NCBI GenBank assembly: GCA_021372775.1
Contig: JAJFTU010000217.1
Coordinates: 1-52,757 of the forward strand
Source: a bacterium
GTDB lineage: Bacteria > Acidobacteriota > Polarisedimenticolia > J045
DNA: 52,757 nt
Direction of reading: 5' to 3'
In this document: piece by piece, positions 1 to 52,757 of the stretch
How the letters are laid out: every line of letters begins with the position of its first letter
How positions within the stretch are numbered: position 1 is the stretch's first letter
The notes under the pieces: model-generated
Seen by the model: only the letters and a program-made list of their open reading frames with translations
Databases searched by the model: none
What the model was told of the DNA's origin: nothing
Made by a program: the position numbers and the translations under genes

Positions 1-99
1 GACCCAAGCGGAAGGGTGTCCGAGTGGTTGAAGGAGCCGGTCTCGAAAACCGGTTTAGGGGCAACCCTAACGTGGGTTCGAATCCCACCCCTTCCGCCA
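1..99 (+). repeat. 99-bp perfect inverted repeat, left copy (tRNA-Ser plus 5' flank)
   Basis: Bases 1-99 are an exact reverse complement of 676-774. The repeat comprises the whole tRNA and its 9-bp 5' flank. It may continue left of the window edge, so its full extent is unknown. Confidence 0.95.
10..99 (+). tRNA. tRNA-Ser (anticodon CGA), copy 1
   Basis: Class II tRNA of 90 nt including an encoded CCA. The acceptor stem pairs GGAAGGG (10-16) with CCCTTCC (89-95). The anticodon loop CTCGAAA places CGA at positions 34-36, so it reads UCG. A long variable arm (around GGGGCAACCCT) and the T-loop TTCGAAT are present. It is identical to the copy at 676-765 on the opposite strand. Confidence 0.97.
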
Positions 100-278
100 A
101 ATCCCCTCATTTCGCGACGCCGGATTCTGTTTTGACCGAGCGCGCATCGACGTCGGCGCAAGGAACGCGCGCCGTTCGCCTTGCGCGGGAAGAGCCCGCG
201 CGCCTTGAGGCGCCGCGGTTCGTGCGCGGGGGGGCCGTGTCGAACCCTAGAACTCAAGGGTATCGCCGGCCCCCCCCC
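79..278 (+). repeat. about 200-bp imperfect inverted repeat, left arm
   Basis: Starting in the tRNA T arm and running through the 3' flank, this arm matches the reverse complement of 377-576 with scattered substitutions and small gaps. Long identical stretches include the GCGCGCCGTTCGCCTTGCG block and CCGTGTCGAACCCT. At 228-278 the arm carries a G-tract/C-tract hairpin around a conserved AACTCAAGGGTATCGCC loop. I see no protein-coding gene here. Confidence 0.85.
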
Positions 279-376
279 GCGACGGCCGACCTCCGTTCGG
301 ACGGCAAGGCGAGGCGTATCTGGTGCGCGAGAACGAAACGTCGCGCGTTCCTCGAACACGACGAGCGGTTCGGGCG

Positions 377-576
377 CGGGGGGGCCGTGGCGATACCCTT
401 GAGTTCCAGGGTTCGACACGGCCCCCCGCGCTCGAACCGCGGCGCCTCGAGGCGCGCGGGCTCTTCCCACGCAAGGCGAACGGCGCGCGTTGCTTGCGGC
501 GGCGTCGATGCCCGCGGGATCAAAGGAGAATCCGGCGCCATGAAGTGAGGGGATTTGGCGGAAGGGGTGGGATTCG
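377..576 (-). repeat. about 200-bp imperfect inverted repeat, right arm
   Basis: Mirror of the left arm; the two arms are separated by about 98 bp (279-376). It contains the cleaner form of the internal hairpin, roughly 377-428: an outer stem GCGGGGGGGCCGTG / CACGGCCCCCCGC, an inner stem ACCCT/AGGGT and the loop TGAGTTCC. It ends in the truncated tRNA-Ser 3' end. Confidence 0.85.
556..576 (-). pseudogene. truncated tRNA-Ser 3' end
   Basis: On the minus strand this reads as the last 21 nt of the tRNA-Ser: half of the T arm, the acceptor 3' strand and CCA. Ten further bases of 3' flank are also identical to those behind copy 1. The 5' 69 nt of the tRNA are missing and replaced by unrelated GC-rich sequence, so it cannot be a functional tRNA. 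Confidence 0.85.
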
Positions 577-675
577 CACGTGCAACCGCGGCCGAAGGCC
601 GGCGGGAGTCAGAGGAAGCGCGCGCGAAGCGCGCACCGCTTCACGACCGAATTCCACCTGATGAATGGGGGAAAT

Positions 676-765
676 TGGCGGAAGGGGTGGGATTCGAACC
701 CACGTTAGGGTTGCCCCTAAACCGGTTTTCGAGACCGGCTCCTTCAACCACTCGGACACCCTTCC
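676..765 (-). tRNA. tRNA-Ser (anticodon CGA), copy 2, inverted
   Basis: The reverse complement of 676-765 is base-for-base identical to the tRNA at 10-99, with the same acceptor stem, CGA anticodon, variable arm and CCA. The nine bases 5' of the gene are also identical to the other copy. It points towards copy 1, so the two genes converge across the inverted-repeat region. Confidence 0.97.
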
Positions 766-774
766 GCTTGGGTC
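676..774 (-). repeat. 99-bp perfect inverted repeat, right copy
   Basis: Exact reverse complement of bases 1-99. Immediately outside it, at 775-790, lies a 16-bp perfect palindrome centred on GCGATCGC. The matching left flank is outside the window, so whether the palindrome belongs to the repeat cannot be seen. Confidence 0.95.
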
Positions 775-919
775 GAGAGCGATCGCTCTCCGAATGGCCC
801 GGAGATATTGCCGCGTCGGCGGCGCGCGGTCAACCTCCGCGGCGAATTCGGTCGGCGGCCGCCCCCGCGGCGCGCGCGGTTTCGCCGCGGCGCGGCGCCG
901 CGTATCCTGCCGCGCGACG

Positions 920-1648
920 ATGAGGGTCCGGGACGCGATCGGATGGACGGCGATCCTCGCCGCGGGGCTGGCGGCGACGGCGGCGGCGGAAGTCGCCGCG
1001 CTGCCGACGCCGCGCGCGCGGCGGCGTCTCCTCTTCCAGCGCTTCGCGCGGCGCTGGGCGCGGATCGCCCTCTGGCGGCGCGCCCTGCGCGTCGAGGGGC
1101 TGGAGCTGATTCCCCGCGAAGGCCCCGCGATCTACGCCGCGAACCACCAGAGCAACCTCGACATTCCGCTGCTGCACGCCGCGCTGCCCCCCGGCTTCCG
1201 CTGGCTTTCGCGCGACGATCTTTTCGCCGCGCGCGGCGTCGGCCACGCGCTGCGCCGCATGGGCGCGATCCCGGTCGCGCGCGACGATCGCCGCCGCTCG
1301 GCCTGGGCCGCGCGCTCGGCGCTCGACGCGCTCGCCGCGGGGGATCGGATCGTCGTTTTTCCGGAAGGCACGTGGGGCGCGCCGGACGGACGGATGCGCC
1401 GCTTCAAGGAAGGCGTGGCGCTGATGGCGCGCCGGAGCGGCGCGCCGGTCGTGCCGCTGACGATCCTCGGCAGCGCGGCCGCGAATCCGCCGCCGACGTT
1501 CGAGCTGCATCCGGCGAAGCTGCGCGTCGTCGTCCACCCGCCGCTCGGGGCGGAGTCGTTCGCCGGGATCGACGACGAAACGTGGCTCGCGCGGCTGCGG
1601 GAGACGATCGGCGGACCGCTGCCGCTCGGGGCCGCGCCGATCGCCTGA
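920..1648 (+). CDS. plsC: PlsC-family lysophospholipid acyltransferase
   Basis: A 242-residue protein that transfers an acyl chain to 1-acyl-glycerol-3-phosphate, or a related lysolipid, at the inner membrane. It shows the family's HX4D catalytic box (NHQSNLD), the FPEGTW acyl-acceptor motif, and downstream KEGVA and P-V-V-P-L blocks. The N-terminus has a hydrophobic segment (AILAAGLAATAAAEVAAL). The ATG at 920 was chosen because upstream in-frame starts run back through the tRNA gene; no strong Shine-Dalgarno precedes it. The gene converges on the FAH gene across a short GC palindrome. The family call is firm; the exact substrate is not. Confidence 0.88.
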   Translation: MRVRDAIGWTAILAAGLAATAAAEVAALPTPRARRRLLFQRFARRWARIALWRRALRVEGLELIPREGPAIYAANHQSNLDIPLLHAALPPGFRWLSRDDLFAARGVGHALRRMGAIPVARDDRRRSAWAARSALDALAAGDRIVVFPEGTWGAPDGRMRRFKEGVALMARRSGAPVVPLTILGSAAANPPPTFELHPAKLRVVVHPPLGAESFAGIDDETWLARLRETIGGPLPLGAAPIA

Positions 1649-1656
1649 ACGCGTCG

Positions 1657-1674
1657 CGGCGCGGCGCCGCGCCG
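1657..1674. terminator. perfect palindrome between convergent plsC and FAH genes
   Basis: An 18-bp uninterrupted palindrome CGGCGCGGC/GCCGCGCCG fills the 27-bp gap between two converging genes. It has no loop and no U tract, so it is only a weak bidirectional terminator candidate. Confidence 0.35.
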
Positions 1675-1675
1675 G

Positions 1676-2362
1676 TCAGGCCATCGTGAAGCCGACCTCG
1701 AGGCCGAGCCGCCGCGAGCGCGCGACGACCTGCTGGCCGCGCTCGATCGGGCCGACGCCCTTCGGCGTCCCGGTGAAGACGACGTCCCCCGCGCGCAGGT
1801 CGAACCAGCGCGAGAGCGCGGCGACCGTCTCCGCGGGGTCGAGGATCATCGAGGCCGCGGTGTCCGATTGCCGCAACGCGCCGTCCACCGTCAGCGCGAG
1901 GTCGATCTCGACGAACGAGCCGCCGAGCGCCGCCGGATCGACGAAGGCGCTCACCGGGGCCGCGCCGGGGAACCCCTTGCTGCGGGCCCACGGCTGCGAC
2001 TTCCGCTTCGCCTCGTCCTGCAGGTCGCGCGCCGTGAGATCGACGCCGATCCCGATGCCGGCGATCGCGCGCCGCGCCGCCTCGCGGTCGAGGTCCGCGC
2101 CGCCGCCGCCGAGCAGCAGCGTCAGCTCGACCTCGTGGTGGACGACCGCGGCGCCGCACGGCCAGGGGACGACGCCTCCTCCCGGCAGCAGCGACGTCGC
2201 CGGCTTGAGGAAGACGACCGGCTCGGCCGGCGCGTTCATCTCCGCGGCGTGCTCGGCGTAGTTCCGCCCCAAGGCGTAGACCGTTCCGGGGCGGACCAGC
2301 CCGCGGCCGATCAGTTCGAGCGCCGGGGCGTTCCCGGCGAGGAAGAAACCGTCGTGGATCAT
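1676..2362 (-). CDS. fumarylacetoacetate hydrolase (FAH) family protein
   Basis: A 228-residue member of the FAH / 2-hydroxyhepta-2,4-diene-1,7-dioate isomerase superfamily, which cleaves or decarboxylates acyl-pyruvate-type substrates with a divalent metal. Motifs seen are GRNYAEHAAEMN, the FLKP block, the metal-binding HHEVELTLL (H-x-E-x-E), GVDLTARDLQ and the C-terminal FTGTPKGVGPIERG. Its ATG overlaps the stop of the upstream synthase gene (ATGA), so it is translationally coupled as the last gene of a three-gene operon. The specific substrate (acylpyruvate, oxaloacetate or other) cannot be read from sequence. Confidence 0.85.
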   Translation of the reverse strand: MIHDGFFLAGNAPALELIGRGLVRPGTVYALGRNYAEHAAEMNAPAEPVVFLKPATSLLPGGGVVPWPCGAAVVHHEVELTLLLGGGGADLDREAARRAIAGIGIGVDLTARDLQDEAKRKSQPWARSKGFPGAAPVSAFVDPAALGGSFVEIDLALTVDGALRQSDTAASMILDPAETVAALSRWFDLRAGDVVFTGTPKGVGPIERGQQVVARSRRLGLEVGFTMA

Positions 2363-3240
2363 TCGGCCGACCTCGCGCGGCGGCAGCGGGCGAAGACCCG
2401 CGCCGCGACGTAGAGCTTCACCGGGCGCGGCAGTCTGACCACCGGCCCTTGGACGGGGAAGCCGCGCCGCTCGACCGCGTCGAGCAGGCGGCGGTAGATC
2501 GCGCTCATCACCTCGGCGGCGCAGAGCGTGCGCTCGCGGCCGCGGACGAGCTCCGCGGCGCGCGCGTACCGCTCGCGCGCCCGCGCCGCCTCGAACCGCA
2601 GCAGCGCCGCGCGCGCCTCGCCCGGAACGAGCAGCGCGGCCTCGTCCACGCCGAAGCGGTCCATCTCGTCGCGCGGCAGGTAGCAGCGGCCGAGCGCGGC
2701 GTCGGGGCCGATGTCGCGCAGGATGTTCGTGAGCTGCAGCGCCTCGCCGAGCGTGTCGGCGTAGGCGTCGGCCCGCTCGTCGGCGACGCCGAAGACCCGC
2801 ACCGAGAGCCGCCCGACCGCGCCGGCCACGCGGCCGCAGTAGAGCGCCAGTTCGTCCCACGAGGCGAAGCGGCGCGGCGCCATGTCCATCGCCACGCCGT
2901 CGAGGACCTGCTCGAAGAGCGCCTTCGGCAGCGCGTACCGCTCGACCGCGGGGGCGAGCGCGCGGCTCACCGGATGCTCGGGGGCGCCGGCGAAGAGACG
3001 GTCGAGCTCGGCGCGCCACGCGGCGACCGCCGCCTCGGCCGCGGCGGCCGACGGCGCGTCGTCCACGGCGTCGTCGGCGGCGCGGCAGAAGGCGTAGACG
3101 GCGCAGATCCCCTCGCGGCGCGGACGGGGCAGGGTGAGGAAGGCGTAGAAGAAATTCGTTCCCGACGCCCGGGCCATCTTGGCGACGTAGCCGGCGGGGC
3201 CGCCGCGCCCGGGCGGCGCTTCCTGCGGGGCGGTCGTCAC
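2359..3240 (-). CDS. squalene/phytoene synthase family protein (HpnD-like)
   Basis: A 293-residue trans-isoprenyl diphosphate synthase that condenses two prenyl diphosphates head to head. Both Asp-rich motifs are visible: CRAADDAVDD near residue 55 and LTNILRDIGPDA near residue 175. YCGRVAGAVGRLSVRVFG is typical of presqualene-diphosphate synthases of hopanoid loci. The GTG start at 3240 overlaps the fabB stop (GTGA), and its own stop overlaps the FAH start. No squalene-hopene cyclase or desaturase is nearby. HpnD (presqualene diphosphate) is my preferred reading; phytoene synthase is the alternative. Confidence 0.85.
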   Translation of the reverse strand: MTTAPQEAPPGRGGPAGYVAKMARASGTNFFYAFLTLPRPRREGICAVYAFCRAADDAVDDAPSAAAAEAAVAAWRAELDRLFAGAPEHPVSRALAPAVERYALPKALFEQVLDGVAMDMAPRRFASWDELALYCGRVAGAVGRLSVRVFGVADERADAYADTLGEALQLTNILRDIGPDAALGRCYLPRDEMDRFGVDEAALLVPGEARAALLRFEAARARERYARAAELVRGRERTLCAAEVMSAIYRRLLDAVERRGFPVQGPVVRLPRPVKLYVAARVFARCRRARSAE

Positions 3241-4490
3241 GCCGCGCCTTCGTCCCAGCGGCGCAGGGCGAGGCAGGCGTTGGTGCCGCCGAAGCCGAAG
3301 CTGTTCGACAGCGCGACGCGCGGCGCAAGGTCGTTGTCGGCCTCGAGGACCAGGCGCAGGCCGGCGCATTCCGGATCGACCGTCGCGGGCGTCACGTTGA
3401 CGCTCGGGGCGAGGAACCGCCGCTCGAGCATCAGGATCGTGTAGATCGCCTCCAAGGATCCCGCCGCGCCGACGGCGTGGCCGGTGAGCGACTTGGTGGA
3501 GGAGATCCACGGCTGGCGCGCGCCGAAGACGTCGCGCATCGCCGTCGCCTCGGAGACGTCCCCCTGCGGCGTGGAGGTGCCGTGGGCGTTGACGTAGTCG
3601 ATCTCGTCCGGGCGGAGGCCCGCCTGATCGAGCGCCATCCGCATCACCGCCGCGGCGCCGGCGGGGAGGGGGGCGACCATGTCGTGGCCGTCGCTGTTCG
3701 CCGCCGCGCCGAGCAACTCGGCGTGGATCCGCGCTCCGCGCCGGCGCGCGGTCTCGAGGTCCTCCAGGACCAGGATTCCCGCGCCGCCGCTGATCACGAA
3801 GCCGTCCCGGTCGCCCGCGAAGGGGCGCGAGGCTTCGCTCGGCCGGTCGTTGAAGCGGCGGGAGAGGGCGAACATCGCGTCGAAGGCGCCGGCGCGCGTC
3901 CAGTCGGCCTCTTCCGCGGCGCCGACCAGGACGCGGTCGTAGCGTCCCGCCTTGATCAGGAGCGAGGCGAGATAGATCGCGTGCGCGCCGGTCGAGCAGG
4001 CCGACGAGACGGCCCAACTCTCGCCCTTCGCGCCGAGCGCCACGGAGACGTTGGCCGCGGCCGAGGAGGCCATGACGTGCGGCACCGTGTAGGGGCTGAC
4101 CCGCTTCGTCGAGCCGTGCTTCTCCATCGAGCTGGCGGCGATGTGGTTGTCGAGCGACGAGCCGGTGCCGGCGCCGACGATCACGGGAAGGTCGCTGCCG
4201 CGCACTTGGTCGAGCGGCAGCGCGGCGTCGGCGAGCGCCTCGTGCGTCGCCCAGAGCGCCATCAGCGCCCCCGCGCTGGAGGACTTGACGATCCGGCGGT
4301 CGGCGAGCGGGCAGTCGGGCGGCGTCGCCGGCGCGCCCGACACCTGGGACGCGAAGCCCCGCTCCGCGAAGTCGGCGTTGAACGTGACGCCGGAGCGTCC
4401 CGCGCGCAGCGCGGCCGCGTTCACGTCCAGCCCCGCGCCCAAGGACGACAACGCCCCCATTCCCGTGACCACGACTCGCCGCTGCGCCAT
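3237..4490 (-). CDS. fabB: 3-oxoacyl-ACP synthase, KAS I (FabB) type
   Basis: A 417-residue condensing enzyme of fatty acid elongation with the Cys-His-His triad: SSACSTGAH (Cys near 165), NAHGTSTPQGD, and TGHAVGAAGS. The C-terminal NSFGFGGTNA is also present. The N-terminal region (GRSGVTFNADFAERGF) and the central DRDGFVISGGAGILVLEDLE and NSDGHDMVAP blocks follow FabB more closely than FabF. The start is preceded by AGGGAAGAGGG. It heads the operon with the isoprenoid synthase and FAH genes and is transcribed divergently from erpA. KAS I enzymes usually support unsaturated fatty acid synthesis, but no fabA is in this window. Confidence 0.9.
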   Translation of the reverse strand: MAQRRVVVTGMGALSSLGAGLDVNAAALRAGRSGVTFNADFAERGFASQVSGAPATPPDCPLADRRIVKSSSAGALMALWATHEALADAALPLDQVRGSDLPVIVGAGTGSSLDNHIAASSMEKHGSTKRVSPYTVPHVMASSAAANVSVALGAKGESWAVSSACSTGAHAIYLASLLIKAGRYDRVLVGAAEEADWTRAGAFDAMFALSRRFNDRPSEASRPFAGDRDGFVISGGAGILVLEDLETARRRGARIHAELLGAAANSDGHDMVAPLPAGAAAVMRMALDQAGLRPDEIDYVNAHGTSTPQGDVSEATAMRDVFGARQPWISSTKSLTGHAVGAAGSLEAIYTILMLERRFLAPSVNVTPATVDPECAGLRLVLEADNDLAPRVALSNSFGFGGTNACLALRRWDEGAA

Positions 4491-4570
4491 CCCTCTTCCC
4501 TCCCTCGCCGGGATCGACGTCCATGATAGCGGAAAGGAGGGACGCCGCCGCGCGGGCGGCGTCGCCGAAC

Positions 4571-4599
4571 TGGACCGGCCGCGCCGATCTCCGTAAACT
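4571..4599 (+). promoter_or_regulatory. candidate sigma-70 promoter of erpA
   Basis: A -35 TGGACC (4571-4576) and a -10 TAAACT (4594-4599) are separated by 17 bp; each matches consensus at 4 of 6 positions. They lie about 50 bp upstream of the erpA ATG in the divergent fabB/erpA gap. On the other strand TATCAT (4528-4523) could be the fabB -10. Confidence 0.4.
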
Positions 4600-4649
4600 C
4601 AGTTCCATCGAAGGTTAGGGCGGGGCCCCGCCCGGCCGGGAGGCACGCG

Positions 4650-5006
4650 ATGTCGATCGAGAAGATCCCCGAGTCCGACGCGCCGATGCTCGTCACGAGC
4701 GCGGCCGTGGCTCGTCTCCGCAAGTTCGCCGACGACAACGATGAGTTCCAGGGGAAGTCGTTCCGCGTCTTCATCGAAGGGGGCGGCTGCTCCGGCATGC
4801 GCTACGGCTTCGTCTTCGACGACCCCGGCGAGGAGGACTTCGCGTGGGACGTCGAAGGGCAGCCGGTCGTCGTCGATCCGGTTTCGATGCAGTACCTGCG
4901 CGGGGCGAAGGTGGACTACGTCAGCGACCTGCGCGGCGAGGGGTTCCTCGTGGACAACCCGAACGCCAAGACGTCCTGCGGCTGCGGGCACTCCTGCGGC
5001 GAGTGA
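4650..5006 (+). CDS. erpA: HesB/IscA-family iron-sulfur cluster insertion protein (ErpA-like)
   Basis: A 118-residue A-type Fe-S carrier that delivers clusters to apo-enzymes in the cytoplasm. The three conserved cysteines are present in GGGCSGMRYGF and the C-terminal SCGCGHSC. The body (MLVTSAAVARLRKF..., YLRGAKVDYVSDL, GFLVDNPNAK) is standard for the family. Length is normal. GGGAGG sits about 8 bases upstream of the ATG. It appears monocistronic and is followed by a strong hairpin. The window contains several likely Fe-S clients (radical SAM, RlmD-like, polyferredoxin, TrpRS). Confidence 0.93.
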   Translation: MSIEKIPESDAPMLVTSAAVARLRKFADDNDEFQGKSFRVFIEGGGCSGMRYGFVFDDPGEEDFAWDVEGQPVVVDPVSMQYLRGAKVDYVSDLRGEGFLVDNPNAKTSCGCGHSCGE

Positions 5007-5030
5007 CCGTCCGCCGCCCGCGAAGACGCG

Positions 5031-5053
5031 AAGGGCCGCCTCCGGGCGGCCCT
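5031..5053 (+). terminator. hairpin downstream of erpA
   Basis: AGGGCCGCC / GGCGGCCCT form a 9-bp stem with a TCCG loop, followed by CTTCGTG. The U tract is poor, as is usual in very GC-rich DNA. It separates erpA from the oppositely oriented tRNA-Leu and could stop transcription from either side. Confidence 0.6.
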
Positions 5054-5078
5054 CTTCGTGCGCGGGTGGTGCTGGTCT

Positions 5079-5167
5079 TGGTGCCGGAGGAGGGAATCGA
5101 ACCCTCACGCCCGCAAGCGGGCGACGGATTTTGAATCCGTTGCGTCTGCCAGTTCCGCCACTCCGGC
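5079..5167 (-). tRNA. tRNA-Leu (anticodon CAA)
   Basis: An 89-nt class II tRNA on the minus strand. The acceptor stem is GCCGGAG/CTCCGGC, the anticodon loop TTCAAAA gives CAA, the variable arm CGCCCGCTTGCGGGCG is long, the T-loop is GTTCGATTC, and CCA is encoded. It reads UUG. Confidence 0.96.
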
Positions 5168-5178
5168 GCGGCCGCGAC

Positions 5179-5184
5179 ATCCTA
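5179..5184 (-). promoter_or_regulatory. candidate -10 element of tRNA-Leu
   Basis: TAGGAT on the minus strand lies 11 bp upstream of the first base of the tRNA, the right distance for a short leader. No convincing -35 is seen at 17 bp, which fits the -10-dominated promoters elsewhere in the window. Confidence 0.4.
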
Positions 5185-5419
5185 CCGTAAGTTCGCGCGG
5201 GCGTCGCGCGGCGGGCCGGGCCGACAATTTTCGTCACCGTTGCCGCGAAAACGAGTTCCCGGCGCGCCCGTCCGTCCGGCCCGCGCGGCCCCCGCGGCGG
5301 ACGCGGGAGGGACGCCGGACGCCGTCCGCGCGGTCCAGTTTTGTTCGCCCGGGCCGCGGATTGGCTTGACTTGCGCCTTTCGCCCCGCGACGATTGCCAT
5401 GGAAGCCGTGCGCCGAGGT

Positions 5420-5443
5420 GCGGAAGGTGTGTCGTTTTTCCGC
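5420..5443. repeat. inverted repeat GCGGAA-N12-TTCCGC upstream of the pilin operon
   Basis: Two perfect 6-bp half-sites are separated by 12 bp, about 30-55 bp upstream of the -24 box of the sigma-54 promoter. The spacing would suit an activator site, but it could equally be a hairpin. The rest of the 5168-5539 gap shows no gene. Confidence 0.3.
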
Positions 5444-5474
5444 GGTCGGCGCGGGCGGGCGATGGGTGTTCGCA

Positions 5475-5491
5475 TGGCACGAGCGTTGCAT
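5475..5491 (+). promoter_or_regulatory. sigma-54 (RpoN) promoter for the pilin-like operon
   Basis: TGGCAC-GAGCG-TTGCAT matches the -24/-12 consensus TGGCAC-N5-TTGCW at every defined position, with the invariant GG and GC spaced by ten bases. The predicted transcription start lies near 5502, about 38 bases before the ATG at 5540. Pilin genes are often RpoN-dependent, for example pilA under PilSR. Confidence 0.8.
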
Positions 5492-5539
5492 CCCATCTCG
5501 GGATCGAAATCGGTCCACTCTTCCGGCGCGGAGGGGGAC

Positions 5540-6706
5540 ATGGAGGATTCGTCGATGCAGGCGGGGAACCAGCGCGGCTCGGCGGCGATGATGGCGATCT
5601 TCCTGCTCGGGACGCTCCTCGTCCTGACGCTGACGTCGTTCGTGATGCTGGAGACGAACAACAAGGTCGTCGGCCGGCAGCTCGCGTTCTACGGTCAGGC
5701 TTCGAACGCCGCCCAGGCGGGACTGATCGAGACGCTCTCCTGGTTCCGCCGCCAGACGGCGCAGCCGGTGGCGGCGTTCAACCCCCAGCTCAACCTCGCG
5801 GCGACGACTCCCGTCAACGACACCGACGATTCGACGATCGGCATCGTCCGCGACTACGAGCTCAGCCACACCAACAACACGTGGGCGCGGTACGAAGTCC
5901 GCAAGTCGGAAGTCGTCAACATCACCGCTCTTCGCGGCAAGTCGGGTGTCGGGACTGTCTGGCAGATCGTCAGCCACGGCTACGTCTACGTGCGCAACGA
6001 CCCGACGAAGCCCTACAACCAGGCGCCGAACCGCGTGATCGGCCAGCAGAGCGCCTCGACCGAGCTCCAGCGACTCCAGATGCAACTTCCCGGGACAGCG
6101 GCCGTCATGTCGGGCGGGCGCACGAAGATGGTCTCCAACGCCCGCATCTACGCGGTCAAATCGGGCGAGACCGGAATCCTCTACGCGCCCCCCGCCACGA
6201 ATGCGCCCCAGATTTGCGCCTTCCCCTGCTCGCTCGTCGGCAGTCCTCAGACCGGATCCGTGAATCCGTTCAACGTGTCGATCTCCACCGTCTTCGGCGT
6301 TCTCGAACCGGAGCTGCGCGGCATGGCGGACGTCGTCGGCGCGACGCAGGCCGACCTCCCGAGCCGGCTGCCGGACATGTCGCTGACCGTCGTCACCGGG
6401 AACGCGACCTTCGACGCAACGCATCCGCTGTCCGGCAGCGGAATCCTCGTCGTCGAGGGAAACCTGACCCTCGGGGCGGCGAGCGCCAGCGCGTTCAGCG
6501 GCCTGATCTGGGTCGGCGGAAACTATGTCCAAAACGCCCCGTCGCAAGTCTCCGGAGCGATCGCCACCGTCGGAACCGCGACGTTCCAAGGCTCGGGCGA
6601 CTTCTCCGAAGTCTCGTACGACGGGCAGATGCTCTCCACAATCCGCCAGCAAATGGGGCAGTACCGCTTCTCGCGCGCCATCACGTTCGGCAGCCAGTGG
6701 AGGTGA
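5540..6706 (+). CDS. PilX-like pilus assembly protein
   Basis: A 388-residue protein whose N-terminus (QRGSAAMMAIFLLGTLLVLT) is a short charged leader with RG followed by one hydrophobic helix, as in PilX-type minor pilins. It lacks the Glu+5 of true pilins. The first 80 residues include NAAQAGLIETLSWF, typical of the PilX N domain. The remaining 300 residues are Ser/Thr/Gly-rich and predicted beta-strand, unlike any fold I can name. The ATG at 5540 follows GGAGGGGG; an ATG five codons later is a less likely alternative. First gene of a three-gene operon behind the sigma-54 promoter; the next gene starts four bases after its stop. Confidence 0.75.
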   Translation: MEDSSMQAGNQRGSAAMMAIFLLGTLLVLTLTSFVMLETNNKVVGRQLAFYGQASNAAQAGLIETLSWFRRQTAQPVAAFNPQLNLAATTPVNDTDDSTIGIVRDYELSHTNNTWARYEVRKSEVVNITALRGKSGVGTVWQIVSHGYVYVRNDPTKPYNQAPNRVIGQQSASTELQRLQMQLPGTAAVMSGGRTKMVSNARIYAVKSGETGILYAPPATNAPQICAFPCSLVGSPQTGSVNPFNVSISTVFGVLEPELRGMADVVGATQADLPSRLPDMSLTVVTGNATFDATHPLSGSGILVVEGNLTLGAASASAFSGLIWVGGNYVQNAPSQVSGAIATVGTATFQGSGDFSEVSYDGQMLSTIRQQMGQYRFSRAITFGSQWR

Positions 6707-6710
6707 GGCC

Positions 6711-9700
6711 ATGCTTCGGGACCAACGCGGCAATTCGCTGCTGGAGACCACGTGGGCGCTCTTCCTGTGCCTGATCATCATGCTCGCGGCCGTCACCTTC
6801 ATCGCCAACTCGTTCCGCGGCGCGCACCACTCGAAGGACAAGACGTTCGCGGTGCAGAAGGCGATCGCGATCCTCGAAGAGCTCAAGGGCGTCGTCGAGC
6901 AGAAGGGGGGCGGCGGCACTGCCGTCCTGCTCGACAACTACGACGACGGCGCCGCGTTCAACCCGATCCTGACGACGACGACCGGGATCACCGACCCCGC
7001 TGCGCCGGCCAGCGGCAATCTCCCGAACGGCGGCGCTTGGCGCTACTACCGGCAGGTGTCGGTCACGCGGCTGCCGAACGCGACGGACAACAGCGTGCGG
7101 CTGGTCAACGTGCGGCTCTTCGCGCGGGAGACCGCCGGCGAGAAGATGACCGAGCTGGCCGACGTCGGCGGCCTCGTCCGCACGATCGCCGACCGCTACC
7201 CGCCGACGCAGGTCTACGACGTCTACGCGATCGCCGTCTCGCAGGTTCCCGGCTGGTGGGTCTATCTGGCCAACCTCGTGCCGTTCGTCCAGCAGGCGGT
7301 CAACGACCTCGAGGCCCGCAACCCCGGGCTGGAGTTCCGCACCCACTGGATCACGAATCTCGCCTACGGCCGCGACCTCGAGTACAAGCCGTTCATCAAC
7401 AGCGCGAACGACTCCAGGAGCGACATCAACTGGGTCTATTTCTATCCGGGCACGCTGCCGACCGGCTCGGCGGTGGACCGCTACTACGTGCCGACGCAGT
7501 TCAAGGCGGAGGTGAGCATCGACGGCACGGTGACCAACGGCTACGACGCGACGTCGAATCCGCTGTCGTACGCGGTCGCCGACCAGTACAACAACGCGAT
7601 GCGCTACGACGACGAGCTGAACCTGTACAACCAGCGCAAGGCGGCGGGACTGGAGACCGAGCCGACGTACCGCCTGCTCCTCGACGACATGGTCCTCAAC
7701 CCGTCGAAGTACACGAACGCGATCCTGATCAACCTCCACGGCGAGTTGATCCCGCTGCCGCCGGTGCGGAACTACTCCGACGCGGCGAAGGACCCCGGGA
7801 CGACGGTCCCGAACAAGATGCTCAACATCCGCGCGGTCGCCCATCCGGAGCGGCTGCGGTTCAACACCACCGGCCTCTCGACCGGCTCGATGCCGCATCT
7901 GCGGGTGCGCGTCTATTCCTACCTCTCCGATCCGGGCTCCTCGACGCTGCCGACGCCGAACATCATGTACGACGGCGTGCCGATCACCGTCTTCTTCCCC
8001 AACGTGGACGTGAGTTCGGCCTCGGTCTACGTGATGCCGGGCGGGGTGGACGCCGACGGCACCACCGGGGTGGATCCCTATCCGAAGGCCTGGCTCGCGG
8101 CGCCGACCACGGCGTCGGCGCAGCGGATGTACTACACGGTCCAGTTCGACTCCTCGAGGGGAACCCTCTTCCGGCTCTACAACTCGCCGCTCAAGACCCC
8201 GTCGTTGGAGCAGTTGCCGTCCACCGGCTACAACAACGGCTGCAGCTGGAGCAGTCCGGCGGGCCTTCCGACCACGTATCGTCTGTACGGCATGGACTAC
8301 ATCCCGACGCCGTTCTCGCCCGACTTCACGGAGCGGCCGCTCGGCGAATGCTACTCGCGGCCGAAGAACACGGCGCGCTGGATCATCGACGTTCCCGATT
8401 CGGCGCTGGTCCGGAACACGAAGTACACGATCGAGACGCGCCTCGGCGACGTGACGTTGAGCGACCCGGTCTCCTCGTGGCCCGGGAGCCGCGGCAACCA
8501 CCCGCCCAACCTCTCCCGCACCTACGCCTGGTACGGCGACGACTCGTGGGCCTGGGGAAGCGCGAGCAACGCGCCGGCAATTCCCCCGACGGAGTGGTTC
8601 CAGTACCAAGGGGATCCGCGGCACAACCCGTACGCCGACCTGATCGCGTCGTTCGACTCCACGTCGAACCCCGTCGGCGGCGGCTACAACAACTACTTCA
8701 ACTACTTCACCCCGTCGGCGAGCGGCTACTCGATGTTCACCGAGATGGCCCTGCGGAACGGGTGGCCGACGGACACAAGCGGCAGCAATACCAATAAGGT
8801 CGAGATCGACGTGAACCGGTTCTTCCAACTTGTCCGCACGTCGCTGCTCAAGACGCAGTCGATCTGGACGACGATGACCGGCTTCTCCTACTACTACGTC
8901 GGGCTCGGCAACGAGATCGGCTACGACTCCGCCAACGGGTTCGACTATAGCATTCCGGTATCGACCAAGCCGTTCACCGGCTCCAGCGGATCGGGGTTCG
9001 AGCAGTCGATCACGAGCGGCGGCGTGAAGATCGTCCGCGAGAACACGAGCAACGGCTGGTGGTCGAAGGCGTGGCTCGGCGAGCTCTGGCCGGACGACAA
9101 GTACGCGACCTATTGGGCGCCGTACGGAAACCTGCCCACCGGGACCGGCGCGGGGCGCTACGTCCGGACCCAGCGCGCGAACATCACGACCAACCTGCCT
9201 GCGGGGACGAATTTCTTCAACACCGACCACCGCAGCTGGGAGCGCGGCTGCACCGCCCTCTTCCAAATCGGCTCGGCGAGATCGACGTTCCACCACAATT
9301 CGACGGACGGCCAGACGGGAAACCTGACGACGGACGGCAACGAGATCGCCTCCAACTACCGCTTCCCGATTCCGTCCTCGGCGACGATCAGCCGTCCGTT
9401 CGGGACGACGATCAACAACACGGGCGCCAACCCCGACGGCTTCCTCGACACGCACTACTACGACGGACGCCTGTCGGCCACGGCCCTCGCCACGTACTTC
9501 AACCACCAGAGCGGCTCGTCGGTCAACGGCAGCCAGCTCCTGATGCTGAAGGGGACGCCGACCGTCTCCTCCGGAGCGACGGCGCCGGTCGACCAGGCCT
9601 ACATCGTCGTCAACGGGCTGGACCGCACCGTGTCGAACGGCAGCGCCTTCATCAGCCGCTGGTCGTTCCTTACGCTGATCCACAGCTTCCTGCGGGCCGG

Positions 9701-10148
9701 CGTGCCCGGCGTCACCGGCAGCGGCAACCCGGTCGTCCGTCAGGTGCCGCAGGTCCGCATCTCCACGCCGAACGACCTGACCGACATCCCGAGCACCGCG
9801 ACGACGATCACCGTCAACTGGAGCCTCAACTGGAAGCGGTGGGACGGGCAGAAGTACACCAGCCAGTACCCGGACAGCTTCGCCGACGGCAACGGCGTCT
9901 ACTACGCCGTGATCTACAGCGCGGACGGCGGTTCGACGTGGCGGTACGTGCAGGACGGGGCGGCGGCGACTCCCGGCGCGGCGCCCGATTCGACGCACCG
10001 CGTCGTGAGCAGCGACACGACCGTCAGCCGCGACTGGGACATCTCGGGGCTGGCGCAGGGGAGCTACCTGCTGCGCGTGGAGGCGTATCGTTCCAACATG
10101 GCACTGCACTACGGCTACCATATGCAGAAGATCTTCGTGAAGAGGTGA
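6711..10148 (+). CDS. giant pilin-stem protein (prepilin N-terminus on an 1145-residue ectodomain)
   Basis: The N-terminus MLRDQRG|NSLLETTW has a prepilin-peptidase-like site with Gly at -1 and Glu at +5, then a hydrophobic helix to about residue 31. Normal pilins have 120-250 residues; this one has 1145. The remainder is rich in Tyr, Asn, Thr and Gly. It contains two to three regions with short Cys spacing (NNGCSWSS, GECYS, RGCTALFQ) and ends in an FN3/Ig-like stretch of about 130 residues (ITVNWSLNWKRW ... SGLAQGSYLLRVEA). I do not recognise the central 900 residues. It sits between PilX-like and PilW-like genes, where minor-pilin operons encode PilV and PilY1, so a tip adhesin is my inference. 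Asn at +1 is unusual. Confidence 0.7.
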   Translation: MLRDQRGNSLLETTWALFLCLIIMLAAVTFIANSFRGAHHSKDKTFAVQKAIAILEELKGVVEQKGGGGTAVLLDNYDDGAAFNPILTTTTGITDPAAPASGNLPNGGAWRYYRQVSVTRLPNATDNSVRLVNVRLFARETAGEKMTELADVGGLVRTIADRYPPTQVYDVYAIAVSQVPGWWVYLANLVPFVQQAVNDLEARNPGLEFRTHWITNLAYGRDLEYKPFINSANDSRSDINWVYFYPGTLPTGSAVDRYYVPTQFKAEVSIDGTVTNGYDATSNPLSYAVADQYNNAMRYDDELNLYNQRKAAGLETEPTYRLLLDDMVLNPSKYTNAILINLHGELIPLPPVRNYSDAAKDPGTTVPNKMLNIRAVAHPERLRFNTTGLSTGSMPHLRVRVYSYLSDPGSSTLPTPNIMYDGVPITVFFPNVDVSSASVYVMPGGVDADGTTGVDPYPKAWLAAPTTASAQRMYYTVQFDSSRGTLFRLYNSPLKTPSLEQLPSTGYNNGCSWSSPAGLPTTYRLYGMDYIPTPFSPDFTERPLGECYSRPKNTARWIIDVPDSALVRNTKYTIETRLGDVTLSDPVSSWPGSRGNHPPNLSRTYAWYGDDSWAWGSASNAPAIPPTEWFQYQGDPRHNPYADLIASFDSTSNPVGGGYNNYFNYFTPSASGYSMFTEMALRNGWPTDTSGSNTNKVEIDVNRFFQLVRTSLLKTQSIWTTMTGFSYYYVGLGNEIGYDSANGFDYSIPVSTKPFTGSSGSGFEQSITSGGVKIVRENTSNGWWSKAWLGELWPDDKYATYWAPYGNLPTGTGAGRYVRTQRANITTNLPAGTNFFNTDHRSWERGCTALFQIGSARSTFHHNSTDGQTGNLTTDGNEIASNYRFPIPSSATISRPFGTTINNTGANPDGFLDTHYYDGRLSATALATYFNHQSGSSVNGSQLLMLKGTPTVSSGATAPVDQAYIVVNGLDRTVSNGSAFISRWSFLTLIHSFLRAGVPGVTGSGNPVVRQVPQVRISTPNDLTDIPSTATTITVNWSLNWKRWDGQKYTSQYPDSFADGNGVYYAVIYSADGGSTWRYVQDGAAATPGAAPDSTHRVVSSDTTVSRDWDISGLAQGSYLLRVEAYRSNMALHYGYHMQKIFVKR

Positions 10149-10150
10149 GC

Positions 10151-11161
10151 ATGATTCTCGGCCGGCGGCGGAAGGGGGCGGAGGGAGCGCGCGGGCGGGA
10201 GCGCGGCGTCTCGATGATCGAGATGATCGTCTCGATGGCGCTGCTCACGGTCGTCTCGCTGATCATGTACGAGGTCTACGTCGGTACGATGCGGGCCGGC
10301 GAGTTCCTGGAGAGCCACGGCGACCTGGCGCGGATGGGGCAGGTGGCGCTGAACCAGGTGAAGGCGCAGATCCTGCAGGGCCGGTTCGCCTTCCAGAACG
10401 ACACCCTCGGCACCTCCTATCTCGGCGCGCTGACGCTGAGCCGAGCGGCGCTGGCCGACGGGCGGCTGCCGACGGTCGATCCGAACGGCGTCGTCGCCCA
10501 AGACGACGGAACGACGCATCGGACGGGGAACGCGTTCTTCTTCGCGCGGCAGATCGACCCGATCATGGTCACGGCGAACGGCAAACAGTTGATCGCCGAC
10601 CGGCTTGTCTTCACCTACATCTATCTCGCTCCGGCGGGCGGGGACCGCCTGCTTGGGGCCGACCGCATCGACATGCTCGAGGCGGTGAGCGCGCCGTACG
10701 CCGACGCCGACCAACTGGCCGGCTACGGATCGGACCAAGCCGCGGTCGCCCAAGCGCTCTACAACGCCGGCGTGCAGAAGGCTTGGAAGGTCGGCCAGCC
10801 GCTCAGCCAGGCGTTCTTCAACATCAACGTTTCGACCGGCAGCCTGGGAAGCGCCGTGACTTCGCCGACGATCTCGATGACGGCGCAGACCCTGCTCAAG
10901 GGACTGAACAGCGGCAAGGTCAGCGGCAAGATGGCCTACTCCGTGGCGATGAACACGCCGCCCGGGCCGATCAGCGAAACCGTGGGCGTCTTCGCCTATC
11001 CCGACTCATCGCACCCGCGGTTCCCCGGCGGCTTCGAGGTGCAGTGCGTCGGGCCGTCCGGCGGCCGCAAGGTCGTGATGCGGCTCGTGCTCCTCGGCAA
11101 CTACGGCAAGAAGATCAACGCCCAAGTCAATTTCGTCACCGCGGCGGCCAATCAGATGTAG
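10151..11161 (+). CDS. PilW-like prepilin
   Basis: A 336-residue protein with a classical type IV prepilin leader: RERG|VSMIEMIVSMALLTVV, with Gly-1, Glu+5 and one helix. The length and late position fit PilW-type minor pilins. The C-terminal 280 residues resemble no domain I can name; GGRKVVMRLVLLGNYGKKIN near the end resembles the closing strand of minor pilins. The ATG lies two bases after the stop of the giant pilin gene, so the three genes are one transcriptional unit. It is the last gene, ending at a hairpin shared with the converging radical SAM gene. Confidence 0.78.
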   Translation: MILGRRRKGAEGARGRERGVSMIEMIVSMALLTVVSLIMYEVYVGTMRAGEFLESHGDLARMGQVALNQVKAQILQGRFAFQNDTLGTSYLGALTLSRAALADGRLPTVDPNGVVAQDDGTTHRTGNAFFFARQIDPIMVTANGKQLIADRLVFTYIYLAPAGGDRLLGADRIDMLEAVSAPYADADQLAGYGSDQAAVAQALYNAGVQKAWKVGQPLSQAFFNINVSTGSLGSAVTSPTISMTAQTLLKGLNSGKVSGKMAYSVAMNTPPGPISETVGVFAYPDSSHPRFPGGFEVQCVGPSGGRKVVMRLVLLGNYGKKINAQVNFVTAAANQM

Positions 11162-11166
11162 AGGAA

Positions 11167-11192
11167 GGGGCGCGTCGCGTCAGCGGCGCGCC
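11167..11192. terminator. hairpin between convergent pilin operon and radical SAM gene
   Basis: GGGCGCG (11167-11173) pairs with CGCGCCC (11186-11192) across a 12-nt loop. The right arm overlaps the end of the radical SAM gene. It has no U tract and is a weak bidirectional terminator candidate. Confidence 0.35.
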
Positions 11193-12508
11193 CTCTCCGT
11201 CATGTCGGCGGGCCAGTCCTCGAGCGCGGGGTTGAAGTACCCGAAGCGCACCTGCGGCGCCTCCGCGCGCACCCGCTCCATCCAGCGCTCGACGCCGAAG
11301 CCGGGGGCGAGGCGCGGCGGCAGGCCGAGCGCGGGAAGGTAGACGTCCGGATCGAGGTTCAGGTTGCGCGCCTGGATCAGCCGCGCGCCGGTCTCGTCGA
11401 GGACGCGGCGGAGCGCGTCGAACTCCGCCTCGTCGTCCGTCACGCCGGGGAAGACGAAGTAGTTCAGCGAGACGTGCCCGCCGGCCGCGGAGACGGCCCG
11501 GCCGGAGGCGAGGACGTCGTCGAACGTGTAGCCGCGCGGCCGGTGGTAGCGCGCGTACAACTCGGGACGGGCCGAGTTCATCGAGATCCGCATCGCGTCG
11601 AGCCCGGCGTCCACGAGCCGCCGCACGGCGTCGGGGCGCGAGGCGTTGGTGTTGATGTTGACGACGCCGCGCGAGGTCCGCTTGCGGATCAGCCGGATCG
11701 CCTCCTCGATCGCCTCGGCGCGCAGGAGCGGCTCCCCCTCGCACCCCTGGCCGAACGAGACGACCGGGCGCGGCGCGCTCTCGAGGTGCGCGACCGCCAG
11801 CTCGGCGATCTCCTCGGGGGTCGGCTTGAACGTCAGCCGCGGCTGCGTCTCCGGAATCTCGCCGCCGGGCTGGTAGGAGATGCAGCCGACGCAGTCGGCG
11901 TTGCAGGTCGGGCTCGTCGGGAGCGGCGCCTCCCAGCGGCCGAGGCAGAAGTTGCGCGCGGCGGGGCAGCAGTAGGTCCGGGCGCAGTCGTCCACCACGT
12001 GCTTGACCAGCCGGTTGCCCGGAAAGCGCTCCAGCGCGCGCCGCGCGCCGGCCTCGATCTCGTCCTCGTCGAACAGCGCGACGTCCTGCCGGCGGTCGGG
12101 ATCGACCCGCACGGCGGGGGCGACGAACGTCCCCCCGTCGAAGCCGAGGGCGCAGTAGGCGAAGAGCGGCAGCGGCTTGGAGGCGCCGAGGCGGCGCCAC
12201 GGCGCGAGGTAGAGCAGGGTGTGGGCGGGGGGCAGGAAGGCGGCCGCGGCGAAGACCTCGACGCCGTTCCAACTGTCCACGACGCGCGGCCGGCCGATCC
12301 GCGGATCCCAGCCGACCGGGCGGCGGTCGGGGAGATGGAAGAGCAGCGACCCCTGCGGCAGCGGGCGGTACTCGCGCGGTTCCGGGCGCAGCCACGAGCC
12401 GCCGGAACGGGCCATGGCGTAGAGACCGGGGATTTCGAACACCTCGCCCGCGGCGTCGGCGGCGACGAGAAGCGGCGGACTGTCCTGGGGTCGTTTGGCG
12501 CGGCTCAC
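11180..12508 (-). CDS. radical SAM protein of unknown substrate
   Basis: A 442-residue enzyme with the SAM-binding [4Fe-4S] motif CNADCVGC (CX3CX2C) around residue 206. It also shows FGQGCEGEPLL (a GGEP-like motif variant), NINTNAS and RISMNS, which trace a radical SAM barrel. Just before the motif there are four more cysteines in 16 residues (DDCARTYCCPAARNFC). This suggests a second cluster or zinc site. The N-terminal 150 residues (FEIPGLYAMARSGG...) form an unknown domain. The start is GTG with no clear Shine-Dalgarno; CAGAAT eight bases upstream could be a -10. It stands alone between the pilin operon and carD; no substrate peptide is visible nearby. Confidence 0.82.
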   Translation of the reverse strand: MSRAKRPQDSPPLLVAADAAGEVFEIPGLYAMARSGGSWLRPEPREYRPLPQGSLLFHLPDRRPVGWDPRIGRPRVVDSWNGVEVFAAAAFLPPAHTLLYLAPWRRLGASKPLPLFAYCALGFDGGTFVAPAVRVDPDRRQDVALFDEDEIEAGARRALERFPGNRLVKHVVDDCARTYCCPAARNFCLGRWEAPLPTSPTCNADCVGCISYQPGGEIPETQPRLTFKPTPEEIAELAVAHLESAPRPVVSFGQGCEGEPLLRAEAIEEAIRLIRKRTSRGVVNINTNASRPDAVRRLVDAGLDAMRISMNSARPELYARYHRPRGYTFDDVLASGRAVSAAGGHVSLNYFVFPGVTDDEAEFDALRRVLDETGARLIQARNLNLDPDVYLPALGLPPRLAPGFGVERWMERVRAEAPQVRFGYFNPALEDWPADMTERARR

Positions 12509-12554
12509 GGGGCGTCATTCTGCGCCCGGTAATGGCCGTCGTCAGGCGGCGAGG

Positions 12555-12583
12555 TTGCCTTCCGCCGAAAACTCCTTTAAAAT
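12555..12583 (+). promoter_or_regulatory. sigma-70 promoter of carD
   Basis: A -35 TTGCCT (12555-12560), a 17-bp spacer and a -10 TAAAAT (12578-12583). The predicted start near 12590 leaves a leader of about 55 nt before the TTG start codon. It also rules out the in-frame ATG at 12588 as the translation start. Confidence 0.65.
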
Positions 12584-12644
12584 CAATATGATCGGCAGCG
12601 GGCGTCGGGTTTCGGCGTCCGCGGGCCGCGAAGGGAGGCGCCGC

Positions 12645-13151
12645 TTGAAGTTCAAAGTGGGAGACAAGGTCGTCTATCCCAACCACGGAATCGGCGTCGT
12701 GAAGGAAATCAAGGATCAGGAAATCCGCGGCGAGCGCGCGACGTTCATCAGCCTGCAGATCCTCGCCTCGGACAGCACCGTGATGGTCCCGCTCCGGAAC
12801 AGCGACACCGTCGGCCTCCGCAAGCTCGTCTCCAAGGCGAAGGTGCGGGAAGTGCTGGACCGGCTCCGCGCCGCGCAGGTCGAGGTCCCGACCGACTGGA
12901 AGGGGCGCTTCCAGGACAGCCAGGACAAGATGCGTTCGGGCGACCTCGAGCAGGTCGCGATCGTCCTCAAGAACCTGACCTACCTCAACTCGCTGAAGCC
13001 GCTCTCGTACCGCGAGCGGAAGGTTCTCGACCGGGCCCGCGCGCTCGTCGTCAGCGAACTCGCCGAGGCCGGGCGGATCGACGCGCCGGCCGCGGAGAGG
13101 CTGGTGGACGAGGCGATGGCCGACGTTCTCGGCGCCGCCGCGGCCCACTGA
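12645..13151 (+). CDS. carD: CarD-family transcriptional regulator
   Basis: A 168-residue CarD/CdnL protein. The N-terminal RNA-polymerase interaction domain (FKVGDKVVYPNHGIGVVKEI, about 1-65) binds the beta subunit; the helical C-terminal domain (about 70-160) contacts the upstream edge of the -10 and stabilises open complexes. The TTG at 12645 was chosen because AAGGGAGG lies about 7 bases upstream, the protein then begins MKFKVGDK as in homologues, and the mapped -10 excludes the earlier ATG. It is monocistronic, ending in a strong hairpin. Its presence fits the many promoters here with a good -10 but no -35. Confidence 0.92.
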   Translation: MKFKVGDKVVYPNHGIGVVKEIKDQEIRGERATFISLQILASDSTVMVPLRNSDTVGLRKLVSKAKVREVLDRLRAAQVEVPTDWKGRFQDSQDKMRSGDLEQVAIVLKNLTYLNSLKPLSYRERKVLDRARALVVSELAEAGRIDAPAAERLVDEAMADVLGAAAAH

Positions 13152-13178
13152 TCGTCGGCGAAATCCCGCGCCGCTTCG

Positions 13179-13203
13179 ACGCCGCCCTGCCTCGGGGCGG
13201 CGT
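13179..13203 (+). terminator. terminator hairpin after carD
   Basis: ACGCCGCCC pairs with GGGCGGCGT across a 7-nt loop, followed by TCGTCGTCCATTTT, a modest T-rich tail. Confidence 0.6.
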
Positions 13204-13261
13204 TCGTCGTCCATTTTGGCGGTGCGTCGCGCATAATGGTCTTTTCGACGAGGTGCGAAGC

Positions 13262-14278
13262 TTGAAACGCGCGATCGGCATCGCGGCGGGCGCCCTTCTG
13301 GCGGCGGTCTGCCTCTGGCTCTTTTTCCGCGGCGTGGACGGCGCCGCGTTGGGGCGTTCGCTGCGCGAGGCGAACCCGCTGCTGATCGCGCTCCTGTGCC
13401 TCTCCAGCGTCGGCCACATGGCGCTCCGCGCCTGGCGCTGGCGCACGCTGCTGGGCGAGGAGGGACGCGGCGTTCCCTACGGCGAGCTCTTCTCCGCCGT
13501 CTGCATCGGCTACATGGCCGGCGTGCTGCCGGGGCGGGTCAGCGAGGTCCTTCGCCCCGCCGCGCTTTCCCGGCGGACCCGCGCCCCGTTCGGGGCCGCG
13601 CTCGCCACGGTCGGCGCCGAGCGGTTCCTGCTCGACCTGCCGATGATCGTCCTCTTCGGCGGGGTCTTCCTCGCGCTGCCGTCGGGGTTCGGCGGGCTGC
13701 CGGCCGGCGTGGACGACAAGCTGATCGCCGAGGTCCGCGCCGCGGGGCTGGTCCTCGCGCTCGCCTCGGTGGCCGGCCTCGCCTTCGTCTCCTGGCTCGC
13801 GCGCCGGCGCGAGGCTGCCGACGCCCTGATCGCGTCGTGGGCCGCGGGGCACGGCTCGTTCGTCTGCAAGATCGCGGCGTTTCTCCGCACGCTGCTGCCC
13901 GGCCTGCAGGGGTTCGGCTCGGCGCGCGGCCTCGCGCGCCTCGGCGCGGAGACGGCGGCGATCTGGCTCGTGATCTGCGCCGGCATCCACTGCGGCGTCG
14001 CGTCGTGCGGCGTGTCGCTGCCGCTCTTCGCCAGCCTGATCATCGTCCCCGTGACGGCGCTCGGGATCGCGGTGCCGACGCCGGGCGGGGCCGGCACCTA
14101 CCACATGGCGATGAAGCTGGTCTTGGTCGGCCTGTTCGGCGCCTCGGAGGCGGGGGCGGTCGGCGCGGGGCTCGTCGCCCACGCCGCGCCGCTGCTCGTC
14201 ACCTTGGCGCTGGGCGGCTTCTTCGCGTTGCGCGGCGGGCTCGGGGCCCGCAAGGCCGTCGGGGAGGCGGCGCCATGA
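13262..14278 (+). CDS. flippase-like membrane protein (UPF0104 / lysylphosphatidylglycerol synthase TM family)
   Basis: A protein of about 338 residues with eight or so hydrophobic segments. Family signatures seen are FRGVDGAALGRSLREANP, ALRAWRWRTLL, GYMAGVLPGRVSEVLRPAAL, GAALATVGAERFLLDL and the C-terminal PGGAGTYHMAM. This family includes integral membrane proteins proposed to move or anchor lipid-linked molecules. The TTG at 13262 is preceded by GAGG at a good distance; a GTG nine bases earlier (13253) is the alternative. CATAAT at 13232-13237 may be its -10. The stop overlaps the nrdR ATG (ATGA), heading a coupled run nrdR-hsp20-lon. Confidence 0.8.
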   Translation: MKRAIGIAAGALLAAVCLWLFFRGVDGAALGRSLREANPLLIALLCLSSVGHMALRAWRWRTLLGEEGRGVPYGELFSAVCIGYMAGVLPGRVSEVLRPAALSRRTRAPFGAALATVGAERFLLDLPMIVLFGGVFLALPSGFGGLPAGVDDKLIAEVRAAGLVLALASVAGLAFVSWLARRREAADALIASWAAGHGSFVCKIAAFLRTLLPGLQGFGSARGLARLGAETAAIWLVICAGIHCGVASCGVSLPLFASLIIVPVTALGIAVPTPGGAGTYHMAMKLVLVGLFGASEAGAVGAGLVAHAAPLLVTLALGGFFALRGGLGARKAVGEAAP

Positions 14279-14760
14279 AATGCCCGTATTGCGGTTCGGG
14301 ACACGACCGGGTCGTCGATTCGCGCGAGTCGAACCAAGGGGAGACGATCCGCCGCCGGCGCGAGTGCCTCGGTTGCCGGCGCCGTTTCACGTCGTACGAG
14401 CGGGTCGAGGACCTGCCGGTGATGGTCGTCAAGAAGGACGGCCGGCGCGAGCTCTTCGACCGCCAGAAGCTTCTTTCGGGGTTGCTCAAGGCCTGCGAGA
14501 AGCGGCCGGTCAGCCCGCGCGCCCTCGAGGAGATCGTCGAGGAGGTCGCGGCGACGGCCGGCGAACGGCAGGAGCGCGAGATCCCGACGGCGGACATCGG
14601 GGCCAAGGTGATGGAGCGGCTGCGCGAGCTCGACCAGGTGGCGTACGTCCGCTTCGCCTCGGTCTACCGCCAGTTCTCCGACGTGCAGGAGTTTCTCGAC
14701 GAGTTGCGCAACCTGATCGGGCCCGCGGGAAGCCGCGGGCGGGAAGGGGTGGCCCGATGA
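14275..14760 (+). CDS. nrdR: transcriptional repressor NrdR
   Basis: A 161-residue repressor of ribonucleotide reductase genes that senses ATP/dATP. The N-terminal zinc ribbon CPYCGSGHDRVVDSRES ... ECLGCRRRFTSYE supplies Cys 3, 6, 31 and 34. The ATP-cone follows from about residue 49 (VVKKDGRRELFDRQKLLSGL). The C-terminal VAYVRFASVYRQFSDVQEF is a family signature. Length is normal. Both ends overlap neighbours by ATGA. No nrd gene is in the window, so its targets are elsewhere. Confidence 0.96.
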   Translation: MKCPYCGSGHDRVVDSRESNQGETIRRRRECLGCRRRFTSYERVEDLPVMVVKKDGRRELFDRQKLLSGLLKACEKRPVSPRALEEIVEEVAATAGERQEREIPTADIGAKVMERLRELDQVAYVRFASVYRQFSDVQEFLDELRNLIGPAGSRGREGVAR

Positions 14761-15209
14761 GCAAGAAGACCCGCGGCGCGCAGCTTGAGGTGGCGAGGAT
14801 CCAGAGCGAGATCAACCGGCTCTTCGAACTGCTGCTGCGGCTGCGGCAGGGGGAGGACGCGCCGAACGGCTGGGCGCCGGCGGTGGACGAGTTCGAGCGC
14901 AACGACTCGCTCGTGCTCGAGGCCGCGCTGCCGGGCGTCGATCCGGCGACGCTGTCCGTGGCCGTCGAGGAGGGGGAACTGCGGATCGTCGGCGAGCGGC
15001 GTCCGCCGGCGGCGCGGCTGGCCGAGGGGGCGGCGGTCGTCGTCGAGGAGTGCGAGTACGGGCCGTTCGCGCGGAGCGTGCCGCTCGGCGCGTCGGTCAA
15101 CGCCCGCGGCGCGAAGGCGGTCTTCGACCGCGGCGTGCTGCGGGTCGAGCTCCCGCGCGTCGAGAACCGCCGCGGGCAGTCGGTGCCGATCGCCGTCGAG
15201 CGCGCGTGA
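14757..15209 (+). CDS. Hsp20/alpha-crystallin small heat-shock protein
   Basis: A 150-residue holdase chaperone. The alpha-crystallin domain covers about residues 40-145: ERNDSLVLEAALPGVDPATL, GELRIVGERRPP, YGPFARSVPLGASVNARGAKA and the terminal RGVLRVELPR. The N-terminus is a short helix (VARIQSEINRLFELLLRLRQ). It starts inside the nrdR stop (ATGA) and is followed 13 bases later by lon. Chaperone and protease would be co-expressed in the same operon. No CIRCE or HrcA-type repeat is seen. Confidence 0.9.
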   Translation: MSKKTRGAQLEVARIQSEINRLFELLLRLRQGEDAPNGWAPAVDEFERNDSLVLEAALPGVDPATLSVAVEEGELRIVGERRPPAARLAEGAAVVVEECEYGPFARSVPLGASVNARGAKAVFDRGVLRVELPRVENRRGQSVPIAVERA

Positions 15210-15222
15210 TCGGGAGGTCGCG

Positions 15223-17589
<2,367 letters not shown>

Positions 17590-17620
17590 CCGCGCGGGGC
17601 GCGCCCGCTTTCGCGGACGG

Positions 17621-17643
17621 CGGCGCCGGGACGCCCGGCGCCG
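17621..17643. terminator. bidirectional hairpin between lon and the kinase gene
   Basis: CGGCGCCGGG and CCCGGCGCCG form a perfect 10-bp stem with an ACG loop between two convergent genes. No U tract follows on either strand, but the stem is very stable. Confidence 0.55.
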
Positions 17644-17664
17644 CGGGGCGCCTCCGTTTCCCGG

Positions 17665-20253
17665 TCAGAGCCCTTCGAGCAGATAGAGCTTCGTCGTCGG
17701 CGTGACCTCGGTCGTGCAGATGCGGGAGCCCGCGGCGTCGATCCGCACGGCCATCACCCGCAGCAGCGAGTCGACGGCGGGGGGCGCGGCGGCGATCTCC
17801 GCCGCCGGCCCGGCCGGCCAGGCGTAGCGCAGCAGCGTGGGACGTCCGCGGCTGGTGTCGCGGGCGAGGAAGAGGGAACGGCCGTCGGCGGAGAAGCGCA
17901 GCGGCGCCGCGCCGTCGGGAACGTTCGGCAGCGTCTTCGCCGCGCCGCCCGCGAGCGGATAGGCCGCGACGCCGGCGGCGGTCGCGGCGACGACCGAGCC
18001 GCCGTCCGGGGTGACCGCGTAGAAGCCGCGGGCGACGCTCAGCTTCTCCGGCGTGAGCGCCCGCGCCCTGGCTTCGTCGAACCCCTGCACGAAGAGGCGG
18101 ATCCCCTCGCCGGCGCGCTGCGCGGCGAAGATGATCCGCTTGCCGTCCGGATGGAACATCGCGAAGTGGTAGGTCGCGATCGTCGGGTCGCGGAGGACGC
18201 GCGGCTCGCCGGCGCCGGTCGGGAGGGCGACGATGCGCGGCGGATCGTCCACCGGAACAGACAACGCCCAGGCGCCGTCGGGGGAGAGGGCCGTGCCGAA
18301 CCCCTCGCCGAGACGGACCGGCGGATCGCCGTCCACCGGCGCGAGGTAGGTCGCGTAGTGCGGTCCGCCCCCTTCGCCGGTCTCCGAGACCAACGCCGTC
18401 TTCCCGTCGGCGGAGAGGTCGGCGAGCATCGGCAGGTCGAGCACCTGGACGTCGCGGACGTTCCCGCCGTCCACGTCGCGGCAGACGAGGCGCATGCCGC
18501 GGTCGCTGATCGCGGCGAGCACCCGCCCGCCGCGGGCGACGTCGTGCAGCGCGACGGAGCCCGGCGCGCGGTAGACCAGACGGGCCTTCCCGCCCGTGGG
18601 GGAGATGCGGTAGATCGCGTTGTTGCCGCCGGCCCGCGCGCCGCTGAACCAGATCTCGCCGGTGTCGCGGTTCCAGGCCAGCCCGTCGAGCGCCGCCCAG
18701 CCGGGGGAGATCGCGTGGACCTCGCCGCCCGGAACGTCCACGACCATCACCGAGCCGCGGTTGTCGCCGACCAGCGGATGGTCGAAGAAGGCCACGCGGT
18801 CGCCGCGCGGCGAGACGCGGACGTTCGACATCCCCGAGACCGCCGAGTAGAGCAGGCGCCCCACGGGGTACTCGAGCCGGTAGGCGCCGTCCGCCCAGCG
18901 GACGACGGCGAGCGACTTCCCGTCCGGCGACCAGTCGGCCTCCGCGACGGGCGGCAGCAGATCGCGCGGCGCGCCGCCGGCCAGCGGCATCCGCGCCAAG
19001 GCGGAGTCCTTCTGACCGAGCCGCACGCGGATCGCGAGGTCCCCGTCGGGGGAGATCGCCTTCAGCGAGGCGGCGCCGGCGAGGCCCAGGGAGCGCGGCT
19101 CGGGGCTTCCGGGCTGGGTCGTGAAGACCTCGGACGGGCGGGCGCCGACGAGGGCGTCGAAGACGACGTTCTTGCCGTCCGGCGCGAAGCGCGCGGTCGT
19201 CACGAGGCTGCGGCGGAAGGTGAGCTGCGTCAGGCGGGGCGGCTCGTGGACGCGCCGCCCGCCGCCGAAGAAGAGGCCGGCGGCGAAGAGGCCGACGCCG
19301 AGCGCGGCGTAGGGGAGCGCGCGCCGGACCGCCCGCAGGCGGCGCGCCCTGGCGGCGCCGGACACGAACGAGATCTGCGAGCCGGCGGTCGCGCCGGAGA
19401 GCGCCTCGAGCGCGAAGGCGAGGTCGCGCGCCGACTGGAAGCGGTCGGCCGGCGCCTTCTCCAGGCAGCGCTCGATGATCCGCGCCAGCGCGGGGGGGAC
19501 GGCGCGGGCCGTTCCCTGCGGCTCGGCCGGTTCCTCGCGCAGCACGGCGGTCATCGTCTCCACCGCCGAGGCGCCCTGGAAGGCGCGGCGCCCGTAGGCG
19601 AGCTCGTAGAGGACCGCGCCGAGGGAGAAGATGTCGGAACGGTGGTCGGCGGGGAGGCCGCGCACCTGCTCCGGCGACATGTAGCCGGCGGAGCCGAGGA
19701 CCACGCCCGGCGTCGTCGCGTCGGGGGCGATCGTCTGGTCGTCGGGGGAGGCGGGGCTGAGGGCCAGCCCCGGGTTCAGCTTGGCCAGGCCGAAGTCGAG
19801 GATCTTGAGCCGCCCGTCCTTGGTGACGAACAGGTTCTCCGGCTTGATGTCGCGGTGGATGATCGCCTTGTCGTGCGCGGCGCCGAGTCCCTGCGCCGCC
19901 TGCAGCCCCCACTCGACCGCCTTGCGCAGCGGCGGCGGCGGCCCGGTCTGCAGCCGCTCGCGCAGCGACTGCCCGTCGAGCAGTTCGGTCACGATGTACG
20001 GGGCGCCGTCCTGCTCGCCGACGTCGAAGACCGAGAGCAGCGCCGGGTGGTTCAGGCCGCCGACGAGGCGCGCTTCCTGCAGGAAACGGCGCATCCGGTC
20101 GGGGTCGGCGACGAACGACGTGGGGAGGAGCTTGACGGCGACGTCCCGCTCGAGCCGCGCGTCGCGCGCCCGATAGACTTCGCCCATTCCTCCCGCGCCG
20201 AGCGGGGACACCACCACGTACGGACCGAGCGGCGTTCCGGCGGCGAGCGTCAT
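17665..20253 (-). CDS. Hanks-type serine/threonine kinase with C-terminal PD40/TolB-like beta-propeller
   Basis: An 862-residue protein. The kinase domain spans about 12-285: P-loop GAGGMGEVY (20-27), VAVK (Lys41), HRDIKPEN (catalytic Asp135), DFG (153-155) and the MSPEQ activation-segment end. One transmembrane helix (ALGVGLFAAGLFFGG) sits near residue 315. The remaining 530 residues are repeated PD40-type propeller blades (LSPDGAWAL, FHPDGKRIIFAA, VTPDGGSVVAA), placed outside the membrane. It probably senses an envelope ligand and phosphorylates cytoplasmic Ser/Thr targets; the substrate is unknown. The ATG has no Shine-Dalgarno but sits exactly six bases after TATGAT, suggesting a leaderless mRNA. 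Confidence 0.92.
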   Translation of the reverse strand: MTLAAGTPLGPYVVVSPLGAGGMGEVYRARDARLERDVAVKLLPTSFVADPDRMRRFLQEARLVGGLNHPALLSVFDVGEQDGAPYIVTELLDGQSLRERLQTGPPPPLRKAVEWGLQAAQGLGAAHDKAIIHRDIKPENLFVTKDGRLKILDFGLAKLNPGLALSPASPDDQTIAPDATTPGVVLGSAGYMSPEQVRGLPADHRSDIFSLGAVLYELAYGRRAFQGASAVETMTAVLREEPAEPQGTARAVPPALARIIERCLEKAPADRFQSARDLAFALEALSGATAGSQISFVSGAARARRLRAVRRALPYAALGVGLFAAGLFFGGGRRVHEPPRLTQLTFRRSLVTTARFAPDGKNVVFDALVGARPSEVFTTQPGSPEPRSLGLAGAASLKAISPDGDLAIRVRLGQKDSALARMPLAGGAPRDLLPPVAEADWSPDGKSLAVVRWADGAYRLEYPVGRLLYSAVSGMSNVRVSPRGDRVAFFDHPLVGDNRGSVMVVDVPGGEVHAISPGWAALDGLAWNRDTGEIWFSGARAGGNNAIYRISPTGGKARLVYRAPGSVALHDVARGGRVLAAISDRGMRLVCRDVDGGNVRDVQVLDLPMLADLSADGKTALVSETGEGGGPHYATYLAPVDGDPPVRLGEGFGTALSPDGAWALSVPVDDPPRIVALPTGAGEPRVLRDPTIATYHFAMFHPDGKRIIFAAQRAGEGIRLFVQGFDEARARALTPEKLSVARGFYAVTPDGGSVVAATAAGVAAYPLAGGAAKTLPNVPDGAAPLRFSADGRSLFLARDTSRGRPTLLRYAWPAGPAAEIAAAPPAVDSLLRVMAVRIDAAGSRICTTEVTPTTKLYLLEGL

Positions 20254-20259
20254 GGAAAT

Positions 20260-20265
20260 ATCATA
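20260..20265 (-). promoter_or_regulatory. -10 element for leaderless transcription of the kinase
   Basis: TATGAT on the minus strand is followed by ATTTCC and then the ATG at 20253. With six bases between, the expected +1 falls on the start codon. No -35 hexamer at 17 bp. Confidence 0.55.
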
Positions 20266-20330
20266 ACCCGTTGACGCAATTCCCGGTCGGCGACGGGCCC
20301 CTCCTCGAAGAATCGCAACGTGGAGCCGAA

Positions 20331-20430
20331 CGTGTTGGTCGGGGACCCGTGCGCAAGGCGGCGCCGAGCGTGTTGGTCGGGGATCGGTGCGCAAGGCGGC
20401 GCCGAACGTGTTGGTCGGGGATCGGTGCGC
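20331..20430 (+). repeat. 38-bp tandem repeat, about 2.6 copies
   Basis: Unit CGTGTTGGTCGGGGATCGG plus TGCGCAAGGCGGCGCCGAA. Copies at 20331-20368 and 20369-20406 differ at a few positions, and a partial third runs from 20407. The copies abut directly, without spacers, between the divergent kinase and thiL genes. No function can be read from it. Confidence 0.85.
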
Positions 20431-20478
20431 GCGCCACGGTTGCGGCGGGGCGGTCCGGGCGCCGACAATGCAGGCGCC

Positions 20479-21663
20479 ATGGAAGCCCGCCGCCGCCGTC
20501 TCGCCGAAGACCTCCTCTCCGGATCGGAGGACTCGTTCGTCGCGCGCCTCGCCGCGCTCGTCGGCGCCGCGGGGGCGCCGCGCGGCGTCGTCGGGATCGG
20601 CGACGACGCGGCCGTGCTTCCCGGCGCGCCCCCCACGGTCCTGACGATCGATCTCTTGGTCGAGGGGCAGCATTTCCGACTCGACTACCTCTCCCCGGAA
20701 CAGCTCGCCGTCCGCGCTCTCGAGGCGAACCTCTCCGACGTCGCGGCGATGGGGGCGCGGCCGACCGGCGTCTTCCTCGGCCTCGCCTGGCCGGCCGAGG
20801 CGAAGGCCCGCCGCGCCGCGGGGCGCTTCGTGCACGCCTTCGCCCGCGCGGCGGCGGAGCGCGGCGCGCCGCTCCTCGGCGGCGACACCGTGAAGGCCGC
20901 GGCCGGCGCGGCGACGATCGCGGTCGCGGTGACCGGAACGCCGTGGCCCGGCGGGCCGGTCTTCCGCGGCGGCGGACGGCCGGGCGATCTCCTCGCCGTG
21001 AGCGGCCCGCTCGGCGCCTCGCGGGCGGGGCTCGCGCTCCTCGCCGGAGAACGGCCCCGGCCGCGCGACAAGGCGCTCGCGGCGCGCGCCCTCGCCGCCT
21101 ACCGCACGCCGCGCGGCCGGCTCGACCTCGCCAAGGCGCTGGCCAAGCGGGCGCGGGCGATGATGGATCTCTCGGACGGCCTGGGACTCGACCTGCCGCG
21201 CCTCGCCGACGCCTCGCGCTGCGGCTTCGTGGTCGAGGCGGCCGCGGTCCCGGTGGACGAGGCGGCGCGCGCCGTGGCGCGGGACGAGGCCGAGGCGCTC
21301 GGCTGGGCGCTGGCCGGCGGAGAAGACTACGAACTCCTCTTCGCCGTCGCGCCGGCGGACGCCGCGGCGACGCGCCGCGCGCTGGCGCGCGTCGGCGGGG
21401 CGCTCCACGTCGTCGGGCGGCTCCTGCCGCCGGGCGGAGGGCGCTGGCTGGAGCGCGACGGCCGGCGGACGCCGTGGCGGCGCGCCGGGTGGGACCCGTT
21501 CGCCGCGCAGGGACTCGGCGCCGGATCCTCGCCGCGGGGCGGGCGTCCGCGGCCGGGGGGCCGACTTCTTTCCGGGAACGGACTAGACGCCGAGGCGGGG
21601 CGGCGCGTTGAAACCAAGAGACCGCCGTCGCCGAAGCCGCGATGGACCGCGAAGCGGAGCTGA
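20479..21663 (+). CDS. thiL: thiamine-monophosphate kinase
   Basis: ThiL phosphorylates thiamine phosphate to thiamine diphosphate in the cytoplasm. Seen: GVVGIGDDAAVLPG near residue 38, TIDLLVEGQHFRLDY, NLSDVAAMGARP, LLGGDTVK, MMDLSDGLGLDLPRLA and ALAGGEDYELLF, the ordered AIRS/PurM-fold motifs. The recognisable protein ends near GWDPF at about residue 340. The last 50 residues are low-complexity Arg/Gly/Pro and overlap the following sigma gene by 22 bases. The C-terminal tail may simply be read-through of a former intergenic region. No TPP riboswitch is visible upstream. Confidence 0.93.
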   Translation: MEARRRRLAEDLLSGSEDSFVARLAALVGAAGAPRGVVGIGDDAAVLPGAPPTVLTIDLLVEGQHFRLDYLSPEQLAVRALEANLSDVAAMGARPTGVFLGLAWPAEAKARRAAGRFVHAFARAAAERGAPLLGGDTVKAAAGAATIAVAVTGTPWPGGPVFRGGGRPGDLLAVSGPLGASRAGLALLAGERPRPRDKALAARALAAYRTPRGRLDLAKALAKRARAMMDLSDGLGLDLPRLADASRCGFVVEAAAVPVDEAARAVARDEAEALGWALAGGEDYELLFAVAPADAAATRRALARVGGALHVVGRLLPPGGGRWLERDGRRTPWRRAGWDPFAAQGLGAGSSPRGGRPRPGGRLLSGNGLDAEAGRRVETKRPPSPKPRWTAKRS

Positions 21664-22217
21664 TCGCGCGCGCCGCGGCCGGCGACCGCGGGGCGTTCGA
21701 CGATCTGATCGCCCCGCGCTGGCCCCGGCTGGCGCGGCTCGCCGCGCGGATCGTCGGCTCGGCGGCCGAAGGCCAGGACGTCGCCCAGCAGGCCTGCCTG
21801 CGCGCCTGGCGCGCGCTGGGCGGGATCGACGGGGGCGGCGACGGGCTCGACCGCTGGCTGGCGCGGGCGACGGCGAACTTGGCCGTGGACGCGCTGCGGC
21901 GGCGGAAGGCGCGCCCCGAGGAGCCGGCGGGGGAGGAGTTCGCGGCGCGGGCCGCGGCGGCCGCGCCCGACCCGGAGCAGGCCGCCTTGGCCGCGGAGTT
22001 GGAGGCGGCGCTGCAGCGGGTCGCGGGCGACCTGCCGCCGCGCCAGAAGGCGTTGTTCGTGCTGACGCGCGTCGAGGGGTACAGCGCCGCGGACGCGGCC
22101 GCGATGCTCGGCATCGCCCCCTCCACCGCGCGCAACACGCTGTTCCAACTGCGGGCGACGCTGGCCCGGCGGTTGGGGGAACATTTCCCGGGACTCGGCG
22201 GGAAGATCAGGCGCTGA
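21642..22217 (+). CDS. ECF-family RNA polymerase sigma factor
   Basis: 191 residues. Region 2 is at about 8-75 (AAAGDRGAFDDLIAPRWPRL, AEGQDVAQQACLRAWRAL, ANLAVDALRRRK). An acidic/Ala linker follows, then region 4 at about 125-180 (LPPRQKALFVLTRVEGYSAA, AAMLGIAPSTARNTLFQLRATLAR). This is the standard sigma-E layout. It overlaps the end of thiL by 22 bases and is followed 68 bases later by a zinc-finger anti-sigma gene. It may direct transcription of the secretion genes downstream, an inference from position; I could not find a convincing ECF-type promoter in the window. Confidence 0.92.
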   Translation: MDREAELIARAAAGDRGAFDDLIAPRWPRLARLAARIVGSAAEGQDVAQQACLRAWRALGGIDGGGDGLDRWLARATANLAVDALRRRKARPEEPAGEEFAARAAAAAPDPEQAALAAELEAALQRVAGDLPPRQKALFVLTRVEGYSAADAAAMLGIAPSTARNTLFQLRATLARRLGEHFPGLGGKIRR

Positions 22218-22285
22218 ACAGAACAGGCGGGCGCGAGGCGGGTCTTCGGGACCGAGGACGCGGAGCGCGGAGGCGGAGGAACGGG

Positions 22286-22813
22286 GTGGCGGATCGCGAC
22301 GAAGCAGGTTGCCCGCCGCGGGAGCGGCTGGAGGCGTTCGCGGCGGGAGAGCCGGCGGACGCCGCGCTCGCCGCGCACCTCGCCCGCTGCTCCGCGTGCC
22401 GCGCGGAGCTCGTCGCGCGCGACGCGTCGGCCCTCTTCGGGCTGCTCGGGGCGCTGCCGCCGACGATCGAGGTCGGGGCGCCGCCGCGGATCGCCGAGTT
22501 GGAGCGCCGGAGCGCGCGGCGTCGGGCGCGCCGGCTCGCCGCGGGCGCGGCGGCGGCCTGCGCCGCGGCGGCCGCGGTCTGGTTCGGGATCGGGCGGGTC
22601 GAGTTCGGAATCGGGCGGGTCGAGAGTCCCGCGCCGCGCGTCGTCGCGCGGGGCGAGGCGCCGCCCGCCTCGGCCGCCGTCCGCGGCCCCGCCCCGCTTC
22701 CGGTCGTCGAGAGCGTCGACGCGCCGGGGGCGCGGATCGTCGCCCTCGTTCCGCCCGAGGGGGAAGGGCTGACGGTGACGCTCGTCCTCGACGCGCTCGA
22801 GGAGCGGCGATGA
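22286..22813 (+). CDS. anti-sigma factor with zinc-finger (HC2) domain
   Basis: 175 residues. The cytoplasmic N-terminus has the zinc-binding anti-sigma motif HLARCSACRAEL (HX3CX2C) near residue 36. One membrane helix follows (AAGAAAACAAAAAVWF, about 85-101), then a short periplasmic tail. The GTG start follows GGAGGCGGAGGA at a suitable distance. A 21-bp duplication just after the helix repeats FGIGRVE. The position directly behind the ECF sigma gene identifies its partner. The stop overlaps the next gene by ATGA. Confidence 0.85.
   Translation: MADRDEAGCPPRERLEAFAAGEPADAALAAHLARCSACRAELVARDASALFGLLGALPPTIEVGAPPRIAELERRSARRRARRLAAGAAAACAAAAAVWFGIGRVEFGIGRVESPAPRVVARGEAPPASAAVRGPAPLPVVESVDAPGARIVALVPPEGEGLTVTLVLDALEERR
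22583..22624 (+). repeat. 21-bp tandem duplication within the anti-sigma gene
   Basis: Two adjacent 21-bp copies differ at one base and keep frame, duplicating a seven-residue FGIGRVE segment on the periplasmic side of the helix. Confidence 0.9.
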
Positions 22814-23535
22814 GCCGCGCCGCGGTCGTCGCGTTCGTCGTCGCGTGCGCGGCGTCCGCGATGTTCGCGGGCTCGGCGCGCTCGGCCTTCGCCGCGCCCG
22901 CGGCGCCGGCCGCGCCGGACTGCGCCAAGGCCAAGCCGCAGCGGCGGGCGTTCTTCGTGCGGCATCGGCCGCTCGCCGAAGCCGCGCAGCTCGTCGAGTC
23001 GAAGCTCGGGCCGTGCGGCGCCTACACCGTCGCGCGTCCCGCCGGCTCGATCGTCGTCACCGACGAGCCGGAGTCGCTGCGCGCGATCGCCGAGGCGCTC
23101 GCGGCGTGGGACAAGCCGCGGGCGCGGATCGCCTTCTCGCTGCGGCTCGTCGCGGCGTCGGTCGCGTCGTCCGCGCCGGTCCCGCCGCCGATCCCCGGCG
23201 TGTCGGAAACGCTCGCCCGGCTGACCCGCTACTCGCGCTTCGAGGAGCTCGGGACGGCCCGCGTCGAGGCGACCGAGGGCGCCGAAGTCGAGACGGCGCT
23301 CGGGCCGCGCCACCGCGTGCGGCTGCGCCTCGGCGGCTTCGACGCCGAGCGGGGCGTGGCGCGCGTCGCGCCGTTCGAACTGTTCGAGGTCGGGCCGGAC
23401 GGGACGGCGCCGCGCCGTCTCCTCTCTCTCTCGCTCAACCTTCCCGCGGGCCGCGCCAACCTCGTCGGCGCCCCGGCGCGGGGAGGCGAGACCGCCCTCT
23501 TCGTCGCGCTCGACGCGTCCCCCGCGGGGAGGTGA
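22810..23535 (+). CDS. secreted protein with secretin-N-like region
   Basis: 241 residues with a cleavable signal peptide (to about AFAAPA, residue 30). Residues 46-105 (FFVRHRPLAEAAQLVESKLG, SIVVTDEPESLRAIAEALAA) follow the pattern of the short secretin N1/NolW-type domain: a beta strand, a helix, VTD then a helix, and W-D. The last 130 residues are beta-rich. There is no secretin pore domain. It is coupled to the anti-sigma gene upstream (ATGA) and lies just before gspF, so a periplasmic partner of the secretion machine is likely. The domain assignment is by eye. Confidence 0.6.
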   Translation: MSRAAVVAFVVACAASAMFAGSARSAFAAPAAPAAPDCAKAKPQRRAFFVRHRPLAEAAQLVESKLGPCGAYTVARPAGSIVVTDEPESLRAIAEALAAWDKPRARIAFSLRLVAASVASSAPVPPPIPGVSETLARLTRYSRFEELGTARVEATEGAEVETALGPRHRVRLRLGGFDAERGVARVAPFELFEVGPDGTAPRRLLSLSLNLPAGRANLVGAPARGGETALFVALDASPAGR

Positions 23536-23538
23536 GAC

Positions 23539-24762
23539 GTGCCCGACTACCGTTGCCGCCTCGCGACCGCCGAAGGGGAACTGCTCGTCCGCGATCTCTC
23601 CGCCGCGGACGAGCTCTCGCTGCGGCGGGAGCTGGAACGCCAGGACTTCCTCGTCCTCGAGATCGCCTCCCGCTCGGGGCTCGGCGCCGCGCTCTCCGGG
23701 CTGCGCCGGCCGAAGCGCCGCCGCGTGCCGATGGGCGAGTTCATCGTCTTCAACCAGGAGTTCGCCGCGCTGGTCCGCGCCGGGCTGCCGATCATCGAGG
23801 CGCTCGAGCTTCTCGGCGAGCGGCGCAAGAACCCCGTGCTGCGCGCGGCGATCGGCGACGTCGTCTCCCGCGTCAAGGGGGGCGAGGCGCTCTCCGACGC
23901 CTTCGAGGCGCAGGGAATCTTCCCGCCGCTCTACTCCAGCACGCTCGCCTCGGGCGAGCGGACCGGCGAGGTGGCGACGGTCATCGCGCGCTACATCGCC
24001 TACGCGCGGACGGTGCAGGGGGTCAAGCGGAAGGTCGGCGCGGCGCTGGTCTACCCGGCGATCCTGATCTGCCTCGCCGTGGTCATCGTCGGCGTGCTGC
24101 TGACGTTCGTGCTGCCGCGGTTCCAGGAGTTCTTCACCGGCTTCGGCGCCGAGCTGCCGCCGATCACGCGGGTCGTCGTCGGCGTCTCCCAGGCGCTGCG
24201 CGGCTACGCCTTCCTCTGGATCCCGGCGCTGGCCCTCGCCGGCGCGGGGTTCTTCCTCTGGCGGCGCACGCCGGCCGGGCGGCGCCGCTTCGAGGCGATC
24301 GTCTACCGCACGCCGCTCGCCGGGCGGATCTCGCGGATGTTCGTCGTCAGCCGCTTCGCGCGCACGATGAGCGCGCTCGTCGCCGGCGGGATCCCGCTGC
24401 CGACCAGCCTCGAGATCACCTCGCGGTCGATCGGCACGCCGATCTTCTCCGCGGCCGTCGCGCGGATCGGCGACAAGATCCGCGAGGGCGCGCCGCTCTG
24501 GAGCTCGGTCGAGGAGACGACGCTCTTCCCGGACCTGCTGGTGGAGATGGTCAAGGTCGGCGAGTCGTCGGGGAACCTCGCCGAGATGCTCGACAACGTC
24601 GGCGACTTCGTGGACCAGGAGATCGAGACCGACCTGCAGCGGCTGGTCTCGCTCGTCGAGCCGCTGCTGCTGGTCTTCATGGCCCTGGTGGTCGGCGGCC
24701 TGCTGCTGGCCATCTACTATCCGCTGCTGCAGGTCTACGCCAACGCCGGCTCGGGGATGTGA
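23539..24762 (+). CDS. gspF: GspF/PilC-family inner-membrane platform protein
   Basis: A 407-residue polytopic platform protein that couples the assembly ATPase to pseudopilin polymerisation. Two GspF domains are seen. The first (about 75-195) has FNQEFAALVRAGLPIIEALE and a helix at 169-195; the second (about 275-400) has SRFARTMSALVAGGIPLPTS, KVGESSGNLAEML and a last helix from about 372. A further helix lies near 222-240. GTG start after GGGGAGG. Three bases separate it from the preceding stop, and gspE follows after 7 bases. Confidence 0.93.
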   Translation: MPDYRCRLATAEGELLVRDLSAADELSLRRELERQDFLVLEIASRSGLGAALSGLRRPKRRRVPMGEFIVFNQEFAALVRAGLPIIEALELLGERRKNPVLRAAIGDVVSRVKGGEALSDAFEAQGIFPPLYSSTLASGERTGEVATVIARYIAYARTVQGVKRKVGAALVYPAILICLAVVIVGVLLTFVLPRFQEFFTGFGAELPPITRVVVGVSQALRGYAFLWIPALALAGAGFFLWRRTPAGRRRFEAIVYRTPLAGRISRMFVVSRFARTMSALVAGGIPLPTSLEITSRSIGTPIFSAAVARIGDKIREGAPLWSSVEETTLFPDLLVEMVKVGESSGNLAEMLDNVGDFVDQEIETDLQRLVSLVEPLLLVFMALVVGGLLLAIYYPLLQVYANAGSGM

Positions 24763-24769
24763 GGGGACG

Positions 24770-26407
<1,638 letters not shown>

Positions 26408-26417
26408 GAGGGACGGG

Positions 26418-27374
26418 ATGACCTTTTCCGACCGTTTGGCCGACTGGGCGGCGCGCTCCACGCCGGAGCGGCTGCGGCGCGCGCGCTGGCTGCAGCCGCG
26501 CTGGCCGCTCGTCGGCGTCGAACTGCGCGCGGACGCGCTCGTCGTCGCCCGCCTCGCGCAGGGGGCGACGGGAACGCGCCTCGCCGGCGTCGCCCGGCGC
26601 GCGCTGCCGGACGGCCTCTACCGCGGCGCGCTGGGCGAGGCGGCGTCGGATCCGGCGGCCCTCGGCGCGGCGCTGGCCGAGGCGCTGCGGATGGCCGGCG
26701 CCGGCAAGGCGGGGCGGATCTCGCTCGCCGTGCCGGACGGCGCGGTCCACGCGGCGATCGTCGATTTCGCCGAGCTGCCCGCCTCGCGCGTCCAGGCGGA
26801 GGAGATGGTCCGTTTCCGGCTGCGCAAGACGCTCCCCGGCGGCGCGGAGGGATGGCGCATGTCGTGGAGCCCGCTCGGCGCGGGCGCCGACGGGCGGCCG
26901 CGCGTCCTCGCCGCGATGGCCCCGGAGCCGGCCTTGGCGTCGATCGAGGCGGCCTGCGCCGCGGCCGGCGTCCGCTGCGGCCTGATCGAGCCGTCGCTCC
27001 TCGCGCTGCGCCGCGCGGTGCGGCGCGCGCTCGATCATCCGGAGGACGTCGGGCTGCTCGACGTGACGGCGGGCGGCTTCGCGCTCCTCGTCGAGCGGGA
27101 AGGGGTCCCGGCGCTGCTGCGGGCGAAGACGGGGGACGCGGCCTCGCTGGAGCGCGATCTCCGCGCGACCTTCGGCTACTACGAGGAACACCTCTTCGGC
27201 GCGGGGCTGACGCGGCTCGTCGTGCGCGCGGCGGCCGACGCCGACCCGGCGCTGGTCGAGGCGGCGCGCGCCGCCGGACGGGCGCAGGAGGTCGTCGCCG
27301 CGGCCGGCTTCGGCGACGGCGCGGACGACGACGCGCTGCCGGCGGTCGGGCTGGCCGCGAGGAGGGCGGCGTGA
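26418..27374 (+). CDS. pilM: PilM/GspL-cytoplasmic-like assembly protein
   Basis: A 318-residue actin-fold (FtsA/PilM-like) protein. It shows PLVGVELRADALVVARL, AVPDGAVHAAIVDFAELP, EEMVRFRLRKTLPGG and GLLDVTAGGFALLVEREG. Such proteins sit in the cytoplasm and bind the PilN N-terminus, linking the ATPase to the periplasmic alignment complex. Sequence identity to standard PilM is low and the call rests on pattern plus position between gspE and a PilN-like gene. Stop and next start overlap (GTGA). Confidence 0.78.
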   Translation: MTFSDRLADWAARSTPERLRRARWLQPRWPLVGVELRADALVVARLAQGATGTRLAGVARRALPDGLYRGALGEAASDPAALGAALAEALRMAGAGKAGRISLAVPDGAVHAAIVDFAELPASRVQAEEMVRFRLRKTLPGGAEGWRMSWSPLGAGADGRPRVLAAMAPEPALASIEAACAAAGVRCGLIEPSLLALRRAVRRALDHPEDVGLLDVTAGGFALLVEREGVPALLRAKTGDAASLERDLRATFGYYEEHLFGAGLTRLVVRAAADADPALVEAARAAGRAQEVVAAAGFGDGADDDALPAVGLAARRAA

Positions 27375-28009
27375 AGCGCGTGGACATCAACCTCGCCGCG
27401 GCGCCGTTCCGCAACGACGCGCCGTGGTGGACGCTGCTCGCGGCGCTGGCGGCGGTCGCCGCGCTCTTCACCGCGGCGAACGTCTGGGCGCTCGCGTCCG
27501 CGCGCTCGCGCGGCGCGGCGCTCGAGGCGGAAATGGCCGGGCACCGCGCGCGGATGACGAAGATGGCCGGCGAGGCCGCGGCGATCTCCGCCCGCCTCTC
27601 CAAGGTGGACCAGAAGCACCTTCTGGCGCAGGCGGCGTTCGTGGACGGCGTGCTCGGGCGGCGCGACTTCTCCTGGACGCGCCTCTTCGACGCGCTGGAG
27701 GAGACGATCCCCTGGAACGTGCGGCTCGTCGCCGTCCGCCCGACGACCCAGAAGGGGGTCGTCTGGATCGACATCGACGGCGAGGCGCGCACCCCGGACG
27801 CGCTGTTCGCGCTGGAACAGGCGCTGCTCGACTCGCCGCGCTTCGGCCGGATCGAGCCGAGCGGGTTCGACCGCCGGACCGGCGAGGACAAGCTCACCTT
27901 CCGGCTGCGCGCCCGCTACGTCCCGGAAGGGGCGCCGCCTCCGGGCGACGAGACGCCGGCCGCCGCGCCGCGGCCCGCGCCGGCGCCGCGCGCGGAGGAG
28001 GGACGATGA
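27371..28009 (+). CDS. pilN: PilN-like protein
   Basis: 212 residues. The cytoplasmic N-terminus RVDINLAAAPFRN is the short motif PilN uses to bind PilM. It is followed by one membrane helix (LLAALAAVAALFTAANVWAL), a coiled-coil segment, and a periplasmic ferredoxin-like fold (SWTRLFDALEETIPWNVRL ... ALFALEQALLDSPRFGRIEP). The last 25 residues are Pro/Ala-rich. Starts with GTG inside the pilM stop and is coupled to pilO by ATGA. Confidence 0.85.
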   Translation: MKRVDINLAAAPFRNDAPWWTLLAALAAVAALFTAANVWALASARSRGAALEAEMAGHRARMTKMAGEAAAISARLSKVDQKHLLAQAAFVDGVLGRRDFSWTRLFDALEETIPWNVRLVAVRPTTQKGVVWIDIDGEARTPDALFALEQALLDSPRFGRIEPSGFDRRTGEDKLTFRLRARYVPEGAPPPGDETPAAAPRPAPAPRAEEGR

Positions 28010-28635
28010 GCCGCCGCCGGTTCGACGCGGCGCGCGACGGCGCGCGCGCGGCGCTCGTCCTGCTCGGCGTGATCGCCGCGAACGTCGTGGTCTACCGCGG
28101 GCTCGTCGTGCCGGCGCGCGCGGCGCTCGACTCGGCCGCGGAGCGGCGGGAGAAGGCGGCGGAGACGGAACGGGGCGCGTCGGTCGCGCTCCAGCGGCTG
28201 CGCGAGGCGGACGGCCGCGTCGCCGCGGCGCGCCGCGGCGTGGAGCGGTTCTACGGCGAGATGCTCGCCACGCCGCGCGAGCGGCTCGTCTCGTTCCAGA
28301 AGACGCTGCTCGCCGTCGGCGCCGACTACGGCGTCGAGCCGTCGCGGTTCGGCGTCTCCGTCGCCGAGCGGGCCGACGAGGGGCTGGAAACGGTCACGGC
28401 GAGCCTGCCGCTCGAGGGGGGCTACGAGAACCTCCGCTCCTTCCTGGCCGATCTCGAGGCGCAGGAGCAGTTCATCGTCGTGCGGCAGGTCGGCCTCGGC
28501 GGCGGCAAGGAAGGGGGGCGCAACCTGCAGCTCGGCGTGGTGGCCGAGACGTACTTCGCCGCCGAGGGGCGCGCCCCCGGCGCGCCGCCGTCGCCGCCGC
28601 GCGCGCCGCGGCCGGAGAAGGGAGCGGCGCGATGA
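28006..28635 (+). CDS. pilO: PilO-like protein
   Basis: 209 residues with one N-terminal helix (ALVLLGVIAANVVVYRGLVV), a coiled coil (about 40-75) and a periplasmic PilO/GspM-type domain with SLPLEGGYENLRSFLADLEA and FIVVRQVGL. It should dimerise with PilN. The Pro-rich tail overlaps the next start by ATGA. Confidence 0.85.
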   Translation: MSRRRFDAARDGARAALVLLGVIAANVVVYRGLVVPARAALDSAAERREKAAETERGASVALQRLREADGRVAAARRGVERFYGEMLATPRERLVSFQKTLLAVGADYGVEPSRFGVSVAERADEGLETVTASLPLEGGYENLRSFLADLEAQEQFIVVRQVGLGGGKEGGRNLQLGVVAETYFAAEGRAPGAPPSPPRAPRPEKGAAR

Positions 28636-29288
28636 AGACCGCGGGCCGGCCCTCGCCGGCGCTCCTCGCGCTGCTCGCCGTCGCCGTCGCCGGCGGCGTC
28701 TACCTCGAGCGGGACAAGCTGTTCGGCGGCGGCGGGAACGACGGCGGCGACGAGCCGAAGATCGTCTTCGACGCGAAGTTCGCGCCGCTGCTCCAACTCC
28801 CCGCGCCGGGCGCCGCGAAGGCCCCGGCGGGCGCGCGCGCCGAGGCGCGGCGCAGCCTCTTCGACTACGGCCTCTCCCCGGAGGCGCTCGCCGCGGAGCG
28901 GGCGCGCAAGGAGGCGGAGGCGCGCGAGGCGGAGCGCCGGCGCAAGGAAGAGGAACGGCGGAAGAAGGAGGCCGCGGCGCTGGCCAAGCTGCCGCCGCCC
29001 CCGCCGCCGCCTCCGCCCCCGCCCGTGCCGCCGAGCTTCAACTACAACTACGTCGGCTACATCGCCCGGCTCGCCGACGGCGGCTTCCTCGGCGTGATCC
29101 AGCGCCGCGGCGGGCCGAACCAACCGACCCGCGTCGTGACGGCGGGGGAGACGATCGACGCCGCCTTCGTCGTGAAGAAGATCGACGTCGGCGCGCTAAC
29201 CGTCGGCTTCGCCGACCCGCAGTTCAAGGACCGCGTCGAGACCGTGAGGCTGGCGGCGGAGCCCGCCGGCAGAGGACCGCGAAGATGA
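28632..29288 (+). CDS. PilP/GspC-like protein
   Basis: 218 residues: an N-terminal signal anchor (LLALLAVAVAGGVYLE), a long charged Glu/Arg/Lys helix (about 95-120) and a run of eleven prolines near residue 125, then a compact beta domain (YVGYIARLADGGFLGVIQRR ... FVVKKIDVGALTVGF) resembling the PilP/GspC homology region that docks on the secretin. The Lys/Arg helix plus proline stalk probably spans the periplasm. Coupled on both sides by ATGA overlaps. Confidence 0.72.
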   Translation: MKTAGRPSPALLALLAVAVAGGVYLERDKLFGGGGNDGGDEPKIVFDAKFAPLLQLPAPGAAKAPAGARAEARRSLFDYGLSPEALAAERARKEAEAREAERRRKEEERRKKEAAALAKLPPPPPPPPPPPVPPSFNYNYVGYIARLADGGFLGVIQRRGGPNQPTRVVTAGETIDAAFVVKKIDVGALTVGFADPQFKDRVETVRLAAEPAGRGPRR

Positions 29289-31804
29289 GCTTCTCCCGCA
29301 CGCTCTTCCGCACGCTCCGCGTCGCCGCGCCCCTCGCGGCCGCGCTTCTCCTCGCCGGCTGCGCCGTCGGCTCGACGGCCTACCGCCGCGGCGACGAGGC
29401 CGCGAAGCGCGGCAACTGGGACGGGGCGGTGCTCGACTACGCCAAGGCGGCGGCGCAGAACCCGCAGAGTCCGCGCTACAAGCTGGCCCTCGCCCAGGCG
29501 AAGCTGCGCGCCTCGACCGCCCACTTCGACCGCGCCAAGCAGTACGTCAAGGCCGGCCAGGAGGAGCTGGCGCTCAAGGAGCTCGAGGAGACGATCATCC
29601 TCGATCCGGGGAACACCTACGCGGCCAACGAGCTGGCGCGGGTGCAGGGGGAGATCGAGCGGCGGCGCCGCGCGCCGTCGGCGATGGACCGCGCCCGCTC
29701 CGCCGCCGAGCGGCGGGCGGAGACGCTCGGGCCGCCGAAGCTCGACCCGAAGTCGAACGTGCGGCTGGCGCTGCGCTTCCCCGACGCGACGGTCGGCGAG
29801 GTCTACGAGACGCTGTCCAAGACCAGCGGGATCAACTTCCTCTACGACGACAAGCTCGACCTCAAGAAGAAGATCTCGGTGGACCTGTCGAACCTGACCT
29901 TCGACAAGGCGCTCGACGTGCTGATGCTGATGAACCGCCACAGCTACAAGGTGGTGGACGACCACTCGATCCTCGTCTACGAGGACTCGGTCCAGAAGCA
30001 CAAGGAGCACGACGACCTCGTCATCCGCACCTTCTACCTCTCGAACGCGGAGACGCAGGAGATCCAGACGCTGCTGCGCCAGCTGCTGGAGATGCGCCGC
30101 CTCGCCGAGAACAAGAACCTCAACGCGATCACCGTCCGCGACACCCCCGACCGGATCAAGGTCGCGGAGCGGATCGTCAAGGCGAACGACAAGTCGAAGG
30201 GGGAGATCCTCGTCGACATCGAGCTGCTCGAACTGGACCGCGCGACGGAGCAGAAGCTGGGGTTCGACCTGACCTCGAAGTCGCTCGCCCTGACCTTCGG
30301 CGACGGCAAGCAGTCGGTCCCGCTGAACAACCTCGACCGGCTGCGCCAGTCGGGCGCCTGGTCGGTCGGGCCGATCCCCTCGGTCACGCTCGACTTCCTG
30401 CACTCCGACTCCGACAACAAGACGATCGCGCGGCCGCAGCTGCGGATCCTCGAGGGGGACACGGGGAAGATCACCATCGGCGACCGCGTGCCGATTCCCT
30501 CGACGAGCTACAACATCAACCAGACGGTCGGCAGCAACATCGTGCCGATCACCTCCTACACCTACCAGAACGTGGGGATCATCGTCGAGGTCAAGCCGCG
30601 CGTGCACCACAACAAGGAGGTCACGCTCGACCTCAAGGTCGAGGTCTCCTCGATCGCCGGCTACGTCACGCAGAGCAACGGCCCCTCGCAGCCGATCATC
30701 GGCACCCGCTCGGTGGAGACGACGATCCGGCTGCAGGACGGCGAGACGAACATGCTCGCCGGCCTGATCAAGGAGGAGGACCAGAAGTCGCTGAGCGGCG
30801 TTCCGGGGCTCTCCCAGATCCCGCTGCTCAAGCGGATCTTCGGCTCGACCGACGACCAGGCGAAGAGCACCGACATCGTCCTCTCGATCACCCCGCACAT
30901 CGTGCGCACGCCGAACATCGAGCCGATCGACCTCGCCCCGCTCTGGGTCGGCTCGGAGGACAACGTCCAGCTGCGCGGCGTGGCGCGGAACGCGCTCGGC
31001 GAGAGCCCGTTCTCGACGACGAACGTGCCCTGGGACGAGATCGACCGCGAGCTGTTCGGCGACCGGCCGGCGGCCGAGGAGGCCAAGCCGGAGGAGCGGC
31101 CGGAGGCGAAGGACGCGGCGAAGCCGGGCGCGAAGACGGAGACGAAGAACGGCGGCAGGACGCCGGCCAAGGAGGCGGGGAGGCCGGAGGCGGCCGACGC
31201 GGCGAAGAGCGGCGCGGCGACCACCCCCTCGACCGTCGCGCCGAAGCCGTCGTCGCCGGCCCCCGTTCCCGTGCAAACGCCGGGGGCGCCGACCGCGGTC
31301 CCCGTGGACGCGGGCGCCGCGCCGCCGCCGACGCCGGAGACGCCCGCGGCGACGACGCCGGCCGCGGAGACGACCAAGCCGAGGACCGTCGCCGACGTCT
31401 GGCTGCAGCCGGAGGCGACGCGCGTCGCCGCGGGGGACGCGGTCGCGGTGGACGTGATGGTCGGCTCGGCGGACAACGCCGGCGCGGTCAACTTCCAGCT
31501 CCGCTACGACCCGGCCGTGCTGCAGTTCGCGCCGCCGGCCGAGCCCGGAGACTTTCTCGAGCAGGGCGGGACCCCGGTGGACCTGCAGGTCGTCGAAGGG
31601 GCGGAAGGGGGGCTGGTCGTCCTCTCCGCGGCGCGGATGGGAAGGACCGGCGCCACGGGCGGCGGCCGCGTCGCGCGGCTGATGTTCGTGGCGATCGCCC
31701 CCGGCTCCGCCAACTTCTCCTTCGCCTCGGGGCAGGTGCGCGGCGTGGACGGCACGCCGCAGCAGGCCTCGTTCCGCGAGGCGGCGGTCGAGGTTTCCCC
31801 GTGA
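29285..31804 (+). CDS. gspD: secretin (GspD/PilQ family) lipoprotein with C-terminal cohesin-like domain
   Basis: An 839-residue outer-membrane pore. Lipobox LLLAGC puts the lipidated Cys at 26. TPR repeats occupy about 36-122. A secretin N domain lies near 155-250 (VGEVYETLSKTSGINFLYDD, SNLTFDKALDVLMLM) with a second N-type domain after it. The secretin core runs to about 541 (GKITIGDRVPIPST, QNVGIIVEVKPRV, LSGVPGLSQIPLLKRIFGS). A Pro/Ala/Thr/Lys linker of about 100 residues then leads to a cohesin-like beta-sandwich (701-839: VDVMVGSADNAGAVNFQLRY ... GGRVARLMFVAI). Ordinary secretins stop after the pore. Coupled to pilP-like and pseudopilin genes. Confidence 0.92.
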   Translation: MSFSRTLFRTLRVAAPLAAALLLAGCAVGSTAYRRGDEAAKRGNWDGAVLDYAKAAAQNPQSPRYKLALAQAKLRASTAHFDRAKQYVKAGQEELALKELEETIILDPGNTYAANELARVQGEIERRRRAPSAMDRARSAAERRAETLGPPKLDPKSNVRLALRFPDATVGEVYETLSKTSGINFLYDDKLDLKKKISVDLSNLTFDKALDVLMLMNRHSYKVVDDHSILVYEDSVQKHKEHDDLVIRTFYLSNAETQEIQTLLRQLLEMRRLAENKNLNAITVRDTPDRIKVAERIVKANDKSKGEILVDIELLELDRATEQKLGFDLTSKSLALTFGDGKQSVPLNNLDRLRQSGAWSVGPIPSVTLDFLHSDSDNKTIARPQLRILEGDTGKITIGDRVPIPSTSYNINQTVGSNIVPITSYTYQNVGIIVEVKPRVHHNKEVTLDLKVEVSSIAGYVTQSNGPSQPIIGTRSVETTIRLQDGETNMLAGLIKEEDQKSLSGVPGLSQIPLLKRIFGSTDDQAKSTDIVLSITPHIVRTPNIEPIDLAPLWVGSEDNVQLRGVARNALGESPFSTTNVPWDEIDRELFGDRPAAEEAKPEERPEAKDAAKPGAKTETKNGGRTPAKEAGRPEAADAAKSGAATTPSTVAPKPSSPAPVPVQTPGAPTAVPVDAGAAPPPTPETPAATTPAAETTKPRTVADVWLQPEATRVAAGDAVAVDVMVGSADNAGAVNFQLRYDPAVLQFAPPAEPGDFLEQGGTPVDLQVVEGAEGGLVVLSAARMGRTGATGGGRVARLMFVAIAPGSANFSFASGQVRGVDGTPQQASFREAAVEVSP

Positions 31805-32259
31805 CGAAAGCGCGCGGCCTGACGCTCGTGGAGCTCGTCCTCGCCATCGCCCTGCTCGCGGCGATGGCCGGGATCGCGCTTCCCGTGGCGCACACCATGG
31901 AACGCCGCGCGCGCGAACTCGAGCTGCGTCGGGACCTGCGGGCGATGCGCCGCGCGATCGACGAGTACCACTACGTGCTGCAGTCGGTGCCGTCGGCGAA
32001 GCGGAACGCGACCGCCGGGGACTGGCCGGAGAAGCTGGACGACCTGGTCGAAGGGCTCGATCTCGGCCTGGCCAAGGAGGTCAAGGTGAAGTTCCTGCGG
32101 CGGATCCCGCGCGATCCTTTGACCGGCAAGGACGAGTGGACGTGCCGCTCCTCGAAGCAAGGGCCGGAGGATGATTCCTGGGACGGGCAGAACGTCTTCG
32201 ACGTCCGTTCCAAGGCCGAAGGGAAGGGGCTCGACGGCCGCCCCTACAGCGAATGGTGA
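31801..32259 (+). CDS. GspG/PulG-type pseudopilin 1
   Basis: A 152-residue pseudopilin with leader KARG|LTLVELVLAIALLAAM (Gly-1, Glu+5), followed by a long helix (RELRR...). The globular part has a GspG-like YHYVLQSVPSA and ends PRDPLTGKDEWTC ... FDVRSKAEGKGLDG, the Ca-binding-loop region of major pseudopilins. The GTG start overlaps the secretin stop. The next gene encodes a close relative. Confidence 0.88.
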   Translation: MTKARGLTLVELVLAIALLAAMAGIALPVAHTMERRARELELRRDLRAMRRAIDEYHYVLQSVPSAKRNATAGDWPEKLDDLVEGLDLGLAKEVKVKFLRRIPRDPLTGKDEWTCRSSKQGPEDDSWDGQNVFDVRSKAEGKGLDGRPYSEW

Positions 32260-32270
32260 GGGCGGAGACG

Positions 32271-32675
32271 ATGCGCGCCGAGCGAAGGAAACGCGGCCGC
32301 GGCTTCACGCTGGTCGAGCTGATGATCGTGGTGGCGCTGATCGGCCTGCTGGTCGGCATCGCCCTCCCGACCTACAAGCACGCCCAGGCGAAGGCCAAGG
32401 AGGCGGTGCTGCGGGAGAACCTGTTCATCCTGCGGCAGACGATCGACCAGTACTTCGCCGACAAGGGGTACTACCCGGCGAGCCTGCAGGCGCTCGTGGA
32501 CGAGAAGTACATCCGCAAGCTGCCGGTGGACCCGATCACGCGCCAGGCGGACTGGGAGGAGGTCCCGGCCGACACCGGCACGAACGTCGATCCGAACCAG
32601 CCGGCGGGCGTGTGGGACGTGAAGAGCCGCGCCCAAGGACAGACCGAGGACGGCGTCGGCTACGGCGAACTCTAA
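32271..32675 (+). CDS. gspG: GspG-type major pseudopilin 2
   Basis: About 134 residues with a textbook prepilin signal RGRG|FTLVELMIVVALIGLLVG (Phe+1, Glu+5). The globular domain has QYFADKGYYPASLQALVDEK, KLPVDPITRQADW and VWDVKSRAQG, the classical GspG signature, so it is the better candidate for major pseudopilin. I prefer the ATG at 32271 (GAGG nine bases upstream); an in-frame ATG at 32253, overlapping the previous gene, adds six residues. Confidence 0.92.
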   Translation: MRAERRKRGRGFTLVELMIVVALIGLLVGIALPTYKHAQAKAKEAVLRENLFILRQTIDQYFADKGYYPASLQALVDEKYIRKLPVDPITRQADWEEVPADTGTNVDPNQPAGVWDVKSRAQGQTEDGVGYGEL

Positions 32676-32691
32676 CCAGGGGAGACTCGAA

Positions 32692-33087
32692 ATGCGCGCT
32701 CTCGCGATCGCCGCGGTGTTGGCCGTCACGGCCGTCTTCGCCGCGGGCTGCAACCACACCGACGCCGTCGCCAGCTCGACGTCCAAGATGACGCTGACGG
32801 CGAACCCGGGCTCGATCGACCTCGCGTCGAACCCCGACGGGCTCTCGACGATCACCGCCTACGTCTTCGACTCCACCGGCGCCCCGCAGATCGACATCGC
32901 CGTGCGCCTCGCGACCGACCACGGCACGCTGGCCAGCGGCGGCGCGGCGCTCTACACCGACAAGAACGGGATGGCCGTGGACACGCTGAACACGACCCAG
33001 ACCGCGATCGTCACCGCGCTCTCCGGCTCGCAGTCGGCGACCGTGACGGTGACGGTCGCCTCCTCGGCGAAGGCCGCCGCGCGGTGA
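32692..33087 (+). CDS. small Ig-like (Big_1/invasin-type) lipoprotein
   Basis: 131 residues. Lipobox VFAAGC, lipidated Cys near 20. The mature part is one bacterial Ig-like domain: MTLTANPGSIDLASNPDGLS, TAYVFDSTGAPQIDIAVRL and a closing SGSQSATVTVTVAS. GGGGAG precedes the ATG. It is embedded between pseudopilin genes and coupled to the next by GTGA. A surface or periplasmic accessory of the pseudopilus is likely; function unknown. Confidence 0.75.
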   Translation: MRALAIAAVLAVTAVFAAGCNHTDAVASSTSKMTLTANPGSIDLASNPDGLSTITAYVFDSTGAPQIDIAVRLATDHGTLASGGAALYTDKNGMAVDTLNTTQTAIVTALSGSQSATVTVTVASSAKAAAR

Positions 33088-33995
33088 GCGACGCGCCGCG
33101 GCGGATCGGGGCCGGGGAGCGGGGGATCCTCCTGCTGGGGATCCTCGTCGGCCTTCTCGTGCTCGGGATCCTCAGCGGCGTCGCCGTGCAGCGGTGGTCG
33201 GTCGTGATGCGGCGGGACCGCGAGGCGGAGCTGCTGTTCATCCAGGAGCAGTACGCCGCGGCGATCTACGCCTACCAGAAGGCGCAGGGGGCGCTGCCGA
33301 CCGAACTCAAGCAGCTCGCCCAGAAGGGGCAGAACGGCGAGGTCTTCCTGCGGCGGCTCTACGTCGATCCGCTGACGCCGAAGGCGAAGCTCGAGGACTG
33401 GTGCCTGCTGCAGATGGGCGCGGGCGGCACGGTCGTCTCGAGTTGCGCGGCCGCGGAAGGAACCACGGGCGGGAAGGGAACCGGCAAGGACCAAGGGACG
33501 AAGTCGTCCGGCGGCGACGCGTCGGACCGCGGCTCGAAGAGCGGCACGACGGGCGGCTTGGGGACGACGACGGGCGGCTTCGGCGCCTCCGCCGGCGCGT
33601 TCGGCGAAGGGACGCAGCCGGGCGGGATCCAGCTTCCGGGCGCGGCCGGAACGCCCGGGACCGGCGCGGTCGGCGCGGCGATCATCGGCGTCGCGTCGAA
33701 GTGCAAGGACCAGGCGTACAACACCGTGCGGCGCAACGAGCGGACCTACGACCGCTGGTTCTACACGGTGGACGACTACCAGAAGGAGCTCGCCTCGAAG
33801 TCGATCCCCGGCCTTCCCGCGAAGACCGGGCCGGCGCCGCGCGGCACGACGCCGGGGACGACGACCGGCGGGACGTCCGGGACCAGCGGCGCGAGCGGCT
33901 CGTTCGGCTCGAACGGCTCTTTCGGATCGAGCGGCTCTTTCGGGTCGAACGGTTCGTTCGGCTCGAACTCGGGCGACGCGACGCCGAAGGAATAG
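33084..33995 (+). CDS. pseudopilin-like protein with Gly/Ser/Phe-rich tail
   Basis: 303 residues. The N-terminus GERG|ILLLGILVGLLVLGIL has the charged leader and helix of a prepilin, but position +5 is Gly, not Glu. Residues 45-105 (EAELLFIQEQYAAAIYAYQK, GALPTELKQLAQ, RRLYVDPLTPKAKLEDW) follow the GspG fold. The remainder is Gly/Thr/Ser-rich low complexity interrupted by one block (CKDQAYNTVRRNERTYDRWF) and ends in tandem GSFGSN/GSFGSS repeats. Last gene of the operon; six bases separate its stop from the converging methyltransferase gene. Confidence 0.72.
   Translation: MSDAPRRIGAGERGILLLGILVGLLVLGILSGVAVQRWSVVMRRDREAELLFIQEQYAAAIYAYQKAQGALPTELKQLAQKGQNGEVFLRRLYVDPLTPKAKLEDWCLLQMGAGGTVVSSCAAAEGTTGGKGTGKDQGTKSSGGDASDRGSKSGTTGGLGTTTGGFGASAGAFGEGTQPGGIQLPGAAGTPGTGAVGAAIIGVASKCKDQAYNTVRRNERTYDRWFYTVDDYQKELASKSIPGLPAKTGPAPRGTTPGTTTGGTSGTSGASGSFGSNGSFGSSGSFGSNGSFGSNSGDATPKE
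33895..33972 (+). repeat. short in-frame tandem repeats encoding GSFGSN units
   Basis: Degenerate 18-bp units, five in a row, encoding GSFGSN, GSFGSS, GSFGSN and so on at the C-terminus of the pseudopilin-like protein. Confidence 0.8.
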
Positions 33996-34001
33996 CCGCG
34001 C

Positions 34002-35378
34002 TCAGCGCTTCCGGCGCTCGAACTGCGCGACGACCTCGGCGTGCCGCGTGTGCGGGAAGAGGTCGAGGACCGCGGCGCGGCGCGGCGCGTAGGCCGAGTT
34101 CAGCGCGGCCGCGTCGCGCGCCAGTCCGGCGAGCGAGCAACTGACGAGGACGATCCTCAGCGGGCCGCGCGCCGCGAGATCGGCGGCGAGCGGGCCGAGC
34201 CCCGCGCGCGGCGGATCGGCGACGATCGTCTCGAACGCCTCCGCGAAACGGGGCGCCGTCCCGCGGACGTCGCCGGCGCGCGGCGCGGCGTCCTCCCGGT
34301 CCGCGGTTCGGGCCTCGCCTCGCGTCGCCTCGTCGAACGCCTCCCGCGCGTCGCCGCGTTCGTGGCGCAGCGCGCCGCGCGGCGGAGGGGGCAGAAGCTC
34401 CGCGGCCCGCCGCGCCGACGGATCGGACTCGACGGAGACGACGCGCGCCCCCGCGGCGGCGAGGCGCCAGCCGAGGAACGCCGCGCCGCCGTACAGCTCG
34501 AGCAGCGGTTCGCCGTCGGCCGGCGCGGCGGCGCGCACGACTTCCGCCGCGAGCGTCTCCGCGGCCGCGAGGTTGGCCTGCACGAAGCCGCGCGCGGCGG
34601 CGGCGACCGGCAGCCCTTGCGGCGTGCGGCCGAGGACCGCCGCGGCGCCGAGGAGCGGGTCGGGCGCTTCGGGACGGACCGCGACGCCGGCGATCAAGCC
34701 GTCCGCAATCTCGAGCATCTCCGCGCCGAGCGCCGGCCAATCGTCCGGCTCGACGTCGCGCGGGTTGAGGTGGACGAGCGCGCCGGGGGCGTCGGGCAGG
34801 GCCGTCAGCTCGAAGCCGGTGAGGCCGCGCGGCCGCCGGTCGCGGAGATAGTCGCGGAGGAAGGCGTAGACGCGCGCCGCCTCGGGGGAGAGCGCGGGGC
34901 AGTCCGGGACGTCGAGCGTCGCGCGCTCGCCGAGACGATGCATGCCGACCTTCGACGCGCCGTTCTCGAACGCCGTCTGGAAGCGCATCCGCGCGCGGTG
35001 GCGCTCGGTCCGCGGCGCGGCGGGCGCCGCGAAAGCGACGCCCGCATCGTCGATCCCCGCGGCGGCGAGCGCGCGGCGCGTCCGGGCGAGCCGCAGCGCG
35101 CGCTGCGCGGCCGGCGCGATCCGCTGCCAGTGGCAGCCGCCGCAGCGCCCGACGAGCGGACAGAACGGCTCGACCCGCTCCGGCCCCGGCGCGAGGAGCG
35201 CCTCGAGCCGCGCGCGCCCGGCGCGGGAGGGATCGGGACGCAGCAGGACGCGGTCGCCGGGGACGGCGTCGTGGACGTCGAAGAGCGCGCCGTCGTCGGC
35301 GCGCGCGACGAACCACGAGCCCTCGCCGGGCTCGCCGACGGTCGCCTCGACCAACCCCTCCGCTTCGAACGGCAGCAC
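34002..35378 (-). CDS. RlmD/RumA-family RNA m5U methyltransferase
   Basis: 458 residues. An N-terminal TRAM domain (about 1-60: GSWFVARADDGALFDVHDAV) precedes the [4Fe-4S] motif CPLVGRCGGC (CX5CX2C) with a fourth Cys in VPDCPALS. The SAM-binding loop is LLELYGGAAFLG. The catalytic parts are DPPRAGL and VSCSLAGLARD (nucleophilic Cys), ending PHTRHAEVV. It methylates a uridine in 23S rRNA or tRNA; which one is not decidable. Starts with GTG exactly six bases after TAGAAT, so probably leaderless. Confidence 0.9.
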   Translation of the reverse strand: MLPFEAEGLVEATVGEPGEGSWFVARADDGALFDVHDAVPGDRVLLRPDPSRAGRARLEALLAPGPERVEPFCPLVGRCGGCHWQRIAPAAQRALRLARTRRALAAAGIDDAGVAFAAPAAPRTERHRARMRFQTAFENGASKVGMHRLGERATLDVPDCPALSPEAARVYAFLRDYLRDRRPRGLTGFELTALPDAPGALVHLNPRDVEPDDWPALGAEMLEIADGLIAGVAVRPEAPDPLLGAAAVLGRTPQGLPVAAAARGFVQANLAAAETLAAEVVRAAAPADGEPLLELYGGAAFLGWRLAAAGARVVSVESDPSARRAAELLPPPPRGALRHERGDAREAFDEATRGEARTADREDAAPRAGDVRGTAPRFAEAFETIVADPPRAGLGPLAADLAARGPLRIVLVSCSLAGLARDAAALNSAYAPRRAAVLDLFPHTRHAEVVAQFERRKR

Positions 35379-35384
35379 GCGGCC

Positions 35385-35390
35385 ATTCTA
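35385..35390 (-). promoter_or_regulatory. -10 element for leaderless transcription of the m5U methyltransferase
   Basis: TAGAAT on the minus strand, then GGCCGC, then the GTG start at 35378. The predicted +1 is the start codon itself. No -35 match. Confidence 0.55.
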
Positions 35391-35474
35391 CGCACGGCGC
35401 CGCGGCGCGCCGGAACGAGCCCGCGCGCTCCGCGGCCGGGGCGGCGCGCCGGAGCGAGCCGCGCTCCGGCCGCG

Positions 35475-36629
35475 TCACCGCGGATGAGCGAGTTGTTCGG
35501 CGCGCGGGACGAGCAGGCGGTAGTCGGCGGCGGGAACGCGGTTCTCCCAGACGCCGGCGAGACGCGCCGCGCCCCAGCCGGCGAAGAAGAGGGCGAGAAG
35601 CAGCGCCGCGAAGAGCGGCGCGCCGAAGCGGCGGCGCTTCGTGCCGACGGACAGCGCGCCGCGGGCGGGGCAGGAGGCGAGGCAGTCGAGGCAGCCGGTG
35701 CACTCGAACGAGGCGACCGCGGCGCTCTTCGAGACCGGCAGGCGCGCCGGGCAGACGCGGTCGCAGACGCCGCAGTCGGTGCATTTCGCGGCGTCGCGCC
35801 GCACCTTGACCGGCGAGAAGCGGCCGAAGATCCCGATCAGCGCGCCGTAGGGGCAGAGGTAGCGGCACCACGCCCCCTGCACGAGGACGGAGGCCGCGGC
35901 GAGGACGCCGAGGACGACGAACGTCGCCGCGCCGGCGCGGGCGAAGAAGAGATACATCTTCACGTCGGCGATCCGGTTGTATTCGGATTGGACGAACGAC
36001 GCGAGCAGCGGCGCGGGCATTCCGGCGACGACGTAGACGAAGAAGGCGAGCAGCCCGTACTTGACGGCGCGCAGCGGAACGTCGAGGGCCGTCGGCGGGC
36101 GGAAGTTGCGGCCGAAGAGGCGGCGGCCGAGCCGCGCCAGGGCGTCGGAGAGGGCGCCGATCGGGCAGATCCAGGAGCAGAACGACTTCCGCAGCAGGAA
36201 CGCCGTCGCGAGGAAGAGGAGCAGCAGGATGGTCGCCGCGGGGTGGACCGCGTTGAGGCGGCCGTTGCGCAGCCAGTCGAACAACCCGACGAGGCCGCCG
36301 ATCGGCAGGAAGGCGTCCACGCCGGTCGGCCGCGCGGGGAGTTCGGCCGCCCCGGCGCGCGCGGCGGCGACGAAGCCGGCGAAGCGCCAGCCGAGCAGGA
36401 GGCAGAAGAAGGCGAAGAACCCCTGCACGGCGAGCCGCGCGCGGAACGTCCTGAAGCCGCGCGGCGACCGGACGACGCCGTCGAGCCGGCGAAGGACGCG
36501 CCCCGCCGGACCGGGGCGGAGCGGCGGCGGGATCGCGCCGGTCGCGGCGCCCGAAGCCGATCCACGCGCGCTGCCGGTCGAACCGGCACGGAGCGGCGGC
36601 GGGATCGGCGGTCGGCGGGGGGCGTGCAT
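35475..36629 (-). CDS. NapH/NosR-like polyferredoxin membrane protein
   Basis: 384 residues with about five membrane helices. Two CX3CP motifs follow helices (CSWICPIGAL and CRYLCPYGAL), as in NapH/NosR/YccM proteins. Two CX2CX2CX3CP clusters come after (CTDCGVCDRVCP and CTGCLDCLASCP, about 285-335), so it should carry two [4Fe-4S] clusters and pass electrons across the inner membrane. A Pro/Gly/Arg-rich N-terminal 50 residues is variable. AAGGAG lies about 8 bases before the chosen ATG at 36629. No nap, nos or cytochrome oxidase genes are adjacent, so its partner is unknown. Confidence 0.85.
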   Translation of the reverse strand: MHAPRRPPIPPPLRAGSTGSARGSASGAATGAIPPPLRPGPAGRVLRRLDGVVRSPRGFRTFRARLAVQGFFAFFCLLLGWRFAGFVAAARAGAAELPARPTGVDAFLPIGGLVGLFDWLRNGRLNAVHPAATILLLLFLATAFLLRKSFCSWICPIGALSDALARLGRRLFGRNFRPPTALDVPLRAVKYGLLAFFVYVVAGMPAPLLASFVQSEYNRIADVKMYLFFARAGAATFVVLGVLAAASVLVQGAWCRYLCPYGALIGIFGRFSPVKVRRDAAKCTDCGVCDRVCPARLPVSKSAAVASFECTGCLDCLASCPARGALSVGTKRRRFGAPLFAALLLALFFAGWGAARLAGVWENRVPAADYRLLVPRAEQLAHPR

Positions 36630-36648
36630 CGGCGGCTCCTTCTTGTCG

Positions 36649-36670
36649 GGATAAGAATACCTCAATATCC
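36649..36670. promoter_or_regulatory. possible operator upstream of the polyferredoxin gene
   Basis: Inverted repeat GGATA-N12-TATCC in an unusually AT-rich patch (ATAAGAATACCTCAATATCC), 20 bp upstream of the polyferredoxin start. The patch also holds TATTCT, a possible -10 for that gene. The regulator is unknown. Confidence 0.3.
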
Positions 36671-36781
36671 TAATAGCGGGCGGGGCGCGCGGCGCGACGA
36701 CGGCGCGCCGGCCTCCGCGGCGGCCGCTGTCGCTCCCCTCCGCCCGGCGTGCGATACTCCCGCTCCTTTCCCGGAATCGTC

Positions 36782-36801
36782 CCGGCGCCCTTCGGCGCCG
36801 G
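36782..36801. terminator. hairpin in the polyferredoxin / M16 peptidase gap
   Basis: CCGGCGCC-CTTC-GGCGCCGG, a perfect 8-bp stem with 4-nt loop in the divergent 242-bp gap, in the 5' leader of the M16 gene if transcription starts at a GATACT -10 (36753-36758). It could be a leader structure rather than a terminator. Confidence 0.3.
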
Positions 36802-36871
36802 CGTCCCGACCCGTTTCCGTGCGCGGCGCGGCGCGCCGGCCGCGCGGACGGCGGGACGCGGAGGCGGGTGA

Positions 36872-38128
36872 ATGGTCGAGCGCGAGCGGCTTCCCAACGG
36901 TCTGACTTTCGTCTTCGAGGACGTCCCCGGAGTCCGCTCCGCGAGCGTCGGCGTCTGGCTGCGGATCGGCAGCCGCCACGAGCCGCCGCGCCTCTCCGGC
37001 GCCTGCCACTTCGTCGAGCACATGCTCTTCAAGGGGACCGAGACGCGGAGCGCGCGCGAGATCTCGCTGCTCTCCGACCGGATCGGCGGCAACCTCGACG
37101 CCTTCACGACGAAGGAGACGACCTGCTTCTACGCCCGCGCGCTCGAGGAGCACCTGCCGCTGGCCGTGGACCTGCTCGCGGACATCGTCCGCCGTCCGCG
37201 CTTCGACGCCGAAGAGACGGAGCGGGAACGGAAGGTGATCCTCGAGGAGATCCGGATGGTCAACGACTCGCCGGAGGAGCGGATCTACGACCTCTTCTGC
37301 GAGCGCTTCTGGCCGGACCATCCGCTCGGGCGCCCGATTCAGGGAACCGAGGAGACGGTCGGCGGGCTGAGCCGCCGCGCGGTCCTCGGTTGGTTCCGGC
37401 GCGCCTACGTGCCGGGGAACATCGTCGTCGCCGCGGCGGGCCGCCTCGGCGCGCGCCGCCGCGCGGCGATCAAGCGCGCCTTCGCCGACCTGCCGAAGGG
37501 GACGCCGGCGCGCCGCGGCGGGACGCCGCGCTTCGAGCCGGGGATCGCGGTCGAGCGGCGGCGGGAGATGGAGCAGACGCAGCTGCTGCTCGGCGTGCCT
37601 TCGCTCCCCGCGGGGGACAAGCGGCGCTTCGCGCTCCACGTGCTGAACACGCTGCTCGGCGGCAGCCTTTCCTCGCGCCTCTTCCAGCGGATCCGCGAGG
37701 AGCGCGGCCTCGCCTACTCGGTCGGCTCGCAGACGCAGAGCTTCGACCGCGCCGGGCTGTTCACCGTCTACGCCGGCGTCTCGCCGGAGAACGCGGCGAA
37801 GGTCGTGCGCCTCGCCCTCGGCGAGATGCGCGACCTGGCGGAACGGGCGCCGAGCGCCGAGGAGGTCGATCTGGCGCGCGACCACCTCAAGGGGAACATG
37901 CTCCTCTCGCTCGAATCGACGTCGAGCCGGATGAGCCGCGCCGCGCGCGAGGAGATGACGCTCGGCCGCTCCGTCACCGTGCGGGAGATGAGCGACGCGC
38001 TCGACGCCGTCGGGCCGCGTCAGGTGCGCGACCTCGCCGAGCGGCTCTTCGCCGGCCAGAGCGCCGCGCTCGCCGTCTGCGGCCGCGTCGGGCGGCTGGG
38101 ACTGCGCGGGAAGGACCTCGAACTATGA
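36872..38128 (+). CDS. M16-family zinc peptidase (processing-peptidase-like)
   Basis: 418 residues. The zinc-binding inverted motif [10 protein letters not shown] (HXXEH) is near residue 46, with the third ligand Glu in [14 protein letters not shown]. Second-domain blocks are [40 protein letters not shown] and [10 protein letters not shown]. It belongs to the PqqL/mitochondrial-processing-peptidase group; single-chain bacterial forms degrade short peptides. No signal peptide is seen, so it is cytoplasmic. The start follows GGAGGCGGGTGA. The stop overlaps the dut ATG. Neighbouring dut is often found beside this gene. Confidence 0.92.
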
Positions 38129-38580
38129 GCGCCGACGTGAAGGTCATGGTGCGGCGGCTGCCGCACGGCGAGGGGCTTCCTCTTCCGGCGTACGCCACCG
38201 AAGGCTCGGCGGGGATGGACCTCCGCGCCGCGGTCGAGGCGCCGGTGACGATTCCCGCCGGCGGGCGGGCGATGGTCCCGACGGGACTCTCGGTCGAGAT
38301 CCCGCGCGGCTTCGAGGGGCAGGTCCGCGGCCGCTCCGGCCTCGCCGCGCGCCACGGCGTCGGCATCCCCAACGCGCCGGGCACGATCGACAGCGACTAC
38401 CGCGGCGAAGTCTGCGTGATCCTCGCCAACTGGGGCGACCAGCCGTTCGTCGTCGCCCGCGGCGAGCGGATCGCGCAGCTCGTGATCGCGCCGGTCGCGC
38501 GCGCCGAACTGGTCGAGGTCGAGGAGCTGGCCGTCTCCGAGCGGGGCGCGGGCGGCTTCGGCCACACCGGACGCCGCTGA
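38125..38580 (+). CDS. dut: deoxyuridine 5'-triphosphate nucleotidohydrolase (dUTPase)
   Basis: 151 residues, a trimeric dUTPase that hydrolyses dUTP to dUMP and PPi. The five motifs are in order: [46 protein letters not shown] and the C-terminal [12 protein letters not shown] arm. Normal length. Coupled to the M16 gene (ATGA) and to the next gene (1-base TGATG overlap). Confidence 0.96.
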
Positions 38581-39350
38581 TGATCGAGGTCGTCGTCCTC
38601 GGCTCCGGCTCGGCGGGGAACAGCACCCTCGTCCGCCGCGACGGCCGAGCGGTGCTCGTGGACGCCGGCTTCTCGGCGCGCGAGCTGAAGCGGCGGCTCG
38701 CCGCCGTCGACCAGCCGCTCGAGGGGATCGAGGCGATCGTCGTCACGCACGAGCACGGCGACCACGTGCGCGGCCTCGAGGTCTTCGCGCGCGCCTGCCG
38801 GGCGACGATCTTCGCCACGCCCGGGACGATCCGCTGCGCGAAGTCGCTCTGGGAGCTGCCGCGCCTTGCCGAGATCGCGGCGAACCAGCCGTTCGATGCC
38901 GGGCCGTTCCGCGCGACGCCGTTCGCGATCCCGCACGACGCCGCGCAGCCGGTCGGCTACGTGCTCGAGGCGGACGGGACGCGCGTCGGCTACGCGACCG
39001 ACCTCGGCCACGTTCCCGCGTCGGTCGAGGCGGCGCTCGACGGCTGCGCCGCGCTCGTCTTCGAGGCGAACCACGACCGCGAGATGTTGATCAACGGGCC
39101 GTACCCGTGGGAGACGAAGCAGCGGATCGGTTCCGCCTACGGCCATCTGTCGAACGACCACGCCGCGGCGGCGCTGCCCGCCCTCGCGGCCGAAGGGGCC
39201 GCCGTCGTGCTGGCCCATCTTTCCGAGAAGAACAACAACCCGCAGTTGGCCCGCGCGGCGGTGGAAACGGCGCTGCGCGCGGCGGGGCGGGCGCGGGTGC
39301 GCCTGACCCTCGCCGCGCAGGGCGAGCCGGCGGCGCCGATCCGGCTCTGA
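38580..39350 (+). CDS. metallo-beta-lactamase-fold hydrolase (YycJ/WalJ-like)
   Basis: 256 residues. GSGSAGNSTLVRRDGRAVLV opens the fold, and the metal site THEHGDHVRG (HxHxDH) follows at about residue 58. Downstream ligands are IPHDAAQP, ATDLGHV, EANHD, and YGHLSNDHAA near 190. This pattern matches the YycJ/WalJ group of exonuclease-like proteins rather than true beta-lactamases. No signal peptide. It lies between dut and purB. Confidence 0.88.
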   Translation: MIEVVVLGSGSAGNSTLVRRDGRAVLVDAGFSARELKRRLAAVDQPLEGIEAIVVTHEHGDHVRGLEVFARACRATIFATPGTIRCAKSLWELPRLAEIAANQPFDAGPFRATPFAIPHDAAQPVGYVLEADGTRVGYATDLGHVPASVEAALDGCAALVFEANHDREMLINGPYPWETKQRIGSAYGHLSNDHAAAALPALAAEGAAVVLAHLSEKNNNPQLARAAVETALRAAGRARVRLTLAAQGEPAAPIRL

Positions 39351-39369
39351 GGGCCGAAAGGAAGTCGAG

Positions 39370-40668
39370 ATGATCGAACGGTACACGCGCCCCGCGATGG
39401 GGCGGATCTTCACGGACGAGGCGCGGCTGGCCGCGTGGCTGAAAGTCGAGCTGGCGGTGGTCGAGGTGCAGGCCGAGCGCGGCGAGATCCCGGAGCGGGC
39501 GGCGAAGACGATCCTGCGCAAGGCGCAGGTGGACGCGGCGCGCGCGCTGGAGATCGAGAAGGTCGTGCAGCACGACGTGATCGCCTTCCTCACGGCGGTC
39601 GCCGAGCACGTCGGCCCCGCGTCGCGCTACATCCACCTCGGCATGACCTCGTCCGACGTCCTCGACACCGCCCTCGCGCTGCAGATGGTCGAGGCCTCCG
39701 ACCTGCTGCTCGAGGGGATGGACGGCTTCCTCGCCGCGCTGACCGCGCAGGCGGAGAAGTACGCCGACCTGCCGATGGTCGGGCGGACGCACAACGTCCA
39801 CGCCGAGCCGATCACCCTCGGCTTCAAGATCGCCTCGTGGCGGGCCGAGATGGCGCGCGGCCGCGAGCGGATCGCCCGCGCCCGCGAGGCGGTCCGCTAC
39901 GGCAAGATCTCCGGCGCCGTCGGGACCTCCGCGCATCTCGCGCCGACGGTGGAGAAGGCGGCGCTGGACAAGCTCGGGCTGAAGGTCGAGCCGGTCGCGA
40001 CGCAGGTCGTGCCGCGCGACCGCCACGCCGAGATGCTCTGCGCGCTGGCGCTCGTCGCCGCGGGGATCGAGCGGATCGCGACCGAGATCCGCCACCTGCA
40101 GCGGACCGAGGTCCGCGAGGTGGAGGAGCCGTTCGGGAAGGGGCAGAAGGGCTCGTCGGCGATGCCGCACAAGCGGAACCCGATCGCCACCGAGAACGTC
40201 TCGGGGCTGGCCCGCGTCGTCCGCTCCAACGCCCTCGCCGCGCTGCAGGACGTCGCCCTCTGGCACGAGCGGGACATCTCGCACTCCTCGGTGGAGCGGG
40301 TGATCGTCCCCGACACGTTCATCCTGCTCGACTTCATGCTGGCGCGGATGACGCGGATCGTCTCCGGGCTGCTCGTCTATCCCGACGCGATGCGCCGCAA
40401 CCTGGAGAGCTCGCGCGGCATGATCTACAGCCAGACGATCCTGCTGGCGCTCTGCCGCGCCGGGCTGACGCGCGAGCAGGCGTACGCGCTGGTGCAGGAG
40501 AACGCGATGGCGGTCTGGGCGAACCAGAAGACCGACCTCATGGAGGCCTGCCTCGAGGACAAGCGGATCGTGAAGAAGATCGGCGAGAAGGAGATCCGCC
40601 GCGCCTTCAACCTCGAGCACTTGCTGCGCAACGTGCCGCGGATCATCCGCCGCGGCCTGCGCGGCTGA
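39370..40668 (+). CDS. purB: adenylosuccinate lyase
   Basis: 432 residues, fumarase/aspartase superfamily. It cleaves adenylosuccinate to AMP and SAICAR to AICAR. Seen: N-terminal YTRPAMGRIFTDEARLAAWL, KVVQHDVIAFL, YIHLGMTSSDVLDTALALQM, VGRTHNVHAEPITLGFK (catalytic His), and the signature SSAMPHKRNPIATEN near residue 262. Length standard. AAAGGAAG precedes the ATG. It ends the dut operon; two strong hairpins follow. Confidence 0.97.
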   Translation: MIERYTRPAMGRIFTDEARLAAWLKVELAVVEVQAERGEIPERAAKTILRKAQVDAARALEIEKVVQHDVIAFLTAVAEHVGPASRYIHLGMTSSDVLDTALALQMVEASDLLLEGMDGFLAALTAQAEKYADLPMVGRTHNVHAEPITLGFKIASWRAEMARGRERIARAREAVRYGKISGAVGTSAHLAPTVEKAALDKLGLKVEPVATQVVPRDRHAEMLCALALVAAGIERIATEIRHLQRTEVREVEEPFGKGQKGSSAMPHKRNPIATENVSGLARVVRSNALAALQDVALWHERDISHSSVERVIVPDTFILLDFMLARMTRIVSGLLVYPDAMRRNLESSRGMIYSQTILLALCRAGLTREQAYALVQENAMAVWANQKTDLMEACLEDKRIVKKIGEKEIRRAFNLEHLLRNVPRIIRRGLRG

Positions 40669-40679
40669 GCGCGGGGCGG

Positions 40680-40703
40680 GCCGCCCGCGGCCGTGCGGGC
40701 GGC
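40680..40703 (+). terminator. hairpin after purB
   Basis: GCCGCCCGC/GCGGGCGGC, a 9-bp perfect stem with GGCCGT loop, 12 bases past the purB stop. A second, longer GC hairpin lies at 40745-40786 (ACGCCGGGG / CCCCGGCGT outer stem). Neither has a U tract. Confidence 0.55.
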
Positions 40704-40834
40704 GCTCGCCGCGGCGCCGCGGCCTGCGCGGCCGACGGCGTCGGACGCCGGGGCGGGGCGGGTCGCTCCCGCGCCGCCCCCGGCGTAAAGTGAACGCCTG
40801 CGGCGCCGTACGCCGCGCCGCGCACGGAGGGGTC

Positions 40835-41641
40835 ATGGCAAGAATGGCGACTCTGGCGACTTGGGCGACGCTCGCGGCGGCCGCGTTCCTCGCGGCGCCG
40901 GCCGCGTCGGCGGGAGTGGACGTCGACTTCGGCGCGAGCGTGCCGATCGGCGACGACGGCCGGCTGTTCGTCAACATCTCCTCGCGCGCCTTCGACTACG
41001 AACCGCCGGTCGTGGAGCGGCTCGCCGTCCGCGTGACCGATCCGGACGACCTCGCCGTCGGCCTGTTCATCGCGCGGCGCGCGCTGCGCCCGCCCGACGA
41101 GATCTTCGCCCTGCGCGCCCGCGGGCTTTCCTGGTGGCTGGTCGCGCAGCGGGTGCGTCTGCCGTTCGGCGTCTGGTTCGTTCCGGTCTCCCGCCCGCTC
41201 GGGCCGCGGTTCGACCGCGCCTACGGGCATTGGCGGCGGTTCGGTCCGCGTCCGCAGCCGGGGTTCGCGCTGACCGACTCCGAGGCGCGTGACCTGGTCG
41301 CCGCGCGGGTCGTGCACGAGTACTACGGCGTGCCGATCGAGCGGGCGATGGAACTGCGCGCCGGCGGCCGCGACATGCGGCGGATGGCCGTCGAGACCTA
41401 CCGCGAGCGGCACGGCCGACGGGCCGAGCCGGCGCGGCGCGACGGCCGCGTCACGTACCACGACGACCGCGGCCACGACCGCGCGCCGGGGTACGACAAG
41501 GACCGCGGGCGCGACAAGGACCGCGGCTACGACAAGGCGCCGGGCCGCGACAAGGACCGCGGCCCCGACAAGGCGCCCGGGCGCGACAAGGCGCCGGGGC
41601 ACGACAAGGACCGCGACCGCGACCGCGACGATCGGCGCTGA
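40835..41641 (+). CDS. secreted hypothetical protein with charged D/K/R/G repeat tail
   Basis: 268 residues. The signal peptide is LAAAAFLAAPAASAG, with cleavage near residue 27. Residues 28-195 are a folded region of unknown type (VDVDFGASVPIGDDGRLFVN, WWLVAQRVRLPFGVWFVPVS, ARVVHEYYGVPIERAMELRA). From about residue 205 the protein is tandem DKDRG / DKAPGR units ending in DRDRDDRR. CGGAGGGG precedes the ATG. No family recognised. It probably stands alone, followed 23 bases later by a GATase gene. Confidence 0.75.
   Translation: MARMATLATWATLAAAAFLAAPAASAGVDVDFGASVPIGDDGRLFVNISSRAFDYEPPVVERLAVRVTDPDDLAVGLFIARRALRPPDEIFALRARGLSWWLVAQRVRLPFGVWFVPVSRPLGPRFDRAYGHWRRFGPRPQPGFALTDSEARDLVAARVVHEYYGVPIERAMELRAGGRDMRRMAVETYRERHGRRAEPARRDGRVTYHDDRGHDRAPGYDKDRGRDKDRGYDKAPGRDKDRGPDKAPGRDKAPGHDKDRDRDRDDRR
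41496..41638 (+). repeat. degenerate tandem repeats encoding DKDRG/DKAPGR units
   Basis: Units of 18-24 bp around GACAAGGACCGCGG or GACAAGGCGCC, in frame, at the 3' end of the secreted hypothetical gene. Confidence 0.8.
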
Positions 41642-41664
41642 GGCGCCGCGCAGGACGGTTTGAC

Positions 41665-42345
41665 ATGCGCCGCACCCCCCATCTTCTGATCGTCGATCCC
41701 TCCGTCGTCGCGAGCGAGCAGGACGGGATCGACGAAATCCTCCTCGGCTGGCCGGGCGACGCGACCGTCGTCCGGCCGGCCCTCGAACCCGGCACGTGCC
41801 CCGCGCCGGGGGAGTTCGCCGACAGCGACGGCGTCGTGCTCCTCGGCTCCAAGGCCTCGGTCCACGACGACGCGCCCTGGCTGGCCGAACTGCGGGCGTT
41901 CCTCCGCCCGATCATCGACGGGACGCGGGAGCAGCCGCTGCTCGCGATCTGCTTCGGCCACCAACTCGTCGCCGAGATGGCCGGCGGCGAGGTCGGCTTC
42001 GTGCGCCGCGATCATTCGTCGGTGCTCGGCGTCGTCGAAACCTCGCTCTTCGGCGGGCGGCTCGTTCCCGGCGAGCGGCTGATGTGGGTCGCGGCGAGCC
42101 ACTGCGAGCGCGTGACGAAGGTCCCGGAGGGGTTCGACGTCGTCGCGCGCCGTCCGGAATCGGACGCCGACATGCTCGAGCACCGCACGCTGCCGATCTT
42201 CGCCGCGCAGTTCCATCCCGAAGCGCGCGAGGGGTTCCTCAAACGGCGCGGCGTCGATCCGGCCGCGGTTCCGGCGTCGTTCCTCGAGGACGGGCGGCGC
42301 GTGCTGGCCGCCTTCCGGCGTTTCGTCCTCAGCCGGCGGGCCTGA
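41665..42345 (+). CDS. class I glutamine amidotransferase domain protein
   Basis: A 226-residue, single-domain GATase1. The nucleophile elbow is AICFGHQLVAEM (Cys near 96) and the partner His-Glu is QFHPEAREGF near 190. GVVLLGSKASVHDD is the usual GG/GS-x-x-S oxyanion region. It is a free-standing protein like GMP-synthase-related or gamma-glutamyl hydrolase-type GATases; the acceptor is unknown. It lies just before purF, so a role in nucleotide metabolism is possible but not proven. Confidence 0.82.
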   Translation: MRRTPHLLIVDPSVVASEQDGIDEILLGWPGDATVVRPALEPGTCPAPGEFADSDGVVLLGSKASVHDDAPWLAELRAFLRPIIDGTREQPLLAICFGHQLVAEMAGGEVGFVRRDHSSVLGVVETSLFGGRLVPGERLMWVAASHCERVTKVPEGFDVVARRPESDADMLEHRTLPIFAAQFHPEAREGFLKRRGVDPAAVPASFLEDGRRVLAAFRRFVLSRRA

Positions 42346-42359
42346 TCGGCGCGGCCGGG

Positions 42360-42365
42360 TAGAAT
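42360..42365 (+). promoter_or_regulatory. -10 element for leaderless transcription of purF
   Basis: TAGAAT, six bases (AGGCGG), then ATG at 42372. AGGCGG is too close to the ATG to serve as a normal Shine-Dalgarno. No -35 match. Confidence 0.5.
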
Positions 42366-42371
42366 AGGCGG

Positions 42372-43895
42372 ATGAACCGCGCCGCCCTTCCGCCCGACGA
42401 CGACCACGACGTTCTGCGCGACTCCTGCGGCGTGGCGGCCGTCTGCGGCCACCCCGAGGCCGCGAACCTCGTCTATCTCGCGCTCTACGCGCTCCAGCAC
42501 CGCGGGCAGGAGTCGGCGGGGATCGTCGCCGCCGACGGCGCCGAGCTGCGCCGCCGCGTCGGCATGGGGCACGTCGCCGAGGTCTTCACCCCCGCCGAGC
42601 TGGCGCAGCTTCCGGGGCTTCGCGCGATCGGCCACGTCCGCTACGGCACCGCCGGCGCGTCGTCGCCGGAGAACGCGCAGCCGCTGATGATGCTTCACCA
42701 GCGCGGCGCGTTCGCCGTCGGCCACAACGGCAACCTGACCAACGCCATCACGCTGCGCACGCAGCTCGAGCGGAGCGGCTCGATCTTCCGGTCCACCACC
42801 GACACCGAGGTCCTGCTGCACCTCGTCGCCCGCTCGCGCGCCGCCGACATGGTGGACGCGGTCGTCGAGGCGCTGGCCCAGGTCGAGGGCGCCTACTGCT
42901 TCGTCCTCTGCGACGAGCGGCGGGTCGTCGCCGCGCGCGATCCGTACGGCGTCCGCCCGCTCGCCTTGGGGCGGCTGCCGGGCGGCGGCGCGATCGTCGC
43001 CTCCGAGACCTGCGCCTTCGACCTCGTCGGGGCGCAGTTCGAGCGCGAGATCGAGCCCGGCGAGCTGCTGGTGATCGACGACGACGGGCGGGAGCGCTCG
43101 CTCTTCCCGCTGCGCGCCGCGCCCCCCGCGCCCTGCATCTTCGAGTTCGTCTACTTCGCGCGCCCCGACTCGCGCGTCTTCGGCCGCTCGGTCTCCGACG
43201 TGCGGCACGCGCTGGGGCGGGAGCTCGCCGCCGAATGCCCGGTTCCGGCGGACGTCGTCGTGCCGGTCCCGGACAGCGGCGTGCCTTCGGCGATCGGCTT
43301 CGCCCGCGCCTCGGGGATTCCGTTCGACGTCGGCCTGACCCGCAACCACTACGTCGGGCGCACCTTCATCGAGCCCGCGCAGTCGATCCGCCACTTCGGC
43401 GTGAAGGTCAAGCTGAACCCGGTGCGCTCGATCATCGAGGGACGGCGCGTCGCGCTGGTGGACGACAGCCTCGTGCGCGGCACGACGATGCGGAAGATCG
43501 TGACGATGGTCCGCGAGGCCGGCGCGGCGGAGGTCCACGTGCGGATCTCCTGCCCGCCGATCGTCTCCCCCTGCTACTACGGCGTGGACATGCCGAGCAA
43601 GGAGGAGCTCGTCGCCGCGCGCGCGTCCGTCGAAGAGATCCGCGGGCTGATCGGCGCCGACACCCTCGGCTACCTTTCGCTCGAGGGGATGCACCGCGCC
43701 GCGGACGCCGCGCCGGGGGCGTTTTGCGCGGCGTGCTGGACGGGGCATTATCCCGTGCCGGTCGTCGATCCGGTGGACCGGCGGCGGCACGCGGCGCGGC
43801 TCAAGGAACTGCGGCAGGCGGACGCGGCCGCGGCGCAGAGAACGCAGGCGAACGAGGAGCGAGGCGGATGGCCGACGACAAGAAGCGGGAACTGA
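42372..43895 (+). CDS. purF: amidophosphoribosyltransferase
   Basis: 507 residues. First committed step of purine synthesis: PRPP + Gln to phosphoribosylamine. A short pro-segment ends before DSCGVAAVCGH, exposing the N-terminal nucleophile Cys after processing. Glutaminase motifs HRGQESAGI, HVRYGTAG and GHNGNLTN follow. The PRTase domain has VPVPDSGVPSAIGFA and the PRPP loop ALVDDSLVRGTTM. Conserved cysteines (SCPPIVSPCYYG, CAACWTGHYP) suggest the [4Fe-4S]-type enzyme as in Bacillus. The 3' end overlaps purM by 28 bases. Confidence 0.96.
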   Translation: MNRAALPPDDDHDVLRDSCGVAAVCGHPEAANLVYLALYALQHRGQESAGIVAADGAELRRRVGMGHVAEVFTPAELAQLPGLRAIGHVRYGTAGASSPENAQPLMMLHQRGAFAVGHNGNLTNAITLRTQLERSGSIFRSTTDTEVLLHLVARSRAADMVDAVVEALAQVEGAYCFVLCDERRVVAARDPYGVRPLALGRLPGGGAIVASETCAFDLVGAQFEREIEPGELLVIDDDGRERSLFPLRAAPPAPCIFEFVYFARPDSRVFGRSVSDVRHALGRELAAECPVPADVVVPVPDSGVPSAIGFARASGIPFDVGLTRNHYVGRTFIEPAQSIRHFGVKVKLNPVRSIIEGRRVALVDDSLVRGTTMRKIVTMVREAGAAEVHVRISCPPIVSPCYYGVDMPSKEELVAARASVEEIRGLIGADTLGYLSLEGMHRAADAAPGAFCAACWTGHYPVPVVDPVDRRRHAARLKELRQADAAAAQRTQANEERGGWPTTRSGN

Positions 43896-44923
43896 CCTAC
43901 AAGGACGCGGGCGTGGACATCGACGCCCAGGACGCGGCGCTGGCGAAGATCAAGGCGCACGTCGCCTCGACCAAGACGGCGAACGTGCTGTCCGACCTCG
44001 GCAGCTTCGGCGGCCTGTTCAAGGCGCCGGAGGGGATCGCCGAGCCGGTCCTCGTCGGCAGCACCGACGGCGTCGGCACCAAGCTGGCCGTGGCCTTCAA
44101 GGCCGGGCGGCACGGCACGGTCGGCGAGTGCCTCGTCAACCACTGCGTCAACGACATCCTCGTGATGGGGGCGCGGCCGCTCTTCTTCCTCGACTACTTC
44201 GCCGTCGGCAAGCTCGATCCGGTCGTCGCCGAGCAGGTCGTCGCCGGCGTCGCCCGCGGCTGCCGCGCCAACGGCTGCGCGCTGATCGGCGGCGAGACGG
44301 CCGAGATGCCGGAGATGTACCGCCCCGGCGAATACGACCTCGCCGGCACGATCGTCGGCGTCGTTCCGCGCGCTTCGATCCTCGACGGCTCGAAGGTCGA
44401 GGAGGGGGACCACGTCGTCGGTCTCGCTTCGACCGGGCTGCACACCAACGGCTACACGCTGGCCCGCCGCGTGCTGTTCGACGTGCTGAAGCTCGGCGTG
44501 GACGACGTGATCGAGCCGCTCGGCGTCACCGTCGCCGACGCGCTGCTCGCGGTCCACCGCTCCTACCTGCCGGCGCTCGACCTGCCGCTCGCGGAAGGGT
44601 GGATCCACGGCCTCGCCCACGTCACCGGCGGCGGCCTGACCGACAACGTCCCGCGCGTCCTGCCGAAGCACTTGGACGCGCAGATCGACCTCGGCTCGTG
44701 GCCGGTTCCGCCGCTCTTCAAGCTGCTGCGGCGCGCGGGGAACGTGCCCGAGGCCGACATGCTGCGCACCTTCAACCTCGGCGTGGGGATGACGGCGATC
44801 GTGCCGGAGCAGGCGATGCCCGGCTTCGCCGAGCACCTGCGGCGCCGCGGCGACGAGTGGTGGGAGATCGGGCGGATCGTGCCGGGGACGGGGAAGGTCT
44901 CCTACCGCGGAGAACTGTCGTGA
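43868..44923 (+). CDS. purM: phosphoribosylformylglycinamidine cyclo-ligase (AIR synthetase)
   Basis: 351 residues. It shows LTYKDAGVDIDAQDAALAKI, the ATP-binding VGSTDGVGTKL, NHCVNDILVMGARPLFFLDY, LIGGETAEMPEMY, STGLHTNGYTLAR, HVTGGGLTDNVPRV and TFNLGVGMTAIV, all in normal order. GAGGCGG upstream supports the ATG at 43868, inside purF. Coupled to purN by GTGA. Confidence 0.97.
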   Translation: MADDKKRELTYKDAGVDIDAQDAALAKIKAHVASTKTANVLSDLGSFGGLFKAPEGIAEPVLVGSTDGVGTKLAVAFKAGRHGTVGECLVNHCVNDILVMGARPLFFLDYFAVGKLDPVVAEQVVAGVARGCRANGCALIGGETAEMPEMYRPGEYDLAGTIVGVVPRASILDGSKVEEGDHVVGLASTGLHTNGYTLARRVLFDVLKLGVDDVIEPLGVTVADALLAVHRSYLPALDLPLAEGWIHGLAHVTGGGLTDNVPRVLPKHLDAQIDLGSWPVPPLFKLLRRAGNVPEADMLRTFNLGVGMTAIVPEQAMPGFAEHLRRRGDEWWEIGRIVPGTGKVSYRGELS

Positions 44924-45582
44924 CGAACGTCGGAATCCTGATCTCCGGGCGCGGCTCGAACATGGTCGCGCTGCTCGAGGGGATGCGCGCGGGGACGATC
45001 GACGGCCGCGCGGTCGTCGTCGTCTCCGACCAGCCGGACGCGCCGGGGCTCGAGCGGGCGCGCAGCTTCGGCGTGGAGACGGTCGTCGTCGAGAAGCGGG
45101 CCTTCAAGGGGCAGGGGCGGGAGGCGCACGACCGCGCCGTCGCGGCCGAGCTCGAGAAGCGCGGCGCGGAGGTCGTCTGCCTCGCCGGGTACATGAGGCT
45201 GCTCACGCCGTGGTTCGCGGAGCGGTTCGCGGGGCGGCTGCTGAACATCCATCCCGCGCTGCTGCCGTCGTTCCCCGGGCTGCACGCCCAGCGGCAGGCG
45301 CTGGAGCACGGCGCCCGGCTTTCCGGCTGCACCGTTCACTTCGTGGACGCGAAGATGGACAACGGGCCGATCGTCGTCCAGGCCGCCGTGCCGGTCCTGC
45401 CGGACGACACGGAAGACACGTTGTCCGCGCGGATCCTCGAGCAGGAGCACCGCATTTATCCGCTCGCGCTCGCCTGGTTCTGCGCCGGGCGGCTGGCGCT
45501 CGAGGGGCGGCGGGTCCGGCTGGCCGGGGAGGGGATCGACCTGCCGCGGGCCCTCGTCGTTCCGGCGCCCCGCCTGCGCTGA
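44920..45582 (+). CDS. purN: phosphoribosylglycinamide formyltransferase
   Basis: 220 residues. It transfers formyl from 10-formyl-THF to GAR. Signatures: VGILISGRGSNMVALL, LAGYMRLLTPWFAERF, the catalytic region LLNIHPALLPSFPGLHAQRQ and GCTVHFVDAKMDNGPIVVQA. GTG start inside the purM stop. Last gene of purFMN. The other de novo purine genes, apart from purB at 39370, are not in the window. Confidence 0.96.
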   Translation: MTNVGILISGRGSNMVALLEGMRAGTIDGRAVVVVSDQPDAPGLERARSFGVETVVVEKRAFKGQGREAHDRAVAAELEKRGAEVVCLAGYMRLLTPWFAERFAGRLLNIHPALLPSFPGLHAQRQALEHGARLSGCTVHFVDAKMDNGPIVVQAAVPVLPDDTEDTLSARILEQEHRIYPLALAWFCAGRLALEGRRVRLAGEGIDLPRALVVPAPRLR

Positions 45583-45732
45583 ACGCGGCGACCGTTCGCC
45601 CGTTCGTCGCGACCGTTGGCGGGGCAGTTTGCCCCATTGCGGCGCCGTTGAACTAACGTACCCCCAACGCATCAGCGGCGCCGCACCCCAAACCGGCGTC
45701 GCGGCAAGACAAAGATCCTCCTCTCCTCCAGT

Positions 45733-45762
45733 CCGCCGGCGGACAGCGATGTCCGCCGGCGG
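45733..45762 (+). terminator. long hairpin between purN and radC
   Basis: CCGCCGGCGGAC-AGCGAT-GTCCGCCGGCGG, a perfect 12-bp stem. A shorter GGGGCA/TGCCCC hairpin lies at 45621-45635. The 298-bp gap (45583-45880) otherwise shows no gene. Confidence 0.5.
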
Positions 45763-45880
45763 CCGTCTATTCGGGCCGGCCTCGGTCCGCGAATCGGCTC
45801 CGCGCCGCGCCGCGCGCGGCTCTCCCCGACGCGGGACGGGCGGCGCCGCGCTTGCTCTTCTTCCGGCGGGAGGAAGAGCG

Positions 45881-46642
45881 ATGAGCGATGTTCCGTTTGA
45901 AACGCCCGACGATGTCCGCGGCGCCCCTCCGTCCGAAGCCGCCGCGGCGGCGCCGCCGCGCGAGGAGCGGGCTCGGCCGCGCTGCCGGGAGCGGCTGCTC
46001 GAGGTCGGCGCGGCGCGGCTCGCCGACGCCGAGCTGGTCGCGCTGATCCTCGGCTCGGGATCGCGCGCGGCCCCGGTGGAGCGGACCGCGCGCGCGCTGC
46101 TCGTCCGCTGCGGCGGTCTCGCCGGCCTCTGCGAGCGCGGCCCGACGGCCCTCGCCGCCGAACGCGGCCTCGGCCCCGTCGGGGCGGCGCGTCTGGCCGC
46201 GGCGGCGGAGATCGCGCGGCGCGTCGCCGCGTCTCCGGCCGACCGCCCGCCGGTGCGCGATCCGGAGGAGGTCGTGCGCGAAGTGCGCGATCTCTGCATC
46301 GAGCCGCGCGAGCATCTCGTCGGCCTCTATCTCGACGCCCACGCGCGGCTGATCGCGCGGGAGACGGTCGCCGTCGGCTCGCTCAACGTCGCGCGGGCCA
46401 CGCCGCGCGACCTGCTCGAGCCGGCGCTGCGCCGCCTCGCCGCCGGCTTCGTGATGGTCCACAACCATCCCTCGGGGGTCGCCGAGCCGAGCGAGGACGA
46501 CGTCCTGTTCACGCGCGCCGTGGCGCGGGCGGCGGCGCTGATGGGGGTGCCGCTCTGGGACCACGTGGTCGTCGCGCGCTGCGGCCACGCCTCGCTGCGC
46601 GCCCGCGGCGTGCAGTGGGAGGGGCAGGACGCGCGGCCCTGA
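45881..46642 (+). CDS. radC: RadC family JAMM/MPN+ domain protein
   Basis: 253 residues. A helix-hairpin-helix-like N-terminal half (CRERLLEVGAARLADAELVA, AERGLGPVGAARLAAAAEI) precedes the metalloprotease-type MPN+ domain with VHNHPSGVAEPSEDD (HxH...S...D zinc site) near residue 190. GGGAGGAAG lies before the ATG at 45881, chosen over an ORF reading back into the gap. The biological role of RadC is unsettled. Confidence 0.92.
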   Translation: MSDVPFETPDDVRGAPPSEAAAAAPPREERARPRCRERLLEVGAARLADAELVALILGSGSRAAPVERTARALLVRCGGLAGLCERGPTALAAERGLGPVGAARLAAAAEIARRVAASPADRPPVRDPEEVVREVRDLCIEPREHLVGLYLDAHARLIARETVAVGSLNVARATPRDLLEPALRRLAAGFVMVHNHPSGVAEPSEDDVLFTRAVARAAALMGVPLWDHVVVARCGHASLRARGVQWEGQDARP

Positions 46643-46736
46643 AGGGGGCGGGGCGGCCGCGATTCGGCCGGCCCCGCCGGTCTACAATGCCTCCGGGCGC
46701 CGCTCCGCGCGGCGCGGCGCCCGGAGGGCGTCGGGA

Positions 46737-47780
46737 ATGAAGAACACGTTGTTGGCGTGCGCGGCGGCGGCCGCGCTGGCGGCGGTCTGCGCGTTCCCCG
46801 CGGCGGCGGCGGAGCCGGCGAAGGACGAGAAGGACGCGCGGATCGAGAAGCTCGAAGGGCAGGTCGCGGCGCTCTCCGACAAGCTCGACGAACTGGCCAA
46901 GGCGACCGACGACGTCCTCTGGTTCGAACGGGTCGGCGACGTCGCGCTGATCGACAAGGTCACCTACGTCGGTCCGCCGAACCCGAAGGGCGAGGAGATC
47001 TACGGCATCAAGAACGAGCGCCATCCGCTCAAGGTCTACGCCTACGTCTTCACGCCGCGGAAGATCGACCTCGCGAAGAGGCACCCGCTGATCGTCCTGC
47101 CGCACGGCGGCGTGCACGCCGACTTCACGACCTACCACGTCCACATCGTGCGCGAGATGATGGAGCGCGGGTACGTCGTCGTCGCCCCCGAGTACCGCGG
47201 CTCGACCGGCTACGGCCGCGACTTCTACCGCGCGATCGACTACGGCGGGCTCGAGGTGGACGACTGCGTCGCCGCCCGCGACTGGGCGGTCGAGAACCTG
47301 CCGTACGTGGACGGCGCCAAGGCGGCGATCGTCGGCTGGAGCCACGGCGGACTGATCGCGCTCACCGCCGTCTTCGACCATCCCGAGAAGTTCGCCGCGG
47401 CCTACGCCGGCGTGCCGGTTTCCGACCTCGTGGCGCGGATGGGCTACGCCGAGCCGGGCTACCAGGAAGAGTTCGCCGCGCCCTACCACCTCGGCAAGAC
47501 CGCCAACCAGGACGTCGATCTCTACAAGCGCCGCTCGCCGGCCTGGAACGCCGAGAAGCTGAAGACGCCGCTCCTGATCCACACCACGACCAACGACCGC
47601 GACGTCGACGTCCTCGAGGTCCAGCACCTGATCGCGCAGCTCAAGGCGGCCGGCAAGACGTTCGAGTACAAGATCTACCAGGACGCCCCCGGCGGTCACT
47701 CGTTCAACCGCATCGACACCCTCTACGCCAAGCAGTCCCGCGACGAGCTCTACGCCTTCCTCGCCAAGCACCTGAAGTGA
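46737..47780 (+). CDS. secreted S9-type prolyl oligopeptidase family hydrolase
   Basis: 347 residues. Signal peptide ending CAFPAAAAE, a short coiled coil (IEKLEGQVAALSDKLDEL, about 35-55), then an alpha/beta hydrolase. The nucleophile is in GWSHGG (Ser near 202), Asp in TTNDRDVDVLE, His in GGHSFNR. The propeller domain of full S9 enzymes is absent, so it may be a compact peptidase or esterase. TACAAT at 46683-46688 is a plausible -10. It stands alone. Confidence 0.85.
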   Translation: MKNTLLACAAAAALAAVCAFPAAAAEPAKDEKDARIEKLEGQVAALSDKLDELAKATDDVLWFERVGDVALIDKVTYVGPPNPKGEEIYGIKNERHPLKVYAYVFTPRKIDLAKRHPLIVLPHGGVHADFTTYHVHIVREMMERGYVVVAPEYRGSTGYGRDFYRAIDYGGLEVDDCVAARDWAVENLPYVDGAKAAIVGWSHGGLIALTAVFDHPEKFAAAYAGVPVSDLVARMGYAEPGYQEEFAAPYHLGKTANQDVDLYKRRSPAWNAEKLKTPLLIHTTTNDRDVDVLEVQHLIAQLKAAGKTFEYKIYQDAPGGHSFNRIDTLYAKQSRDELYAFLAKHLK

Positions 47781-47892
47781 CGCTCCGCCCGCCGCCCGCG
47801 GAAACCGCGGCGCCTCGCCTGCCGACGTCCTCGGCGCGGCGAACGGCGGCCGGACGGAACAGGGACGACGCCGTCGTCCGGAGGTCGACGCC

Positions 47893-48402
47893 ATGAAGCG
47901 AGCCCGTCCGACGGCTGCGGTCTTCGCGATGGTCGTGCTTGCGGCCGCCCTGTTCGGCGACGCGCGGGGCGGCGTCGCCGGCGAACGGCATTTCGCGCGC
48001 ATCGTCAACGGCGGCGGCTGGACGCCGCCGCAGCTCGGGTCTCCGGTCGACCGCGGGCCGTACAGGCCGACTCTCTCGTATCCCCTCGGCGTCACGTTCA
48101 CCAGATTCCGCAGTCCGCGCGGCGCGCGGCTCGAGCTGGCACAGTACACGTCCAGGAACGACGAGCTGATCGTCCGGCCGGCGTCTTGGCGGGCCGATTG
48201 GATAAAGCGCATCGAGATCGGCGGGCGCGCCGTCGCCTACACGGCGACCGTGACGGGCGACGGCTTCGCGGTGGTCTCCTGGGTCGCGTGGCTCGACGAA
48301 GACGGAGACGGGAAGTTCGAAGTCCTGTGGTGGTGGATTCAGCCGGAGGAATTCGCGGACTGGCTGCGCGCGAGGTTGGCCGCCGCCGAGCGGAAGAACT
48401 AG
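47893..48402 (+). CDS. secreted hypothetical protein
   Basis: 169 residues with a signal peptide (MKRARPTAAVFAMVVLAAAL...), cleaved near residue 30. The mature part contains a Ca-loop-like WLDEDGDGKFE (DxDxDGxxE), followed by VLWWWIQPEEFADWLRARL. GGAGG precedes the ATG. No family recognised. Codon use and base composition look like neighbours. The next 174 bases hold only the trpS promoter region. Confidence 0.7.
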   Translation: MKRARPTAAVFAMVVLAAALFGDARGGVAGERHFARIVNGGGWTPPQLGSPVDRGPYRPTLSYPLGVTFTRFRSPRGARLELAQYTSRNDELIVRPASWRADWIKRIEIGGRAVAYTATVTGDGFAVVSWVAWLDEDGDGKFEVLWWWIQPEEFADWLRARLAAAERKN

Positions 48403-48529
48403 GCGGTCGATCGGCGTCGCCGCCTCGGCGGTCTTTGGATGGCGGGCGGCGTCTTCGCGGACCGGGCGGCCGCGTCCTCCGCGGCGGCGGCCCGAAACGG
48501 GCGGGGGGCGCGGGGCGGGGGGCGCCGCT

Positions 48530-48535
48530 TATACT
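48530..48535 (+). promoter_or_regulatory. candidate -10 of trpS
   Basis: TATACT in a G-rich tract with no -35 match, 41 bp upstream of the GTG start. Typical of the -10-only promoters in this window. Confidence 0.4.
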
Positions 48536-48576
48536 CTGGCCGCCCCCGCCGGGCCGGCGGGGCGGGAGAGACGAAC

Positions 48577-49638
48577 GTGGACGCGCGGGAGAACGGCGGG
48601 TCGGGCGCGGCGGCGGAGAAGGCCGCGCCGCCGAAGGTGACGCGGGTTTTCAGCGGCATGCAGCCTTCGGGCGAGCTGCACATCGGCAACTATCTCGGCG
48701 CCCTGCAGAACTGGGTGCGCCTCCAGCACGAGCATCCCTGCATCTTCTCCGTCGTGGACCTCCACGCGATGACGCAGGACTATCCCCCGGCCGAGATGCC
48801 GCGGCGGATCCACGACATGGCGCTCGGCTGGCTCGCCGCCGGGCTCGATCCGGAGAAGTGCGCGATCTTCGTCCAGTCCGCGGTTCCCGAACACGCCGAG
48901 CTCTCCTGGATTCTCGGCACGGTGACGCCGATGGGCTCGCTGGAGCGGATGACGCAGTACAAGGACAAGGCGGAGCGCCAGCCGGAGAACGTCAACGCCG
49001 CGCTCTTCACCTATCCCGTGCTGATGGCCGCCGACATCCTCGTCTACCGCGCCGACGGCGTGCCGGTCGGCGAGGACCAGCTGCAGCACCTCGAGCTGGC
49101 GCGCGAGCTGACGCGGAAGTTCAACAACCGCTTCGGCGAGGTCTTCCCCGAGCCGCAGCCGCTGCTGACGAAGGCGACGCGGGTCTACGGCCTCGACGGC
49201 GAGCGGAAGATGTCGAAGAGCCTCGGCAACCACATCGGCCTCGACGACTCGCCCGAGGTCGTGTGGGAGAAGCTCGCCCCGGCGAAGACCGACGTGCGCC
49301 GCAAGCGGCGCACCGACCCGGGCGAGCCGGAGGACTGCAACATCTTCAGCTACCACAAGTTCTTCTCGCCGGCCGAAACGTGCGTCTGGGCCGCCGAAGG
49401 ATGCCGCGGCGCGTCGATCGGCTGCCGCGACTGCAAGCAGGCGCTGGCCAAGAACATCGACGCCGTCCTGGCGCCGATCCGCGCGCGCCGCGCCGAGTAC
49501 GAGGCCAAGCCGGGACGCGTGGACGAGATCCTCGCCGCCGGCGCGGCCAAGCTGCGCCCCCTGGCGCGGGAGACGATGGAGATGGTCCGCGACGCGATGG
49601 GCGTGCCGAAGACGCTGCGCTACGGGGAGGGACGATGA
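48577..49638 (+). CDS. trpS: tryptophanyl-tRNA synthetase, probable [4Fe-4S] type
   Basis: 353 residues, class Ic synthetase. Motifs: SGMQPSGELHIGNYLGAL (HIGN), HAMTQDY, DILVYRADGVPVGEDQLQHL and KMSKSLGNH. Cysteines 254, 276, 283 and 286 are spaced C-x21-C-x6-C-x2-C, close to the C-x22-C-x6-C-x2-C cluster motif described in Thermotoga TrpRS. Another Cys is at 269. GTG start after GGGAGAG. Coupled to tyrS by ATGA. Confidence 0.95.
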   Translation: MDARENGGSGAAAEKAAPPKVTRVFSGMQPSGELHIGNYLGALQNWVRLQHEHPCIFSVVDLHAMTQDYPPAEMPRRIHDMALGWLAAGLDPEKCAIFVQSAVPEHAELSWILGTVTPMGSLERMTQYKDKAERQPENVNAALFTYPVLMAADILVYRADGVPVGEDQLQHLELARELTRKFNNRFGEVFPEPQPLLTKATRVYGLDGERKMSKSLGNHIGLDDSPEVVWEKLAPAKTDVRRKRRTDPGEPEDCNIFSYHKFFSPAETCVWAAEGCRGASIGCRDCKQALAKNIDAVLAPIRARRAEYEAKPGRVDEILAAGAAKLRPLARETMEMVRDAMGVPKTLRYGEGR

Positions 49639-50861
49639 ACGCGCCGTTCCCGCCGGTCGCCGAACAGCTCGACCGGCTCGTCGCCGGCGCGGTGGACGTG
49701 ACGTCGGTCGAGGAACTGGAGCGGAAGCTGACCCGCGCGGTCAAGACGGGGAAGCCGCTGACGGTCAAGGTCGGCTTCGACCCGACCTCGCCCGACATCC
49801 ATCTCGGCCACACCGTGCTGATGCGCAAGATGCGGGACTTCCAGGACCTCGGGCACCGCGTCGTCTACGTCATCGGCGACTTCACCGCCTCGATCGGCGA
49901 CCCGACCGGACGCTCGAAGACCCGCCCCGCGCTCTCCCGCGAGCAGATCCTCGCCCACGCCGCGACCTACACCGAGCAGGCGTTCAAGGTGCTCGACCGC
50001 GACCGCACCGAGACCCGCTTCAACTCCGAGTGGCTCTCGCCGCTCGGCGCGGAAGGGATGATCAAGCTCGCCGCCAAGTACACCGTGGCGCGGATGTTGG
50101 AGCGGCGCGACTTCAAGGAGCGCTACGAGCGCGGCCTGCCGATCTCCGTCCACGAGTTCCTCTACCCGTTGGCGCAGGCCTACGACTCCGTGGCGCTCGC
50201 CGCGGACGTCGAGCTCGGCGGCACCGACCAACTGTTCAACCTCAACGTCGGCCGCGACATCATGCCCGACTACGGCCTCGAGCCGCAGGTCCTGCTGACG
50301 GTCCCGCTGCTCGAAGGGACCGACGGCGTGGACAAGATGTCGAAGTCGCTCGGCAACTACGTCGGCGTCGCCGAATCGGCGGACGAGATCTTCGGCAAGG
50401 TGATGTCGATCCCCGACAAGCTGATGTTCCGCTGGTACGAGCTCCTGACCGACGAAGGGGCGGCCGGCGCCCGGCGGCTCGAGGAGGCCGCGTCGTCCGG
50501 CGAGATCCACCCCCGCGACCTCAAGGTCCGCCTCGCGGGAATCCTCGTCGAGCGGTTCCACGACCGCGCGGCCGCGGAGGCGGCGCGGGAACGGTTCGAG
50601 CAGGTCTTCGCCCGCAAGGAGTTGCCGGACGAGATCGAGGAGCGGATCCTGCCGGCCGGCGGCGAGGACGCGTGGCTGCCGGCGCTGCTCAAGGAACTCG
50701 GCCTCGCCCCCTCGACGAGCGAAGGACGGCGGTTGATCAAGGGGGGCGGCGTGAAGCTCGACGGCGGGAAGGTCGCCGACGAGAACGCCCGCCTGCCGCG
50801 CGCCGGCTCGGTCCTGCTCCAGGTCGGGAAGCGGCGCTTCCTGCGCCTGTCGTTCCAGTGA
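49635..50861 (+). CDS. tyrS: tyrosyl-tRNA synthetase
   Basis: 408 residues, class Ic. KVGFDPTSPDIHLGHTVLM, GDFTASIGDPTGRS, VELGGTDQLFNLNVGRDIM and KMSKSLGNYVGV are present, and the C-terminal S4 RNA-binding domain (STSEGRRLIKGGGVKLDGGK) begins near residue 350. This is the TyrZ-like, KMSKS-containing form. Its start lies within the trpS stop. Confidence 0.96.
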   Translation: MNAPFPPVAEQLDRLVAGAVDVTSVEELERKLTRAVKTGKPLTVKVGFDPTSPDIHLGHTVLMRKMRDFQDLGHRVVYVIGDFTASIGDPTGRSKTRPALSREQILAHAATYTEQAFKVLDRDRTETRFNSEWLSPLGAEGMIKLAAKYTVARMLERRDFKERYERGLPISVHEFLYPLAQAYDSVALAADVELGGTDQLFNLNVGRDIMPDYGLEPQVLLTVPLLEGTDGVDKMSKSLGNYVGVAESADEIFGKVMSIPDKLMFRWYELLTDEGAAGARRLEEAASSGEIHPRDLKVRLAGILVERFHDRAAAEAARERFEQVFARKELPDEIEERILPAGGEDAWLPALLKELGLAPSTSEGRRLIKGGGVKLDGGKVADENARLPRAGSVLLQVGKRRFLRLSFQ

Positions 50862-50933
50862 GTCGCCGCCGCGCCCCCCGGGTTGCCGACCCGGGCGGGC
50901 GCGGTTAGCCTCGACGCCCCAAGGAGCTGCTTC

Positions 50934-51311
50934 ATGCGCGGCCGCGTTCTCCTCTCCGGCATCCGCTTCCACGCCTTCCACGGGCTGACCAAGCTCGAGC
51001 GCCAGATCGGCGTCCGCTACCGCGTGGACATCGCCATGACGACCGAGATCGGACGGGCGGGGCGCAGCGACGACATCGAGGACGCGATCGACTACCGCGT
51101 CGTGCACGAGATGGTCGTCGAGATCGGCCGCAACAACTCCTTCCGCCTGATCGAGACGCTCGCCGTGCGGGTCGCCGAGTCGCTGCTGCGCCGCTTCCCG
51201 ACGGCGGAGAAGGTCGAGATCCGGGTCTGCAAGGAGACGCCGGTGCTCGACGGGATGGTCGACTCGGTCGGCGTCGAGGCCCAGCTCACCCGCGAGGAAC
51301 TGCCCGAATGA
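50934..51311 (+). CDS. folB: dihydroneopterin aldolase
   Basis: 125 residues. The reaction is dihydroneopterin to 6-hydroxymethyl-dihydropterin plus glycolaldehyde in folate synthesis. Signatures: IRFHAFHGLTKLERQIGVRY, the DAIDYRVVHEMV strand-helix and LIETLAVRVAESLL with the active Glu, and a final VGVEAQL. AAGGAG before the ATG; TAGCCT (50905-50910) is a possible -10. Heads a three-gene pterin operon and overlaps queD by ATGA. Confidence 0.92.
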   Translation: MRGRVLLSGIRFHAFHGLTKLERQIGVRYRVDIAMTTEIGRAGRSDDIEDAIDYRVVHEMVVEIGRNNSFRLIETLAVRVAESLLRRFPTAEKVEIRVCKETPVLDGMVDSVGVEAQLTREELPE

Positions 51312-51670
51312 TCCTGCGCCGCGCCTACCGCTTCGAGGCCAGCCACGTGCTGCCGCGCCATCCCGGCCGCTGCCGGCGGATGCACGGCCACTCCTACCGC
51401 TTCGTCGTCGAGATCGAAGGGCCGATCGACCCGGAGCAGGGGATGGTCCTCGACTTCGGCGACCTCGACGCCCTCGTCGAGAAGCACGTGCTGGCGCGGT
51501 GCGACCACCATCACCTCAACGACTTCCTCGAGAACCCGACCGCGGAGTGGATCTCGCTCTGGATCTGGCGCGAGCTCAAGCCGGCCCTGCCGGGGCTGCG
51601 GAGCGTCGAGCTGTTCGAGGTCGAGGGGGCGAGCTGCCTCTGCCGCGGCGAGGACGAGGGGGCGCGGTGA
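51308..51670 (+). CDS. queD: 6-carboxy-tetrahydropterin synthase QueD / PTPS family
   Basis: 120 residues. Zinc His at FEASHVLPRH and MHGHSYRF; the catalytic Cys lies in GRCRRMHGH. MVLDFGDLDALVEKHV and CDHHHLNDFLENPTAEW follow the QueD pattern, ending with FEVEGASCLCRG. Converts dihydroneopterin triphosphate to a tetrahydropterin for queuosine. It shares its substrate with the folate branch on either side. Overlaps folE by GTGA. Confidence 0.92.
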   Translation: MILRRAYRFEASHVLPRHPGRCRRMHGHSYRFVVEIEGPIDPEQGMVLDFGDLDALVEKHVLARCDHHHLNDFLENPTAEWISLWIWRELKPALPGLRSVELFEVEGASCLCRGEDEGAR

Positions 51671-52221
51671 ACCGCGCGGCGATCGAGAAGGGGGTGGCGC
51701 TGCTGCTCGAGGGGATCCTCGACGGGCGCGCGGGGGAGGTCGCGGACGAGCTGCGGCGCGAGACGCCGCGCCGCGTCGCCGCCGCGCTGGAAGACGAACT
51801 GCTCTGCGGCTACGCCGTCGATCCCGCCTCCTGCGTGCAGGCGGTGCCGCTGCCCGGCGCCTCCGGCGCGGTGACGCTGGAGGAGATCCCGTTCTTCTCG
51901 TTCTGCGCGCACCACCTGCTGCCGTTCCGCGGCGTCGTCCACGTCGGCTACCTGCCGGCGGGAAAGCACGCCGGCATCGGCGGGCTGGCGCGGCTGGTGG
52001 ACGCCTGCTCGCGCCGCCTGACGCTGCAGGAGGCGCTGGCCGCGGAGATCGCCGACGCGCTCGAGACGGCGCTCGCGCCGCGGGCCGCGGTCGTCGTCGT
52101 CGAGGCCGAGCACGCCTGCCTCGCGCTGCGCGGCGCCCGCAAGGAAGGGCACCGCGTGCGGGTCGTCGAGCGCCGCGGCGAGATCGTTCCGGAACTCGAG
52201 GCGCTCGCCGTCCGCCGCTGA
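51667..52221 (+). CDS. folE: GTP cyclohydrolase I
   Basis: 184 residues. Converts GTP to dihydroneopterin triphosphate, the common precursor for folB (after dephosphorylation) and queD. Motifs are FFSFCAHHLLPFRGVVHVGY (zinc), VDACSRRLTLQEALAAEIAD and EAEHACLALRGARKEG. The N-terminus is short, as in type IA enzymes. The GTG start overlaps the queD stop. Confidence 0.93.
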   Translation: MNRAAIEKGVALLLEGILDGRAGEVADELRRETPRRVAAALEDELLCGYAVDPASCVQAVPLPGASGAVTLEEIPFFSFCAHHLLPFRGVVHVGYLPAGKHAGIGGLARLVDACSRRLTLQEALAAEIADALETALAPRAAVVVVEAEHACLALRGARKEGHRVRVVERRGEIVPELEALAVRR

Positions 52222-52319
52222 ACGCGGCGCGCCGCCCGCGGCGGGCGATCCCGCGCGCGGGAGCGGCGCCCGGCGGCGGGACGCTGCGCGGCGCGGCCTC
52301 CGGCGCCATCATCGTGAAC

Positions 52320-52757
52320 ATGTCCCTTCGCACTCGCTGCTGCCTTCTCGCCGCGCTCTGCGCCGCGGCGTTCGCCGCGCGCGCCGACGAGCCGGCGCTG
52401 CGCCTTCCGCCCGCCGCGCCGAGCCTCTTCGCGCGGATCGATCCGGGCCGTCCCGTGCCGCCGCCCCGCCTGCGCGTCGCCGTCAAGGCCGACGAGGGGC
52501 AGGTCCGCGTCGGCGCGACGAACGGCGGCGGCTTCCGTCTCCTCGACGGCCGCACCGGGCAGGAGCTCTGGCCGGACCGCGCGCCGGGGACGGTCCTCGT
52601 CGTTCCCGCGGGAGGAAAGCCGAACGGCGCGGGGAAGATCTACAAGATCCAGGTCGGCGCCTTCCGCGACGAGACGGCGGCGAAGGAGCAGGCGCAGGCC
52701 TACGCGACGCGGCTCGGCGCGCCGGCCGAGGCGGCGAAGGACGCGATGCGCGGCGTC
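52320..52757 (+). CDS. secreted SPOR-domain protein, SpoIID-like, 5' part only
   Basis: 146 codons are visible and the frame is open to the window edge. The signal peptide (CCLLAALCAAAFAARAD) is followed by RLRVAVKADEGQVRVGATNG, then a SPOR-type repeat YKIQVGAFRDETAAKEQAQA. An inserted SPOR domain after a short beta domain is typical of SpoIID/LytB-type amidase enhancers, but the SpoIID domain itself lies beyond the edge. No Shine-Dalgarno; an in-frame GTG at 52314 is an alternative start. CATCAT seven bases upstream could be a -10. Confidence 0.65.
   Translation, partial: MSLRTRCCLLAALCAAAFAARADEPALRLPPAAPSLFARIDPGRPVPPPRLRVAVKADEGQVRVGATNGGGFRLLDGRTGQELWPDRAPGTVLVVPAGGKPNGAGKIYKIQVGAFRDETAAKEQAQAYATRLGAPAEAAKDAMRGV

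Follow-up and report, generated by a model that had tools for sequence, protein, structure and literature searches.

A giant prepilin, probably of the PilV/GspI type, and its modular family of candidate tip pilins in at least four bacterial phyla

The Locus

The window analysed here, a stretch of 52,757 nucleotides, comes from an Acidobacteriota metagenome genome that is 99.6% complete and whose relatives include Thermoanaerobaculia. It holds a tightly packed cassette of three prepilin-type genes, in the order PilX/GspK-like, PilV/GspI-type giant and PilW/GspJ-like (Table 1), from which a FimU/GspH partner is absent. The giant gene starts 4 bases past the stop of the PilX-like gene and ends 2 bases before the PilW-like gene. 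A GGAGG ribosome site stands upstream of its ATG, and the frame is open with no stop and translates to exactly 1145 amino acids, about eight times the usual size of a pilus subunit. The GC content is 0.92 at the third codon position and 0.51 at the second, and a chance open frame is ruled out by homologues, which share 43–53% identity inside the phylum and as little as about 31% in other phyla.

Table 1. Features of the window and of related loci
Feature	Position	Strand	Basis or remark
tRNA-Leu(CAA) adjoining the cassette	5079..5167	-	in relatives, found beside the alternative minor-pilin operon too
PilX/GspK-like minor prepilin, 388 aa, lacking Glu +5 (QRG/SAAMMAIFLL), probable tip-complex cap	5540..6706	+	homologue in 55/80 loci
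Giant PilV/GspI-type modular prepilin, 1145 aa	6711..10148	+	sequence, homologues, stem models of relatives, structure model
Class III leader peptide MLRDQRG, predicted cleavage after Gly7	6711..6731	+	sequence; Gly in 66/66 rows
Pilin stem, residues 8-165: long helix 10-64, three-strand sheet 112-157	6732..7205	+	structure model; relatives match PF07963, GspI, PilV
Core module, residues 166-1010, unmatched in sequence and fold searches	7206..9740	+	profile and PDB searches, structure model, alignment
C-terminal beta-sandwich resembling FN3/Ig, residues 1011-1145, with conserved LHYxxHxxxxxIxR at its end	9741..10145	+	structure model
PilW/GspJ-like minor prepilin, 336 aa, Glu +5	10151..11161	+	N_methyl E 1e-5; directly downstream in 63/80 loci
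T2SS/T4-filament assembly cluster: GspF, GspE, PilM/N/O-like frames, GspD secretin, two GspG-type pilins	23539..32672	+	profile matches
Propeller-bearing PilW-type giants of relatives	L144:7111-10266; L146:679-3834; L145:4212-7367		FimU-PilV-PilW-PilX operon

The Pilin Stem

The giant protein opens with a short charged leader, MLRDQRG, then NSLLETTWALFLCLIIMLAAVTFIA, and has one hydrophobic helix, with Gly at −1, Asn at +1 and Glu at +5 (residue 12, E12). The prepilin site and single N-terminal helix described in the initial annotation were borne out by the sequence and by an alignment of 72 family members, where Gly −1 is found in all 66 rows having a residue there and Glu +5 in 67 of 68, the remaining row having Asp. 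The Asn at +1, also singled out there as uncommon, proved to be a peculiarity of this one member and not of the family, in which the position is mostly Phe (41 rows), Met (7) or Leu (6).

The Pfam N_methyl model (PF07963) has no match in the window protein itself. It was matched above its cut-off by the N-termini of six of the eight relatives searched (L061, L082, L083, L056, L090 and L005; L numbers denote loci, G numbers genomes), with a best E of 2.8e-8, and fell below it in L052 and L072. The usual best subfamily models for the stems of relatives are GspI, PilV and ComGE, with the PilV and GspI equivalog models (TIGR02523, TIGR01707) scoring E values of 1e-5 to 1e-3, under their cut-offs. 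On the strength of these matches among relatives, the stem is of the prepilin type and, within it, most probably of the I/V (GspI/PilV) type. The predicted model agrees, in that it places a long helix on a small beta-sheet, as in type IV prepilins.

The Large Module

Searches of Pfam, NCBIfam and PDB sequences returned no match for the window protein, with no vWA, lectin, PA14 or propeller module among the Pfam and NCBIfam results; BNR gave a weak match (E 0.07) in two relatives only. A structure model built from 9 sequences was poor (pLDDT 49), and no conclusions were drawn from it; that built from 72 sequences reached a pLDDT of 88.5 and a pTM of 0.86. Model m98769f9c8a54 has a helix at residues 10–64, strands at 112–157, a mixed region from 166, a beta-rich part at about 370–610 and a loop-rich one to about 900, and then the C-terminal beta-sandwich. 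Some 980 residues with a confidently predicted fold lie beyond the stem, which gives the protein the build of a modular pilin, a stem with a bulky module. A fold search of the model against PDB chains and viral models found nothing at E<=0.001, and the weaker matches, to Ig/beta-sandwich folds, transglutaminase and PilB (Foldseek E 0.023), are not read as homology, so that the central residues, which had matched nothing recognisable to begin with, stayed without a match over threshold in profile, PDB sequence and fold searches alike. A caspase-like reading of residues 166–360, where a strand-helix-strand pattern is followed by LINLHGE, was rejected, as this stretch has no conserved Cys and no such fold was among the matches listed.

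The module is well conserved across the family. About 40 of its positions are invariant, rich in D, H, R, N and E, and include D170, H212, R221, D291, N294, R298, N341, G344, R353, D357, H378, K552, N553, E628 and D635, with H343 and E345 nearly so; they are densest at residues 151–400, 601–650 and 701–750. Over 250 locus pairs the median identity was 0.41 for the core, above the PilX-like protein (0.36), the stem (0.34) and the PilW-like protein (0.30), values that come from unequal alignments and are to be read as a trend only. That the module exceeds both stem and neighbours in conservation suggests a fixed ligand or catalysis, and speaks against an adhesin that varies.

The C-terminal domain of the giant moves between pilin stems. 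In G079 (L039:7913-8491, minus strand), a small extra prepilin in a 193-aa frame lies between the giant and PilW and carries only this domain.

The Family and Its Neighbours

Among 396 genomes of the phylum, full-length or contig-cut relatives of the giant were found in nine (G000, G006, G007, G011, G020, G045, G067, G079 and G267), the remaining matches covering the N-terminal stem alone. A contig scan with one genome per species gave nothing with a single-sequence query; with an alignment as query it found 87 relatives, of which 80 were kept. These 80 loci belong mostly to Planctomycetota, followed by Acidobacteriota, Elusimicrobiota (including Endomicrobiales), candidate division FCPU426 and unnamed bacteria, and some genomes, such as JAJDEN, JASJDY and JAFGQW, have two of them. 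An approximate tree brings the members of each named phylum together and places the window protein with the Acidobacteriota; three Planctomycetota rows are the exception, falling outside the main planctomycete group. The giant prepilin is thus a member of an undescribed modular pilin family, with a predicted place at the filament tip, found in at least four bacterial phyla; no description of it was found in the open-licence literature.

The neighbours recur as well. A PilX-like homologue lies directly upstream of the giant in 44 of the 80 loci and somewhere in the locus in 55, and a PilW-like gene lies directly downstream in 63, with homologues elsewhere in the locus in more; several loci stop at contig ends. 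The position between PilX-like and PilW-like genes, noted at the outset, is real and recurs in the family, and together with the GspI, PilV and ComGE matches of the stems it upholds the proposal that the giant fills the PilV slot in its minor-pilin operon. One subgroup of planctomycetes has a divergent ABC transporter upstream where others have the PilX-like gene, and past the three genes there are no generally conserved neighbours across the family loci. One locus (L095) has three PilX-like genes upstream of the giant, which suggests repeated cassettes.

The PilX-like proteins inspected beside giants are without Glu5, as is the capping subunit of known tip complexes, and a J/W-type subunit with a Glu5-less K/X-type partner is the make-up of such a complex (PMC10191384).

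A Candidate Tip Pilin in Place of PilY1

The explanation we favour, with reasonable confidence, is that the giant is a modular I/V-type minor pilin whose module of about 980 residues sits at the filament tip, binds a conserved target and replaces PilY1. Prepilin peptidase would remove the 7-residue leader, and the stem (helix and small sheet, residues 8–165) would assemble with both neighbours, the PilW/J-like one and the PilX/K-like one that lacks Glu5, to form the tip complex that initiates a type IV filament. The tip location, which we infer from these partners, would have the module leave through the secretin and be displayed at the distal end, where it may bind a surface polymer, a substrate or a component of the cell envelope, so that pilus pulling would act on the bound target. 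Binding at the filament tip is most probably what the module does; adhesion, for a module with no known binding domain, is suggested by analogy. As for the machinery, the host genome has a locus of the pilB-pilT-pilC-pilA type and four PilT-family proteins over the cut-off, which makes a retractile pilus likely from its gene content.

In diderm type IV pili the tip effector is usually assumed to be PilY1, a separate protein whose place the giant would take. PF05567, the PilY1 model, has no match in the window protein or anywhere in the window's genome. It was found in 115 of the 396 genomes of the phylum, most of which are without a detectable PilY1, and in none of the nine giant-bearing genomes versus 115 of the 387 others, a marginal difference (one-sided p 0.044) that ignores kinship. 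The initial annotation had inferred a tip adhesin fused directly onto a minor pilin. A large module on a pilin stem does stand, in a genome with no detectable PilY1; the module is not PilY1 or a recognised adhesin, with nothing over threshold for PF05567, Pfam, NCBIfam or PDB sequence and fold, and its adhesion would be an extrapolation. The closeness to PilY1 in length that was pointed out is no more than an analogy.

Several known systems come near to this arrangement. Modular pilins as such are well accepted: a 2021 survey (PMC8179133) gives 264 recognised architectures, the largest example having 860 residues, and since it required a recognisable InterPro domain, it would miss the present family. 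PilB of Streptococcus sanguinis (PMC8179133; PDB 7ba2) shares the small stem, the bulky module and a putative site at the tip only, but it carries a vWA domain with a metal site as its module, whereas that of the giant is an unmatched one of some 980 residues on an I/V-type subunit. The PilY1/PilC proteins that go with the FimU-PilV-PilW-PilX priming complex (PMC7541494) are effectors of about 1000 residues, encoded with minor pilins and with a proposed tip role, as here; unlike the giant, PilY1 is a separate non-pilin protein with the PF05567 beta-propeller. CpaL of Caulobacter crescentus (PMC12607857) also has a minor pilin-like stem, a large module and a predicted tip trio with two minor pilins, but it is a Tad-pilus protein of 626 residues with a vWA domain, and no vWA was found in the window protein. 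The GspI-GspJ-GspK tip of type II secretion has the same three subunit types, its K-like one without Glu5, although there the I subunit has no giant module.

The type II comparison leads to a different user of the trio, as the T2SS-like cluster in the window, and not a pilus, could employ the giant. The trio would then be the I-J-K tip of the machine encoded at 23.5–32.7 kb, and the module would recognise and push secreted proteins. We regard this as unlikely. In its favour, the window also encodes GspE, GspF, GspD and a pair of GspG-type pilins in a cluster with no recognisable I/J/K pseudopilins of its own, the secretin and the giant share one contig in G267, and T4P and T2SS tip sets are interchangeable (PMC10191384). 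Against this, secretin and giant lie about 1.5 Mb apart in the complete genome G020, and relatives that lack the giant (G001, G005 and G009) have the GspD orthologue just as well. Ordinary GspI proteins are also of a very different size, about 100–150 aa.

The conservation of the module raises the possibility, more doubtful again, that it is an enzyme, for example a polymer hydrolase, held at the tip or the cell surface; the invariant D, H, R, N and E positions and an identity above that of the stem would fit, but no enzyme family or fold matched and the invariant residues may be structural. It is very improbable that the prepilin pathway serves for membrane insertion only, with the giant staying outside the filament as an envelope protein. 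Large prepilin-type proteins of unknown role do exist, as in the Verru_Chthon cassettes, but Glu5 and the stem are kept in nearly all members of the present family and the PilW and PilX partners recur across phyla; the Verru_Chthon models (TIGR02596/02598/02599) have no match in the window trio and only sub-threshold stem matches in relatives. A true PilY1 fused to a pilin, to which position and length had pointed, is largely refuted and has hardly any probability left, as neither PF05567, common enough to occur in those 115 genomes, nor a PilY1-like or propeller fold was matched by the giant or its model.

A broader form of the tip-pilin reading is offered tentatively, as plausible and still short of probable: a module of about 980 residues with a new overall fold on an I/V-type tip pilin, in a cassette kept in at least four phyla, would serve instead of PilY1 as the working head of type IV filaments, and the conservation of the module would point to one universal ligand or to catalysis at the tip. 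Taken with the PilW-type propeller giants of relatives (Table 1), the family suggests that some lineages graft the effector directly onto a core tip pilin. A tip function without PilY1 becomes testable with concrete genes, as in the complete genome of Acidobacteria bacterium Mor1 (CP011806), and the module, with its invariant residues, is a large unsolved fold.

The tRNA-Leu Site and a Second Giant Pilin

The FabF-ErpA-tRNA-Leu-rSAM site that holds the cassette in the window holds another minor-pilin operon in genomes of the same family. The stretch from the radical-SAM gene to ErpA/FabF, whose radical-SAM side comes from G005 and ErpA/FabF side from its congener G010, has genes for FimU-like and PilV-like (223 aa) proteins, a PilW-type prepilin of about 1006 aa, a PilX-like protein and a GGDEF protein, in the orientation opposite to that of the window cassette. 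The same operon start stands beside the radical-SAM gene in G008 and G006, cut by contig ends, and G009 has the flanks and the tRNA with no such operon at the site.

The PilW-type prepilin carries FN3-like and YCF48/BNR propeller repeats in a module of about 900 residues. In G005, G010, G003 and G008 it resembles the giant in its length of about 1000 aa, its prepilin stem and its minor-pilin operon, at the same site in several relatives; it differs in that the module sits on a W/J-type stem, and the giant has a different fold on an I/V-type stem. It was found in 10 of 12 genomes of the family, some copies being cut by contig ends, and is absent from the window's genome. Three genomes (G006, G007 and G011) carry both giant types, which are not strict alternatives. 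The tRNA-Leu separates the positions of the two operons, so a one-for-one swap is less likely than independent insertions. The giant PilV and the propeller PilW suggest two different grafts for one tip-effector role, with a single locus able to vary in whether V or W carries the graft.

In several relatives, too, minor-pilin operons adjoin the tRNA-Leu(CAA), a possible insertion hot spot; it is not claimed as a classical attachment site, since the cassette lies on its 5' side. At the contig start, ARAGORN places a pair of tRNA-Ser(CGA) genes, one on each strand, less than 800 bases apart (10–99 and 676–765 of the window), possibly a repeat or an assembly artefact.
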